This document shows, one piece after another, positions 1 through 64,000 of a stretch of 64,000 nt of DNA. The position numbers and the translations under genes are program-made. The DNA comes from Patiria pectinifera (lineage: Eukaryota > Echinodermata > Asteroidea > Valvatida > Asterinidae), in assembly GCA_029964075.1 (NCBI GenBank), contig CM057135.1:44244457-44308456 (forward strand). Direction: 5' to 3'. The first letter of the stretch is position 1. The number at the start of each line of letters is the position of its first letter. The notes below the pieces were generated by a model that worked only from the letters and a program-made list of their open reading frames with translations, ran no database searches and was not told the origin of the DNA.

Positions 1-30
1 CAACATAAGAAGGTCGATGATTCAAATGAT

Positions 31-1077
31 TTGCTGAAATCCATCGCACAGTGCAACAACTGGGACTTTATCGACAACAGAAACATAACTTCGAACCAAC
101 TTGTCTCAGACGGCGTCCATCTCAACACCACAGGAGTACGCCGTTTGGCCAAAAACCTTCTACAGCACATCGCCGGACCATCAGAGAACACATATCGACG
201 TGCACCATCGACTGAATACATGCCGCAGAGAACACCTTTTGGTGCATTGTCGTACTCTGATGCCCTCAAGAAACCGATCGGAGCTAGCCCGGATGTTTCA
301 ACGGTTTTCCGGCCATCCAACCAGTACTACCCTCAACGACAGCCGAAACGACGTCAGCCAATCCACTACCAACCACAACCCAAGCTGACTCAATCAAAAC
401 CCATCATCGACTCCGAGACCAAGAATGGAACCGATACCTGGAGAAGGTCGGAGAACTACTCAACCCACAGAGCATGTGATATTGATAATGGTACCTACTC
501 AGACCCTGTAACTTTATGCTTTAATGTGTTTCAAATGACGCAACTTATTCATGATCCTACCCGCGTCACTGAATTTACAGAAACAATCATTGATCTAATT
601 TTTAGCTCACATCCTGAACTTGTAAGTGAAAGTGGTGTCCTACCTGTCCTTATTAGTGATCATTATCTTGTTTACGGTCTTCTTAATTGGAAACCTCCCA
701 AAAAAGAAGGCCCTTCAATTAACTTCAGATGTTTTAAAGATATCGATAATGACGCTTTTCAAGAGGACCTCCTTAATGCCCCATGGGAACATGTGCTTAA
801 TTGTCATGATGTAAATGAAGCATGGTCCATTTGGCACTCTTTGTTTATGAGTATTATTAACCACCATGCACCGACGAAATCAAAGCGTATTCGTGGTACA
901 TCGTTGCCTTGGCTCGATGGGGAAATTCTAAAACTTATGCGACAGCAAAATCATGCAAACAAAGTGGCTAGACGTTCAGGCTCACAGAATGATTGGAACG
1001 CATGCAAAAAGCTGCGAATGACTGACCATAAAAAAAATAGCAAAGCGAACACTTTCAATCAACCATTGGGGAAATAA
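31..1077 (+). pseudogene. ORF1 SGNH tail fused to partial endonuclease of the LINE
   Basis: This 348-codon frame joins two LINE parts that are normally separate. Residues about 25-50 contain DGVHLNTTGVRRLAKNLL, which resembles the end of SGNH-hydrolase-like domains found in ORF1 proteins of CR1-type elements. Residues about 150-220 contain IIDLIFSSHPELV and then ISDHYLVY, the late part of the endonuclease/exonuclease/phosphatase domain, including the SDH motif. The N-terminal half of the endonuclease, with its catalytic Glu and Asp boxes, is missing. I infer an internal deletion that fused ORF1 to the middle of ORF2. Nicking activity would be lost. A read-through host gene is unlikely because the rest of the LINE follows directly. 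Confidence 0.65.
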
Positions 1078-1369
1078 AGGCAACTCTTCCATTCTGTGGA
1101 TAAAACTAAAAGAGGTTCTCTCCAATAAACAGACAAGTATTCCAAGATCAATTTTTTCCCAGAATGGTGAATTTGTTGACGATCTCACCGACGTTACTGA
1201 TACTTTTAACGAACATTTCCCAACAATCGGAACACGTATGGCCAGTAATGCCCCTCCATGTGAACTCGAAGTGGACAACAATATCCGCTCTTTTGATACA
1301 GATTCACTCGATGAAAAGTGCTGACTGCCTGAGATTACTGCAGACTATGTTCAGAAGCAAGTATCATCA

Positions 1370-3195
1370 ATGTTGGTCGGAAAAGCAACAGGTCCAGATG
1401 GAATAAGTGTGAAAATGATTAAAATAGCGTCTCCGTACATAACTAAATCATTAACCCACATCTTTAACCTCTCGATAAGATGCGAACAACACCCCAATGA
1501 GTGGAAACACGCCTTGGTTACGCCTATTCACAAGGTTGGAGACAAGTGTAATACAACTAACTATCGGCCTATCTCAATACCGCCGATTATCTCTAAGATT
1601 CTGGAAAGATGGATACACTCAGCAGTGTACTCTTACCTTGATGAAAGTGGTCTGATTCCTTGTTGTCAGTCAGGGTTTAGGCCCTCACACTCAACTGAAA
1701 CTACCTTACATGATTTAACGAACAAATGTTTTCAGGCTATGGAGCGTGGGGAAATAACAGGCACTGTCTTTATAGATCTAAGTAAAGCATTTGACTCTGT
1801 TAATCATGCCACTCTCTTAGATAATCTTAAAAAGGTTAATATGTCAACCTCTATTATCAACTGGTTTAAGTCATATCTCAGTGAACGTAGTCAATTTGTG
1901 AATATTGAGGGCAACATATCTAAAGCCCTACCACTTAACATCGGCGTACCACAGGGATCAATTTTATGTCCACTTTTATTTATTATTTACACAAGTGACC
2001 TACCGCTTTGTATCCCTAGTGAGTGTAATTTGTTCATGTATGCCGACGACTCCACATTAACGTGTAGTTCTACCAGTGTTGAGGAGTAGAAAACAACTTT
2101 AATACAGCCCTAGCGAGAATTTACGACTGGTGTGTCAGAAACAAACTTACAATAAACACCAGCAAAACCAAATCCATGCTTATTGGAACTAAAATAAAAG
2201 TCTGCAGTACTGACCTTAATGTCAATATTGCTGGTAGCAAGGGCGGATCCAGAACACAATTTTGGGGGGGGCCAAAAAAAATTTTGGTGCCCCAAAAAAG
2301 TGGGTCAAAAAAATTACGGCGTGGGGTTCGGGGCCCGCTTAAGGGCCCCGAAAATTTTTGGATTCTAGATGCTCTGTGGTGCGATCTGAGGCAATTTCTG
2401 ACCACTTTAACCAATGTTTTTTTGAGGAAAAGATGGTGGTGTACTCATTGCCTGCCTTTATTGCGATGTCACATAAAAAAATTAAAAAAATTGGTTTCGT
2501 TTTGGGGGGGGCCATGGCCCCCTTTGGCCCCCCTGGATCCGCCCTTGGCTGGTAGTCCAGTTTTAAAGGTGAACTCTTGTAAGTGTCTAGGTGTTATTAT
2601 TGATGACACTTTAAGTTGGGGCCCGCACGTTGAATAGGTGAAGAAAACAGTTTCCTCTAAACTAGGTATGCTAAATAGAATCCACGAATATGTTCCTCAA
2701 AGCAGTCTGCACTCTCTTTTTGTTAGCTTAGTTTTGCCATCTTTAGATTATTGTACATGTAGTACTGTATGGGGAGGAAGGTACACATCACACGACAATA
2801 TTCTTAATATTATAAGATGGAATTTTATATTCTTAATAAATGTTTGAAAAGAGCCGCGCGGATAATCCTGAAGTGTGCATTCAAGTGTTTGCTAGTCTTA
2901 ATTGGATGTCATTTGCTGAAAGAGTAGAGTATAAAAAGGCTATTCTTGTTTACAAATGTATAACAAAATTACTCCTTTGTATATGACAAATATTTTTACA
3001 CCACTTATTCAGATTCGTGCAACGAGACAATCCACTGATATGGCACTGAGGATTCCTTTGCAAAAAAAACAGTGTTATGCCTCAAGCTTTGCTGTAACTG
3101 GTACAATCATCTGGAATAATTTACATGTGCAGTTGAGAACCATGACTTCACTAGCCTCATTCAAATCTGAACTACATAAAACATTCAGTCAGTAA
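1370..3195 (+). pseudogene. Reverse transcriptase and C-terminal region of the LINE, broken
   Basis: The frame at 1370-2089 holds a clear non-LTR reverse transcriptase: KATGPDGIS, NYRPIS, SGFRPSHSTE, FIDLSKAFDSVNH, GVPQGS and the catalytic box FMYADD. It stops at 2087-2089, but homology continues in other frames through 2637, 2638-2847 and 2956-3195. The later pieces include CKCLGVIIDD and the typical end region TIIWNNLHV followed by LASFKSEL. A hAT MITE at 2238-2547 interrupts the thumb/connection region, and removing it with one target copy keeps the frame. Stops near 2089, 2637 and 2845 show decay after insertion. No function is expected today. Confidence 0.85.
2238..2547. mobile_element. 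hAT-type MITE inserted in the LINE reverse transcriptase
   Basis: The 310 bp insert has perfect 15 bp terminal inverted repeats, CAAGGGCGGATCCAG at 2238-2252 and its complement at 2533-2547. It is flanked by an exact 8 bp duplication GCTGGTAG at 2230-2237 and 2548-2555. Eight-base duplications and a C-A-rich terminus are typical of hAT transposons. It has no coding capacity. Its middle part is also found, diverged, at about 36550-36660. Confidence 0.93.
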
Positions 3196-3709
3196 TAATA
3201 TTTCTGCAAATAATTATTTGTGTATTTGCCGCTGTCTTCTCTGATTATACAAATCTAGATATGTGCTGATCTACAGAGTGAACAAACTTGGTTGCCATAA
3301 TAAGAAGAAGATAATAAAGAGCCGGATGGGAATTTTCCCGTGTTTTCTCCCAAAAGGGTTTTCGCCCCTCCCGTAATCAGCGAATATAGTTACAGCAATA
3401 TTTTTCTTTTCTTTTCTTGATGTTACAAGATAGATCCAAATTTTTTGTGTTCACTGAATCAACTTTATAGTAAAGCATTCACACTGTACATGTAGTTATA
3501 ATAGTTTTAAAATATATTGTATTTATAATACTTGCTTAACACCTATGCATTATTCAAATAATGTTTTATCTCACTGTATTGAATTTTATTGTATTTGTAA
3601 TGTATTGTATAATTATACATGTTTGTAGTCATTATTTATTGTATGCAGGTCCCTAATGGAAACCAGTTTTAAACTGTTTGGGCATACCCTGGGTAAAGAA
3701 ATGGAATAA

Positions 3710-4440
3710 ACACCCCCCCCCCCCTGCTCAGACACCCACATTTTTTTACTGGTAATAATGTCCACTGTACGAGCCCCGATCATCAGTAAATTGTACATGT
3801 ACCGGTATGTATCACAACTAATCCCTTATTATAAACAGTGTATATACAGCAGTTAATTCATTTGATGTGTGTCTACAAGGGTTTATAATCTGTGACAATA
3901 TTCTAAGCATTATTTCACACATGAGTAAATTAAAACACCAACTGAGAAATTGTGAGAATAAAGCATTTGATCATTTATTTTAAATGATAAAATGTCTTAT
4001 AATATCCACCTTTAGGGACACAATGCCGAATGGTGGTTGGATTTACAATGACATCAAAACATTAAAGGACCATATAAGATGTAAGACAAACTATTATTGT
4101 AGGGTTTTATAAAATGAATTAACAAGAAAGTACTCATAGCCCTTGTAATGGAATTTGGGGTCAGCGCTTGTACGGCACATTTCAGGTACATTGGTAAATG
4201 CGAATACATATCAAATGCATCATATCATGCACGAAAGAAAAGTTATGACCAACTATAGCCCATAGTGTCGTGTTAGGGTGCTTTTGTAGAGCCCTATCCT
4301 TACCATAGTAGTTGGTGGGTCGATTAATTATCATTTCAAGTTTGCACGTTGAAAATTCACCCACACAAAACATAGTCACCTATTAAATCACTGACACCAC
4401 AATAAAAGGTTAAGTTCATGAGATATTCACAATCCACAAT
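3710..4440. other. AT-rich non-coding DNA
   Basis: A C-tract of about 12 bases lies near 3713-3724, and short TACATGTA-like words recur. I see no coding exon or transposon ends. Confidence 0.5.
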
Positions 4441-4958
4441 TTAAAGGTATAGTCCATCATTTGTAATTTGTGCATTTTGTTCGTTTGAAGCAACAAAAGT
4501 GCTCAAAATCTAAAGAAGGGTGCCGAACAACTAACCTGATGAAGTTTGAGCTCAGCTTCAGCTGTATATTTTGAAAAAAAACAGCATTCTAGGATCTCGA
4601 TTTCAAATCAAAAGTTGCTGAATCATGTTTTGAATTGGGCCTGAATTCAGCGTTTGAGACACGTTCTTAATGAGCCGATTGCAGCTATGCGATGTCGCGC
4701 AATGATCTGACAATTTATAGCAACTGCGTGTGCATCGTGCCAATGATTGCGCGCGATTTGCCGAATAAAAATAAAACGAAAATTTCCAACGTTGGAAAGG
4801 CCTTCTTTGGTTGATTTCTTCAAAATGACAGCATGCCAGAAAAAAATAATTTCACAGGGAGTTTAGTCACCTTACTATCTTTCCAATGAGTATGTTTTTC
4901 AACAATAATTACGTCAGTTACTGTTTGGATAGCTGTAAATGATGGATTGTAGCTTTAA
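4441..4958. mobile_element. MITE with TTAA termini
   Basis: The two ends are imperfect inverted repeats of about 22 bp: TTAAAGGTATAGTCCATCAT at the left and, read on the other strand, TTAAAGCTACAATCCATCAT at the right. Each end begins with TTAA, the target used by piggyBac and Kolobok families. No coding frame is present. Part of its left half resembles a diverged stretch at about 48270-48360. Family assignment is inference. Confidence 0.65.
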
Positions 4959-5120
4959 CCTAACAGTTAGTTCAGAGTTCTTGTGAGACATGGCACTGGA
5001 ATGTTCCTAAATCTGATTGTTGAGGTAGTTTGTTTATTTGCAGTGTGGCAAGATCTAAGGCACTGCCAAGCATTCAGTAAGGTCATTTCTGCTAAGCACT
5101 TAATATTTTTCTTTTTGTAG

Positions 5121-5288
5121 CTACGGAATGCATTACAAGAGGCTGAGAGGCGATTAGAAAGTGGCAGTGGATGGCGCCCGCCAGCAGTCTTACAGCAGTG
5201 GCTCCAGCTGACCTACGAGACAGAAAAGAAATTCTACTCTTTTAAGAAGACTGCAGCTGATAAACAGCTCCTTGAAGCCAAGGATGTG
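5121..5288 (+). CDS. STIM: STIM calcium sensor, CAD/SOAR exon 1 of the three in this window
   Basis: STIM proteins sense luminal ER calcium and, when stores empty, open Orai channels through a cytosolic CAD/SOAR domain. This 168-nt exon encodes 56 residues starting LRNALQEAERRLE and containing WLQLTYE, close to the SOAR segment with WLQLTHE in vertebrate STIM1 and STIM2. A pyrimidine-rich acceptor ending TTTTTGTAG precedes it and a GTGAGT donor follows. The exon is in phase 0 at both ends and joins in frame to 40261. The start codon and the N-terminal EF-hand, SAM and membrane segments must lie upstream of the window. The matching residues were recognised from memory of the family, not from a search. 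Confidence 0.92.
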
Positions 5289-5849
5289 GTGAGTTCTTGT
5301 GAGAAAAATTACAAGTTTTTTGTTGTTGTCTGTTTCTTTCTTTGTGTATATTTCGGTATACTTTTTATGCAATTGGTCATTATACCCCCATGTTTTGACC
5401 AGTTTTGGTGGGGGAATGAGCCATTCTTACATTTTCCCCCCCCCCCCCCCCCCACTTTTAAGCTTCTTGACAGCAGCTAAACAAATCATCATGTCTCTCC
5501 GTTACTCCATTAGTTACTAAAAAACATTGACATTGTCTATTGCCCATACATGTTTTTACCGATTTCAATCAAACTTTGTCAAAAGTATCTGTAGCCCAGC
5601 CCCAACATGTCACATGGGGTTACTGGGCTCAAAAATGTGATATATTTTTAACTCACTACTCATTCCTGAAATTACATGGCACAATCACATGACTCATGCG
5701 TGAACACGATTTCGCTGGCATGCAGCTTCTGAGATTCCAATCGAGCTTGTTCTTAGTGAGAAAAAGAAAATGTGGATTTTGAGGTATATTTTCGAACTAT
5801 CCATAGTACTTGGTAGAGTAATCCCATTGCAACCCAAGTTGGGCTAAAC
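5289..5849. other. Intronic DNA without recognised features
   Basis: It includes a pure C-tract at about 5439-5453. No gene or transposon end was recognised. Confidence 0.5.
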
Positions 5850-7155
5850 TGTGATGTTGTGCAGAGGTGACGTAAACAGCCAGATGGATAAGGTGCCAAA
5901 AGTGAAAACAGAAAAAAAGGGGGGAAAATGATGTACCTTTTAAAGATGAAAGAGATAAAAAAAATGACAGGACAATATTGCCATTCAGAGGCTGCATTGC
6001 TCTGATGGCAGGGATGGCTGGTGTTTGGAAGGCCTGTATGGATGGGGCTATGTGTAGAATGGCAGATGGGGATAGCCTGTTCCAAACTGGCATACATGTA
6101 GTCCTTGGGAAAAAGGCGTATTTGTATGCATTGATAGTTGGTATGATCAGAGAGGTGTATTTGAGTGGATGATTGATACCTTGTTAAATATGTGTAGCAT
6201 GCTAGCAGCACTGTGGGAATGTAATATTGACTAGGTTGTTGTGGATTTAGTGGATATAGTACAGAGTGCGCTGTTCAGTTTGAAGTAGATCCCAGTTTAG
6301 TTCTATGAGCAGTGAGATGTGAGTTGTTGTTCGGTAGTCAGAAAAGACAAATCTAGCAGTATTCTTTTGGATCTGCTCAAGGTGCTTTATACCAGAAATT
6401 GTGTTGGAGTTCCAAACTTCACATGTTAGCTTGATTTGTGGACGAACTAATGTTGTATAGGCTCTTGCCTTAACCTGTTGTGAGCAAGGCGATAAAGTTT
6501 TTCAAAAGAGACCTATTGTACGGCTTGCTTTATGTTTAATTTTGGAACAACGGTCTTTCCATCTCAAGTCGTGTGAAATTGTAATACCCAGGTAGTCATG
6601 TTTTTGGACACAGGTTAATTGCTCACCCATGAGAGTGTACTGGTACATCTTTGGGCTGTGTTTGCGGGTGATGGTAAGAACTGTGCATTTTTTTATGTTA
6701 ACCCCTTGTTTGACCACTATACAAGGGTATTCAGATCGTCCTGCAGAATCTGTTGATCATCTGCTGTCTTTATCTCCCTGTACACAATACAGTCATCTGC
6801 AAAGAGTTTGATATTTGATTGAATGTGTTCATTTATGTCACTAATATATAAGAGAAATAGCATGGACCCTAAGTCTGATCCTTGAAGAGTGTGTTCCATT
6901 GACAGAAACGGCTTGTTTACAATGTGAAAGAAAACTATTGATCCAGCCTGGAGTGTTGTGTGTAATGCCATAGTATTGCAACTTCACTGCTAAAAGCTGA
7001 TGGGAGACGGTTTTTAAGGCCTTGCTAAAATCAAGGAGTATGACATCAGTTTGACCTTTACAATGGAGTGTTTCAGACCAGTCATTGTTATTGAATATAC
7101 CAGTTGTGTAACCGTTGATAGGCGGTCCCTAAATCCATGCTGTTCGTCAATCAGA
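5850..7155 (-). pseudogene. LINE copy, C-terminal half of reverse transcriptase and 3' end
   Basis: Read on the minus strand from 7155 downward, the sequence begins LIDEQHGFRDRLS, continues through DFSKAL and a catalytic FADD box (6717-6971), then YLGITISHDLRW (6502-6717) and a tail with PVWNRLSP and AIRAMQPL (about 5980-6090). These are the ordered parts of a CR1/jockey-like reverse transcriptase and its C-terminal region. Frameshifts near 6717 and 6970 and stops between 6200 and 6500 make it a pseudogene. The N-terminal half of the same domain resumes at 12759, on the far side of a 5.6 kb insertion. Confidence 0.8.
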
Positions 7156-7165
7156 CCCCTACGAA

Positions 7166-7500
7166 ATACTCTTATAAGAATCTTATAAGAATCTTATAAG
7201 AATCTTATAAGAATTTTGTAAGAATCTTATAAGAATCTGAGAACCTTCTTATAAGAATCTTATAAGAATCTTATATGAATCTTACAAGATTCTTATAAGT
7301 ATTTTATATGCAAATTAGTAAGATCTTATAAGATTCTTAGAAGATCCTTATAAGAATCCCGGCGTGGCCTACAAAATATTCTTATAAGAATCTTATAAGA
7401 ATCTTGTCAGAATCTTATAACAATCTTATAAGAAGAGTCACAGAATCTTATAAAAATCTTTTAAAATTTTTAAGTCTTACAAGATGATGTTAAACATCTT
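7166..7500. repeat. Left array of TCTTATAAGA palindromes
   Basis: About 20 exact or one-mismatch copies of the self-complementary decamer TCTTATAAGA occur in a degenerate 11-13 bp tandem pattern, often as AGAATCTTATAAG. The array lies just inside the left terminus of the 7156-12758 insertion. Confidence 0.9.
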
Positions 7501-8099
7501 ATAAAATTTTTAAAATATTGTAATACTTTTCTTTTAAACCGACATCGTAAATAGACATGCTCGTTACTAAACATCTATGAAAACCCATGACTAACAAAAA
7601 AATCTTGTGTTTGCTGATGAAATAAATATATTTTTTTTTAAATGACACCTCAACAATTAATGGATGCCAGGACAGTAAAAGTAGGATAAAAGAGTTAATT
7701 TAATACTTACAGTTTGTTTCAGGACAAAACAACACATGAAACTGATCATATAATTAACAGCTTTCAGAGGAAAAGTTGAAATACAAATAATTATTTTCGT
7801 TTGGTTTTACCACACGTTAAATAAAGTGATCAGAACCAGTCATCTGATTTATAAAATACATGTATTCCAAAAAAAGTACATGTACTTAACATCTTCCAAA
7901 ATACATACATGTACATGAGTTTGTTTCTGCATTCAGTATGGGATGTTGAACAATACAGGACAATAGGGTCCCCAATTCCTGAGAGGTCCCATATTTACAA
8001 TCGTGTACAAAACATGTGGGAGATAGGTCTCCCGGAAAAGTCAGGGTACAAACAAAAAAGAGACAATAGGCGTCCTTGATTGCAGGAGATTGAAAATTT
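7500..8099. other. AT-rich interior of the 5.6 kb insertion
   Basis: No gene was recognised. Several TACATGTA-type words occur between 7850 and 7920. Confidence 0.5.
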
Positions 8100-8845
8100 C
8101 AATGTAGTAAAGGGTCTTTGTTCTCTGCGGCATGGACGTCTCCAACATCAGATCATATGTCCTGGTTTACAGCACGGTAGCAGTGGCCAGCAAAGCGAAC
8201 TCGTCGTTGAGCAACAATAGAAGAGATGTAGGTGGAATGTCTCCGTAAATCTGTTCTTTATAGTCCTGTGCTCACACCATGAGATGTTCTCCACCCTCTT
8301 AGAAGCATGGTGTATGTGCCATCAAGGCAATCTTGAAGCTCCTTCTTCATGGTCCAGGTTTCAGCTCCATAGAGAAGAATGCTCTCCACACAGGCTCTGA
8401 AGAAGGCCAGCTTTGTTGATTGTGCTATACTTGATAGCCGGATGTTATGAAGCTTGTTACAGGCACTCCAAGCTATCCCTTTGCGAGGGAAAAAGTCCTT
8501 CTTACTGTCGGCAACATAGGACCCAAGGTACCTGAAATCACTGACCTCTCTAAGTTGGGTGCCATCACTGGTGTATATTGGGTAGTGGCTCTCCTCATTG
8601 ATGGTCATGTACTCGGTCCTCTTTGCATTAAGAAACAGGCAGAGCTTGGCTGCAGCATTCTCGAGAGATGTTAACAGGTCTTGAGCATCACACAGATGAT
8701 CAGCCGTGAGGGCCAGATCGTCCACGTAGTCAAGATCAGTGAGATGCAGGCTTTGATGATGTCTTGATTTCTTCTGCTTGATGGTTAGACCTTTGTCGTG
8801 GATGCAATCCAGACTTTGCCTAAGGATGTCGTCCACCACAATCAT
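8100..8845 (-). pseudogene. Fragment of a second LINE reverse transcriptase
   Basis: The minus-strand frame 8845-8258 (195 codons) contains LTDLDYVDDLALTAD, a reverse transcriptase catalytic box of the YVDD type. It is followed by FLNAKRTEYM, FRYLGSYV and a C-terminal FFRACVESILLYGAETWT, typical of RTE- or R4-like non-LTR elements common in marine invertebrates. After a frameshift, homology continues to about 8100 with RRVRFAGHCYRA. It lacks the endonuclease and the fingers part of the reverse transcriptase, so it is a truncated, inactive copy lying inside the 7156-12758 insertion. Exact clade is uncertain. Confidence 0.8.
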
Positions 8846-10432
8846 GTAATTGCAATTTTGCTCTATCAGAAATGAAAAACAGAATACTTGGAATTAATTA
8901 ATATATACAAATGTAATGTAAAAACAAGGTTTCATTTTTTTTTGAGAATTAGCTTATGACCAGAAGTTGCTTAATAAACTGAGCATTAAGCGTCATTAAG
9001 TTAAATTATTTTTTTTTCAATTCCAATTCCATGCTTAAGTTTAAATTTGTCATTTGAAAGACACCTGATTTATGTAATGCAGTCAAAGCAGTACATTTAT
9101 ATTAACACATAAAGAATTAAATAATGTCCTCATTGTACACAATGTATTATACATGCCCATGTACATGTACATGAAGACTTACCAGTTGCAGTGCACACCA
9201 CCATGCAATTGCAAACAGCTTGAGAGCGTTGACTCTTGACAATTCTTGACAGCAATCTTTCCAGAGACTTCCATGCGGACATCGGTCCAGCACACATTTA
9301 TTTTGGATGTCATGTACAGGTTAAGTGTGTACATGAACAAAAAATTATGTGCAAAGGCCATGTCAGGGAATATATCCACAATTTTGACCCAGTTTTATAC
9401 AGTTTTTGTCCTCAGTTGCAAGCCAGTATATGTGCACTCAACACTGCTGCAATTAATACTGACTGCAAATTTCAAATTTCCCACACTCACTGACTGTTTA
9501 TCTCTGGAATGCAAGGTCACTGTGTCATGTGACCTACTTGTGGCCCATGAGCAGCCAGCTTATGTAACATAATACTTCCTGACAAAGTTTCTTATAGAGA
9601 CCCCCTACCAAGTTCTTACCCAAAGGGTTTCTTATACTAGCGGGATACCGCGCTTCGCTCGGCACCCGCTAGATGGGTGGAGTTGACTGTTTCGTAATAA
9701 TTACTGTATACAATGAAATCTCGATAATTTAAACTCTAACAACTCCAAACAACTGTTAAGTGAAATAAAGAATCAGACCCTCTGCTGCACGCGAGCCTAT
9801 TTGGACTCGCCATCAGTCTCGCCTAAGTTGTATTTGCGTTTAGCGTGCACATAACGTTTCCTGCAGAGATTGTGCGAGGGTCCAGGACATATTGTCAATA
9901 TAGGGGAAGGGGCTAGCTAGGGTGAAGGGTGCTAGTTGGAACGCCCAATTTCCGTAAAACCCATCAACCATGTCACCAATATTTCCGGGGATGGGGAGAA
10001 ATATTTCCAGGGATGGGGAGAAATGGTTTTTGTTATAGAGGGGAGGTGGTGATATTGAAATCGCTGATATTGTGGAGGTTTATGTTTGTGCTGGGATTCA
10101 TACCGTTTAAATGTTGTTTTAAATTGCACACCGATTAGGAAGGTCTTGCTGTCAACAGTTGAATGAAATTAAGTATTTATTGCCGACCGATTGTCTCATG
10201 CGATGTCTCATTATATAAAGCTCATAAATAATGTTGTGCTAGAATATTGTCCAGTCAATTTGAACATTGATTTTTCAAGGTGCCAAACCATTAAAGACGT
10301 ATACACCAACTGTACAAATAGGTAATTTAGATGAAACGCGGTTTGATCTTGGCCTATACAACATCGTATCTATCGTTCTCACTACAGAGGAGAGAAGGGG
10401 GCAGCCAGTGGGGGTGGGGGTTGGATATTGTG
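8846..10432. other. Unassigned interior DNA of the 5.6 kb insertion
   Basis: Overlapping open frames on both strands at 9179-9572 show no recognisable domain. A GC-rich imperfect palindrome with arms CTAGCGGG and CCCGCTAG lies at about 9638-9673. Confidence 0.4.
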
Positions 10433-10637
10433 TGGGCGTCGCCAGGATTTTGTCTAGAGGGGGCAAAACATATTTTGGCCCAAAAAATGCCTGTTTTTCT
10501 CAACACGTTCTCGATTTATCAGTTTTAGAGGGGGGCAGGGACATTTTGCCCCCCAAAAAAACCCATTAAATTCACACCACTATGACTTCGCGCCTCTTTT
10601 TTTTTTTTTTTGCTTTTCGAGTGCCTCGCGACGCCCA
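10433..10637. mobile_element. Probable MITE with TGGGCGTCGC ends
   Basis: TGGGCGTCGC at 10433 and GCGACGCCCA ending at 10637 are perfect 10 bp inverted repeats around 205 bp of G/C-tract-rich DNA. The style resembles hAT MITEs. I did not find a convincing flanking duplication. Confidence 0.55.
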
Positions 10638-11699
10638 TGCCTATTTATGTTACACCTGTGAATGGTCACTTATATTTCCGGGGAAGTGGGCAACAATTTA
10701 TATTTCTTATGGTGAAGGGGTAGTTTCTTATTAAAGTAGAAGTTAGTGTCAATATAGCAGTTGGTGTTTTTATTATGGTGATGGGGTTGTACAGCAAAGT
10801 ATTGTAACACGTTTATTTGCAGAAGAGAGTAAAACTAAAAGAAAGGACAATTGGAGCACTTCATAATTATGTCAAGCACCACATGTTAAATGTATTTATT
10901 ACAAAACTGTGAAAATGAAATCAGGTATACACGAATTTTTTTAGTAATAATGTATTTGCAGCATTCATTACTGTACAGGGTAGTACTTCGACAAAACTCA
11001 GGGGATATAATTGTAGTCAGTTTTCGGAGCAATTTTCGCAAGGGACGTCGGTCCAGGCTTGTTTAGCATAGGCACAAACATTCCATGAAAGACTTTCAAG
11101 CAAGACGGCCAAAGGTTATTGTGCAATTGCAGTTTTTTGTGTTAAAAGCTGTAATCATAAATAATGACAGTGGCATTGTAAGTTACAGGACAACATTTTT
11201 TTAATGAGTGTTGGTGAAAACTCATGAGAAATGGAGGGGTATGCGAGTATGAATATTTTGTTGTGAAATTTTAAGAGTGATTATGTAACTCGGTAATCAA
11301 AGACATTGTTTTGTTATCAAATAAGTCTGCTTGGCCAGTAATTATCGGGTAATCATTCCATCATTATTCTTGGGTACAACTAAGCCAAGGATATAATTTT
11401 AAAAAAGGATGGACATAAAACAGCAGAAAAGAGTGATTTTTTTTGCACTATTTCATGACTTCTAAAAATAAAATTATGGCTAGAAGGAAAATGTGTTTTG
11501 AATGGGTAAAGAGAAAAAGCAGGAATATTGCAGTTGAACTGGAAAGAATAGGTGTGTCACGTCTTCGTCTTGGGTTGAGATTCTTGCTTTGGGAACTGGT
11601 TGAAGCATGCACTGGAGCATGCTTGGAGCATGGTTGGAGCTGGTCATGTGATGTGGTTGTCGAGAGTCCTGTGTAAAGGAGTTAGAAAGAAAAGAATAA
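10638..11699. other. AT-rich DNA without recognised genes
   Basis: A short plus-strand frame at 11443-11676 has no family resemblance that I can see. Confidence 0.4.
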
Positions 11700-11855
11700 C
11701 ATTATGATCGAGCGATAATTTTCGGTTCGCTCGGAGCGCGCCGCGGGGTGTACGGTACATGCACTTGTACGCATGCACATACTATCATTTTCGCTTGTAC
11801 CGTACCCCCCGCGGCGCGCTCCGAGCGAACCGAAAATCATCGCTCGATCATAATG
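11700..11855. repeat. Long GC-rich hairpin with 60 bp arms
   Basis: The left arm (11700-11759) and right arm (11796-11855) are reverse complements with only a few mismatches, separated by a 36-nt loop. The arms start CATTATGATCGAGCG and include CGGTTCGCTCGGAGCGCG. This is a cruciform-forming palindrome or a short foldback MITE. No flanking duplication was found. Confidence 0.85.
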
Positions 11856-12584
11856 CGTGCACGTTTCAATTGTCAGGTTGGCTCAGTGCGGAAAGGGCAT
11901 ATTTTTCATCATTTTGGCCTAAAAACCGACAGAATCCACCTATGTTAGTTCCGCGCATGATACGTGAGTATGTCAAGAGATAAAGTACGGAGTATAGGGG
12001 CAAACTGTGCAGCGGTTCTGTGTGAAGTGTCTGCATTTTGATGGACGTTTTTGTACTTTATTAGTGTTTTGTGCTGCAGGCAATTTTGCGGGCTTCTACA
12101 TCTATGAGGCTCCGCTCACCATAGTTCTAGGAGTACCCCGTACTCACAAACTCACAGTCACACTTTTCACAAACAACAATGCTTCTCATTGCCAGTGGCG
12201 TTCGAAAGAATACCACTTTTCACAAACAACAATACATATCATAAATGAGACTTACCGTTCAAAGAGAAAACTGGAGCAAGGAACAGATACATCAACCATG
12301 TCAACAACGCTGTGCTGAAGAAATGTGGGGCATGCAAGTTGCATGCGCTGCATGCTCAGCGCTCATAACGAACGTATACGAGGCACGTCAATTATCCGGC
12401 CCATACGCAAGATGGTCGGCGCGGCCCAATGGGGAAATAGGATGGAAATAGCCGGGCCCCGTTCCGCATCCCCCACGGCCAACGGGCGCGGGCGGGACGG
12501 GAGACCGGTTGGGAAAATGGCAGCGCCCTCCAATCATTTTCGTGATTGTAGTATAGAAGAATTCTTTAACATTCTGACTCAAAC

Positions 12585-12750
12585 TTTGGTCTCTTATAAG
12601 AATTCCTCAGGAACAATAAGAAGTTATCGGAAGAAATTCTGACTTGAAAATATGTTATAAGAACCTTACCATATTCTTACTCACTTGTAAGAATCTTATA
12701 AGATTCTTACTCATTTACAAGAATCTTATAAGATCTTATAAGTTAAAATC
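12585..12750. repeat. Right array of TCTTATAAGA palindromes
   Basis: Diverged copies of the same decamer seen at 7166-7500 lie just inside the right terminus. Between 11856 and 12585 I see a CpG-rich block at about 12400-12530 and two copies of ACTTTTCACAAACAACAAT near 12164 and 12217, but no recognised gene. Confidence 0.8.
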
Positions 12751-12758
12751 GTACGGGG

Positions 12759-13618
12759 AATATTATTTGAATTAAGGTATTTTGCTGCATGACTCAGTAT
12801 GATATGCTCCATCACTTTACAACAGGTACGTGTCAATGAGATAGGTCTATAGTTACATGCTTCAGCTTTTGGTCCGCTCTTGTGGATTGCTGTCACCATA
12901 GCCTGTGGCCACTCAGTTGGTACTGTATTTATGTCACATGACTGTTGAATTAAGAATCTCAGAGCTGGAGCCAACTCATGAGCAACAATCTTAAGAAGAC
13001 GTGGAGACATTTCATCAGGACCAGCTGCCTTAGATGGGTTGAGCTTGGTGAGTTGTTTGGCCACACCCTCTATGCTAATCTGGAGGTATGAAATAGCTTG
13101 TATGGTGACTTCCCCTTGCTCTGTTGGTTTCCCAACCTTGTTGGTTTGTTAAAGACGCTCTTAAAGTGTGAATTTAATGCCTCAGCATTGTCTAAGTCTG
13201 AGCTCCACACTTTGTTGTCAGATTGCAGACCGGGGTTGGTTTTCAGTTCGCATGAGCTTAGCATAGGACCAAAAAGACTTGAGGTTTTCAGGTAAGTTAT
13301 TACCAATGACATTGTTGACATAGTCACAATAGGAACTTCTTACAAGTTTGGTGACATAATTACAATATGAATGATATGTCATTTCCAATCTGTTTGATTG
13401 TTTGATTTGTGGGCTTTTGACATCTACTGTTATCCATGGCAGATTTTGTATACTTTTTTATTGTTTTGATGCGACACAATTTCAGACAATGTGGTTTTGA
13501 TGCACTCGTAGTTGGTGTCCACTGACTCATTAGTCGGGTCTGACATGAGAAACTCAGCCTCAAAGTCCTGCACTTTGGATCTCAGTATATGGGTATCGGC
13601 TTTGTTCATTCATGCTGA
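12759..13618 (-). pseudogene. N-terminal half of the LINE reverse transcriptase split by the 5.6 kb insertion
   Basis: Read on the minus strand, 13560-13070 gives a linker region and 13064-12759 gives LNPSKAAGPDEMSPRLLK, a TEWPQAMVTAIHKSG stretch and NYRPISLT, the opening blocks of a CR1/jockey-type reverse transcriptase. The frame runs into KYLNSNNI at 12759, exactly where the TCTTATAAGA element begins, and resumes at 7155. Stops and frameshifts in 13070-13560 show decay. The endonuclease that should lie further upstream is missing because an LTR retrotransposon begins at 13619. Confidence 0.82.
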
Positions 13619-14965
13619 TGTGGCAGGGCCAAATTTATCTTGCATATTTTATATGTATGTAATGTATAGTGTATTGAATAGGAGTAGCTTCCCTTAGAAA
13701 AGAAGACCGTTTCGGTTTCACTTAAGATTCCCCCACCCCCTTTGTTGGTAGTGTTTCCCCCCTGTTTGTTTACTTAAGCCCACATGTTCCCCCTATAAAA
13801 GCTGCCACATGGTCAAGCCACACTTCAGTTCAACTAGCAGACCAGCAGAGACAACTTCATAGTATACCGGTATCTTATGTTCCTCCTAACTGGAGTGGTG
13901 TGTCCTGTTTGAGCTCTGTCTGCTCGAGTCATTTGGTGAGTTTTCTTTTGTTTATTGTCTACTTTTCATTTATCATGTATAATTATTATTAGAAATATAG
14001 TTCAGTTTTCTTTTGAAAGTTTGTTAGCTTTGAATTGACTCTGGTCAGTTTAGATCTTTGAGGAAGCTCCAGTTTGAAGTTTTCTTTTACAACTTTTTAT
14101 TTCATTTTGTTTCCATTTATTATTTTACTTAAGACACTAATGTTTTTTACTTCTTTTCATGATGATTGATTTGTTTCTACTGTAATAAGGAAGCTTCAGT
14201 CTTTTCAATGAAACCGGTCTCTTTTGAGTTCTTTTGAGAAAAGTTTCTTAGTTCTGTTTATTTTCATTAACCTTGGTTTTACTTAAGGATAGATTTTTTT
14301 GGCCTTGTTTCATTACTAAGAAAGGTTGAATGTTCATTTGCATTCTAGATTTTCATGTTTTTCTTGTACATTTTCTTAGTATTAGATTTAGAGATTTTCT
14401 TAAATTCTTCGCCATGTGCTTTAGCTTTTCATTGCAATTTCTTTGTACTCATTTAACTCACATGGCCTGTGTATAGGATGGTGCCACTGGACTTGTTTTA
14501 TTACTTGCTAATCCTTCACTTTGGGGATTAGTGTCTCCCACTTCCTTTGTATCCTTGAACTTGTTTATTACATCATGAATATTCATTAGATCATTTCCTT
14601 ATATGTTTTCTCTTTTTGTATTTTGTTGTTTACAGATTTTATTCCTGCTTGAGTGTTCTTTGAAAGAACCACTATTCACACTGTGTTGGTTTTTTTGTTT
14701 TAGTCTTTGGTTTTTTAGGTTTTATTCTTTGCTTTTAGTTTCTGGTTTTTGGTTTAAGGTTCTTGTGAATAAATTCTTTTTGGTCCTTTTTTTTTGTTCG
14801 AAATCTAGAATTCGTCTCTGGTCTCTATTAATTCAATTTCCTCGCAACTTTTCCCTTCAAAGATCCTATGAGTTTAGTTTAGTTTTGTTAGTTAATCCCC
14901 GTAGAGTCTTAGTTTGTGCGAGTGCCCCCAAGTGTGTCATTTTTCACGGTTACATTTTTTACTAT
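13619..14965 (+). repeat. 5' LTR
   Basis: It begins TGTGGCAGGG and runs to just before the putative primer-binding sequence near 14969; the exact 3' edge is estimated. It has a TATA box at 13794 and an AATAAA at 14768, consistent with U3 and R borders. It is strongly T-rich in its second half. Confidence 0.75.
13794..13800 (+). promoter_or_regulatory. TATA box of the 5' LTR
   Basis: CCCTATAAAAG matches the consensus TATA box, and the copy at 16379-16385 in the 3' LTR is the same. It is expected to start retrotransposon transcripts about 30 bases downstream. Confidence 0.7.
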
Positions 14966-15132
14966 TTTTGGTGGAGAATCCGGGTAGGGAATACTTTTTT
15001 TTAGAACTTAGTCAGGAATTGTTTTAATAGGGACTAGGCATTTTTTTCAAATGTTTTTTTCTGTCATTGGCGGTCTTTAACTAGCTAGTCAAACCAACAC
15101 AGTGTTGTTTTGGTGGATCTGACGAATTCACG

Positions 15133-15585
15133 ATGGCAGATGTCTCGACTCTGCTTCAGGTGTGTGGATTTGATCCACTGCCTGACAGTCACAATCAAGT
15201 CAGAGAAAATGAACCGACTGAAATCAACCCACAGTCAACTATTTTGGGACTGCTGCAACTTCAAGCCAGTATGCAGCAAGTCATCCTGCAACAGTTCCAG
15301 GAAATCAACGCACTGAAGGCAACGATCTCTCAAGTGATTGGTGAACAGCAACGGCAGAGAGACTACGTTCACAGGCTGGAGTATGCCCTGCACCACTCCA
15401 AAGTAGTTGCAGAAGCCTCACCGGTTCCAGAAATCCCCACCCCACCGTCAACTGCAGATGCCCCCAAACCCCAAGTCCCCACCGAAGAGCAAGAGCCCCA
15501 GAGTCCCGAAGCCCAGGAAGTCCCCCAAAGATGCGCAGAAGCAGTCCCTGGCCAATACCCCAACCAGTGGCCAGGCAAGCCATGA
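15133..15585 (+). CDS. Gag-like N-terminal protein of the LTR element, truncated
   Basis: This 150-residue frame begins MADVSTLLQVCGFDPL a short way after the putative primer-binding site, where gag is expected. Residues about 35-85 are glutamine-rich and look helical, consistent with an oligomerising segment. Residues about 90-145 are rich in Pro, Glu and Ser. There is no capsid-like major homology region or zinc knuckle, so most of gag is missing. It ends just before an integrase fragment in another frame, as expected from a large deletion. Function as a non-autonomous packaging protein is possible but unsupported. Confidence 0.5.
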   Translation: MADVSTLLQVCGFDPLPDSHNQVRENEPTEINPQSTILGLLQLQASMQQVILQQFQEINALKATISQVIGEQQRQRDYVHRLEYALHHSKVVAEASPVPEIPTPPSTADAPKPQVPTEEQEPQSPEAQEVPQRCAEAVPGQYPNQWPGKP

Positions 15586-16078
15586 TGGTGATGAAGGCTT
15601 GGCGGGAGGCCAAAGTCTACAAGAAGCCCAGCGCAGAGATCTGGCCATACGGCGAGTGGTTGATCTGAAGCTGGGAAATCCTCAGCGGATGAGTAGGCAG
15701 AAGATGGCACGTGAGCCCAAGATGGTGCAGAGGCTGCTACATGCATGGGACCGACTGGAAGTCAAGGGAGGCCTGCTCCTCTACAGGACGGGAGGTACGC
15801 AGACCAAGTGTTTGATGATGGTTCCCCGCAGGATGAGGGAAGGCATATTCCTTAGTCTTCATCACAGCATGGAAACACTGGGTTACGGACAAGTGTTGAA
15901 GCTCGTGCGTCGCCGCTACTTTTGGCCGAGTCTTCATAACGAGACTATGAGCTACGTATGCGACAGCACCGAAGGAGAGCGCAGCATCAGGAGGTCCACA
16001 CTATCCCACCGCCTCATTAGTTCGACACCTCATCCCCTGACAGCAGTTAAATTATTCCAGACAAAAGGCAGTGATTGA
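15586..16078 (+). pseudogene. Integrase zinc-binding domain remnant
   Basis: In the frame ending at 16078 the segment LLLYRTGGTQTKCLMMVPRR followed by SLHHSMETLGYGQVLKLV, RRRYFWPSLHNE and SYVCDS matches the HHCC zinc-binding domain that opens gypsy-type integrases: His-His, the G-H-like turn replaced by GYG, and WP before the Cys region. The catalytic DDE core is absent. The upstream part of this frame (from 15407) overlaps the gag-like frame and is probably out-of-frame shadow. This is the 3' remnant of pol left after an internal deletion. Confidence 0.7.
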
Positions 16079-16203
16079 TAGATTTGTTGTGTATTGTATC
16101 GTGTATTTTTGCATTTGTTTGTTCATTTTTATCATGTCTTAATTGTATTAAGTTTTTTTTTACCGCCATTGCTGGGGACTGCGATATTTTAAGCTGGCGT
16201 GAG

Positions 16204-16692
16204 TGTGGCAGGGCCAAATTTATCTTGTATATTTTTCATGCATGTAATGTATAGTGTATTGAATAGGAGTAGCTTCCCTTAGAAAAGAAGACCGTTTCGG
16301 TTTCACTTAAGATTCCCCCACCCCCTTTGTTGGTAGTGTTTCCCCCCTGTTTGTTTACTTAAGCCCACATGTTCCCCCTATAAAAGCTGCCACATGGTCA
16401 AGCCACACTTCAGTTCAACTAGCAGACCAGCAGAGACAACTTCATAGTATACCGGTATCTTATGTTCCTCCTAACTGGAGTGGTGTGTCCTGTTTGAGCT
16501 CTGTCTGCTCGAGTCATTTGGTGAGTTTTCTTTTGTTTATTGTCTACTTTTCATTTATCATGTATAATTATTATTAGAAATGTAGTTCAGTTTTTTTTTG
16601 AAAGTTTGTTAGCTTTGAATTGACTCTGGTCAGTTTAGATCTTTGAGGAAGCTCCAGTTTGAAGTTTTTTTTTTTTTTTTACAACTTTTTAT
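16204..16692 (+). repeat. 3' LTR, truncated
   Basis: It matches 13619-14102 nearly base for base, with an expanded T-tract near 16665. It stops where the hairpin repeat begins at 16693. Confidence 0.9.
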
Positions 16693-16793
16693 TAGGTGTT
16701 GGGCCTGAGCCCAACACCTATTGTTATTGTAAGAATTTACTATTTTTTTTATTAGGTGTTGGGCTTTAGCCCAAAACCTATTGTTTTTGCTAG
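16693..16793 (+). repeat. Paired hairpins, possible Helitron 3' ends
   Basis: Two 28-nt palindromes with 12 bp arms (TAGGTGTTGGGC and complement) lie at 16693-16720 and 16753-16780. The second is followed by TTGTTTTTGCTAG. A hairpin about 10 nt before CTAG is the layout of Helitron 3' termini, but no 5' TC end was found. Confidence 0.5.
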
Positions 16794-16794
16794 G

Positions 16795-17480
16795 GTTTTT
16801 AGGTTTTTTTTCTTCTATACACATTCCTTTTCCAGAACTGTGTGTCAAAATAAAAACATATATGAACTTCAATTGTCAATACATGAATGCACAACCTACC
16901 GCAGATGTGCTTTTTTGCAATTACGTAATCATGACGTCATCACGGGTCACGTGACGTCACTTCAAAGTTTAATAAATTTAATCTTTGAAATTCCATATAA
17001 AATCAACCGTGAGAGACCGGAGCCTGAAATTTGCGGGAATCGACATGGTAATACATGATCTTCAATTTATCTTGTGCGCGTAAAATCACGCGACCCTTCC
17101 TTCCGGTCGAAACCGGAAGTGCCTAATAATTTGAAAGTGGAAAAAGATATGAACTTGCTTTTAACGATTTAAGTGTCTGCCTGGATTGACCTTTCAAAAA
17201 AAATAATGGGTGACGCCATGAAGTGTTGGAGCGCCATCTAGCGGCAGGTTAAAAAACGTCAAAAACGCATTTTTACTTGATGTCTGTGGCGAAGTTTGCG
17301 GTAATCGCTTCAAAATTAATGCACATGATGACCATAATACAGACAACACCTGTGCGCGAAAAAAAAAATGATTACGTCATCAGACCGGAAGTTACAATAA
17401 AAAGACCTTTAAACCTTCAAAAATTGCTAGAAAATATACCGTGATAGATATAATCAAGATTTGGCTGTATATAGCACAGT
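16795..17480 (+). repeat. TGACGTCA-rich dispersed repeat, copy 1
   Basis: It aligns over about 690 bp with 22691-23390, including runs such as TCAACCGTGAGAGACCGG and CCTTCCTTCCGGTCGAAACC. It contains TGACGTCA sites near 16932 and 16954. A partial third unit is split by the Ngaro-like element (17480-17636 plus 22010-22230). No protein is encoded. Confidence 0.85.
17231..17248 (-). promoter_or_regulatory. CTCF-like motif in repeat unit
   Basis: GCGCCATCTAGCGGCAGG fits the reverse-strand CTCF core except for one position. The same motif with CCCTC in place of CCATC occurs at 22188-22205 and 23132-23149, one per repeat unit. Binding is inference. Confidence 0.4.
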
Positions 17481-17636
17481 TAAAACAGCTCTTGAACTTT
17501 CTGGTAATGACGTCATAATGACGTCATCAAGTATCGTATTACAAGCAATCAAAGATTTCTACATTTAATCTTTGAAAATCAATATAAAATCAACTGCTAC
17601 AGATTTGATTTTGTTTTTTATGGCAATCGATACAAT

Positions 17637-17744
17637 AAACAGTAATTACAATGGAACAGCGCCCCCACACTATTGGCTTGGATGTCATGACCTATGCCCT
17701 GTTTACAATTCAGGTCATGACATCCGGGGTCTTGTGTTCTATCG
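17637..17744 (+). repeat. Split direct repeat A1
   Basis: Identical to A2 at 21773-21880. It contains a 14 bp stem, GGATGTCATGACCT and its complement, around an 18-nt loop, a possible recombinase-binding or RNA structural element. Confidence 0.9.
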
Positions 17745-17804
17745 CGCATTCACGCCGCATGATCCGGCTTTCGATGCCGTAAAAAATCGTCAAATTGACA
17801 CAAA

Positions 17805-18641
17805 ATGTCTGTTGCAGAGCACGATTCTGGTGAAAATACACAACTGTTGACTTTGCTCAACGATATTCAGAAGAGACTATCGGCACTAGAAACGAAGATT
17901 GCCCCGAATTTGGAGGAAACGTCAGCCGTTACAAAGGACAGTGTGGTCGAAACGACACAACACGACAAGCCCGATTGCGCCTGTGATAATCAGGCAGACA
18001 CACCAGCCACTGACACCGGTGCGGCCGCCATCAGTAAAGGAGATATCCAAAAGGAATTCAGTGCGGTTAAGGATACCGTCTTACGAGTACATCTGGACTC
18101 TTCCCTCAGGCTGTGTGAGGGCCCCTGCCCATCAGGTACCAATAATAAAACTGAGAGGGCACTTTACTTTCTGCTACAAAAGAGCAGTCGCTATGTAGAA
18201 ACAGCTCTGAAAGTGCTTCAGCTAGCGTACACCGACCTTCACAAGAATGAAAGTGTGGATCCAGCATTCTTGGACCAGCTGGCTGTAATTTTGAAAGCCA
18301 ACTTGGACTACAATCAGCGTGAGTACGAGGCAGTTATTGTGGCATCACAATTCGACGAGGATACCTCCAAGTTGTTTCGCAGCTTTCAGAAAAACAATGC
18401 TTGCTTCTCTGATCGAGGGGTGAACCAGCTAAAATTAGCAGCAGAGCTAGCCGCAGCTTCAAGAAAACCAGCATCAGGGGCACGTTCAAATACTAGGTCA
18501 TATGCCCCCAGAGGCAGGGGTTATTCTAATTATAGAAATTATGGTAGAGGTGTAGGTGGTCGTGGTCAAGGTAGAACGGATGTGTTCCATGGCTTAGCAG
18601 CCAACTATCCTCCCAACCAACCTCAATATGGAGGAGAATAG
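17805..18641 (+). CDS. Ngaro-like ORF1, gag-like protein
   Basis: This 278-residue protein is the first frame of the element and occupies the gag position. Residues about 10-40 (LLTLLNDIQKRLSALETKI) have heptad spacing typical of a coiled coil. The middle is predicted helical and mixed-charge. The last 65 residues are rich in Arg, Gly and Tyr (RGRGYSNYRNYGRG), a likely RNA-binding tail in place of zinc knuckles. It probably coats the element RNA in the cytoplasm; this is inferred from position and composition only. The stop TAG at 18639 is followed by TTC, TGA, ATC and then the ATG of the next frame in the same phase, so re-initiation or stop read-through is conceivable. Confidence 0.8.
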   Translation: MSVAEHDSGENTQLLTLLNDIQKRLSALETKIAPNLEETSAVTKDSVVETTQHDKPDCACDNQADTPATDTGAAAISKGDIQKEFSAVKDTVLRVHLDSSLRLCEGPCPSGTNNKTERALYFLLQKSSRYVETALKVLQLAYTDLHKNESVDPAFLDQLAVILKANLDYNQREYEAVIVASQFDEDTSKLFRSFQKNNACFSDRGVNQLKLAAELAAASRKPASGARSNTRSYAPRGRGYSNYRNYGRGVGGRGQGRTDVFHGLAANYPPNQPQYGGE

Positions 18642-18650
18642 TTCTGAATC

Positions 18651-20504
18651 ATGCCACTCTCTAACTATTCCAAGTGGCAAGAAATAGGTGCGTCGCCTAC
18701 TGTTATTAGTTGGCTTCAATGCGGTGTTACACTACCGTTTACCACTGACCCACCGGTGATTGAATTACCTAACAGAAATTTTGCTAGTGATCAAATAACA
18801 TTTTTGAATAGTGAGATTAAGAACTTGCTTCAGAAAGGTATTATTGCCAGATGTGCCTTTAAACCTAGAGTTGTCTCTCCACTGAATGTGGTACCGAAGA
18901 AGGGCAAAAATAAGTGGAGACTTATTATTGATTTACGTGTTGTGAATTCTTACATTGATGCTCCCAAGTTTTCTAACGAGAAAATTGACATTGTTTATTC
19001 ATTAGTGAAGAGTGAGGACCAGTTAATTACGATTGATCTCAAGGATGGGTTTTATCATGTGCCTGTTTGTGAATCTCATCAAACCTTCCTAGGTTTTAAA
19101 TGGAATCATAATTATTATTGCTGGACCAGACTGCCATTTGGGTTAAATGCCTCACCTTACTTCTTTGCAAAAGTTTTGCGACCGGTTCTTGAATATGTTA
19201 GGGTCTGTGGTTTACGTGCAGCCCTGTTTGTTGATGACTGGTTACTTGCGGCATCCCCAAGTAATATTGCTGCTCAATCAGACTTCTTAATTGCCACTCT
19301 TGAGGATCTTGGGTGGACAATTAATTATGACAAATCCTCATTGGTACCTGAGCAAACAAAATTGTGGATCGGGTATAATATCTCAACCTGCCCGGGCACT
19401 GTGCCAACAATATGCATTCCTCAAGAGAAAACGCGAAAACTCCGGCGCGACATTCAGCGGGCGCTACGAAAACCAACCATACAAGCAAGGGCCCTTGCAC
19501 GCATAGCCGGACAGTGTGTGTCTATGGCACAGGTGATCTTACCTGCAAAACTGTTGCTTCGCAATGTGTACAGGGTCATTGCAACCAAGACTTCTTGGCA
19601 CGACAGTCTGAAACTTACGCCAGCAGCAATAAAGGACCTACAATGGTGGCGCGAGGCCCTAAACAATTGGAACCACACTCCAATACAGCGACGACCTGTG
19701 GAACTTCAAATGTTTACCGATGCATCGTCCACAGGTTGGGGAGCATGGATCCTCGAACAAAAAGCAGCAGGTTTTTGGAACGAAAGGTTGAGCAACATGC
19801 CCTCCAATTATCGCGAAATGTGTGCAGTACTTATGGCACTTCATTCGTTCCTCCCCACAGTAAAGGGGAAGTCAATCGAAATTGTGTCCGACAACATCAG
19901 CACGGTGGCCTACTTGAACCATCTCGGGGGCCCGGCACAGGACTTGTCAGATATTTCAACAGCGATATGGGCATTAGCTTTTCAACACAATATTGCCATC
20001 ACCGCACGATATTTAGCAGGCCGGGACAACAGTTTGGCCGATGCCCTCTCCCGACTCAACCCGCGGTACGAATGGCGACTTCACACGGGTCTCTTCCAAT
20101 GGCTGGACAGAAAATGGGGCCCTCACACCATCGATCGCTGTGCAACAATCCTCAACACACAGCTACCCCGCTACAACAGTCGCTTCTTCGATCCGAGATC
20201 GGAGGGAGTGGATGCTATGGCTCAGAACAATTGGGGGTCGGAAAACAATTATGTAAACCCACCTTTCCGACTCTTCCCAAAAGTGATAGAGACACTCAAG
20301 CAGCAACACGCAACAGCAACATTGATCACACCATGTTGGCCAGCACAAATCTGGTATCAAACGCTTCAAGAAATGTCAATAGCGCCACCCATATCCCTCC
20401 CAAACTCAAAACGGACTGTGTGGTCAGTGGGAGTAAGACCAGAACCACTAAAGAATGCCCACTGGCAACTTATGGCTTGGCGAGTGTCTGGAGCAGTCAC
20501 TTAA
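18651..20504 (+). CDS. Ngaro-like reverse transcriptase and RNase H
   Basis: The 617-residue protein makes and processes element cDNA. The reverse transcriptase occupies about residues 60-290: WRLIIDLRVVN, ITIDLKDGFYHVPV, LPFGLNASPYFF and the catalytic LFVDDWLLA, the DIRS-type box. RNase H follows at about 350-465 with MFTDASSTGWGAW, REMCAVLMAL, IVSDNISTVAYLN and DALSR. The C-terminal region with YVNPPFRL and LITPCWPAQIW resembles the segment of DIRS proteins near their methyltransferase-like motif, but I do not claim that activity. No internal stops. It overlaps the recombinase frame, so a frameshift or internal start must produce the latter. Confidence 0.93.
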   Translation: MPLSNYSKWQEIGASPTVISWLQCGVTLPFTTDPPVIELPNRNFASDQITFLNSEIKNLLQKGIIARCAFKPRVVSPLNVVPKKGKNKWRLIIDLRVVNSYIDAPKFSNEKIDIVYSLVKSEDQLITIDLKDGFYHVPVCESHQTFLGFKWNHNYYCWTRLPFGLNASPYFFAKVLRPVLEYVRVCGLRAALFVDDWLLAASPSNIAAQSDFLIATLEDLGWTINYDKSSLVPEQTKLWIGYNISTCPGTVPTICIPQEKTRKLRRDIQRALRKPTIQARALARIAGQCVSMAQVILPAKLLLRNVYRVIATKTSWHDSLKLTPAAIKDLQWWREALNNWNHTPIQRRPVELQMFTDASSTGWGAWILEQKAAGFWNERLSNMPSNYREMCAVLMALHSFLPTVKGKSIEIVSDNISTVAYLNHLGGPAQDLSDISTAIWALAFQHNIAITARYLAGRDNSLADALSRLNPRYEWRLHTGLFQWLDRKWGPHTIDRCATILNTQLPRYNSRFFDPRSEGVDAMAQNNWGSENNYVNPPFRLFPKVIETLKQQHATATLITPCWPAQIWYQTLQEMSIAPPISLPNSKRTVWSVGVRPEPLKNAHWQLMAWRVSGAVT

Positions 20505-21505
20505 AACTGTTGAACTGGTCACCAAGGGCCAGCTCACAATGCATACTCAGCTGGGCGCCTACTACCCTGCGTGTATATGACCGCCAATTACAGAGACTTC
20601 GCAAATTTTGTGTGGAAAGACAATTGCAGTATCCACCATATGACACTGCCACATTAGCAGAGTTTCTGTGCTTAGTGGCGGACTCATCCCCAAAGCCACG
20701 GTCAGTTTTGCGTAGCACCATGGCTGCCTTGACAGCCCTTTATCAGGCTTCTCCAGGCAAGAACAATCCGACAAACTCTGCTGAGCTTCATAGACTGATT
20801 ACCGCTCTTGAAAAGAGTGGTACCACTGCTCCAATGACACGTTCATCTGTCATGCCAATACAGCCTTTTGTCAGTCTCTTCCAATCTTGGGGTGACAATG
20901 AAGGACTGGACTTAAAGCGTCTACGCTTGAAAGCAATAACGCTCTTGACACTCGCGGTTATGGCGAGGCCATCCGACCTTGCACCTAAGGGTGTACTGTT
21001 CAACGAAAATGGACCTAGCGAGCCTATGGTTATGCGCAAAAGTCAGCTTACTTTCCACGAGAACGGAACACTGTCAATCCAGTTCTTCGGGATCAAGAAT
21101 GACATTCACCGTAAAGGCTTCTCAGTTACCATCCCAGCAGCGGACAATCAGTGGGTGGACCCAGTCTCTTGCCTGCACACTTACATCCGCAAATCCCACA
21201 CCCATCGGCTGTTATGCAAGGATGACCCACTGTTCGTCACTCTTAAGAGACCATACGGAGCATTGTCAGCTGGATCAATTGCAGATCAGCTTAATTCCGC
21301 TATAGGTCTGGCTGGACTTGGGGGGCGGGGTTTCAGTGCAAAATCCTTCCGACCCACAGCAGCTACAGTTGCAATTGACACAGGCTGTGATCCTGATGTA
21401 GCCAGGAAAATTGGACGCTGGGAATGCCCAGCAGTGTTCTATGACCACTATATTCACTCCAACACTCCACAAAACGTTCTTAATAACTTGTTTGGTCATA
21501 AGTGA
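20333..21505 (+). CDS. Ngaro-like tyrosine recombinase
   Basis: The recombinase integrates circular cDNA. The open frame reaches back to 19412, but that part lies antisense-free under the RT frame, and domain homology starts near 20520; I chose the ATG at 20333, giving 390 residues. The N-terminal helical domain contains TLRVYDRQLQRLRKFC. Catalytic blocks are TLAVMARPSDLA (first Arg), then SFRPTAATVAIDTG (second Arg, with Lys in place of the usual His of H-x-x-R) and IGRWECPAVFYDHYIH with the nucleophile Tyr. Frame is minus one relative to the RT frame, so minus-one frameshifting near 20440-20500 is an alternative to internal initiation. Confidence 0.88.
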   Translation: MLASTNLVSNASRNVNSATHIPPKLKTDCVVSGSKTRTTKECPLATYGLASVWSSHLKLLNWSPRASSQCILSWAPTTLRVYDRQLQRLRKFCVERQLQYPPYDTATLAEFLCLVADSSPKPRSVLRSTMAALTALYQASPGKNNPTNSAELHRLITALEKSGTTAPMTRSSVMPIQPFVSLFQSWGDNEGLDLKRLRLKAITLLTLAVMARPSDLAPKGVLFNENGPSEPMVMRKSQLTFHENGTLSIQFFGIKNDIHRKGFSVTIPAADNQWVDPVSCLHTYIRKSHTHRLLCKDDPLFVTLKRPYGALSAGSIADQLNSAIGLAGLGGRGFSAKSFRPTAATVAIDTGCDPDVARKIGRWECPAVFYDHYIHSNTPQNVLNNLFGHK

Positions 21506-21689
21506 AATATGAGCATACTGCAGAAGTGTAGTATACATGTAGTTGTACTTGGTGGTTTGTTAACATATCACTGGGTGCATAACAGACACTTGGCTTACTG
21601 TTTACTCGGCTTTACTGCCTGTATTTGGATTTGACATGCTAATGTTTACCAAATTTCTTGGTGTTCTTGTTAAACATTGTCTCTCCTAT

Positions 21690-22009
21690 TATGGCATTTC
21701 ATTAAAGTTATTTCAAATGTTAATCTTTAATGTTCAGTGTTTGCTGTTCCATGAGTAATGTATGTTTGCTTAAAACAGTAATTACAATGGAACAGCGCCC
21801 CCACACTATTGGCTTGGATGTCATGACCTATGCCCTGTTTACAATTCAGGTCATGACATCCGGGGTCTTGTGTTCTATCGGTTAAGCTTTGTACACTGGT
21901 GATGAATGTGTGATGGTACAGGATATGGCATTTCATTAAAGTTATTTCAAATGTTAATCTTTAATGTTCAGTGTTTGCTGTTCCATGAGTAATGTATGTT
22001 TGCTTAAAA
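21690..22009 (+). repeat. B1-A2-B2 terminal repeat block of the Ngaro-like element
   Basis: B1 (21690-21775) and B2 (21924-22009) are identical 86 bp units; A2 (21773-21880) matches A1 at the 5' end. A unique 43 bp spacer separates A2 from B2. Together with A1 they allow rebuilding of full ends from an RNA lacking them. Confidence 0.93.
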
Positions 22010-22690
22010 GCAGGGTCTTCATTTTTGGTATTAAGTGCAAAATCACGAAACCCTTCCTTCCGGTCGAAACCGAAAGTGCCTTATTATTTGAAATTGGCAG
22101 AAGATGCGAACTTGCTTTCAATGATGTGAGTGTCTGTCTAGGCTGTACTACAGCAATATATTACAGGTGACGTCATAAAATGTCAGAGCGCCCTCTAGCG
22201 GCAGGTTAAAAAACGTCAAAAATGCATTATCACTCGTTCTATAATTGGTTCCTGAAAGGAGCGAAGGGTCACTCTGCCTGAGAGATTTCAGGCATAATAT
22301 TTGGTTGCTAAATTTAATCTGTCGGCCAACAAAAGTATTATCAATATCATAATGACGTAACTGAAATGTTAACTTGTTTTATATGTTGAAATGTGAAAAT
22401 CCGTGAATAAATGGCTGAGAACGATCTGTTACTGTTATTCTAGCATAAAACCGCAATTCGCCAGAAAGTATATTTCCAGAAAGCAGTGTGGCTAACGGGT
22501 GGTATTTCATTTAACCACAAGTCATTATCTCGCTGGGACTGTGGAGCAGGGAGGGGAGTTTGGTTTACTTGCTCCCCAGGGGCTTTCAACAGTGTGAAAC
22601 TAGCCACTTTCTTATGAGGGCCAGTTTCGTCATGCAAAGTTTGCGGTAATCCATGGCCCAACACCGTGTGGTTGTTCCTACAACCTCTAG
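22010..22690 (+). repeat. Remainder of host repeat with Helitron-like 3' terminus
   Basis: 22010-22230 continues the repeat unit interrupted by the Ngaro-like element. 22656-22690 ends in a hairpin (GGTTGT, loop TCCT, ACAACC) followed by TCTAG and then T, the classic Helitron 3' end. The same 35 bases occur at 35996-36030, also followed by T. The upstream 5' end is not identified. Confidence 0.6.
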
Positions 22691-23390
22691 TTTTTTTATT
22701 TAGTTTTTTATTTCTCCAAGACACATTCGTTTCCAGAATCGTTTGTCAAAATGAAAACACATATGAACTTCAACTGTCAATACATGAATGCACAACCCAC
22801 TGAAGATGTGCTTTTTTGCAATTACGTCCTTATGACGTCATCATGGGTCACGTGACGTCACTTCAAAAAATAATACAGTTAATCTTTGAAATTCAATATA
22901 AAATCAACCGTGAGAGACCGGAACTTGATTTTTGCGGGAATCGACATGATAATACATGCTCTTCAATTAACCTTGTGTGCATAAAATCACATGACCCTTC
23001 CTTCCGGTCGAAACCGGAAGTGCCTAATAATTCAAAAGTGGAAAAAGATATGAACTTGCTTTTAACGATGTAAGCCTGTGGGTGGGTTAATCTTTCCAAA
23101 AAAATGATCAGTGACACCATCAAACGTTCGAGCGCCCTCTAGCGGCAGGTTACAAAATATCCAAAACGCATTTTAAGTTGATGTCTGTGGCAAAATTTGC
23201 GGTAATTGCTTCAAAATTAATATACAAAATGACCTTAATGCAGACAAGACCTGTGCGCGAAAAAAAAATGATTACGTCATCGGACCGGAAGTTACAATGA
23301 AAAGACCTCTTTTCCTTTGAAAATTGCTAAAAAAATCAACTGTCAGAGATATAATCCAGTTTTGTGCTTTAAATGGCACTTTAATAATAG
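22691..23390 (+). repeat. TGACGTCA-rich dispersed repeat, copy 2
   Basis: It aligns with 16795-17480 throughout, in the same orientation, with scattered substitutions. TGACGTCA words lie near 22833 and 22855, and a CTCF-like motif at 23132-23149. Confidence 0.85.
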
Positions 23391-24300
23391 GTCTCAAACT
23401 TCCCAAGGTTTCGTTACAATAAATTTACTAGAAGATGCCCTGCAGCCCCCTTCAAGTTTGAAGTTGAACACGCCTACGCATTGAAACGCTCATTTAATGC
23501 CACATACAGTATGTGCACAGCAAATGGGGATAATTGCGTACAAAGGGAAAATCTCCCAAAACAGTGCGCTGCGATTGCGTAAAAGGGAACTTCCCCTCAT
23601 ATGATACTCAAAAATTGGGCTGGCAAAAGCGCCCAATTAGGCGCTTTTTTAAATTGGGCGCTTTTTTTCTAAAAACATGCGGATTGGGGTGAACACGGTA
23701 TGGTGAGCAATATCTTGTATTGCGCCAATGGTGTGCGACCTTTACTTTTAGAGATATGAGCTATTTCATGGATTTCTGTAACAATTGTACTAGATAAGTA
23801 TTATATGTGACCAAAAGATCCACAAAAATAGGTCCACTTATTTGTCGTTTTGAAACCCATCCTCAGCGTGCTGTGCCAGATTAAGAGTTGGCCTGTTGTT
23901 GATTTGCAATGTCGCAATCCAGGTTGCTGAGGGATAAGGAATGTTTCACCAATGGGGACAAGCCTGTTTAGGATCAGGCACTCGAACATGAACAAAAACA
24001 GTAATGGGTTCTTGTCTGGACCATGTTTCCTGTGGCCTCCAAAGCCTGCAGTGAACTAGTTCATGTGGCTTCAAGAATCAAAGTGTATGCGGTGAAAGAC
24101 GTGCATGCAACACCTTGAGAATTAGGGCGAGCACTTTTAAACTGTAAACTTTTGTGAGTGATGACATTTATTCTCACATAATGTTGTTTTACTTATACTT
24201 CATACAGTATTTTCGGTGACTGCAGTATATATCAACAGTATTCTGTTAGAGATTTTATCTTTAGTTTGACTATTTTGTGTGTATTAATAAAATCATCTTC
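23391..24300. other. Intronic DNA without recognised genes
   Basis: A hairpin-prone block with three GGCGC-containing inverted pieces (AAAAGCGCCCAATT and neighbours) lies at 23612-23665. Confidence 0.4.
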
Positions 24301-24407
24301 TGAGTAAAAGAGTTGTATTTCCTGACCCTGAAAATGTATGTTTTGACACCTAGACTGTGATTTGATATGGGGTAGTTGAGCTGCGATATCAGTAAATGCA
24401 ATTATTA
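24301..24407 (+). repeat. Left part of a satellite unit split by the TIR element
   Basis: CCTGACCCTGAAAATGTATG here matches 28870-28905 and, inverted, 63740-63775. The unit resumes at 28780 after the 24408-28779 insertion. Confidence 0.6.
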
Positions 24408-24634
24408 GTCCGTGGGACGAGGCCTTTTTTTCGCTCGTTACGCGATCTGGTTTTCCGAATTTTGTCTAATATTTCTCATTCCATTGATCAAAAATAGAAA
24501 GCGCTAACAAACCACGTTCCCGCATTCGTGGGTGGTTTGGGACTTCACAAATGAATTTTAATTAACATCAAATTCGAGGTTACAGCCAAAAAATCGTTAG
24601 ACAAATATAACGCCCGAGAGAGGATAAAAATCAA

Positions 24635-24697
24635 CCAATAACGTGCAAGGTTTGTGTTGCGTCGCCAAAGAACCAATCAAATTGCACGTTCTATATA
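24635..24697 (+). promoter_or_regulatory. CCAAT boxes upstream of the element-borne gene
   Basis: CCAAT occurs at 24635 and 24673, and a weak TATATA at 24692. The TATATA is too close to the ATG at 24721 to be a normal TATA box for it, so only the CCAAT pair is suggestive. Confidence 0.3.
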
Positions 24698-24720
24698 CGT
24701 CCACAAGAGGCGAGTCCAAC

Positions 24721-27523
24721 ATGGCATCGTCCATGTCGTCGGAAGCAAGTACCGAGTCCGAGACCGCAGCGGAGACAGAAGGTGAAAATGCTCCAAAATC
24801 ATCAGTTCAGTGTCTCATGCACTTTCCGACTGGAAAGGGTGAAGTGCAGTTATTTACGGAGCACAGCTGGTCACGTTTCCTTGAGTATACCGACGTCTGG
24901 AAGGCCTTCACAAAAGGACCGCAAGCCGAGATAGCAAGGGCCAGGGCCAAGGCAGTTCATCGCCAAAACATGCGCTACGTCAGCCGGTGCAAGTGTTGCT
25001 ACGGATCAGCATGATCAGCCCGTCAGTATGCGGTTGCAATCTCACGATCCTAGAGAATGCCGGTCATCATCGGTGAGATACAAATCATACACTTCCCTCC
25101 ACTTCGAGATTGTGTAATATAAATATCTAGTAACCTACCATCATGTCCATGACCAGATGACTTGACTATTTTATGATCATGATGATCGAGATAAAATAAG
25201 GGCAAGGGCATTAAGGGGGGGGGGCTCTGAAAATTCATGGCATAGGGGGGCCTGCATGCACAGTACATGTAGATTTTTATGCCTTCCTAAAACTACTAAA
25301 GCCCCTGTCACACTCAGGGGTGTGAAATCTCAGCTTTAAAGCTGATTTCAGCTTTTTTTTGTTTTGGATTTCAGCTTTTTTCCATTACTTGCTGTGTACA
25401 AAAGTATAGGAGATTTCCAGACTTCAGCTATTTTACACCTTTTTCAGTTATTTTCAGCTATTTTTATCTGTGGTCACTCACACCCCTGCACACTACGTGG
25501 AGCCTCATAGTTCTAGGAGTAACCTTTGCCATGTTTGCGTATCCTAATTCCTTATGAGTTCCTTATCAAATTTTTTCAATACGCAGCCGTACGCTCAAAA
25601 CGTCGAATTGTTTTGATTACTTTGACTTATGTGCGACGCACATCTAGCGTACAAGTAACGAATTCAGCCCATCCATTGCGTATGAGATGCGTATGTGTTG
25701 CGTATGCAGTGCACAGCGTTATTTTTTGGGCTACGAATAGGTCAGTATGCAGTGAGCATGCCGAGTGTATTCCGGATGCACCCGACTTATGCCGACCGCA
25801 TGCTTGACGCACTTCTGAGCGTATTCCCGCCGCATTTCCGCCGCTCGCCATCCAGCATGCGTTTCATCTGCGCTGCAAGTACGCTATGTATACGTCCAAT
25901 ACAGGCGGCTCATGTGCAGACAGGGTGCGTCACGAACACATAGCGTACTCGTAACGCACTCGACCGATGTGGGACCGATGCGCTGCGTATTTATAACTTA
26001 TGACCTTCGTAACAGCGTACGCAGCGTAGTTTTGTGCATGCCCAAAACTATCCTGCGTACTGGGCCGTACCATGCGTATATCTGCGTACATAAAACCTAC
26101 ACAAAACGATAGAGATGCATATCAGGTGCGTATTGAGCGTACGACTGCGTATGAAAAAAATGTCAATGCGCAACTCATAAGGAATTAGGATACGCAGAAG
26201 TGTGACAGGGCCCTTAAATGCAGTCAATGATTGTGTATAAACGTTAGTGAACATGTTCTGATGTTAGTGCCTTGCAATTGTGTAGTCATGGTAGGCCTAT
26301 TGGTCATGTTGGTGCTATGTAAATGTAAACCTCCACATTTTTTTTCTGTATAGGTCATGCTACAGTCAGTACACTGACAAGTCCAAGGTGAAGAGAGCAG
26401 TTCAAGCCCAGCAAAAAGAGAAGTCTAAAGTTGCAGGTACATTTTATTTGTATAGAAACTGCTGCTTCCATTTCTATTCATTAACAAATTTGGTAACCTT
26501 CATGAAAAAAAAACTGCAGTGGGAGGATGGTGTGATAAACTTATACAAGTATATTTGTGAGGTGCTGTTGATAATCTCCCTCCCCCCAGAATTTATCTGA
26601 TGTCTGTAACTAAGTTACACTGGAAAACTGTTGTCATATAGTTCAGTTCAACCAGTGTCCATGTGAAATGTATTTTGTTTATGAAAAGACAGTCCAAAGA
26701 GTTTAATGTATCTTTTGAAACTTTTACTTTTAGCTATAAAAACGCAATGTACGTGTAACGTAGGGAGGAAAGGGAGTCCACCTGGGCTAGTGTACCATCC
26801 ACAAATATATACATGGCCATGTACATGCACATGTGTATACCAGTATTAGGCCCAAGAACTGATAACTTTCTTTCCATTTATTTGTAATTTGGAAGAAGGG
26901 GAAGGTTTTAATGTGTACTGTTGTTTACCCTCCCCAACCGACACCCCCCCTCCAAAAAAAAGATAATCTCACAAATTTAAGGAAGAAACATGACATATAC
27001 CCTCCTGATTTTGTTTATTTGAGAGCAACACAACATTTTCATTGAAAAAATGGCCTTATTTCAATAAATACAACCAAATAAATGTTAATTACATGTAAAC
27101 AGTTGAATAAGATTGTATTTTCTGTTTCTCTACTGTATTCTAGAAACTGAAACAGCCAAAAAGGTTCCACACCCCCCTGTGAAAACGAGAAGACTCCGTT
27201 CAGCCACGCAAACGGTTTCCAAGACTGCAGCAAGATCACAACATGTTTTTCCCAAACAGTGCATCCTTTGCAGGAAGGAGAAGTGTGTGACCTGCCGAGT
27301 CACAAGGAAGAGGAGGCAAGAACCCCTGGTCACATGTACTACCCTACAGGCTGAAAGATTGCTACAGGCGGCGGAAGACAACAACAATGAAGAACTTCTT
27401 ATGCACATTGTCAATTCCAAAATGGATGTGCTCAGAATTGTTTCGGTGCATTTGTGTTATTGCTCTTATTGTTTCTTGTATTTGACACTTATACATGTAC
27501 TGTAATTGCAGAAATTCAACTGA
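24721..27523 (+). CDS. Spliced gene of unknown function inside the TIR element (predicted exons)
   Basis: Predicted exons are 24721-24986, 26354-26436, 27144-27445 and a tiny 27512-27523, all with GT-AG borders and matching phases, giving about 220 residues. The start has a good context (CAACATGG). The N-terminus is Ser/Thr/Glu-rich; residues about 30-75 hold CLMHFPTGKGEVQLF and EHSWSRFLEY. Across the first junction the protein reads MRYVSR then SCYSQYTDKSK, resembling the H-x-SCY-x-x-YT motif of a large uncharacterised invertebrate protein family. Later come a Cys cluster (CILCRKEKCVTC) and AERLLQAAEDNNNEELL. If the last splice is not used, the frame ends at 27505. I do not assign a function; DNA or zinc binding is a guess from the cysteines and basic residues. 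Confidence 0.6.
25300..26214. mobile_element. Harbinger-like MITE in the first intron of the element-borne gene
   Basis: Ends are inverted (AGCCCCTGTCACACT at the left, AGTGTGACAGGGCCCT at the right) and flanked by TAA on both sides, the three-base duplication of PIF/Harbinger elements. A longer inverted block, TGCGTATCCTAATTCCTTAT, lies inside each end. The body is rich in GCGTACG-type words. It is non-coding. Confidence 0.8.
25315..25488. mobile_element. Small MITE nested in the Harbinger-like MITE
   Basis: Ends CAGGGGTGTGA and TCACACCCCTG are inverted repeats, flanked by a 6 bp duplication CACACT at 25309-25314 and 25489-25494. The interior repeats TTTCAGCT. The ends look hAT-like, but the duplication is shorter than the usual eight. 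Confidence 0.78.
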
Positions 27524-28779
27524 GGAAGTGCCATTGCATTGGTGTGGTCAGAATAATTGATATCTGTGAAAACGCATTTGTGTTTGTTTACAAACTGGCA
27601 TTTAGAAAACTTATTTTTGTTTTAATTTCTTTTTCATGAAGGCTGTTAACCAAATTGGCAAACAGATACATGTAACACTGCATAAGGTGTGTTTGAAGTT
27701 GTATTAAACCCTTGTGAATGTTTGATGTGGTGTATATTGGGATTTGGGGAATGGATAGGGCCAAAAAGGAAATAATTGGTTGTATCGTCGTTTAAAACAG
27801 AATTTCAAGAAACAAATGTATACATGATGGTTTTGAATCCAAGTTTTTACCTAAAGTGGAATGCCTGCACACCTTAAACAACTTTTGTAAAGTTATCTGC
27901 TACTGGAAGCTGTTCTTTTGGGGCTCTTTCTTCTGGGGAGGATCTTTGTCATTTAATTTGGAATACATTAACTCATCCTGTTTGAGGTACCTGCCGTCTT
28001 TACTCAAATTGTTCATTCAAGAAAACAACACTAACTGATTAAGATTTTTCCATCTGTGTATTTCTTTTGGCTGAATGCAGTATGTCATGTACAGCACATC
28101 CAAGTTGGAATAAAAAAGTTATAGAAACAGTATTTGGATCGTATTTGTTATTTATTGTTTCAAATCGTTCTTATCAAATTTAATCTAAATTTAAATCAAT
28201 TTAAGTATGACACCTGCCCCATATTAATGATGATCATGCGTTTCAGCTAACTTAAGCAGCCATTTAGAGAAGATTGACTGATTTACAATTTTTGTGGGAT
28301 ATCATAACGAAGCAACTTGCAAGTTCTGGGGCTCATGGGTTTTACACATTATTCTTTCATAAAGGCTTGTCATTTACAAGATATTTTATAATATAAGGAA
28401 CTCCCTGGTTATTTCAAATTTAAATTAACTGTAATAATCATCTTGCTTTAGAAATGATTACAAATAAAAAGGCTAGAATCTAACATTAAACAAATGTTCA
28501 GCAAGACGGGCGAACCCGCCTCGTGCGCGCATGCATTGCGTGTAAAATGTATATTTGCTGTGTCAAGAGAGGGCTCTATTTCTTTCTTTTTTCTCATGCA
28601 CAATTCGTGCGTGTTTTTGTCGTAGAATTTCTCATTCCCGAACAATTCTTGGACCGGGGAACAACGTTTTTCTGATATGGTACACCATAATCTACATATC
28701 TGGCAAGTTTTATAAAATTCGGTGAACCAGATCGCCTATCTCGAAAACTAAAGCGTTTTCGGGCTCTCGTCCCACGGAC

Positions 28780-29015
28780 TATATTATCTGGCGGTCATCT
28801 TCAAAATCAAAAATGGCCACAATAGTGTACAAACTGACCATTTGACACTGTCATAAGCGGTATAGTTGCATTCCTTGACCCTGAAAATGTATGTTCGGAT
28901 GCCAAAATGTTAATCCTAAGTGGCTTAGAAGAACAGATATTGGTAGATGTAGGTTTTCAGATGTAGGTTTTGGTAGCAACCAATGGCTCATTTCATTGGC
29001 TGAGATACTATCATC
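28780..29015 (+). repeat. Right part of the satellite unit split by the TIR element
   Basis: It contains GACCATTTGACACTGTC and GCATTCCTTGACCCTGAAAA, which recur inverted at 63740-63810. Confidence 0.65.
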
Positions 29016-31039
29016 ACTGTTTATCATCTAAGAATCTTCCAATTACTGGCGGCAAGTCATCAAAGGATTTAAAGTTCGATGGCCTTCAGCTGAACCCAAC
29101 CGCATGTACTTTGTAACAATGAGAGCGGCATTGTATTAATTTGAACAATGCCGCTGTCAATCATTCTCTGGAAGGGCTTTTTCGGAGCTGGATTTTATTT
29201 GGCCATTTTTTTTTTCAAAGGCCCAGGAAAAGTTTATACGAAAAGTGAGGGAAACTGAAATAAACATGGAATTTCACCTCTGTAAAGGCCTGTATCGTGT
29301 ACATGTACATGAATAAATGATAAATAAATGGGTTTTCTTTGTTGTTGTTGTTGTCGTTTTTGGTGGGTTTTTTTTTTGGGGGGGGGGTGATATTCCAAAT
29401 AATTAATTGAAGGCACGTCTTTTTTAAAACTGGACTGGAGAACAATAAGCCCAGTATTGCTAGTCCAGATTTTATATTTAACCAATTTGACAGGGGCCTT
29501 TTTGACGACTGCATTACCATTACTTGCCGTTGGGGAAAATGTTAACTTTAAAAGTGCTCTTACCCATGGGTCTGTATTTTATGTTCTACATGCATCCTTT
29601 GGTCGTCACTCGTCAGGCAACAAAATTTAAATGTTAGAAAATGATAAATATCCAACAATTTTATTTTTCGATGTAATTTTTATATCCAGGAAGGTTTTTC
29701 TGCCAATGATAGCAACATTTAATAATGTTCCTAAAGAAGTAGATTTTTTTTTATGTGTCACAATATTTTCAAGGGGGAGGGGTGCACTTTTGCGTAGAAC
29801 GAGCAAATAATCTAGGTTGATATCGCTCTTTCAAAAAATGCAATTTCCTTCCTATAATAGATACCATAATATGTCACCGCCCCTCAGCTCCCGCCCTAAG
29901 ATCCAAAAAATGTTTGTTATTTTACCCCCGCCAACACCAAACAAATTCTGGGTCATCGTCATCGATTTCCTTGTTACGGAAGCGACAGTAACTTTTTTTA
30001 AGGGAGCGGCAGACTTTACAACACTTGGGGAAAAAATAATCCCAATGCATCAAAATACATCGTTTTAAATAACGCCTTCACTTCAGTAGCTGGGGGGGGG
30101 GGTAACTGGTTTTTACCCCTCAGCCGAGAGGCTCGAGGGGTATTGTCATCGCCTACAGTGTCCGTCCGGCTGTCGGGCCGTTCTGACCATACCCCCCTTG
30201 TGGGGTGATGTTCCTTTCAGGACACATCACCCCACTATTTTCACAATAGAAAACATCACCCCAGAAGAGAATCTTTAGAAAAAGGGATAATGGGAACACA
30301 ATGCGGAGTGTCCGTCCGTCAGGGAGGACGTCCGTCCGGGCAGCTCATTTGGATGATAACTAGAGTTAGAAATATCGTTTGGGACTGTAACTTGGGTAGG
30401 GGGTTGCCCTTGGGAGTAGGCCCTTGGGAGTTAAGGTTTCTACATGAAAACTTAAGTAACACATGATATTTGAGTTTGGAATGTCAATTTGCCCTTTCGA
30501 CAAACTCCAGCTGAGGGGTTTCAACAGCAACGCTGTTATTTTTATTTTGTTATTCCTCGCTGGTTTTAAAATCATTATGAAAGTGCTAGCCATGAGTTTA
30601 ATTACTGCACACAAAACAAATTCAAATTCAGTGAAAAATACAGACAAAATGACAGACTCGGAATTGTTTTAAAACTTGGTATTTTAATCAGAATAACCTT
30701 AGGAGAGGCGCCATCTGCGCCCGGCATCGATCGCGGCCCAGCGGCGTATTGAAAACATCAAACACAAACAATTGTATACACTGTGTATCAATTTGACACA
30801 AAACAGTTGCTGATCATGGAACAATGTATCAATAACACTTCTTGGAACATGATCAACTATAAAATGCATTTCTAATTCTTTATAAATTAAACAAAATAAA
30901 CATTGTAGTTTCTTTGTAAATCAAACTGGAGGGTAGATTGCACAAAATACAAGGTCCCATTTTTGAAATTTGAGTTCCGTTTAAACGTTTGGGAAAATTT
31001 CTAAACGGATTTGATTTTTTTTTTTCGTTTACACGTGTA
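29016..31039. other. Intronic DNA with one dispersed repeat
   Basis: A repeat at about 30118-30345 starts GAGGGGTATTGTCATCGC and has GTCCGTCCG words and several ATCACCCC units, a form I associate with invertebrate MITEs. The rest is AT-rich, with a G-tract near 29377 and 30093. No exon was recognised. Confidence 0.45.
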
Positions 31040-31800
31040 AACATCACATCCGTATTAGGGACCCCGACTGTCTTATGGTATGGTCAAACTGGTAGATCTT
31101 CCTTTTGGGTTTCTTCTGTGTTTTGAGTTTTATGTTGATATCAAATAGTACTAGACAATGGTCAGATATACCAGGACGCACCCGTATGTCATGGATTAGA
31201 TTAGGATTTGTGGTAATTAGTAAGTTTAATATATTATTGGACATGGGTCTTGTAATATTGTTTACAAGTTGTGACAAGAACTTATGCATTAAGTGATTTG
31301 GTTTTGTTGCTGGATGACTGCCAGGTGATTCAGTTTATATCTGGCAGGTTGAAGTTCCCACCGAGTATAACATTTGGATGTTGATGGGGCTTTCTGTTAA
31401 GGATCTTTGAGAGTGAAAAGTCCAGAGTATTAAGTGATTGTATTTTATTTCCAGGTGGTCGATAAAAGCTGGCCAGGATTAGCAGTTTAGAATTGCTAAA
31501 CTGTATGTTAGCCCAGACGATTTCACTGTCTGTATCTAGGTCTGTCTCACCAGATGTAATGAGGGAGTCCTTTATTGCAGTGAACACAACACCTCCATTG
31601 GCATCATGATCTTTCCGGTACACACTATAATTTGTTGGGAACAGCTAATATCAGTAGGTAGCCATTTTACCATCAATTTTAGATTCACACCCTAATACGA
31701 TATCTGGTTTGTGTTGGTCAATTGCAGCCGGAAAGAAGCTTGTTTAGCAGGGCTTTTGATGCCATTAAAGTTTATGATCATTGATTTTAGGCTATCTTGA
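31040..31800 (-). pseudogene. LINE endonuclease fragment
   Basis: The minus-strand frames 31623-31330 and 31289-31044, with a start region back to about 31800, read as a CR1-like endonuclease. Blocks visible are GGVVFTAIKD, LLILASFYRPPG, VILGGNFNLPDIN (catalytic GDFN changed to GGNFN) and GISDHCLVLFDI (the SDH box). Stops near 31320 and 31625 separate the pieces. Reverse transcriptase does not follow, so the copy is truncated at 31040. The Asp to Gly change at the catalytic site also argues that it is inactive. Confidence 0.8.
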
Positions 31801-34170
31801 CGATATTTCCCCAATATCGTGACATACTTGTTGTTGAGCACAAGTCGCTACATGAAGGAGCTGATTAAGGCCTATAAAAGTTGGAGGCATATCAGTATTT
31901 TGTGGCTGGCTGGGTTAGATGCATCTACATCGGCAAAGCAACGGATACCATAAAGATTTTGATCGTAAAGGTTTGTATTTTTTTAAGCTTTTGAGTTGAA
32001 CACGTTGTCCCAGCATAGCCCAGTATCGATTGACATTGAGGCAAAAAAAAAATAGTTCTGCTTCCGATGCTTGGCATTCGAAAATGTGGGTAAGGAACGT
32101 TCATCAATTTTGTTGTAATGTTTTGTAAGCCATTGTTTCTGTTAATTGAAAGAAGAAGTTAATCTAATGTCATAGCCGTTTAATTGTTCGAAATCAGACA
32201 AGGGGTTACTGAGATGTTATTTTTGAAAAATAGTCTATCTACTTTCTGGCTCACTTCTCTATGGGAAAACTTGGTGAATTGTCTTGTTTACAGACCTTCT
32301 GATTTCAGTAAACAATTTAAAAGCGCAATTATTTAATAATTATTGATTCTGGCAACCTGAAATTTGGCCTAAATAAGCCTGAGGGGTATCCCAGTTCAAA
32401 TAAGGGCATGTTGTAGTTGGTCCAATTGTACGTTTGGTCTATGGTTTCAATGGAAACAACCATAAATAACAACAATAAGAAAAACAATGAAACAGTTCAT
32501 CTTAGTATGATTAGTTAAGTTTTTATTTCACAGATATTTTAAACATGTTGTGAGAAGTACTTCATATCAATGAAATGCTTAGACTACTCTTACGAATATA
32601 TGGTAAATATAGTTTGTTTACCCATTTCCGTGGTATAAACAAATGAGTAAACAAAATCAAAATAGAATTGCTCATTAAGTAAATGTTATTCATTTCTTCA
32701 GTACTTACTGTATGATAACTACGCTTATGTAAAGTAATCCGGTTTGTCAGTGTGACGCCACCTCCAGCACTTTCTGCACGATTGGAACCGGAAGTTAACG
32801 CAGCTCAAGCTTTTGTAGCCAATGGGCGCTAGAAATCAACGGTGGGCGCTCGTGAATGGTTACTAATGAACCGGATACTCTCAATTGTTTGAACTATTAA
32901 AGGAATGCTACTTTGTTGTCATGAAAATTGAAATATTTAGCACACACACAAAAAACAACATGAACATGCAGTTTTCATTAAAACAGAAACACTATACTCA
33001 TTGAATGAAGTAATTAAGTCAAGTAATTCTTTGTACAACCATACTTATCTACTATTGATCATGTCAAAGTTACCTTTTGTCTTTGTTTACATCTTGTACC
33101 ATTTTAATATTGTTGACATCATTTGAGTGGTATATTTTAACTGATGTTCAGAAAAGAGCTTCAATCTGTAATGATAAACTGGGAGTTGGGAGGACGATTG
33201 GTCAAGCAGAAATTCTCTGGTACCATTCTTCAACTCCTTACACCTAAAAAGACAAGGAAAGTAAACGTCTATATGAAACAAAATTAACTGAATGAACAGG
33301 CAATTCAAATAAACGATGAAATGACCTAACCATGAGGGTTAGAAACGAGGTAGAAGAAATTATAAAGAAAACAATGAATGAATTAATAGATAAGAATTTT
33401 TTTTTTTTATTTCTAAGTAAAGTAAAATAAAATTAACATATATCTTTAAGCAAAGCTATTTGAAAATTCCGTAATTAGCATGGAACTTGGCAAGAAACTT
33501 TGAAACTGCATGATACGGGACTGTATGGACCGGACCGGCCACCGGCGCGGCACCCAGGGTGTGGTCAATGAAATAGCCCGGCTCGGTTCCCACGTGGACA
33601 CGCGGCGTGGAGCGCTGCCCACCATTCAGTTCAAGCTGCACCACATGGGCGGAATGTCGCCTTCAGAGGCAATCTGTGGAAATTTCGGAACCCAAAGCAA
33701 ACGGTTTCTTCATTTTTTCGACATCGTAGTTTCCATTGTTAAGGTTTGTTTTGAAAGGCAATTACTCCTTACATGTGAAAAATTAGTCCGAAGTTCACAT
33801 ACTTTTTCGAAGTTTTGAATTACCGCAAAATTTTGGTGAATCTTTGGGACTTTTTTCCGAGTGATCTAGTTATAACGTTTAAAATCAAGATGGCAAGGGA
33901 AATCATGAAAATCGCCCCAAAATACCTTGCAAGCATCCAAAAAGCGGAATGCGCGATTGCACCGCCACTGAAAAAATGTTTGAGCATAAAAATGACAATC
34001 GCGCAGATCGCTGCGTGCTCAACCGTGTATGGTCCCTAATGTAGGGTAGGTAGGTAGGGAATTTTTCTTTTGCCAATTTTTTTGTGTACGATCATGGAGG
34101 CATCTACGTGTAGTCAAGGTTAAAGGTAGAATTGATGGTTTTGAGTGTTTTTTCTTTTCTTATTTTTCCC
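31801..34170. other. Intronic DNA without confirmed genes
   Basis: A GC-rich block at about 33510-33680 is open on both strands (for example 33644-33456 minus) and looks exon-like in composition, but I recognise no family. The rest is AT-rich. Confidence 0.35.
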
Positions 34171-34179
34171 ATAAACAAA

Positions 34180-35523
34180 TTTAGCAGCCAAAGGCCAAAG
34201 GGAGTCCACACATCGGACATACAATGGCAGAGTACAGCATTGTGTTAGATGGTGCAGAAGGGAAGCTGTTGATCCCTGCTCTGCACCTTTAACCGCCATT
34301 GGGGACTTTCTAATGGCGCTTTTCTTGCAAGATCTGTCCGAGGCAACTATTAGGGGTTATCGCTCGGCGATTGCTGTAATCCATAACGGATTTCCGGATG
34401 GTTCAACTGTTTTGACTAGTAATGCACTATCTCAACTTCTTCAGGGCATGTTTATCAAGCGGCCCCCGCAACGACGTCTTGGCCCAATTTCATAGCGCTG
34501 CTTAACAACCAACTTCGTGCTTACCGAGCCTCCATCTATTTCATAGGGACTGTTAAGCAGTAAGCACAGCAAAAGCACGCTTAACCCCAGAAGAAAACTT
34601 TGCTTAAATCAGTGACGTAACAATAGAAATCTCCATGCGCGCGCAACCGTTAGCATGAAATAGTGCTTAAGCAGCAGCATGATTTTCTGCTATAGTAAGC
34701 ACAACTTTTCTGCTTACTGTTAAGCAGTGCTATGAAATTGGGCCCTGGTGCCCTCTTGGGATCTGGTTAAGGTCCTGCAAGTGCTAGCTAAGCATCCATT
34801 TGAGCCACTTTCTGGGGCTTCCCTGATGAACCTGAATGTGAAGACGATTGTTCTTCCAGCTGCGGTCACAGCCAGAAGGCGAAGTGAGCTCCATGCACTC
34901 ACAATTGTTGATGGACACATCAGATGGGAGCCACATGGTGTCCGACTGATACCTAGCCAAGGTTTCCTGACCAAAAACCAGTCAGCCTCGTTTCCCCCCC
35001 CCCCCCCAGACATCTTCGTTCCGCAGATAAAGACTGTCTCGGCAGTTGTGGAAGACAAGTTTTGGTGCCCTGTTCGGGCGCTTAAATGGTACCTTGCTCA
35101 CACCAAAACTCTCCGAGGTTCCATTTCCCAGCTGTTTATTACAACTACATCTCCTCACTGATCAGCCACCCGTGATACTATTTCTCGTTGGGTGGTTAGG
35201 GCCATTCAAACGTCTATCTCAGACTGGCCAACTAAATCAACGGGGCCGATACATGCCCATGAAACTCGGGCTACTGCAACGTCTTGGGCCTTTCTCAAAG
35301 GGGTTCCCATGCATGAGATATTGCAAGCAGCGGCCTGGAAGACAGCTTCCACGTTTGTCTCATGCTACCTCAAAGATGTCTTGCAGACTGAGGGGCAGAT
35401 GGGCCGTGTGGTCATCACAACTTCGATGCCCTCAACTTACGAGAAAGACCATGATGATGGGGTAGACCCGACCGGCCAAGGGATACGCCGGAGTGATGGG
35501 ACGATCCCTATCAGACAGTAACC
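34180..35523 (+). pseudogene. DIRS tyrosine recombinase, broken
   Basis: Three consecutive frames encode a DIRS-type recombinase. The N-terminal domain includes TIRGYRSAIAVIHNGFPDG (34313-34495). After a MITE, 34748-35161 gives SWDLVKVLQ, TARRRSELHAL (first catalytic Arg) and CPVRALKWYL. 35192-35521 gives AHETRATATSWAFLKGVP (His-x-x-Arg), AAAWKTASTFVSCYLKDVL (Trp and nucleophile Tyr). All catalytic residues are still visible, but stops at 35159 and near 34493, a C-tract expansion at 34997 and the MITE inactivate it. Copy A has the same architecture. Confidence 0.85.
34481..34744. mobile_element. MITE in the DIRS recombinase gene
   Basis: Ends GGCCCAATTTCATAGC and its complement are inverted around a core of TGCTTAA-rich sequence. 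Removing it with 2-3 flanking bases (CT or CTK) joins QRRL to VPSWDL in frame, so the target duplication is short. The terminus is a common invertebrate Harbinger/ISL2EU-like type (inference). Confidence 0.83.
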
Positions 35524-35995
35524 CCTTTCTTTTTCGGTGAGTAACCATGTCACTTACATTACATGCACATTCAGTTTACATGTACATGTTTCTAATGGGG
35601 TACACGATGAGCCGATACATTTGTTGGTCTTTTCACTGCTAGTTGAGGTTCCTATGAAAATCTCGCCTATACCCTCCTCCTTTCAGTGCTAATCTGTGCA
35701 TATGTAGGAATTAGCAGGTAAGAGAGGGCCCGAAGTGGACTACCCCAAATCTGAAGTGATTTGGTAGTCCACGAGGGGCCGATACTTACCTGCTAATTCT
35801 CCCTCCCTCCTACCCCACATTGGGCATGGGATTTCTTGTATTTCGCTTTCAGAAAAGAGGACGATATGCCGCTTGGCATCATGGGTATTGTGTATTGGCC
35901 CAGAGGATGCTGTGGTAGACGTCAAATCTAGCGGGTATGGCCTGCAGCCTATAAGGAATAATGCATATGTAGGAATTAGCAACACAAACATGATA

Positions 35996-36030
35996 GCCCA
36001 ACACCGTGTGGTTGTTCCTACAACCTCTAG
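35996..36030 (+). repeat. Second Helitron-like 3' terminus
   Basis: The 35 bases are identical to 22656-22690: the GGTTGT/ACAACC hairpin, TCTAG, then T. Upstream sequence differs between the two copies. Confidence 0.6.
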
Positions 36031-36330
36031 TCTTTCAATAGTGTCTGTTGTTAAAAATAACAAATTTGACATTCATTTTGATAATTACACTGCTTTTTTA
36101 TAATGCTAGACACTCTGATGTTGGGAAGTTTCACCACCAAAGAGCCAGGTGTAATGCTGCTCATCATCCTCTTATTCATAGATTTCCTAGATTATGGGAG
36201 GTATTACCGACAGCTGTCGAAGAGTCTCTATTTACAATGTTTAAGGTCTTCTAAAAATTATTATATAAATAAATATAAAACATTGGGTGTAAGGCTTGCA
36301 CACTTGTTTACATCAGTGTTCGATTTCCTT
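36031..36330 (+). pseudogene. C-terminal fragment of a LINE
   Basis: Short frames carry NARHSDVGKFHHQRA, RFPRLWEVLPTAVEESLF and YYINKYK, matching the pattern at the end of many non-LTR reverse transcriptase proteins (a W-x-x-LP segment followed by a basic tail). The copy is frameshifted and starts exactly after the Helitron-like end at 36030. Assignment is by pattern only. Confidence 0.5.
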
Positions 36331-36549
36331 TAAAAAATTTGCATAGCAAACACTGTTATGCAATATTTTGTTTGTATAGCAATTCACATAATTTGTGCAG
36401 CAGTTTTTGTACACAATACAATTGTAAAAAATCATTGAATATCCATTAAATTTAACATGAGTACATTTCCCTCCTGAATGTGGGGATGTAACCAAAAGTC
36501 TGAAAATGTTTGTAGGAAGTGCCAAGTCCAGCAAGTGCGTAGAGCTTCA

Positions 36550-36665
36550 AGCCATTTACGGCGTGGGTTTGGGGTCACTAAGGGCCTGGGAAAATTTTGG
36601 ATTCTGGATGCTCCGTGGTGCAATCTGAGATGGTTCCTGGCCACCTTCCTCTGCAATTTTTGAGC
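36550..36665. repeat. Diverged fragment of the 2238-2547 hAT MITE
   Basis: TTACGGCGTGGGTTTGGGG and ATTTTGGATTCTGGATGCTC match the interior of the MITE at 2316-2405 with scattered changes. Ends are not recognisable. Confidence 0.7.
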
Positions 36666-37701
36666 AGAACTTGTTTACAATTTAATTATAATAAGTTTTA
36701 TTTCATTTGTTTCAATTACTCAATTACTCTTGCTCTTACAAAGTTTCTTCTGTATTCAAAGTTGAGAAACGTGTATTTTCATCTGCATGTTTTGTTTGAA
36801 AGGGATTGTGATGGTATTTATGACAGAATTTGTACACTGTTGCTAGGATGCTTTATGCTTAGTTCCCTCAATGTTTTGTCAAAAGCTAAGCTTTTTAGTT
36901 ATCAAAATTCAAAATGCCAGAACAAATCCTTTTGGCATTTGATTAACCATACATTGCATTCCAATTTGAACTCACTGTAACTTAATCAAAATTAAACTAA
37001 AACAGAGGAGTAATTAGACATATTATTAAGTACACTGCCCCTATCTCACGAGTCGATGACTACGAACATTAAATCATGCTGTCCTGTCCTCTTAAGTTTT
37101 CCCTCCTTTTTTTTTGCATGTAATTTGCATTTTTAATTTTTTTTTCGGAATTCCTGTTTTTTTGTTTTTTTTGCCCTTCCACTTTTTTTCAGTATTTTCT
37201 TGGTTTTAGTTCAGTCCAGTTTCAATTTTAAGTATAGGTAGTTCAGAGTTTAAGTTTGTAAATAAAACATTGGCAGATATAGATAGCCGGCAAGACCAAT
37301 GTAAAATAATCATAAGATTCATATTGTACATAATTATGGTTGCACGGATCGATTAACTACCAAAGTTATCAAATTGTCATTTTCAGCAACCACAAAAACA
37401 TCAAAAATCCATTCGATTTCGACTTCCTTAGGAGAAATGTGACATTTCGCCATGATATTTCCTGATCATCCATTGATACTGTTAATGGTGTTTTACCCCT
37501 TTTTTTAGTTTTACATCGTTTATCGAATAGATTGTTTAAAAAAAAATATATTGTGATGATGAAGAACCTCGTTTCAAACAAGGAAATGTTCGGACTTCTA
37601 AAATGGTGGAAATGCTGGTAAATTGTTCTTTAATAAAAACATGGTACACCCCTAGACCGTAAATGGTGTGATCCACTATCCTGTTGCTTGCATGTGTTGT
37701 G
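36666..37701. other. AT-rich intronic DNA
   Basis: T-tracts near 37108 and 37138. No gene recognised. Confidence 0.4.
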
Positions 37702-38179
37702 CTAGCCTTTAGTCATGTCCCACGCGCTTACCCAGACACGTGACGCACCCCGGATGCTGACAGGTAAAAAGACTAGGACGAGCGGCGTACCCGCGAGGGC
37801 CTTTACCATCTTGTGGAGAACGCTTATGTTTTTCTGTACATTTGTCTACCGATTTGGTAGACATGCGTAATGCATTACCCGTTGTGAATTGACCAATGAA
37901 AATGCAGAATTACTAACGTAAATCATGCAGTCGTTGTCTGGCGCCAGATAGCCATGGCGCGCGTGCTGTTGCTGGTAACCGCAAACCACTGTTAGATGAT
38001 TGGTTTATATTGCTTGATTTATATTACGTGAATAAAAGAATAAGTGATTAGTTCCACGAGATAGTAAAGGCCCTCGCGGCTTTGCCGCTCGTGCTAGTCT
38101 TTTTACGTGCCAGCATCCAGGGTGCGTTACGTGTCCGGATGGTCCGGGTATAGGCGCATGGGACTTGACTAAAGGCTAG
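37702..38179. mobile_element. 478 bp MITE with long inverted repeats
   Basis: Inverted repeats of about 130 bp start CTAGCCTTTAGTCA and include GTAAAAAGACTAG and GCGAGGGCCTTTAC. A perfect 7 bp duplication TGTTGTG lies at 37695-37701 and 38180-38186. Family not assigned; the duplication length is close to hAT. Confidence 0.88.
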
Positions 38180-38186
38180 TGTTGTG

Positions 38187-40260
38187 CAGGGACTACACAC
38201 TGTACATACACAGCAGCTTAACACGTGCGTCAGATGCTTGTTTTCACCAAAGAATGTTTACGTTTACAGATGTTCTGATAGCAGAAAGTTGTCTGTTTTG
38301 GAGGATAAAGGATGGTGAGATTTTAAGGTGAAGCGTCACACAAGTGCTTAATTCTGCTTAAAAGTGTCCTTTCCTGAGCGAGAGAATATATTTTCAATCG
38401 TATTAAGGATTAAAGCTGTTTGTGCATAAAATTGTTAGGATGGACGCATCTCCTTGATTAAACTTCAATCTTTTAACAACACAGTTTATAGCATGGAATA
38501 TCACAAGTGATAATGATAACAAGCTGTAACACTTACGGGATTTCTTCTGCTGGATTTTTGCTTGACTGAGGGTCACTGCGATCAGGACAGATTGGTGTAG
38601 TCTGTTGGCGGCTGGTTTGGCCCTGAATTTAGCCAAAGGGTATATCAAAGCACATCCTCAATCTGCCAGCAAAAATCTTGTCCTCTCTCTATGCAATACG
38701 ATTTTACACCTATCCTTTACTTCCATCTTCCTATTCCTGTTTTCTTTCCTAAACAGTCTTCCCTCTGTTTTCACTATAGTACTATCCTGAACAAAACCCA
38801 TGGCCGGCTATAACAATATGCTGTGACGCAACACTAGGGGTTGTGCAATGGAATGCTGGCGAATGCACTTTGATTGGCTAGCTTGCAGCCAGCCGGAACT
38901 TTACGCGAAGTTGATTGGCTAAGATTGGGAGGTTTCATTATCTTTAGTAGGGGTGGCAAGTGAAATTTTACTCGATTGGAACCAACAATGATGTACACCT
39001 CGAAAATAATTGGAACTGATGTGACACTCCCTTTCATTGGATTGACTTCAAACTTGGTTCAAACCAAAACCATAATGAAAAACTGTGTTGTAAAGATGAC
39101 GTCATCAAAGGGCATGTGACGTCATCACAAAGGTGCATTTTTTTAAGCCTAATAATGAGAATACTTTCAGTCAGAATTGTGTATGAACGTTGTCCGATGC
39201 GTACATGTTATACTAGTAATTTTACCTGCAGTCATGATCAAACAACAGGTAATTTTATGTCATAAATTTGAACAAAAAGTCCAAAATTTTGACTGTAATT
39301 TAACTTTTGGCCACAATTGTATTGTGCCACTCCTTTACGGCCCAGCCAAATATGGTGCATATTTCATGAGTTGTGACTGGTGTGGTGTATTGTGGTATGA
39401 ATATTTACATTTGGGGCATTTTGCTGTACATGAAGTTCATTCATTATTCTCACGATGTAATAAAACCCCCAAACTGGCATGACAAGTGCAAACTTTAAAC
39501 ACAAAGTAATACTGTTTCTTGATTCATTGTCAAAGAGATGACTTGTGGTACGAATTTGATGCTGAAAGTAAGTTATCTTAGCACATGTGAAACTATCGGT
39601 ATAAAAATAACAGGTTAAGATTTCATTTATTTAATTTTTGTGTTTTGGGAGTATTTTTACGAGGAACATCCAAGGTGTTGATAAAAGAAGGTTTGAATCA
39701 ATTGTTTTATTTCCGTATACGTTGCTGTCTACATGGGGAATAGCTCAAAGTCGTTGCTGACTCAAGTCAAATTTACTATAAAATGATATAAGAAATCCTA
39801 TAAAAAAACAAAAACACTTATTTTACATCTTTCCAGAAGTGCGACAAATTACACTTATTAAAAGATGTGTTTCACAGTGACGCTTAAAAATGCACGCACA
39901 CTGTAAATAGTACACGTATGTTTGTACTTGTAAGTGTACATGTGTCGAACAAGTGCTTTCAGGTGATTTCGAACAGTTTGAAAATCTGAAATCACATAGA
40001 AATAACATGTACACATACATTTTGTGACATGTTGGTCTACATTTGACGTGTGTGCGTTATGGGCTACATATATTTTATTTTAAGCTATGAAAAAAAGTGC
40101 TTCGAGGGCTTGGTATTTTTGGGGACACCCTGTATTTTATATAATAATGATTCAATAAATACTTTTCAGTTTATGACAAAGTTCCTTCAGGGGGACCAAC
40201 TTTTCAGCATATTTGTATTGTAAAAAAAAAATTTTTTTTTTATATTTTTGATTTGAACAG
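38187..40260. other. Intronic DNA without recognised genes
   Basis: It holds two GACGTCATCA words near 39098-39126. No exon other than the STIM exon at the end. Confidence 0.45.
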
Positions 40261-40361
40261 GTTGAAAAGATTCGTAAAAAGCGAGGAACATTCATGGGTT
40301 CATTCCGCATTGCCCATGGTAACATTTTAGACGATGTAGATGCACGAATAGTCAATGCAAG
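40261..40361 (+). CDS. STIM: STIM calcium sensor, CAD/SOAR exon 2 in this window
   Basis: This 101-nt exon encodes VEKIRKKRGTF, then MGSFRIAHGNILDDVDARI. It corresponds to the SOAR basic patch KIKKKR that contacts Orai and to the F-G-x-F-x-x-AH loop; Phe394 of STIM1 is kept as Phe, while the earlier Phe is Met. The acceptor follows a T-rich tract and the donor is GTAAAT. Entry phase is 0 and exit phase 2, matching both neighbours. Conservation of the basic patch suggests channel activation by the usual mechanism. Confidence 0.93.
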
Positions 40362-41407
40362 GTAAATTTTTCTTGGAGTTTTATAAATATCAGGATCATG
40401 ACAATTTTTAATCTATGTTGTCGTAGCTGGACTTTATGTTTCATATGAATTTTATCCCACCATCATATATAGACAACAATCCCACTATTTGGGTCAAAGG
40501 ATTTGGATGGATCACAACTAAAGAGTCCGGGCACTATTACGTGGCATAGAGTACCAAATTTGAAGAACATGCCATTGATTTACTTCAGATTTTAATTTTG
40601 CATCAATACTAGAATTCGGATTTTCATTGTAAATCATGAATTTACTAGGAAATATGCTAATTCAATCAATAGGTTGGTCACCATCCAAGATTTTGTAAAA
40701 AAGAAAAGAAATCAAGACAGGTTTCAACTCTGTGAAGTTTCTTGGATATGATCCAAGGGAATATCTACCCATATAGATTATGGTCTTAAAACAGTATCAT
40801 TTTATGTAAAGGGGTAGATGTGGGTCTCTCAACATGCTTTTGCTGATGGTTTACACTTTTCCCATTATTTCGCGCACGCCCCCCAATCGCTAGTGCTCAT
40901 ACCAGATCTCAATTTTTTTATTTTTTGCAAACTCAAATAAGTTGATGACACTTACTAATCCATTTGGAGTTGCCATCAGAGTTGATGCTTACACCTAACA
41001 TCATTCTTGTCATGTATGCATGCTACACAACATGCAAACATTGCAAAAGTCAATAAGTGGGCATGTACTTTCAGTTTGAAAAAAAAAGGTTAGGCAGAGT
41101 GTTTGCCATTGAAGTCGCTACATGATTTTGACAAGCAACTGCAATGCACCATTTGATTTAAGTCCCATCACTTTATGTAAGTCCCATCACTTTATGTGAG
41201 TACATAAAACAGAAGTTCAGGCACTGAGCCCACACATGGACCAAAATTAAGATTCAGAAATTTCAAGCTCAGTCAAAAGTTGAATGCAAAAGAAAGTTTG
41301 ATAACAAAAAATTAGGGCTGCATTGTGAGTAAAACAATTTGAAGTAAATGTGTAGCTAAATCTTGTCAGTTGCAAAAAAAAACAACCGGGTTTTTCATTG
41401 AATGCAG
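40362..41407. other. STIM intron
   Basis: About 1.05 kb between GTAAAT and TGCAG. A small direct repeat AGTCCCATCACTTTATGT lies near 41160-41197. No other feature. Confidence 0.8.
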
Positions 41408-41559
41408 GTCTGCTCTGGCAGAGGTCACTACGGAGCTGAAAGAACGGTTACATCGCTGGGCAATGTTGGAAGGGCTGTGCGATTTCAATATCATCAATAA
41501 TCCAGGCATCCACCATTTAATTACAACGCTTGGTGTTACTATGCCTGAATCCTCCACAA
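41408..41559 (+). CDS. STIM: STIM calcium sensor, CAD/SOAR exon 3 in this window
   Basis: The 152-nt exon continues the frame with SALAEVTTELKERLHRW and then CDFNIINNPGIHHLITTL, matching the second half of SOAR (ALSEVTAALRERLHRW and the NNPGIHSL helix of vertebrate STIM1). A CAG acceptor precedes it, and the donor GTGAGT follows SST. Exit phase is 1. Downstream exons for the inactivation domain and basic tail were not found before the DIRS cluster at 42595, so they are probably beyond the window. Confidence 0.93.
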
Positions 41560-42316
41560 GTGAGTTTAAACATTTACATTAGTGACTTATAGGTCTCGTT
41601 CAAATGGCGTCATTTTCTACAGACCAGCCACGTGCTTCGGCATTTGGAGCGTCAACTTACATAACGCACATCGGCTGCGTCATATTTCAAACACATTTCG
41701 AGCAACAAGCGCGTGTTTGGAACATTTTCAACAGTGCGCAATGCTTGCTTGATTGCATAAAACATGCAGTTGCAGTTCTCCTACAGAGATGGCCGTCATT
41801 GAGCGAACCCTATTGACCCATTCTTACTTGGTGCATTAAACACAGATCTTCTTGAAAACTCCCTCATCCATCACTTTGCAGGAACCCAATCGCACATTTT
41901 ATTCATTGTACTTGAACTTCAACGGGCATCCAGTCCCGTAGAATAGTTGTTACTGGGCTCTACATGTACCTTCCTAAATCCTGCCAATGCCTTCCAAATT
42001 TACTTGTTATATACCACGATATGGCTGGTAAGTCATGTGGCCATGTTTTACAAGATGTTGGAATTCAACCTATTGGAATGTAAGCAGTCTGGAGTTACTT
42101 GTTATTTATCAAGAAAGTAACAAGCAACCATGAAAATGTAATGCCTTCTACAGAGACTAGAAAGAACCTGCAAATACTCATGCACATCAAAATCTGCCAT
42201 GTACAGTGTAATGAAATGAAACTTCGTATAGATTGCACTGTGCAGAAAATGGGGATCTCAGAGTTACATTAGTTGTATTAAACAGCAAACAAAAATAATA
42301 ATGATGACATCCAAAT
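41560..42316. other. Probable next STIM intron, start
   Basis: Begins with GTGAGT. A 70-codon plus-strand frame at 41604 shows no family resemblance. Confidence 0.5.
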
Positions 42317-42589
42317 TCATTTATCACCCAGTCCAAAGAAGTGAACCTTTTGGAGGGCTGCTGCAAGCATTTCCAGGTTTTTTTTAATTACCTTTTCAAG
42401 GTTATTAACGCCCGACTGCTTTTTATACTCACCCCACTGCCACAGAGTCAGTGAGGAGCGCCCTTGCATTTGGAGGTATGGGATTTGATTCTTCAGTCTT
42501 ATTTTGCACCTTGTCATAGCCCCATCCACATTTGTGGAGCCATTTGTTTTCCATCTTCTCATCACCCTTTTGGCCATACTTTCTAACAT
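42317..42589 (-). CDS. Unassigned ORF abutting DIRS copy A
   Basis: A 90-codon minus-strand frame reads MLESMAKRVMRRWKTNG and later LKNQIPYLQMQGRSSLTLW, ending FFGLGDK and a stop. Composition is protein-like (basic, helical), and the frame opens within a few bases of the DIRS left end, so it may be an exon or transposase fragment cut by the DIRS insertion. I do not recognise the family and find no continuation beyond 48125. Confidence 0.25.
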   Translation of the reverse strand: MLESMAKRVMRRWKTNGSTNVDGAMTRCKIRLKNQIPYLQMQGRSSLTLWQWGEYKKQSGVNNLEKVIKKNLEMLAAALQKVHFFGLGDK

Positions 42590-42594
42590 ACTGT

Positions 42595-42765
42595 GTCTAC
42601 ATCACTCTACTTACCTGTAGAGCGAATACTACATATGCATTGTTCCCTATGCCGGCAGGCAATTTGCTAAGAGTTTTACACAATAGCGCCCTCACGTGTC
42701 CTACCCACGACACCCTGTGACATGCGCACTACGTGAGGGTCCTCTTTTTCTCTTAGCCGCAGGCG
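42595..42765 (+). repeat. Left inverted terminal repeat of DIRS copy A
   Basis: Starts GTCTACATCACTCTACTTAC and includes ACATATGCATTG and GGCAATTTGCTAAG, all found inverted at 47935-48100. Confidence 0.88.
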
Positions 42766-42913
42766 AGGTATATCGTGAAATTTCGATCGACCCGAATTTC
42801 ACTGTTTTATTTATACCTCTTTGCTGGGAGAAAGCTATTTATCAGATATAAAGAGAAAGTGTTTATTGTAGAGTTATCATAGTGAGTTATTCTAAGTGAA
42901 GTGAGTTGGAAAA

Positions 42914-45001
42914 GTGAGTAAATCTAGGAAGTTGGGGAGGACTGGGTGTGTCGATAATGGAGGGACGTACATCCCACCAGACAAGCCCGAGTTCTCGGGG
43001 GACTGCACCGGTGATGGTACGTCACCGCGGCAGCAGTCCCCTAGTCGGCCCCTTCAGCCACTGCCGGCTGTCGGAGCTGACGGACCCGTTGACCAAGCGG
43101 GGGGCCGTACAACCCCACCGTCTTCGGTCAATATTCACGGGTCCGCCCAACTGAAGGGGAAACGCACCGGCAAGACAAAGAAATTGTCTGACGCCGGGGC
43201 AGTACCCAAAAAGGGACGTACGGCAAAAGGTGGCCCCGCTACGGGGCGCACCGTGCCTGTCCCTGGCCCGTCTACGGGGCACACGCAGCCGGAGGAAGTA
43301 CTCCTCCATGGCTCAGTGCACCCAGGCCCACCCAGCCCCGTGATTACAACGATGCCTGGGGATGGGCTGTTATATGGCAGGCTCGACCGTACAGCACCCG
43401 CTTATGTTACCGACGTGGGGGCGCTGTCGGCCGCCTGGGCTATTGATCGCGTAGAGCCGAATCCCTGGGATTCCCCCGGAGCGTTAACGGGAGCGTTAAC
43501 GCTACGCTCGGAGGGCCATGCCTCTACATCAGATTTTATTCGTTGTTCGGGCATCCCCGTGTCCCCGCAATCCTCGGCAACTACTTGTAGTCGTTCTTCA
43601 AAAAAGAAAAAATCGAAAAAGAACCGCCGTTCCCGCCGTTCTTCGACGAGTTCTGGCAAGTCATCCGGTCGATCACACCGTGGGAAACGCCACAAGGGTG
43701 GCGACCCGATTTCACGCGATGATTTTTTGGAGGCTTTTCACTCCCTCGCGGCCTCATTGTCGGGCGGGCAGGGAGACTACGGTCACAGCTGGATGACTCC
43801 GGACCAAAGGGACATACCGCACACGGTTAGCCGTGCACCAGAGTCCCCTCCAGAATTACAGCCCCCACCCGCCAGTCATCACGGCCGTGGTGGGGTGACT
43901 ACAGACCAGCAGACAATGCCGTGCACGGAGAGCCGTGCACCGGCGTCCCCGCCGGGTATTAGTTTACACCCATCGGTGTCACTAGAGTCTGAGCGGGGCC
44001 CGATATCGGGACACCGTGACGACGCTGCTTCGCCCCCGGGGCCTGGTTCCCATTCCCTGCTGACAACTCGCCCCCCGTACAATTCGGCGGACGAGAGCGA
44101 GCTGACCCGCACCATGCAACGTCTATCGGTGGCCGAGACTGAACTCCACTTGGATCAACGGGATATGATCAGGGTTCTGAATCTCCCTGCTGGTACCGAA
44201 CCTCCTCCTCCTCCTGAGCGTCAGTCGTTCAAGAAGAGATCGGGGCCGACGGCAGAACCGGTCCGGGCTTTTCCCACAATGCCCCTGGACCGCGTGTGCG
44301 TTGACCACATCGACGGGATAATGCACGCAAAGACATGGAGTGCCTACGCTAAGCGCGTAGACTCGTATTATCATTTTCCCCCAGGGGATTTTGAAAAATA
44401 TTTCTCAACTCCAGTCCTGCCGGACTCGGCCATTGACAAACTCGCCGCTGACTGAGGGACGGCTTCATCCAAGGTTCCTTTTACGGACAAGACCCGTGGG
44501 AAGCTGGAGGATGTCACCCGTAAAATGGACCCGGCGGCACGCATGGGTATGCGTGCGACGTCCTTTCTTCTTCTCCTATCCGAGTACCTTGCCCTGGGGT
44601 ATGAAGAAGAATCGGTGATACCAGCCGACATGATGGTGGCTGCTCTCCATTGCCTCGATCGCGGCCTAAGCTCCACTCTCGACCAGTTTGCTAGAGTGTC
44701 GACCTTAGCAACATCGTCACGCCGCACCAATGTGCTAGATGCGCTTTTCCTCCCTTCACCTGGAGCACGAAAGCGTCTCGACGATCTCCCGCTCTCAGGC
44801 CCGGACTTATTTTCTGGTAAGTTCCAGGAGGCCATGGAGGCCGAGGCAGAGCGCCTCAAGGCCAGGGAGAAAATAAATCTCAAGAAACCGGCCGAGCCGA
44901 AAACCGCGGACAAGACAAGGAAACAGCCATCTTTTGTCATTCCCCGGCGCCGCCCCACCGGTCAGAGCGGCCCGTGGTGGATTTCGTGGGCGCGCCGATA
45001 A
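42914..45001 (+). pseudogene. DIRS copy A gag-like protein, one in-frame stop
   Basis: One frame runs from 42914 to 45001 with a single TGA at 44453-44455 (after KLAAD). Copy B has Ser at the matching place (LTGDSGK), so this is a point nonsense change. The N-terminal third is Pro/Gly/Ser-rich and probably disordered. A strongly basic Lys/Arg/Ser block (KKKKSKKNRRSRRS, about residues 230-265) looks like a nuclear-localisation or RNA-binding region. The conserved core after the stop has MRATSFLLLLSEYLAL, SRRTNVLDALFL and DLFSGKFQEAMEAEAE. The role as nucleic-acid coat is inferred from gene order. Confidence 0.75.
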
Positions 45002-45009
45002 GACGGTCG

Positions 45010-46306
45010 GCCCTCGCGATTCACAACCACATACCAGACAACAGCGTCCCCAGGGGGGACCCGGGCAGGTTTCATGTCGACCTTCTTCTTAAAACCCCTC
45101 AACAAGTTCATACGTCCGAAACGTTTCCGCATGGAAACGTTACGGACCATTCTCGAATCGATCATAACGCCAGCGTGGGCGGCCAGTATAGACTTGAAAG
45201 ACGCGTACTTTCATGTACCGATCAGGCCGGAGCACCGCAAATTCCTACGTTTCCAATACAAAAATATACTGTACGAATTTGTGGTGCTCCCGTTCGGGCT
45301 GTCCACTTCTCCGCGGGTGTTCACCCGGATCATGAAGACGATCGGGGCGGCACTGCGGCGACGAGGGATCATGATTTTCATGAGTCCACCGGAGGAGCGC
45401 CTGCTGAACCTTCGGCAGTGCGTGTCCATCTTCCTCCCGACGTTAGTGGCTCCGGCCCGAGCCTGGCTCAGGCTGCTGGGCCTTATGGCCAGTTTGGTGG
45501 ACTTAGTGGATTTTTGCAGGTTGAGAATGAGGCCAATTCAACTTCACCTGCTTTCTTTCTACAGACCCCGCTGGCACCCGATCGACCATCCGGTGCCCAC
45601 TACGTCTTGGCTAGTCCCCCACCTTCGTTGGTGGCTAGTCGAGGCCAATTTAACGCAGGGCCGCGTTTCCGCCCGCCCCGCCCGTCGGTACTTATCACGA
45701 CCGACGCGTCAGGGTACGGCTGGGGGGGCTACCCTCCACCCCCGACAGGTCGCGGGCGTATGGGGCCCCGAACATCAATCATCCCACATCAACGTCCTCA
45801 ACGTCACCAACGCCCTAAAACATTTCCAGTCGGACGTCAGAGGGCAAGCAGTCCTGGTACGATGCGACAACGCCACAGTGGTGGCATACATCAATCACCA
45901 GGGGGGCACTCGGTCAGGCCATCTGTGCGCACTAACGTGGGATCTCACTCTCTGGTGCATACATCACGGGATTGCACTGTCGTCAGTCCACATCCCAGGC
46001 GAAGAGAACCACACAGCCGACGCTCTCTCCAGAGGCTGGATCGCCCCGACAGAGTGGTCACTGCTCCCACAGGTGGCTCAGTCGATCTTCCAACTAATCG
46101 ACCGGCCGCATGTGGACCTATTCGCGTCGCGAATGAACAATCAGCTACCGATCTACTGCACGAGGGGCCCAGACCCCAACGTGTGGCAGACTGATGCGCT
46201 GTCGGTACAGTGGGACGGCCTACTGGCCTACGCCTTCCCACCCATCTCCCTTGTTTCTCGAGTGCTGACCAAGATCGAGCAGGAGGATTGCCGAATTCTC
46301 CTATAG
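45010..46306 (+). pseudogene. DIRS copy A reverse transcriptase and RNase H, active site deleted
   Basis: The frame 45074-46306 shows LNKFIRPKRFRMETL, SIDLKDAYFHVPI and VVLPFGLSTSPRVFTRI. It then runs from RRGIMIFM directly into SPPEERLLNLRQ. Copy B has about 60 residues here, including the region that normally holds the YxDDW catalytic box, so copy A has an in-frame deletion of the active site. RNase H is split between frames: TTDASGYGWGG near 45700 in one, then VRCDNATVVAYINHQGG and GEENHTADALSRG in the other. The tail LIDRPHVDLFASRMNNQLP is typical of DIRS proteins. It cannot make cDNA. Confidence 0.85.
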
Positions 46307-46328
46307 CCCCATTCTGGCCCCGCCAGCC

Positions 46329-47503
46329 GTGGTTTCCCCGGCTCGTCCGACTCTTGGTTCACCGCCCGGTAATTCTACCGAGGAGGGCCGATCTCCTTTA
46401 TCAGCCCAGCTCGGGAATCAGTCGTCAGGCTCCGGGGGATCTTCATCTGACGTGCTGGGTATTGTCACGCGATCCCTCTGCTCAGCAGGCCTTTCGCGAC
46501 GAGCTGCAACAATTACAGCCCAGTCCCGCAGAGCCTCAACCCGAAAGGTGTATGATAGCAGACTACGCCATTTCTTTAAATGGTGTAGACGGCAATCCAT
46601 TCATCCCCCCAATACTTCTGTAGGGGAAGTGGGGGATTTCCTCCTATACCTTTTTAACAGTGGGCTCACGACAGCCACGGTCAAAAATTATCGATCGGCC
46701 GTTGCCGCGATCCATCAGGGATTTCCGGATGGTTCCTCCGTTTCCGGCAACCCTGCAATTAGCCAACTGATCAAGGGGATGTTTAATACTCGTCTCCCAG
46801 TACGCACATTAATTCCATCTTGGGACCTCTTCAGTGTACTATCTACACTGGCGAGGACTCCTTTTGAACCAATGAATTGCTCAACTTTGTTACAACTCTC
46901 CATCAAAGTAGCTTTTCTATTGGCTGTCGCTACGTCCCGACGACGTAGCGAACTACACTCGTTATCGATGCAGACAGGACACATCCGGTGGGAACCGGAG
47001 GGTGTCCGCCTGATCCCTACGGCCGGTTTTCTCACAAAGAACCAGTCAGAGACCTTTACGCCCCCGGACATCTTTGTCCCAGACATCAAGTCTTTTTCGA
47101 ACGAGACAAACGACAAACTTTGGTGCCCAGTTCGAGCACTTAAGTGGTATGTCAACCGTACGAAGTCACTTCGTACGGGACACGACAAATTGTTCATCAC
47201 AACGACCCCGCCCCATGGGCCGGCGTCCCGCGATACAATCACTCGCTGGATCGTGACAGCTATCCGTTCGGTACCGGGCGGCTGGCCAGCGACCCAGGGA
47301 CCCATTCGAGCACATGAGGTCAGGGGAGTGTCCACCTCGTGGGCCTTTTTTAAGGGTGTCCCCCCTAGGTGACATCGTCCAGGCAGCCTGCTGGAAGAAC
47401 CCTAACACGTTCTCCGAATGCTACCTGAAGGATGTCCTCCAGGCAGATGGCAAGGCTGGAAGAGAAGTGTTACTGGCGGCCAGTCGAGCCTCACGGAAGC
47501 ACT
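46329..47503 (+). pseudogene. DIRS copy A tyrosine recombinase, one frameshift
   Basis: The main frame (46329-47372) carries STRKVYDSRLRHFFKWC in the N-terminal DNA-binding domain, SRRRSELHSL with the first catalytic Arg, CPVRALKWYV and AHEVRGVSTSWAFFKGVP with His-x-x-Arg. A one-base change in a C-tract near 47358 ends this frame, and the catalytic Trp and Tyr follow in the next frame (AACWKNPNTFSECYLKDVL, to 47503). Only this shift separates it from an open gene of about 390 residues, so its loss looks recent. The enzyme would insert circular cDNA by recombination. Confidence 0.87.
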
Positions 47504-47774
47504 AACGGGTGAGCATATAAATATACATGTATATATTTCTATGGGCATTAAGTTTAATGAGGTGTACCTATCATGTGTTCATCCCCATAATGGTTACACC
47601 CCCCTGACCTTTTGCGCACGAGCTCTTGGGTTCCACTTACGAGGTGAAGCCTAGAGCGTCTGGGGTGTTAGGTTTTTGTTGGTGTGGATTGCCTTTGGCC
47701 ACGCCTCATGTCCTACACCCCTGTAGACATACGGTAATTCGCGTATACCCACCGCCTTACTCGGTGCGAGTCTA

Positions 47775-48125
47775 TGCATATGTAGTATTCGCTCTACAGG
47801 TAAGTAGAGTGATGTAGACTCTCCCCCCCCCCCCCCACAGTAGTGTGGTTGGGGTCTACGAGCGAATACTTACCTGAAGAGCACCCCTCCCTCCTTCCCC
47901 ACTATACTTGATTCCTTGAGTGCTTACGCAAGTAACGCTTGAGAAAAAGAGGACGCTAACGTAGTGCGCATGTCACAGGGCGTCGTGGGTAGGACACGCG
48001 AGGGCGCTATTGTGTAAAACTCTTAGCAAATTGCCTGCCGGCATAGGGAACAATGCATATGTAGTATTTGCTCTACAGGTAAGTATTCGCTCGTAGACCC
48101 CAACCACACTACTGTGGGGGGGGGG
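47775..48125 (+). repeat. Internal complementary region and right terminal repeat of DIRS copy A
   Basis: 47775-47819 is the reverse complement of 42595-42639. 47823-47875 is the reverse complement of about 48076-48125, including a C-tract opposite a terminal G-tract. 47935-48100 is the inverted terminal repeat. The sequence ACAGGTAAGTA occurs in both. Confidence 0.9.
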
Positions 48126-48785
48126 AATTCATTTCCTTCTCTGTTCATTCCTTTCTATGACAATTTTTGTTTTGTTTAATAGGGTTTTATTTTTACCTTT
48201 TTTATATGCATTTTTAATAATCAGTAATTTTGGGGTTTTCTTGTTTCAAAGTGAGTTAGTGCATAAAGGTACATGTAAAATCTTTGCTTTTTGTGATTTT
48301 GTTGTTTGAAACAATATAATTGTTCAAAATCTTCTAAAGTAGGGTGCAAACATGTAACAAGATGTTGAAAATTTAGCCAAGTGACTACTCCATTGTTAAA
48401 AAAAAAATGGGAACAAGTATCACGTAACTTGTTCGGTCACAAACTCGCATGTAAAAAGTGTGCCCGCAGGCAACGTTTTGAAACCATCTTCAAGGTATTT
48501 GATACCAGCCCTATGTTCACTGTGAGCAAGGTTTCTGAAGTAACATTGGTATGTATTTTTCTGGGTTAGTAGCTTAAATTTTTGCTGCAAGTCATAAATA
48601 GATGCAATAAAGCTGCATTGGATAAAAAAACAGTCTTTAGAATCTACCACAAATTTATCCATTTTTTTTTCAAACATGTTAAATCCATTTTTGGTAATCT
48701 TGTTGTCTGAATGATTTAGTCAGATTTTCTTTTGACATTTTTGATAAGGCGGCATCAATTTCAAAACAAAGATATGATTTCTACG
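48126..48785. other. DNA between DIRS copies
   Basis: A stretch at about 48270-48360 resembles the left half of the TTAA-ended MITE at 4441. No gene recognised. Confidence 0.4.
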
Positions 48786-48814
48786 GCGCTCTTTTTACCC
48801 GTAGAGTATTACTA

Positions 48815-49196
48815 CAGAGTGAGTCAGTGAAAGCGGAACCCAAACCCCATAAAATATATTTCTTATTTATAAAATATGTAGCACCAAAAATAATAATGAC
48901 TGGAAAGCCAATTTCATAAGCTACTTTTAGATGAAAAATTACTGAAATTGCTCAATCGTTTTAAAGAATCTCACCATTTAACCCTTTGAAGCCTGAATTA
49001 TATATGAGCGTTGACCTCCTGACCCTGAACTATTAAATGGTGATAATTTCTGAACAGATTGACCAATTTCAGTTTTTCATCTAAAAGTACCTTATGAAAT
49101 TGGCTTTCCAGTCATTATTATTTTTGGTGCTACATATTTGTTCAACTATGAAATAAAATTTGGGGGTTTGGGTTCCGCTGTTTTTTATTCACCCTG
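48815..49196. mobile_element. Foldback MITE in the left end of DIRS copy C
   Basis: Arms of about 150 bp are inverted: CAGAGTGAGTCAGTG outermost at the left, CACCCTG at the right, with AATAATAATGACTGGAAAGC and its complement inside. Comparison with copy D (TACTACATATATGCAT) shows an insertion at TA (TA at the left, AA at the right), so it is probably Tc1/mariner-derived. Confidence 0.83.
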
Positions 49197-49549
49197 AACA
49201 TATGCAATATTCCCTAGAAGGCGCTAGCCATTCGCTAAAATTTATTACCCACAGTACATTGCGGCCCACCTGCCACACTTCCTCTTTTCTCTTTTTTTCT
49301 TAGTGGCGTTTTGTGAAAGACGTATATTTACAAAGCTCTCGCTTTGCACATTTTCTCAGTCTTTCCTCAGCCATTTTATAGCTAAGTTCATAGTTTTATT
49401 CAACTATATGTCTTCTGTTGTTACTTCTACACGATGAGTGATTTTTAAAAATATTTTGGCCGTTTTTTCGTGATATTTCTTCGATCGTTACAGGTATATT
49501 CGGGAGTGAGGTCTTACACAGCACAGGTTGCCGGTCCCTCACTCTTGTT

Positions 49550-50300
49550 GCACAGTTATCATGAGACCATGTGCTTGAGGCTTCGCACAGGTTACAAGTA
49601 CTTCTTGCCTTACCCATTTAGCAAGGCTTCACACAGGCTGCAATGAGCTCGCTTCCCACATTAACAAGTCCACTTTTTAACGTGAGACTTAACAAAGGCT
49701 GCAGGAAACTCATGTCGTACAGAGCAAGTAAGGCCTTGCACAAGCTGCTGGCTACTCACTTTGTGCCTGTACGTCACAACCGTTCACATGAGGCTTTACA
49801 CGGTCTGAAAGTCACTCATGGATAAGGCTTTGCATAGGGGAACGTTGCACGAGTTGCAAGCCACTCATCCACTATTTACCGACCCATCAGCGTGATATTA
49901 GCTACTTAGCCAATCCCTCACACTGCACCGACTATTTGGGGTCTTCGTCTTCAAAACGACTGCGGTTATTTACTCAGCGATACTTTGTCATTTAACCAGC
50001 ATGTTTCGTTGTCTCACAGCTGTTTTGCTGTACCGAAGGAGTGAGACTTTATACGAGGCGAGTGTCGCATGAGTTGCAAGCCACTTCCCCCTTACCTACA
50101 TTACAAGTTGCCATCCAATCAGCATGATATTTTTCGCTTTTCATCACATCCCTCATGCCAACACGAATGCCACTATTTAACCAGCGTTTCGCTGTTATTT
50201 AAATGGGAGCTTTTGTTGTCTCACAGCAGTGTTGCTGTACAGAACGGATGAGACATTGCACGGGGCGAGTGCCGCAAGAGTTGCAAGCCACCCCCCCCCC
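49550..50300 (+). repeat. Degenerate repeats in the DIRS copy C leader
   Basis: Variants of GGCTTTGCACAGGCTGCAAG and GTTGCAAGCCACTC recur every 50-90 bases. The same set appears in copy D at 52760-53070. Confidence 0.7.
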
Positions 50301-52082
50301 CTCCTTACCTACGCTACCAGTTACCGTCCAGTCAGCATGAGATTTCGGTATTAACAAATCCTTCGCGCTGAACCAAATACTCGGTGCTTTTGTCTTCTAC
50401 ACGAACACCACTATTTAACTGGCGAATCGCTGCTATTTATCCGGCAGTTTTGTTATCTACACACTTTCGCAGTTGCACGCTTCCGACATACTACTTAATT
50501 TATACTAGAATATTAGAGCGATACATACTTCATAAGATGGGCCTGTCGCTCTCTTTCAGACTAGTTTACTGGCCCCCTGAAAATCGTGCTGGCCGCCACA
50601 CTATTGCTCTGGCCGTTCCGATTATTTCGGTTGCTGTTTTTAAGGATCCTTTTATTTGGGCATTTTTCCCCATTCTGAAGTCATGTCATCCACGGGCTCC
50701 CAAAAAGAAATCTTCGTTGATTTCCAAACCCAGGAACACCTAAAAGATTCAGCCCAGTCCTGCCCATGAGGAGATCGCTGGCCACGCGACCACATCCAAC
50801 ACTACTCAGCCGGCCTCATCAGCCATGTCCACGGCCCCAATATCTGGTGATCCTAGTGCCAGGGCCCCGCCTGCTAAGACGGTGATTGAACTTTGTTCAC
50901 CCCAGCCTTTGGTTTGGTTTCTCTGATTGGTTCAGTAACATCAGACTTCCCGCTGCTTCTGGAGTCCCTCTACAATCAGAAGCTGATTCATCTTCTTAGA
51001 AGAAGAAGAAATGCAGGTCAACATATATGTCCACTGATAGTTCTGTCAGCCACAAGTGACATATGTCTTCTCTTAAGGACACGGCTTTGCTTCAAGCAAT
51101 TCAGAACTTGTCTGAAACCTTGTCAGCCTTCTCCAAACAGACAGTAGTCTGTTTGGAGCGGCTGATCTGGGCTCGTCGCCCCCTTATCAGCCCCGGCCGC
51201 CTCCAAACCCTGTCAAACCCCACACGATTTCCTGTCCACCGGACTCTCCAATCATGTCGGTATTTGCACCTAGTTCTCTAGGTGCTCCTATGCTGTCTGA
51301 ACTTCTTGCCAAAGACCAAGATGTTGCCTCTTCTCAGTCATTTTTGTGAGGTCGAGGCCGAATATGAAGAGGACTTAAGTATGCCAGCCTCCATGGCCTC
51401 GCTTTATCACCTGGTACAACAAATATGAGACATTCATTGGGATTCCCTGAACCTGTGAAGATCGCACCTACTACACAGCCAAAATTATTCAAATAACTAA
51501 TGGCTCCTGACTCGCTAGTCTCTCCGGCCCGATCCCACCCAAGTGGTTCCCTTCGATCAGGTTTGCTCACAACAGATTCAGTTTGTATTTGACCAACCCA
51601 AACTGCGTTGTCCTATTTGCCTTTCGAGTTTATACTCCTTCCCGGCAGACGAGAGGACCCAGTATCTCACCACGCCTACCAATGCTGACAACGTGCGTGA
51701 TAAACTGGCCCCCAATTCTGGTCATTGGGGTGACGTTCTGCAAGTCCACGAGCCACCTCCCACCCTTTGGTCTTGACCGCCGCCTTTCGGCAGTGGTTCG
51801 GCTGGCAGAAGTGATCATGCTCACCAACAACGGGCCCCCATCACAGGACCCCTCAGTGCCCATTTGCCCCATTTTGCCAGGTCCTGGATCCACATCACTT
51901 TGGACTGGTGGGTACTTGCCACCATCTCACTCGGTTACTGCCTGGAGTTCAACCGCTTCATAAAACCCACATGGTTTCACATGGACACCCTCGACTCTCT
52001 GCTAATCTCTTGCTGGGCCACCTGCCTGGATCTCAAGGACGCGTATCTGCACGTTCTGATCGACCCAGACCACACCTGTTGA

Positions 52083-52421
52083 GTCGAATCAGCGACTCAA
52101 AGACTAGAGTTGAATTTAGTCCTTTGTTCACAGTGACTTGAGTTGAGTCATTCTATTATAAAAGAGACTCAAAGTCAATGACTTGATTCATTTACAACTC
52201 TGCACGTTCAGTGTATATGTAACATGTCGTATCATGCATTCTATGTACATCTTTTAAGCATACGGTACCTCAACTTAATGGTGGTGGGCCAGGCAATGCA
52301 GACACATTTATTGTCATCCACACCTTCAGGGTTCATTAGAACAGTATCATACATGCATTATTGGCAGTTCCTCTTCAAAAATCTTTCAGAATTTCTAAAA
52401 AGTAAATGTTCTTATTCTACT
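52083..52421. other. Non-coding junction between DIRS copies C and D
   Basis: A GACTCAA-rich patch at 52083-52190 could be a short MITE; its ends are not clear. Confidence 0.35.
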
Positions 52422-53402
52422 GTGCTCTACTTACCCCTAGAGTATTACTACATATATGCATTATTCCGTAGAGAGCGCTAACCATATGCTGAGATTTATT
52501 ACCAGCAGTACATTGCACCCCGCCCGCCATACTTCTCTTAGCGGCGCTACGTGGAAGACGTATATTCTCAGACCTCTCCATTTGCTCAGCCATTTATTAT
52601 AGCAAAGTTCATTGTTTTTATTCAACTATTTTTGTTGTATCTACAAGTTGGGTGAGTTTTTGTAACATTTTGGTCAGTTTTTCATGCTATTTCATGGGCG
52701 TTATGGGTAGTTTTCGGGAGAGAGAGCACAGATTGTCGGTCCCTCACTCCTGTTACATGGTTCTTACGAGACTGTGTGCATGAGGCTTCGCACAGGTTGC
52801 AAGTAGCTCACGCCATACCCATCTAGCAAGGCTTTGCACAGGCTGCAAGCTGTTCGCTTTCCACATTTACACGACAATTTTTAACGCTGCAGGAAACTCG
52901 CGTCGTACGGAGCAAGTGAGGCCTTGCACAAGCTGCTGGCCACTTGCTTACGCTCGTACGTCGCGACCGTTCGCATGAGGCTTTACATGGGAAGAAAGTC
53001 ACGCCGCACCAAACGGACAAGGCTTTGCACCGGGGAGCATTGCACGAATTGCAAGCCACTCCAATCTACGCTGCAACCTAACGACCCATAAGCGTGATAT
53101 TCGCTACTTAGCCAATCCTCCATGCTGCACCGAATATTGGTGTCTTCGTCTTCAAACGAATTTCATTTTTTACCTTGCAATACCCTGTTTAAATACCGGC
53201 AGTTTTTGTTGTATCACAGCAGTGAATATGCCCACAGACAACCCCCCCCCATCATGACAGCACCTATAAGAACCTGTTTGACCCATTCGACTGGGTCCTT
53301 GGACCAAATCACTTCATTCCGGTGGGTACTCGACACCGTCTCACTGGGCTACTGCCTGGAGTTCACGAGGGCCCCCTGCCAGAGTGGGGGTCTTCACCAG
53401 AA
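52422..53402 (+). mobile_element. DIRS-like element, copy D, 5' fragment
   Basis: The left end GCTCTACTTACCCCTAGAG runs into a leader homologous to copy C (52500-53200), then straight to an RT-start remnant (SFRWVLDTVSLGYCLEFTR) and stops near 53400. Gag and everything downstream are deleted. Confidence 0.72.
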
Positions 53403-54040
53403 TTGTGAAAAAAAATTAAATTATGAAGATATCAGCTTGCAAACAGATTTTATCCAAATTTGAATTTTAGTATGATTTTGAATGAAAAGTGATTTTTTTT
53501 TTCTGATACCTCATTAAAAGGGCATATTTGAAAAAAAATTTTTTACTGCTTAAAAGTAGTGAACAAGGGTGTTTTCTTCATTGTTGTATATACAAGCAAA
53601 CAGCTAATATTTTTTTAATTGTCAAAATTCGTCCTTGAATATCACTGTTTTGGCAATATTTTGACTTGAAAATGCATGTGAATCGTGTTGAACATCAAGA
53701 AATGCACACTGGGAAGTCGCTGAACGAGTACAAAGTGCTGAATCTTTCAGAAATATAGAGGATTTTGTACTCCTTATGGTTGAAGTCAAGAAACCTCAAT
53801 CTGCCATTCACACCACGTATGTGGGATGTGGTGTGTGGGACACAGACACACTACATTTTCCGTGTTCCACAAGTGTGAGCGTGATAATGAGTTTATTTCA
53901 AGCAGATTTGACTTGCAGTACAGTTGAAACTAGCATGCTTTACACGAACATTTCAGCAGTTTAGGGCAGCTGGAATGTCGCTCCCATCTTGGAATAGCGC
54001 AATGCACAGGGTGCAGTAGGACTGTGCAATACTATACAAA
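53403..54040. other. AT-rich DNA without recognised genes
   Basis: A short frame at 53776-53964 shows no resemblance to known families. Confidence 0.4.
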
Positions 54041-54044
54041 TAAC

Positions 54045-54129
54045 GAATGTTTGTGAGTGCAATGGTAAGAATAATTTCATCTGTCACCGAATGAAATCAT
54101 TCTTACCATTGCACGAACGTGAAACATTC
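54045..54129. repeat. Hairpin next to the Crypton element
   Basis: GAATGTTTGTGAGTGCAATG at the left and CATTGCACGAACGTGAAACA at the right are imperfect inverted repeats of about 37 bp around an 11-nt loop. The word CCATTGCAC and its complement recur at the far end of the element (55890-55940). Confidence 0.8.
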
Positions 54130-54194
54130 ATTATTTGTTTTATATAACACCTGAATAAATCCTCATCATCTGATTAGTTGACTTTTAATAGCCA

Positions 54195-54490
54195 ATTTAT
54201 TCAAGTTAAAAATTGTTTACAAGTTTGACAAGTTCAGAGTTATCATATTTAATTTATGCAAACTGTTCAACAGGTTGAGAACTATCATATTCAATTTATC
54301 TCAATTTAAAACTTTTCCAGAAGTTTAGAACTCAAACAGTTCAATAAGTTCAGAACTTATATATCCAGTTTATGCAAGTTAATAGCTGTTCCACAAGTTC
54401 AGAACTCAAACAGTTTAAATAAATTTAGAACTATATCCAATTAATGCAAGTCCATGCAAGTTAAAAGTTGAGAACTGTCCAAAGGGGTCA
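54195..54490. repeat. Degenerate AT-rich minisatellite
   Basis: Variants of CAAGTTCAGAACT and CAATTTATGCAAGTT recur about every 50-60 bases over five to six units. Confidence 0.7.
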
Positions 54491-54586
54491 AAACTGTTCA
54501 TTAAGTTCCTAAGAAACAGATATCTTCAGATGCTGAAAGCCATCGAAAAATTAGCAGTGTCAAACTGGTAAAGATTCACCTGCGTC

Positions 54587-55941
54587 TCACTTGTTATAAA
54601 AGTTAACTGGTCTGTGGAAATGGAAATGCTGAATGGACGATGATGTTGCATTGTTAATATTGAAGTTGGACTCACTGAGTGTGAGTTGCTCCTGGGAATT
54701 GGTAAGTAGATGATCCAACTCCAGTCTGTCATTGTTCTGAGCCTCCTCTTCTTGAAGATTTTCCAAAGACTCCTCTTCCTCTGCAGCAAGGGTGGGATCA
54801 GTTTCCTGCATTATGGATGCAAGGCAGGCACTCATTTGTTTCTTTTTCTCATTGTTAGTACGAACATAGTGCTTTAGTGAAGATTCAGCTTTGTGTCCAG
54901 TGACTGCCATGATGTCACGACTGGCGAATCCAGCTTCATCCAGCAGTGTCACTGTTGTAGCCCTCAGACTATGGTTGGTATATTTTGCTTTGCAACCTGC
55001 TCTTTCAGCGATGGTTTTCACCTTGTTGTTGAGTGTGTTGACTCCCAGTGGTGCCTTGGTGTACCACGGTCCCTGTGATGGAGCCTCCGGTCTGGGTCGT
55101 TGCCACATGCAATCAAACTCAGGGTTTAATACTTCCTTGTAGGCAAGAAATGTAGAAACCGGACATCCACTTGATCCTGGAATTTCATGCATGTGACCAC
55201 TGTATGTCTCATCTTCATTTTCTCGTCTTGCTTTTGTGAGAGTATCACGATGGATGATGCATCTATGATCTTGATCATTCTCAAGAATGAAGTCAGTAAT
55301 CTTCATTTCTCGCAGATTTTCCTTTCCTCGGTTTCCAAAGTACACCATAATGTCAATAAACACTTTATCCTGTAGACCCTGTGGTGTTGTAATGTCTAGG
55401 GATGAACTGATCTATCGTCTTTGCTGATAGGATCTTTATGTTTGACTGATCCCTTTCCTTCTTTTTTGAGTGTGACCATCAACGCTTTGTACACTGTAGT
55501 ACTGTCCACAAACAATTTAGCATCGTTTATATCAATGCCTCTTACCGACTTGAAATGGCGGTTAAGTCCGTAGCGGATGGCATGCATTGATTTCTTCGTG
55601 TACAGGGTGCCGTTTTCCCTTCTCAGTCCTGTGTAAAATCGTGACAAGAAGTTGTCCAGTTGTGAATCAGTTAATGCTTCAACAGATGTTCCTGTAAGTC
55701 TCGCAAATTCGTCTAATCGTTTGACTGCATATTTTATTTGTTTCTTTGTGTAAGCAGCGTCAGCATCACCAATAAGTTCTGATATTTCATCTTCTGTCAG
55801 GAGAACGAACGGTGCTTCTCGAGTAACGTCCGCCATTTTGCAACTAATTTTTGTGAAACGTAAACACCACAGTGCCACCATCGGCAACAGTGACAGTGCA
55901 ATGGAACGTCTAATCACAGTGCAATAGAACTTCCATTGCAC
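54587..55941 (-). pseudogene. Crypton (DUF3504-like) tyrosine recombinase, one frameshift
   Basis: Frames 55941-55396 and 55363-54587 (181 and 258 codons) form one recombinase. The N-terminal domain has KQIKYAVKRLDEFARLTG, FYTGLRRENGTLYTKKSM and GLNRHFKSVRGIDI, matching the core-binding domain of Crypton proteins and the related KCTD1/QRICH1/ZMYM domain. The catalytic part has YFGNRGKENLREM (first Arg), TNHSLRATTVT (His-x-x-Arg), VTGHKAESSLKHYVRT (second His and the Tyr nucleophile). A one-base shift near 55400-55415 separates the halves; the second frame can be read back to LDITTPQGLQDKVFID. The tail is acidic and disordered. The likely true start is MADVTREAP near 55835, after which the frame is clean. 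Confidence 0.88.
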
Positions 55942-56059
55942 TGCGCGCTGCGCGCCACTCGTGCGCCGTGCGTTGGTACAAATAATTCATGACATGTGAT
56001 CAACGATCCACCAATCAGATGACGGGGATTTATTCAGGTGTTGTATAAAGTATAATATC

Positions 56060-56777
56060 ACACTGTTGTTGCCATGGATCAACCAATTAGAGTTGAGGAT
56101 ACAAGATAATATACTTCTTTGTTTTGACAAGCAGAGTCCATCACATGTCATTGCACATGAACTTCTAAATAGGTTGCATGAACAGTTTCCAACTAGTGAA
56201 TGGAATGTCATGATGTTCCAATGATAATTGAATGTGACAGATTTTGAAAGAAGCCTTGGCTCAAGAAAATCCCTTAATGAACTAAGAAAATCCCTGGCAT
56301 ATCCCTATATTCATGAATTGTATTGAGATATGCCATATTGCCTCATTAATGTAGTGTTTTTCTGTCTACAAAGCAAATGCAAGCACACACTTTGTGCAGA
56401 GATGCACATATTGGGTGTTATGTATTAAACTAGCATTTGCTTTTACTACCTATTTTTAAGCATTTACTTGCATTTGTATGAATAAAAATGAAGCAAATGC
56501 TTTTACTTCTGCGCATTTATTTATATTAAGCACGCCAAAATTAACACAAAACGTTTATAAACTACATTTAATACCATACACTCTATTTTTAATAACATTT
56601 ATGCGAAAAGTTAAATATTTGTTTGTTATTAATTTCATTACTAGAAAAAAAAAAATGTCGCATTTTGTTCACGATATGAGAAGTGTTAGCGTAAAATTCA
56701 GTGCGGCGTAGAATGATTAAGGATAAATTTTATGCAACAGCACCCTGGGGACTGAACAGAATGAAATATTTTTTTAA
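56060..56777. other. AT-rich DNA without recognised genes
   Basis: It contains several AAATGCTTTTACTT-like words at 56420-56510. No gene recognised. Confidence 0.4.
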
Positions 56778-57847
56778 GTCTACTTCATTCACTTACCCAA
56801 ATAGCTACTACATATGCATATTTATTCAGCCGACAGGCTCAAACGCTAAAAGATTTAATCAACCAACGAGTGCCCTCTCGGGGCCTACCCATTATGCTAC
56901 GTCATGAATCCGCCATTATACTTCCTCTTTTTTTCTAGCGACGGCATCGTGCAGAAGCAAATATTTTTGCTCTCGCCTTTTGATGAGTTTTTGTACAATT
57001 TTCGCTTTAAGAGTTTCTGTTTTATAGAATTTATCAACCAAGTGAGTTGTGTAGAATCTGTAGAGTTTGGTTTGAGTTAAGTAGTTCTCATTTGGAGTAA
57101 TTTTTGTCTGACACCACGTGCGGCGGGCCAGGTCAGCACCGCGGGACTAGCCCAGTGCCGGGTAGGCATCGTGGGTTCTCCCTTTGGGATCAAGTGCAAT
57201 CCCCTTTTAGCCAAGTAGGCTTTCCTGAGTTATTATTATTATTTCTGTTGTACAGTTATCTAATAATAATATTTCTTTGTCAATAATAATAATTTCACCC
57301 AAAAAAAGGGGGAAAAAAGCAGTGCATTTAGTTTATGACTCCATAGACGGACGAATCCGTAAAGACCTTTAGGGGAGACAGTGCGTCGTATATCCCCGGA
57401 GAGAAAGTGCGGTTATTCTCCACAAGGTCTGCTAGTCGCCCCACACGTGGGGCCCCTGTTCCGGAAGTCAGACTTTCGTACAGCGGTTTTGGCCGTTCCC
57501 TGTTTTCCGTTCGTTTCCCCTAAGCTTGCGGTGAGCTAGGGCCTAGCGAGACGAGTACAGTGGGGGTATATCGACAATTATATATATTGCCATCAGTGTC
57601 TGCTCAGATAATCCACCTACTCCGGGCCGCGATTGGGCGCCCCGGAGATCAAAGGTGGGCATTTCTTTACACCCATCTATGAATTTGGGCACTTCTGTTC
57701 AAGATGCTCCTGACATAGATGTCGAAAGTACTCACCCCCTTCCACTCACTCGCAAGATGGGTGTTCTGGGGATGAAGAGGCCACTGACCCTGGCAATTTT
57801 TCGCCATTTGAGACTGAGCTGAGGCTGGTTCAAAGAGATATGGTTCG

Positions 57848-58842
57848 CAGAGATGAAACTTTTCCGATTTTAATCGGAAAACCGACTTTTTGAATTTTCC
57901 AACGAAATTTCCGATTTTTTTACAGTGTGTCCCACAAAATTTGATTTAGTAACGATTTTTTTCACAAAATGTCATTTTATTTCAATCATAATTTCGAAGA
58001 AAAGTCGATGAAAAGTCGATGGAAATGGCACGTTAAAATCATCGCGAACGTAGTTTTAATCTCTTTCACCAGTCGTTATTGGAGTGTTTCAACGGTAGAA
58101 ACACAGGGCATAACACTGATCGGAGCCTTCTCCGGCTGGACAAAAGGTTAAACATTGACAGGCGACATGGAAAAATCACTGTGTCGCACGTGCGTGCATG
58201 TACTGCACGTAATGAGTTCCAGCGTACGTACCGCACCGTACCGTCTGCTAGCACATGGCCGGTCGGGAACGGCCCCGAACGGGTAGCCTTGTGAACGATC
58301 CAGTGGATAAAATCATTATGTTGTGCAATTTTCGGAGGTTTCAAATTTAGTTATACAAAATACAATGCCTTAAAAATCGTGATGATTATCTCGAGGATAG
58401 CGAAGAGAGCATTAGCAAAACATTTCACTGGCATTTGTTAGAAGAGAAAGACGATAATACCTGATTTTTCCCCACATATGAATGCAAGTGGAGTAGTGGA
58501 GTTGTGTGGTTGAATGGACATGATTGAAGCACCATGAACGGTGCCTTGTCTGTCGGACTTTTCATTAGACTTTCTCAAGTAAGAAGTGAACTTCTTTATT
58601 GATGACTCCGTTACTCTAACCGTAATTCGGGCATTTTATGCAATGAAAACACTGACCATTTTTTTCACCGTAAAATTTTGTTTGAATCGAAAATAAAGCA
58701 GGAGTAGGTGTCCGGAAATTGGGCATGAAGTGTATTGTACATGCATGTACATGTGTGTAATGCAGCGCGGCCCAGATTTCGGACACGTATTTTTCTTTGG
58801 CATATTTTCCGATTTTTTTGCCATATGCCAGTTTCATCTCTG
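57848..58842. mobile_element. 995 bp TIR insertion in DIRS copy B gag
   Basis: Ends CAGAGATGAAACT and AGTTTCATCTCTG are perfect 13 bp inverted repeats, flanked by a 6 bp duplication GGTTCG (57842-57847 and 58843-58848). Removal restores gag codons (RDMVRVLQLPE; copy A has RDMIRVLNLPA). TTTTCCGATTTT occurs near both ends. Nothing coding was recognised inside. Ends look hAT-like, but the duplication is six bases. Confidence 0.9.
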
Positions 58843-58845
58843 GGT

Positions 58846-59660
58846 TCGAGTACTGCAACTACCAGAGAGCAGTAAGCCAGAGACCACCCGTCGTTCTTTC
58901 AAACGCCGGACTGGTGTTGAGGAACCTCGAGATCCACCTTTCCCAGCTATGCCGGTGGATCATTTATGCGCCAATCGCATCCAACAGATCGCCGTTTCAA
59001 AGAAATGGACTGCTTTCAACAAAAGGTCGGCAGCCTATTTCCAGTTTCCAGAAAAGGACCGAGACGATTTCTTTACGGTTCCTGCTATTCCAGATACAGC
59101 CAAGGACAAATTGACTGGAGATAGCGGCAAAGCCCCGACCAAGTCAATATTTGTCGATAAGACTAGAGCAAAGATGGAGGATACAATGGAGAAAGTTGAT
59201 GAGGCGGCTAGATTTGGCTCACAAACAAGTGCCTTTTTACTTTTATTATCTGAATATATCGTCTGCGCATGTGAGGAAGATTCACAAATTCCAGCCGATA
59301 TGTTGGCAGCAGCCTTCCGATGTCTGGACGAAATACTCCGTTTTTCTCTAGATCAGTTTACGAGAATCTCTATCTTGTCCACCAAATCACGTAGGACTAA
59401 CGTGATGGAGGTACTTTACATACCTCACGAAGGCGCTAAGAAGAAGTTAGAAGACCTTCCTCTAATGGGCAAAGACCTTTTCGAAGGCAAATTCCAGGAG
59501 ATTCTGAAAGTTGAAGCCAAATGAATCGAAACAGCGGACAAACTGAGCTTGAAGAAGCCTTCAGCTACTAACAAGCCCAAGTTATCTGGGAAGAAGGCAA
59601 CGAGAGGTGCTCCCTCGTTTCGCCCTTCCCCTAAGAAACCATTCAAGCCCTTTTGCCAAC
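58846..59660 (+). pseudogene. DIRS copy B gag-like protein, 3' part
   Basis: After the insertion the frame reads RRSFKRRTGVEEPRDPP, FPAMPVDHLC, then LTGDSGKAPTKSIF, SAFLLLLSEYIVCAC, SRRTNVMEVLYI and LFEGKFQEILKVEAK, closely parallel to copy A. A stop at 59522 interrupts the last part (ADKLSLKKPSATNKPKLSGK). The amino end before 57848 can be recognised only by QRDMVR. The Ser in DSGK helps show that the TGA in copy A is a mutation. Confidence 0.78.
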
Positions 59661-59839
59661 AGACGGCCAAGGCTTCAGCTGGTGCAATGGTTTCAGCTCC
59701 ACGCCCCTACTCTGCCCTTGCGCGCCAGTATGTACAAACTAGCGGCCGGGGTCGTGGCGGTGGGCCGTGGCGGTGGGCCATCGGCCCCCCCACCTCGGAT
59801 GGTGGCGGTGACTCCCCCATGGAGCCGACCCCCACACTC

Positions 59840-61300
59840 TGTTGGGTGTCGTCTCAGAAATTCTGGAGAGAGATCACCTGCGACGCAAGGGTGCTTTCTA
59901 TAGTCAGCCACGGCTATCAACTAGAATTTACAAGCACCCCCTGGTCGGAAATATGTGTTCGCAAAACACTGGTTCCGACAAACACAGACAAATGATAAGC
60001 TCTCGAACAAGAGATATCATCCCTTATCGAGAAGAGAGCAGTCCGCTTGGTACCACCAATGGAACAGTTCACAGGCTTCCTGTCCTCCTTCTTTCTAACA
60101 CCAAAGAAGGTGGCTAGCTAAAACCGCTCAACAAGTTCGTCAGACCCAAGCGTTTCCAAATGGAAACTCTCCATGTAGTTCTAGAGTTGTTGTCCACACC
60201 AGCGTGGGAAACGTCATTAGACCTAAAAGACGCATACCTACATGTCACCATCTTCCAAGAGCACTCCTGATTCATACGTTTCCAGTATCAGGGGCGCACT
60301 TACGAGTTCACTGCCCTTCCCTTTGGGCTATCAACCTTGTCAAGAGTGTTTACCAGGGTTGTGCGGGCAGTTGCATCATGTCTTCGTCGAGAAAACATAA
60401 TGATTTTTATGATCTCGACAACTGACTGATAGTGGGAAAATCAAAAGACGAAACTGCTCAAAATTTGAGAGATGCTTATACGTTGACAAGGAGGCTAGGC
60501 TTCATCATCAACGAGAAGAAGTCCCAACTAATCCCGTCCCAGGAAATCACTTTTCTGGGAACAGAGATCGATCTACGCAGGGGCATAGGCCGTCCCTACA
60601 GGGGAACGCATTACCAGCCTGCGGAAGTGCGTCAAACTTTTCCTATCCGTTCAAGTCGCTCCAGCGCAAGCTTGGCTGAAACTTCTAGAGATCATGGCCA
60701 GCTTAGTGGACCTGGTCCCCTGGTGCAGACTGAGGATGCGTCCTTTGTAAATGCATCTTCTGGCACATGACAGACCCGAGACAGATCCAATCTCTCTAGT
60801 GATCTTGATCTATGAAGTCATTCGGCCACACCTTCGGTGGTGGCCATTGGAACAGAACATTCGGTGCAGATGGAGTTTCCCCAGAGGGGATCCTCACGCC
60901 ATAATCTCCACTGACGCTTCCAACGAGGGCTGGGGAGCCTCCCCTCCCCCTCGACAAGCTGCAGGAATTTGGGACAACAACATTCGGTCCCTACATATCA
61001 ATGTTCTAGAGCTTTAGGCTGCAGTCAACGCCTTACACCACTTCCAAGCAGACGCAGTGGGCCGGTCTCTTCTAATCAAGACCGACAACACGACAGTGGT
61101 AGCATATATTAACAAACGGGGCGGTACAAGATCACCCCAGCTGTGCTACCTGACTTGGGAAATGTTTTAGTGGCTAACTAGACACAAAGTAGATCTACGT
61201 GCCATTCACATTCCTGGTGCTGAAAGCGACATAGCGGACTCTCTCCAGGGGCAAAGTAATTCCCTCGGAGTGGTCATTGAACAAGAGAATCGTAAGTCAG
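59840..61300 (+). pseudogene. DIRS copy B reverse transcriptase and RNase H, degenerate
   Basis: Recognisable parts are VSHGYQLEFTSTPW (59930), LNKFVRPKRFQMETL (60125), SLDLKDAYLHVTI, FTALPFGLSTLSRVFTRV, and after a frameshift FIINEKKSQLIPSQEITFLG (60500). The catalytic box has decayed: around 60405 it reads FYDLDN followed by a stop instead of YxDDW. RNase H shows ISTDASNEGWGAS (60903), TDNTTVVAYINKRGG (61083) and IHIPGAESDIADSL (61205). At least six stops or shifts. A three-fold tandem of CTCCGATCTCCC lies near 61455. Confidence 0.82.
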
Positions 61301-61719
61301 ATCTTCTCGATCCTAGGTTGTCCACACATAGACCTGTTCACCTCCGCAATCAACACTCAGCTCGCGGTGTTCTGCTCGAGATCCCATCATCCTTAGGCAT
61401 GGGCCTCGAACGCACTATCAATAGACTGGACAACCATGTTCGCTTACGCCTTCCCTCCGATCTCCCCTCCGATCTCCCCTCCGATCTCAATCTTTACAAA
61501 GGTCATCGGGAAACTGGAGAGAGACAGGTGCAAGATCCTACTGATCGCCCCCTTCTGGCCGCGTTAGCCCTGGTTTCCATGACTGGTGAGGCTCCTAGTG
61601 GGCTCCCCTCTAATCCTCCCAGATCGTCACAACCTACTTTTTTAGCCTCAATCCCTGTTCCGACACCCGGCTCCAGGAGATCTCCACCTAGCGTACTGGC
61701 CACTGTCAAGCGCGCTTAC

Positions 61720-62740
61720 TGATCAGCAGGTCTTTCTGAAGACGCTGCAGCCCTGGCCGCAAAGGGACGTTGTCTCTCAACACGACGAATCTATGACAGT
61801 CGACTACGACATTATAGTAGGTGGTGCGAAGAACAGGCTGTGGATTCACTCTGTGCTTCTTTAATCCATTGTTCAGAATTTCTACTGTCATTGTTCAGAG
61901 CGAATTTGTCAGTAGGAATGGTGCGAAATTAACCAAATCAGCCAAAGCAGTAGTTCACACGGCTTCGCTGATGGCTCATCCATTTCCTCTAATGTGGCAA
62001 TCGCTCACCTACTCCTTGGAATGTTCAAGGAGAGGCTTACAGTCCGGAATCTAGTCCCATCCTGGGATCTGGGTTCGGTCCTGAACTTTTTGGCCAAAGC
62101 CCCATACGAATCTTTGAGCCAGGCACCTCTCCTTCATGTGTCGATAAAGCTGGCCTTTTCTGCTCGCAACGGCTACTGCCAGGCGTAGCAGCGAGATCCA
62201 CGCGCTGACGTTAGATCCGGGACGTATTCACTGGGAACCAGGCGGGGTCCGTCTGATCCCAAAAGCGTCCTTTCTGATGAAAAATCAGACAGCAGGGTTT
62301 AGCCCTCCTGATATTTTTGTCCCAAAAAATTGGGTCCACCTCCTCTGTCCCTGCAAACAAATTATGGTGTCCTGTGCGATCCCTAAAATGGTATTTGGCA
62401 CGCACTAAACCACTCAGGGGTGGTTGCATGCGGCTTTTTATTACAACCATGCAGCCGCATGGCCCCGACTCAAGGGACACCATTTCGCGTTGGGTAGTAT
62501 CAGCAATCAAATTCACTAACTCGGACTGGCCGTCCAAAAGGGATGCTCCTACCCGAGTCCTTGTCCGGGCCCATGATGTACGTGCCGTAGCGACGTCCTG
62601 GACATTTTTTAGCGGGGTCCCTATCTCAGCATGCTGAAAGTCGGCCTCGACATTCACATCTTGCTACCTACGTGACATACTCCAGACTGGAGGTAACATG
62701 GGGAAGACCATACTGATATCTCACCAGTAATCGTCTAAGG
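61720..62740 (+). pseudogene. DIRS copy B tyrosine recombinase, degenerate
   Basis: Fragments in several frames include the N-terminal core (STRRIYDSRLRHYSRWC near 61780), PSWDLGSVLNFLAKAPYE (62058), the Arg region as RRSSEIHAL (62175), WEPGGVRLIP (62235), CPVRSLKWYLARTKPL (62370), VRAHDVRAVATSWTFFSGVP (His-x-x-Arg, 62565), then a stop before the Tyr region (TSYLRDILQTGG near 62660). All blocks can be aligned with copies A and E. It is inactive. Confidence 0.8.
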
Positions 62741-62924
62741 ACCCTACCCTGCACAGTAGTCTTTCCCGGCCTGGCCAGGAGACCAACTAAGCAGGTAATA
62801 CATTTACATGTATATTCAACCTAAATGGTTTAAATCATGATGTATATATATATATATATATACTGTTGTTTAACCATTTGGTTGAAGGGCGTCTCGCCTA
62901 CCCGGCCACCAGTTGTCGGTGCCA

Positions 62925-63207
62925 CTCTATGCATATGTAGTAGCTATTTGGGTAAGTGAATGAAGTAGACTCCCCCACAGAAGTGTGGGACGAGTCTACG
63001 AGTGATACTTACTTGCGCGAGAAAAAAGAGGAAGCATAATGGCGGATTCATGGCGTAGCATAATGGGTAGGCCCCGAGAGGGCGCTCGTTGGTTGATTAA
63101 ATCTTTTAGCGTTTGAGCCTGTCGGCTGAATAAATATGCATATGTAGTAGCTATTTGGGTACGTATCACTCGTAGACTCGTCCCACACTTCTGTGGGGGG
63201 GGGGGGG
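62925..63207 (+). repeat. Internal complementary region and right terminal repeat of DIRS copy B
   Basis: GCATATGTAGTAGCTATTTG occurs at 62931 and again at 63138. The first is followed by the complement of the element's left tip, the second by the right tip ending in a G-tract. Confidence 0.88.
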
Positions 63208-63635
63208 AATTTATTTGGTCGCCAATCTTTGCAAACTATTATTTTTTTAATAGATCAATATACAAAACTCTTCGTGTATTGAAGGTTGGTATGATTTTAC
63301 CCGCTTTTGCACATGTTTGTGATTTTGATGCAATTGTGACGTCTACAGGACACTGTGGACCTTTACAATTTTCATGATGTGAGTATACTTTCTGTATTCT
63401 GCAACTGGCGAAAAGTGTCATGATTTTTGCTAGATTTGAGGATCAAATGTACTACTTCATATACTGTATACATCACCTTGAATTGGACTATTATACCCTT
63501 TGTGTATTTATTAAAACCCTCTAGTCAGGCAGCTTAGTGAATGGATGTGGACATTCCGGACAAAAGCGCCAAATTTTCCATACATGCTCCTCAATGCCTT
63601 AGCTTTCAATGTTTGATAGGAACCAACTTATCCAA
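63208..63635. other. Non-coding DNA
   Basis: No recognised feature. Confidence 0.4.
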
Positions 63636-64000
63636 TGACATTATGGTGGCCATCTTGGATTTAAAGATGGCGGCCATTAAAAACCTATATCTACCAATAT
63701 CTCATCTTCGAAGCCACTCAGGATAAAGGTTTTGGTGTCTAAACATACATTTTCGGGGTCAAGGAATGCAACTGTACCATTTGGGATAGTGTCAAATGGT
63801 TAGTTTATCCAAATACAGTATTGAGGCCATCTTGTATTTGAAACATGGCCGCCATTTAAAACCTAAATCTCCGAATACGTGTATTGCATCTTTAAGCCAC
63901 TAAGGATCGAAATCTTGGTGTCTACCCATATATTTTCCAGGCCTTGAATTTGGGAATTTTTAGGGCAAGGCCACTTTGGCCTTGAATGGAGCAAAATTAT
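63636..64000 (-). repeat. Tandem satellite, about two units
   Basis: Two units of about 170-180 bp begin near GGCCATCTTGGATTTAAAGA (63649) and GGCCATCTTGTATTTGAAAC (63826) and share AAAACCTA, AAGCCACT and TTGGTGTCTA. On the opposite strand they match DNA on both sides of the 24408-28779 element. The array may continue past the window. Confidence 0.75.

Follow-up and report, generated by a model that had tools for sequence, protein, structure and literature searches.

The stretch of DNA analysed, in the following the window, comprises 64,000 nucleotides of the Patiria pectinifera genome (C7:44244457-44308456) and holds an element with terminal inverted repeats (TIRs), inside of which an intron-containing gene of three exons is located (Table 1). 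The sequence GTCCGTGGGACGAG is found at the start and, in inverted orientation, at the end of positions 24408-28779 with TA outside each, and 14-mer and TA together read as a perfect inverted repeat of 16 bases overall; the TA could belong to the inverted repeat instead of a duplicated target. The perfect 14-bp ends with TA on both sides recorded in a first-pass annotation, made from the letters of the window, are confirmed, as is the second inverted block inside of them, besides which a separate nested insert was recognized in intron 1. A recognizable transposase, which the first-pass annotation had likewise not seen, was not found in ten open reading frames of the element searched against Pfam (E up to 1; best match Ada_Zn_binding with 15.8 bits versus a cut-off of 23), whereby profiles can miss unknown transposases.

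Table 1. Features of the element in window coordinates.
Feature	Position	Strand	Basis
Whole TIR-bounded element, 4,372 bp, very probably non-autonomous	24408..28779	.	homologous, gene included, to 23 of the 30 end pairs fetched elsewhere in the genome
Left TIR, 14 bp, perfect	24408..24421	+	inverted repeat and genome-wide 14-mer match
Right TIR, 14 bp, perfect	28766..28779	-	inverted repeat and genome-wide 14-mer match
TA outside left end, probable target-site copy	24406..24407	.	left TA in 30 of 30 fetched pairs
TA outside right end, probable target-site copy	28780..28781	.	right TA in all of the 30 fetched pairs but L051, which has TG
Inner extension of left TIR, imperfect	24424..24463	+	75% complementary to 28714-28753
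Inner extension of right TIR, imperfect	28714..28753	-	75% complementary to 24424-24463, 40 nt
Right subterminal stretch, common in whole or part to gene-less families with the same ends	28534..28781	.	blocks of 72-90% identity, 42-256 bp, in L037, L039, L041, L042, L047, L051
Exon 1 from ATG	24721..24992 (donor GT in all 24 copies) or 24721..24986 (GT in window copy only)	+	copy comparison
Exon 2 (SCYSQYT)	26354..26436	+	AG acceptor in 23 of 24 copies, GT donor in all 24
Exon 3, containing the Cys cluster (QCILCRKEKCVTC) and ending with TAA	27144..27505	+	AG acceptor in all 24 copies, TAA in 23 of them
Insert with inverted repeats nested in intron 1, ends AAGGGCCCTGTCACACT, TTAA-like target	25297..26216	.	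present in 8 of 24 copies

Ends and copies in the genome

Since the end matches within the window (three with up to three mismatches) do not exceed those of shuffled sequences (mean 2.01), the ends are supported by their number across the genome and by their arrangement in pairs. In the genome of 613.5 Mb and 1,020 contigs the exact 14-mer occurs at 342 places, 171 on each strand, versus approximately 4.6 expected by chance on both strands by our own arithmetic and versus 0 and 3 places for the reversed 14-mer as a control, so that the ends are not confined to the window. From the first 100 of these 342 places, 30 pairs of ends that face inward at a distance below 10 kb (L031-L060) were selected by eye and fetched with approximately 300 bp of flank; four same-end loci arranged differently (L061-L064) were fetched as well. 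Every fetched pair combines one GGCC-type and one AG-type end, and TA is present outside both ends in the window and in all pairs except L051.

Homologues of the carried gene, sought inside other end pairs at the suggestion of the first-pass annotation, are present in 23 of the 30 pairs, which are homologous to most of the window element, all three exons included. The genome thus harbours at least 24 gene-bearing copies including the window (4.05 to 7.55 kb), each with exons 1, 2 and 3, of which exon 1 is shortened in L038, L049 and L056, exon 2 in L056 and exon 3 in L055. A further pair, L032 (1.0 kb), has kept 750 bp on the left, including an exon-1 region of 76% identity as its only exon, and the right end. 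The remaining six pairs (L037, L039, L041, L042, L047, L051) have the same ends around a different interior, in which the protein was not matched at E 0.1; they share 27-58 bp on the left and 42-256 bp on the right with the window element, the common left stretch stopping near 24463.

Between loci, the 300 bp on either side of the 24 gene-bearing copies show no relation except for two short matches, 83 nt at 75% (L036, L046) and 28 nt (L054, L057), and the copies consequently represent separate insertions. The element is real and multicopy, with the same TIRs at many separate loci. As pairwise substitution among the 24 copies has a median of 2.3% (range 0.3-5.4), the family is young, with L032 as an older relative. 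Flank matches within a locus comprise a 170-nt inverted one in L052 and one of 32 nt in the window, a direct repeat (91%) on both sides of the element at 24311-24342 and 28864-28895, 63 and 82 bp from the ends.

Two lineages can be distinguished by the different nested inserts that they carry. The insert in intron 1 looks TTAA-targeted, as the empty site in L033 reads CTACTTAAATG, while a different, foldback-like insert (GTCAGACAAGTCGACCGT...; approximately 1264-1882 of the L033 element) resides in intron 2 of 15 of the 24 copies; L056 carries neither. Window positions 25237-25335 (+), which span the edge of the intron-1 insert, reach 17.7 bits with the HDV-like CPEB3 ribozyme model (gathering score 35, E 0.42), a weak match that is probably due to chance; a search of the window with Rfam gave nothing at gathering score.

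Same-end loci of other arrangement were observed as well. On C6, L067-L070 have common flanks and represent one duplicated locus approximately 0.47 Mb apart, and on C7, L061 and L062 at 14.76 and 19.55 Mb, also with common flanks, are apparently an inverted duplicate pair. In L063 (C7:8362741-8369250) two right ends face outward approximately 5.9 kb apart with mirrored TA-flanks (tagtagcc / ggctacta), as if one insertion site had undergone inverted duplication.

Gene model and coding state

Of the four exons with matching phases proposed in the first-pass annotation, three phase-compatible exons are supported by the 24 copies, while a fourth was not found, a motif scan downstream of the exon 3 stop having given nothing exon-like. 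The first exon starts with its ATG 313 bp from the left end of the element and the frame of the third ends inside the element with the TAA at 27503-27505. An AATAAA at approximately 28111 would place a candidate 3' end of the transcript in its vicinity. Two donors for exon 1 are conceivable in the window copy. The GT at 24987, by which ...YVSR is connected to SCYSQYT, is confined to the window copy (GT in 1, GC in 20 and GA in 3 of 24 copies), and the GT at 24993, in frame and of the same phase, is found in all 24; the predicted products have 236 or 238 residues.

The encoded protein may, as proposed in the first-pass annotation, resemble a large uncharacterized invertebrate protein family. 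Searches with it gave no match at or above cut-off in Pfam or among PDB sequences: with Pfam (E up to 10 or 1) all matches stayed below cut-off, such as GASH with 12.4 bits of the 27 required and the zinc ribbon of Elf1 with 14.3 of the required 29.8, and the PDB sequence search delivered one match with an E value of 0.65 and none for exon 3. A search of viral contigs gave two pattern matches, of which none was confirmed, and a search of phages no match; in the papers searched, the 14-mer was not found as text, and the element was not found by title or abstract start.

An open frame from ATG to stop is retained in two of the 24 copies, the window and L059, and is broken in 22; read by majority, the copies still spell an open frame of 236 residues. 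With respect to the majority of copies, exons diverge by 1.07-1.73%, introns by 1.53-2.26% and the 5' and 3' parts by 1.13-1.15%, and the exons are hence not clearly slower. Changes present in at least two copies comprise 20 replacements and 5 silent ones, and singletons 63 and 25 respectively, two of them stops, versus a neutral expectation of 72% replacement. Purifying selection on the protein, looked for in the 24 copies by divergence and by the replacement to silent ratio, was thus not found.

Certain lesions are common to copies at separate loci, a 2-base insertion in exon 1 of L036, L043, L050 and L054 and another such exon-1 insertion in L048, L052 and L060. As each set forms a clade in the tree (support 0.70-0.88 and 1.00), lineages have most simply multiplied with a broken frame. 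The frameshift lists obtained by tool projection and with MAFFT differ by one copy, L054 missing from the projected list, and common frameshifts could partly reflect different alignment placement. As frameshifted lineages multiplied, the protein is not needed in cis and, judged from the sequence, the gene looks like a passenger in this element family. That the locus holds a non-autonomous multicopy TIR element which carries this gene as a passenger is consequently regarded as very likely.

Origin of the carried gene

The reading preferred here, with a probability of roughly 0.5, is that of a non-autonomous TIR transposon flanked by TA and moved in trans, with a captured intron-containing 5' part of a gene. 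The transposase would be supplied from elsewhere in the genome, perhaps by an element of the TA-inserting IS630-Tc1-mariner kind, and would insert the element at TA, whereby the 14-bp ends, the imperfect extensions and the right subterminal stretch are predicted to be the transposase binding sites. The interior would correspond to the 5' region of a gene, with its promoter side and initial exons including introns; an older element that had these ends but no gene may have acquired this segment from genomic DNA before the lineage of L032 (24% diverged) split off. Subsequently, the two insert-marked lineages multiplied to the separate loci at which they are observed, with the reading frame drifting in the unconstrained manner described above.

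Homology to the six gene-less pairs stops near 24463 on the left and starts near 28534 on the right, and the gene with its upstream part thus falls wholly into the family-specific interior. By analogy with Pack-TIRs, this would be expected from a gene-less element that took up intron-bearing genomic DNA; it would also fit an autonomous element from which the greater part of the coding sequence has disappeared. No coding remnant was recognized in the 1.28 kb after the stop, which slightly favours capture, and the carried gene part was probably captured. Against capture stand the age of the association of gene and ends, which extends to L032 with its 76% identity, and the open majority frame, which is also expected of a resident gene of the element.

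A second, possible though less probable explanation regards the element as a deletion derivative. An undescribed, autonomous transposon that targets TA and has the same ends would then be the source of the gene, of which the front was retained and the C-terminal part lost, and the full-length relative would move the copies. Gene and ends go together in 23 of the 30 pairs and did so already in the diverged L032, the gene starts close to the left end and its frame stops inside the element, and the proposed likeness to the invertebrate protein family would fit, if true. On the other hand, the 1.28 kb after the stop, where the 3' end of the gene might persist, is devoid of a recognized coding remnant and the frame lacks constraint. 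The three long same-end pairs (22-32 kb, one on C2 and two on C6), considered as the autonomous partner, are over the 1.4 kb read per end the same element with other DNA inside, beginning at element positions of approximately 536 and 812, or duplicates of one locus, as the two C6 pairs with their common flanks. The more specific proposition that the carried gene is the front of a transposase-side gene from an undescribed superfamily of TA-targeting transposons is considered doubtful.

Neither did the short pairs without the gene (1.5-2.5 kb) qualify as coding partners, since the protein remained unmatched in all six at E 0.1; nothing was recognized by eye in their open frames. The unpaired end L011 has approximately 137 bp of end homology only, with open frames of up to 126 residues.

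Far less probable is a third explanation, by which the protein of 236-238 residues is a working protein of the element such as a DNA-binding factor that helps its movement. The third exon is Cys-rich, the splice sites are conserved and the majority frame is open; against this, 22 of 24 copies are broken, frameshifted lineages still multiplied and the ratio of replacement to silent changes is neutral, although a working source copy acting in trans may yet reside among the remaining 242 of the 342 end places. The first-pass annotation had offered two alternatives, a transposon product and a captured host gene, both of which are possible, whereas the version with a working product does badly in view of the broken copies and the missing purifying selection. 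A family of segmental or tandem duplications without any transposon, in line with which some same-end loci are indeed duplicates of each other (L067-L070; L061 and L062), is contradicted by 24 copies which stop at the same TA-flanked ends within flanks unrelated but for the two short matches, and is hardly tenable.

The family combines numerous young copies with two marked lineages and an older relative, so that a single genome can suffice to trace where the carried gene came from and which transposase is behind it. Should the gene prove to be part of the autonomous partner of this transposon, an undescribed group of transposons could begin to be named from it. If the reading as an undescribed superfamily is true, a large set of uncharacterized invertebrate proteins would be transposon products and the ends described here the first diagnosed ends for such proteins.

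Comparison with known systems

Multicopy TIR elements with intron-containing gene pieces are reportedly rare in animals, a survey of 100 animal genomes listing 370 Pack-TIR elements and only four cases, from frog and alligator, that are multicopy (PMC8277862). Those elements likewise have TIR ends around non-transposase sequence; they differ in that a parental copy outside of the ends was required there (PMC8277862), and in copy number, with at least 24 copies among the places fetched here.

IS630-Tc1-mariner (ITm) transposases recognize and duplicate TA (PMC8533490). The TA outside the ends of the window element and of 29 of 30 pairs resembles non-autonomous ITm elements; unlike these, the window copy has no transposase found, and its ends begin with GTCC. 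The invertebrate Sailor/DD82E elements have ends usually beginning with GT or CC, a size of 1.38-6.98 kb and mostly 4-bp TATA target duplications (PMC8533490). Host range, GT-starting ends and size are alike; Sailor/DD82E was nevertheless rejected as TATA on both sides was seen in 0 of 30 pairs, with flanks counted by eye.

In the PHIS superfamily, ISL2EU duplicates AT and has a second, non-transposase ORF, while Spy inserts in AAATTT without duplication (PMC4482050). Both are eukaryotic TIR elements with AT-rich targets, as here, where the probable target differs in being TA with varied bases beyond; ISL2EU was rejected because outside the left end TA, and not an AT duplication, is found in all 30 pairs. 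By analogy, the Ds elements of maize form families with short common ends, different interiors and movement in trans (PMC3260210); it belongs to the plant hAT family and no homology is claimed.

Other elements in the window

Beyond the TIR element, the window contains, at 54587-55986 (-), a tyrosine-recombinase-like frame with a PF00589 match of 38.3 bits above cut-off and a DUF3504 match just under cut-off, which we take to be Crypton-like. At 18648-21505 and 45002-47372 (+), reverse transcriptase frames (PF00078) are each followed by another long frame, and matches to the N-terminal domain of phage integrases under cut-off were noticed at 46269-47372; both elements are presumably DIRS-like.
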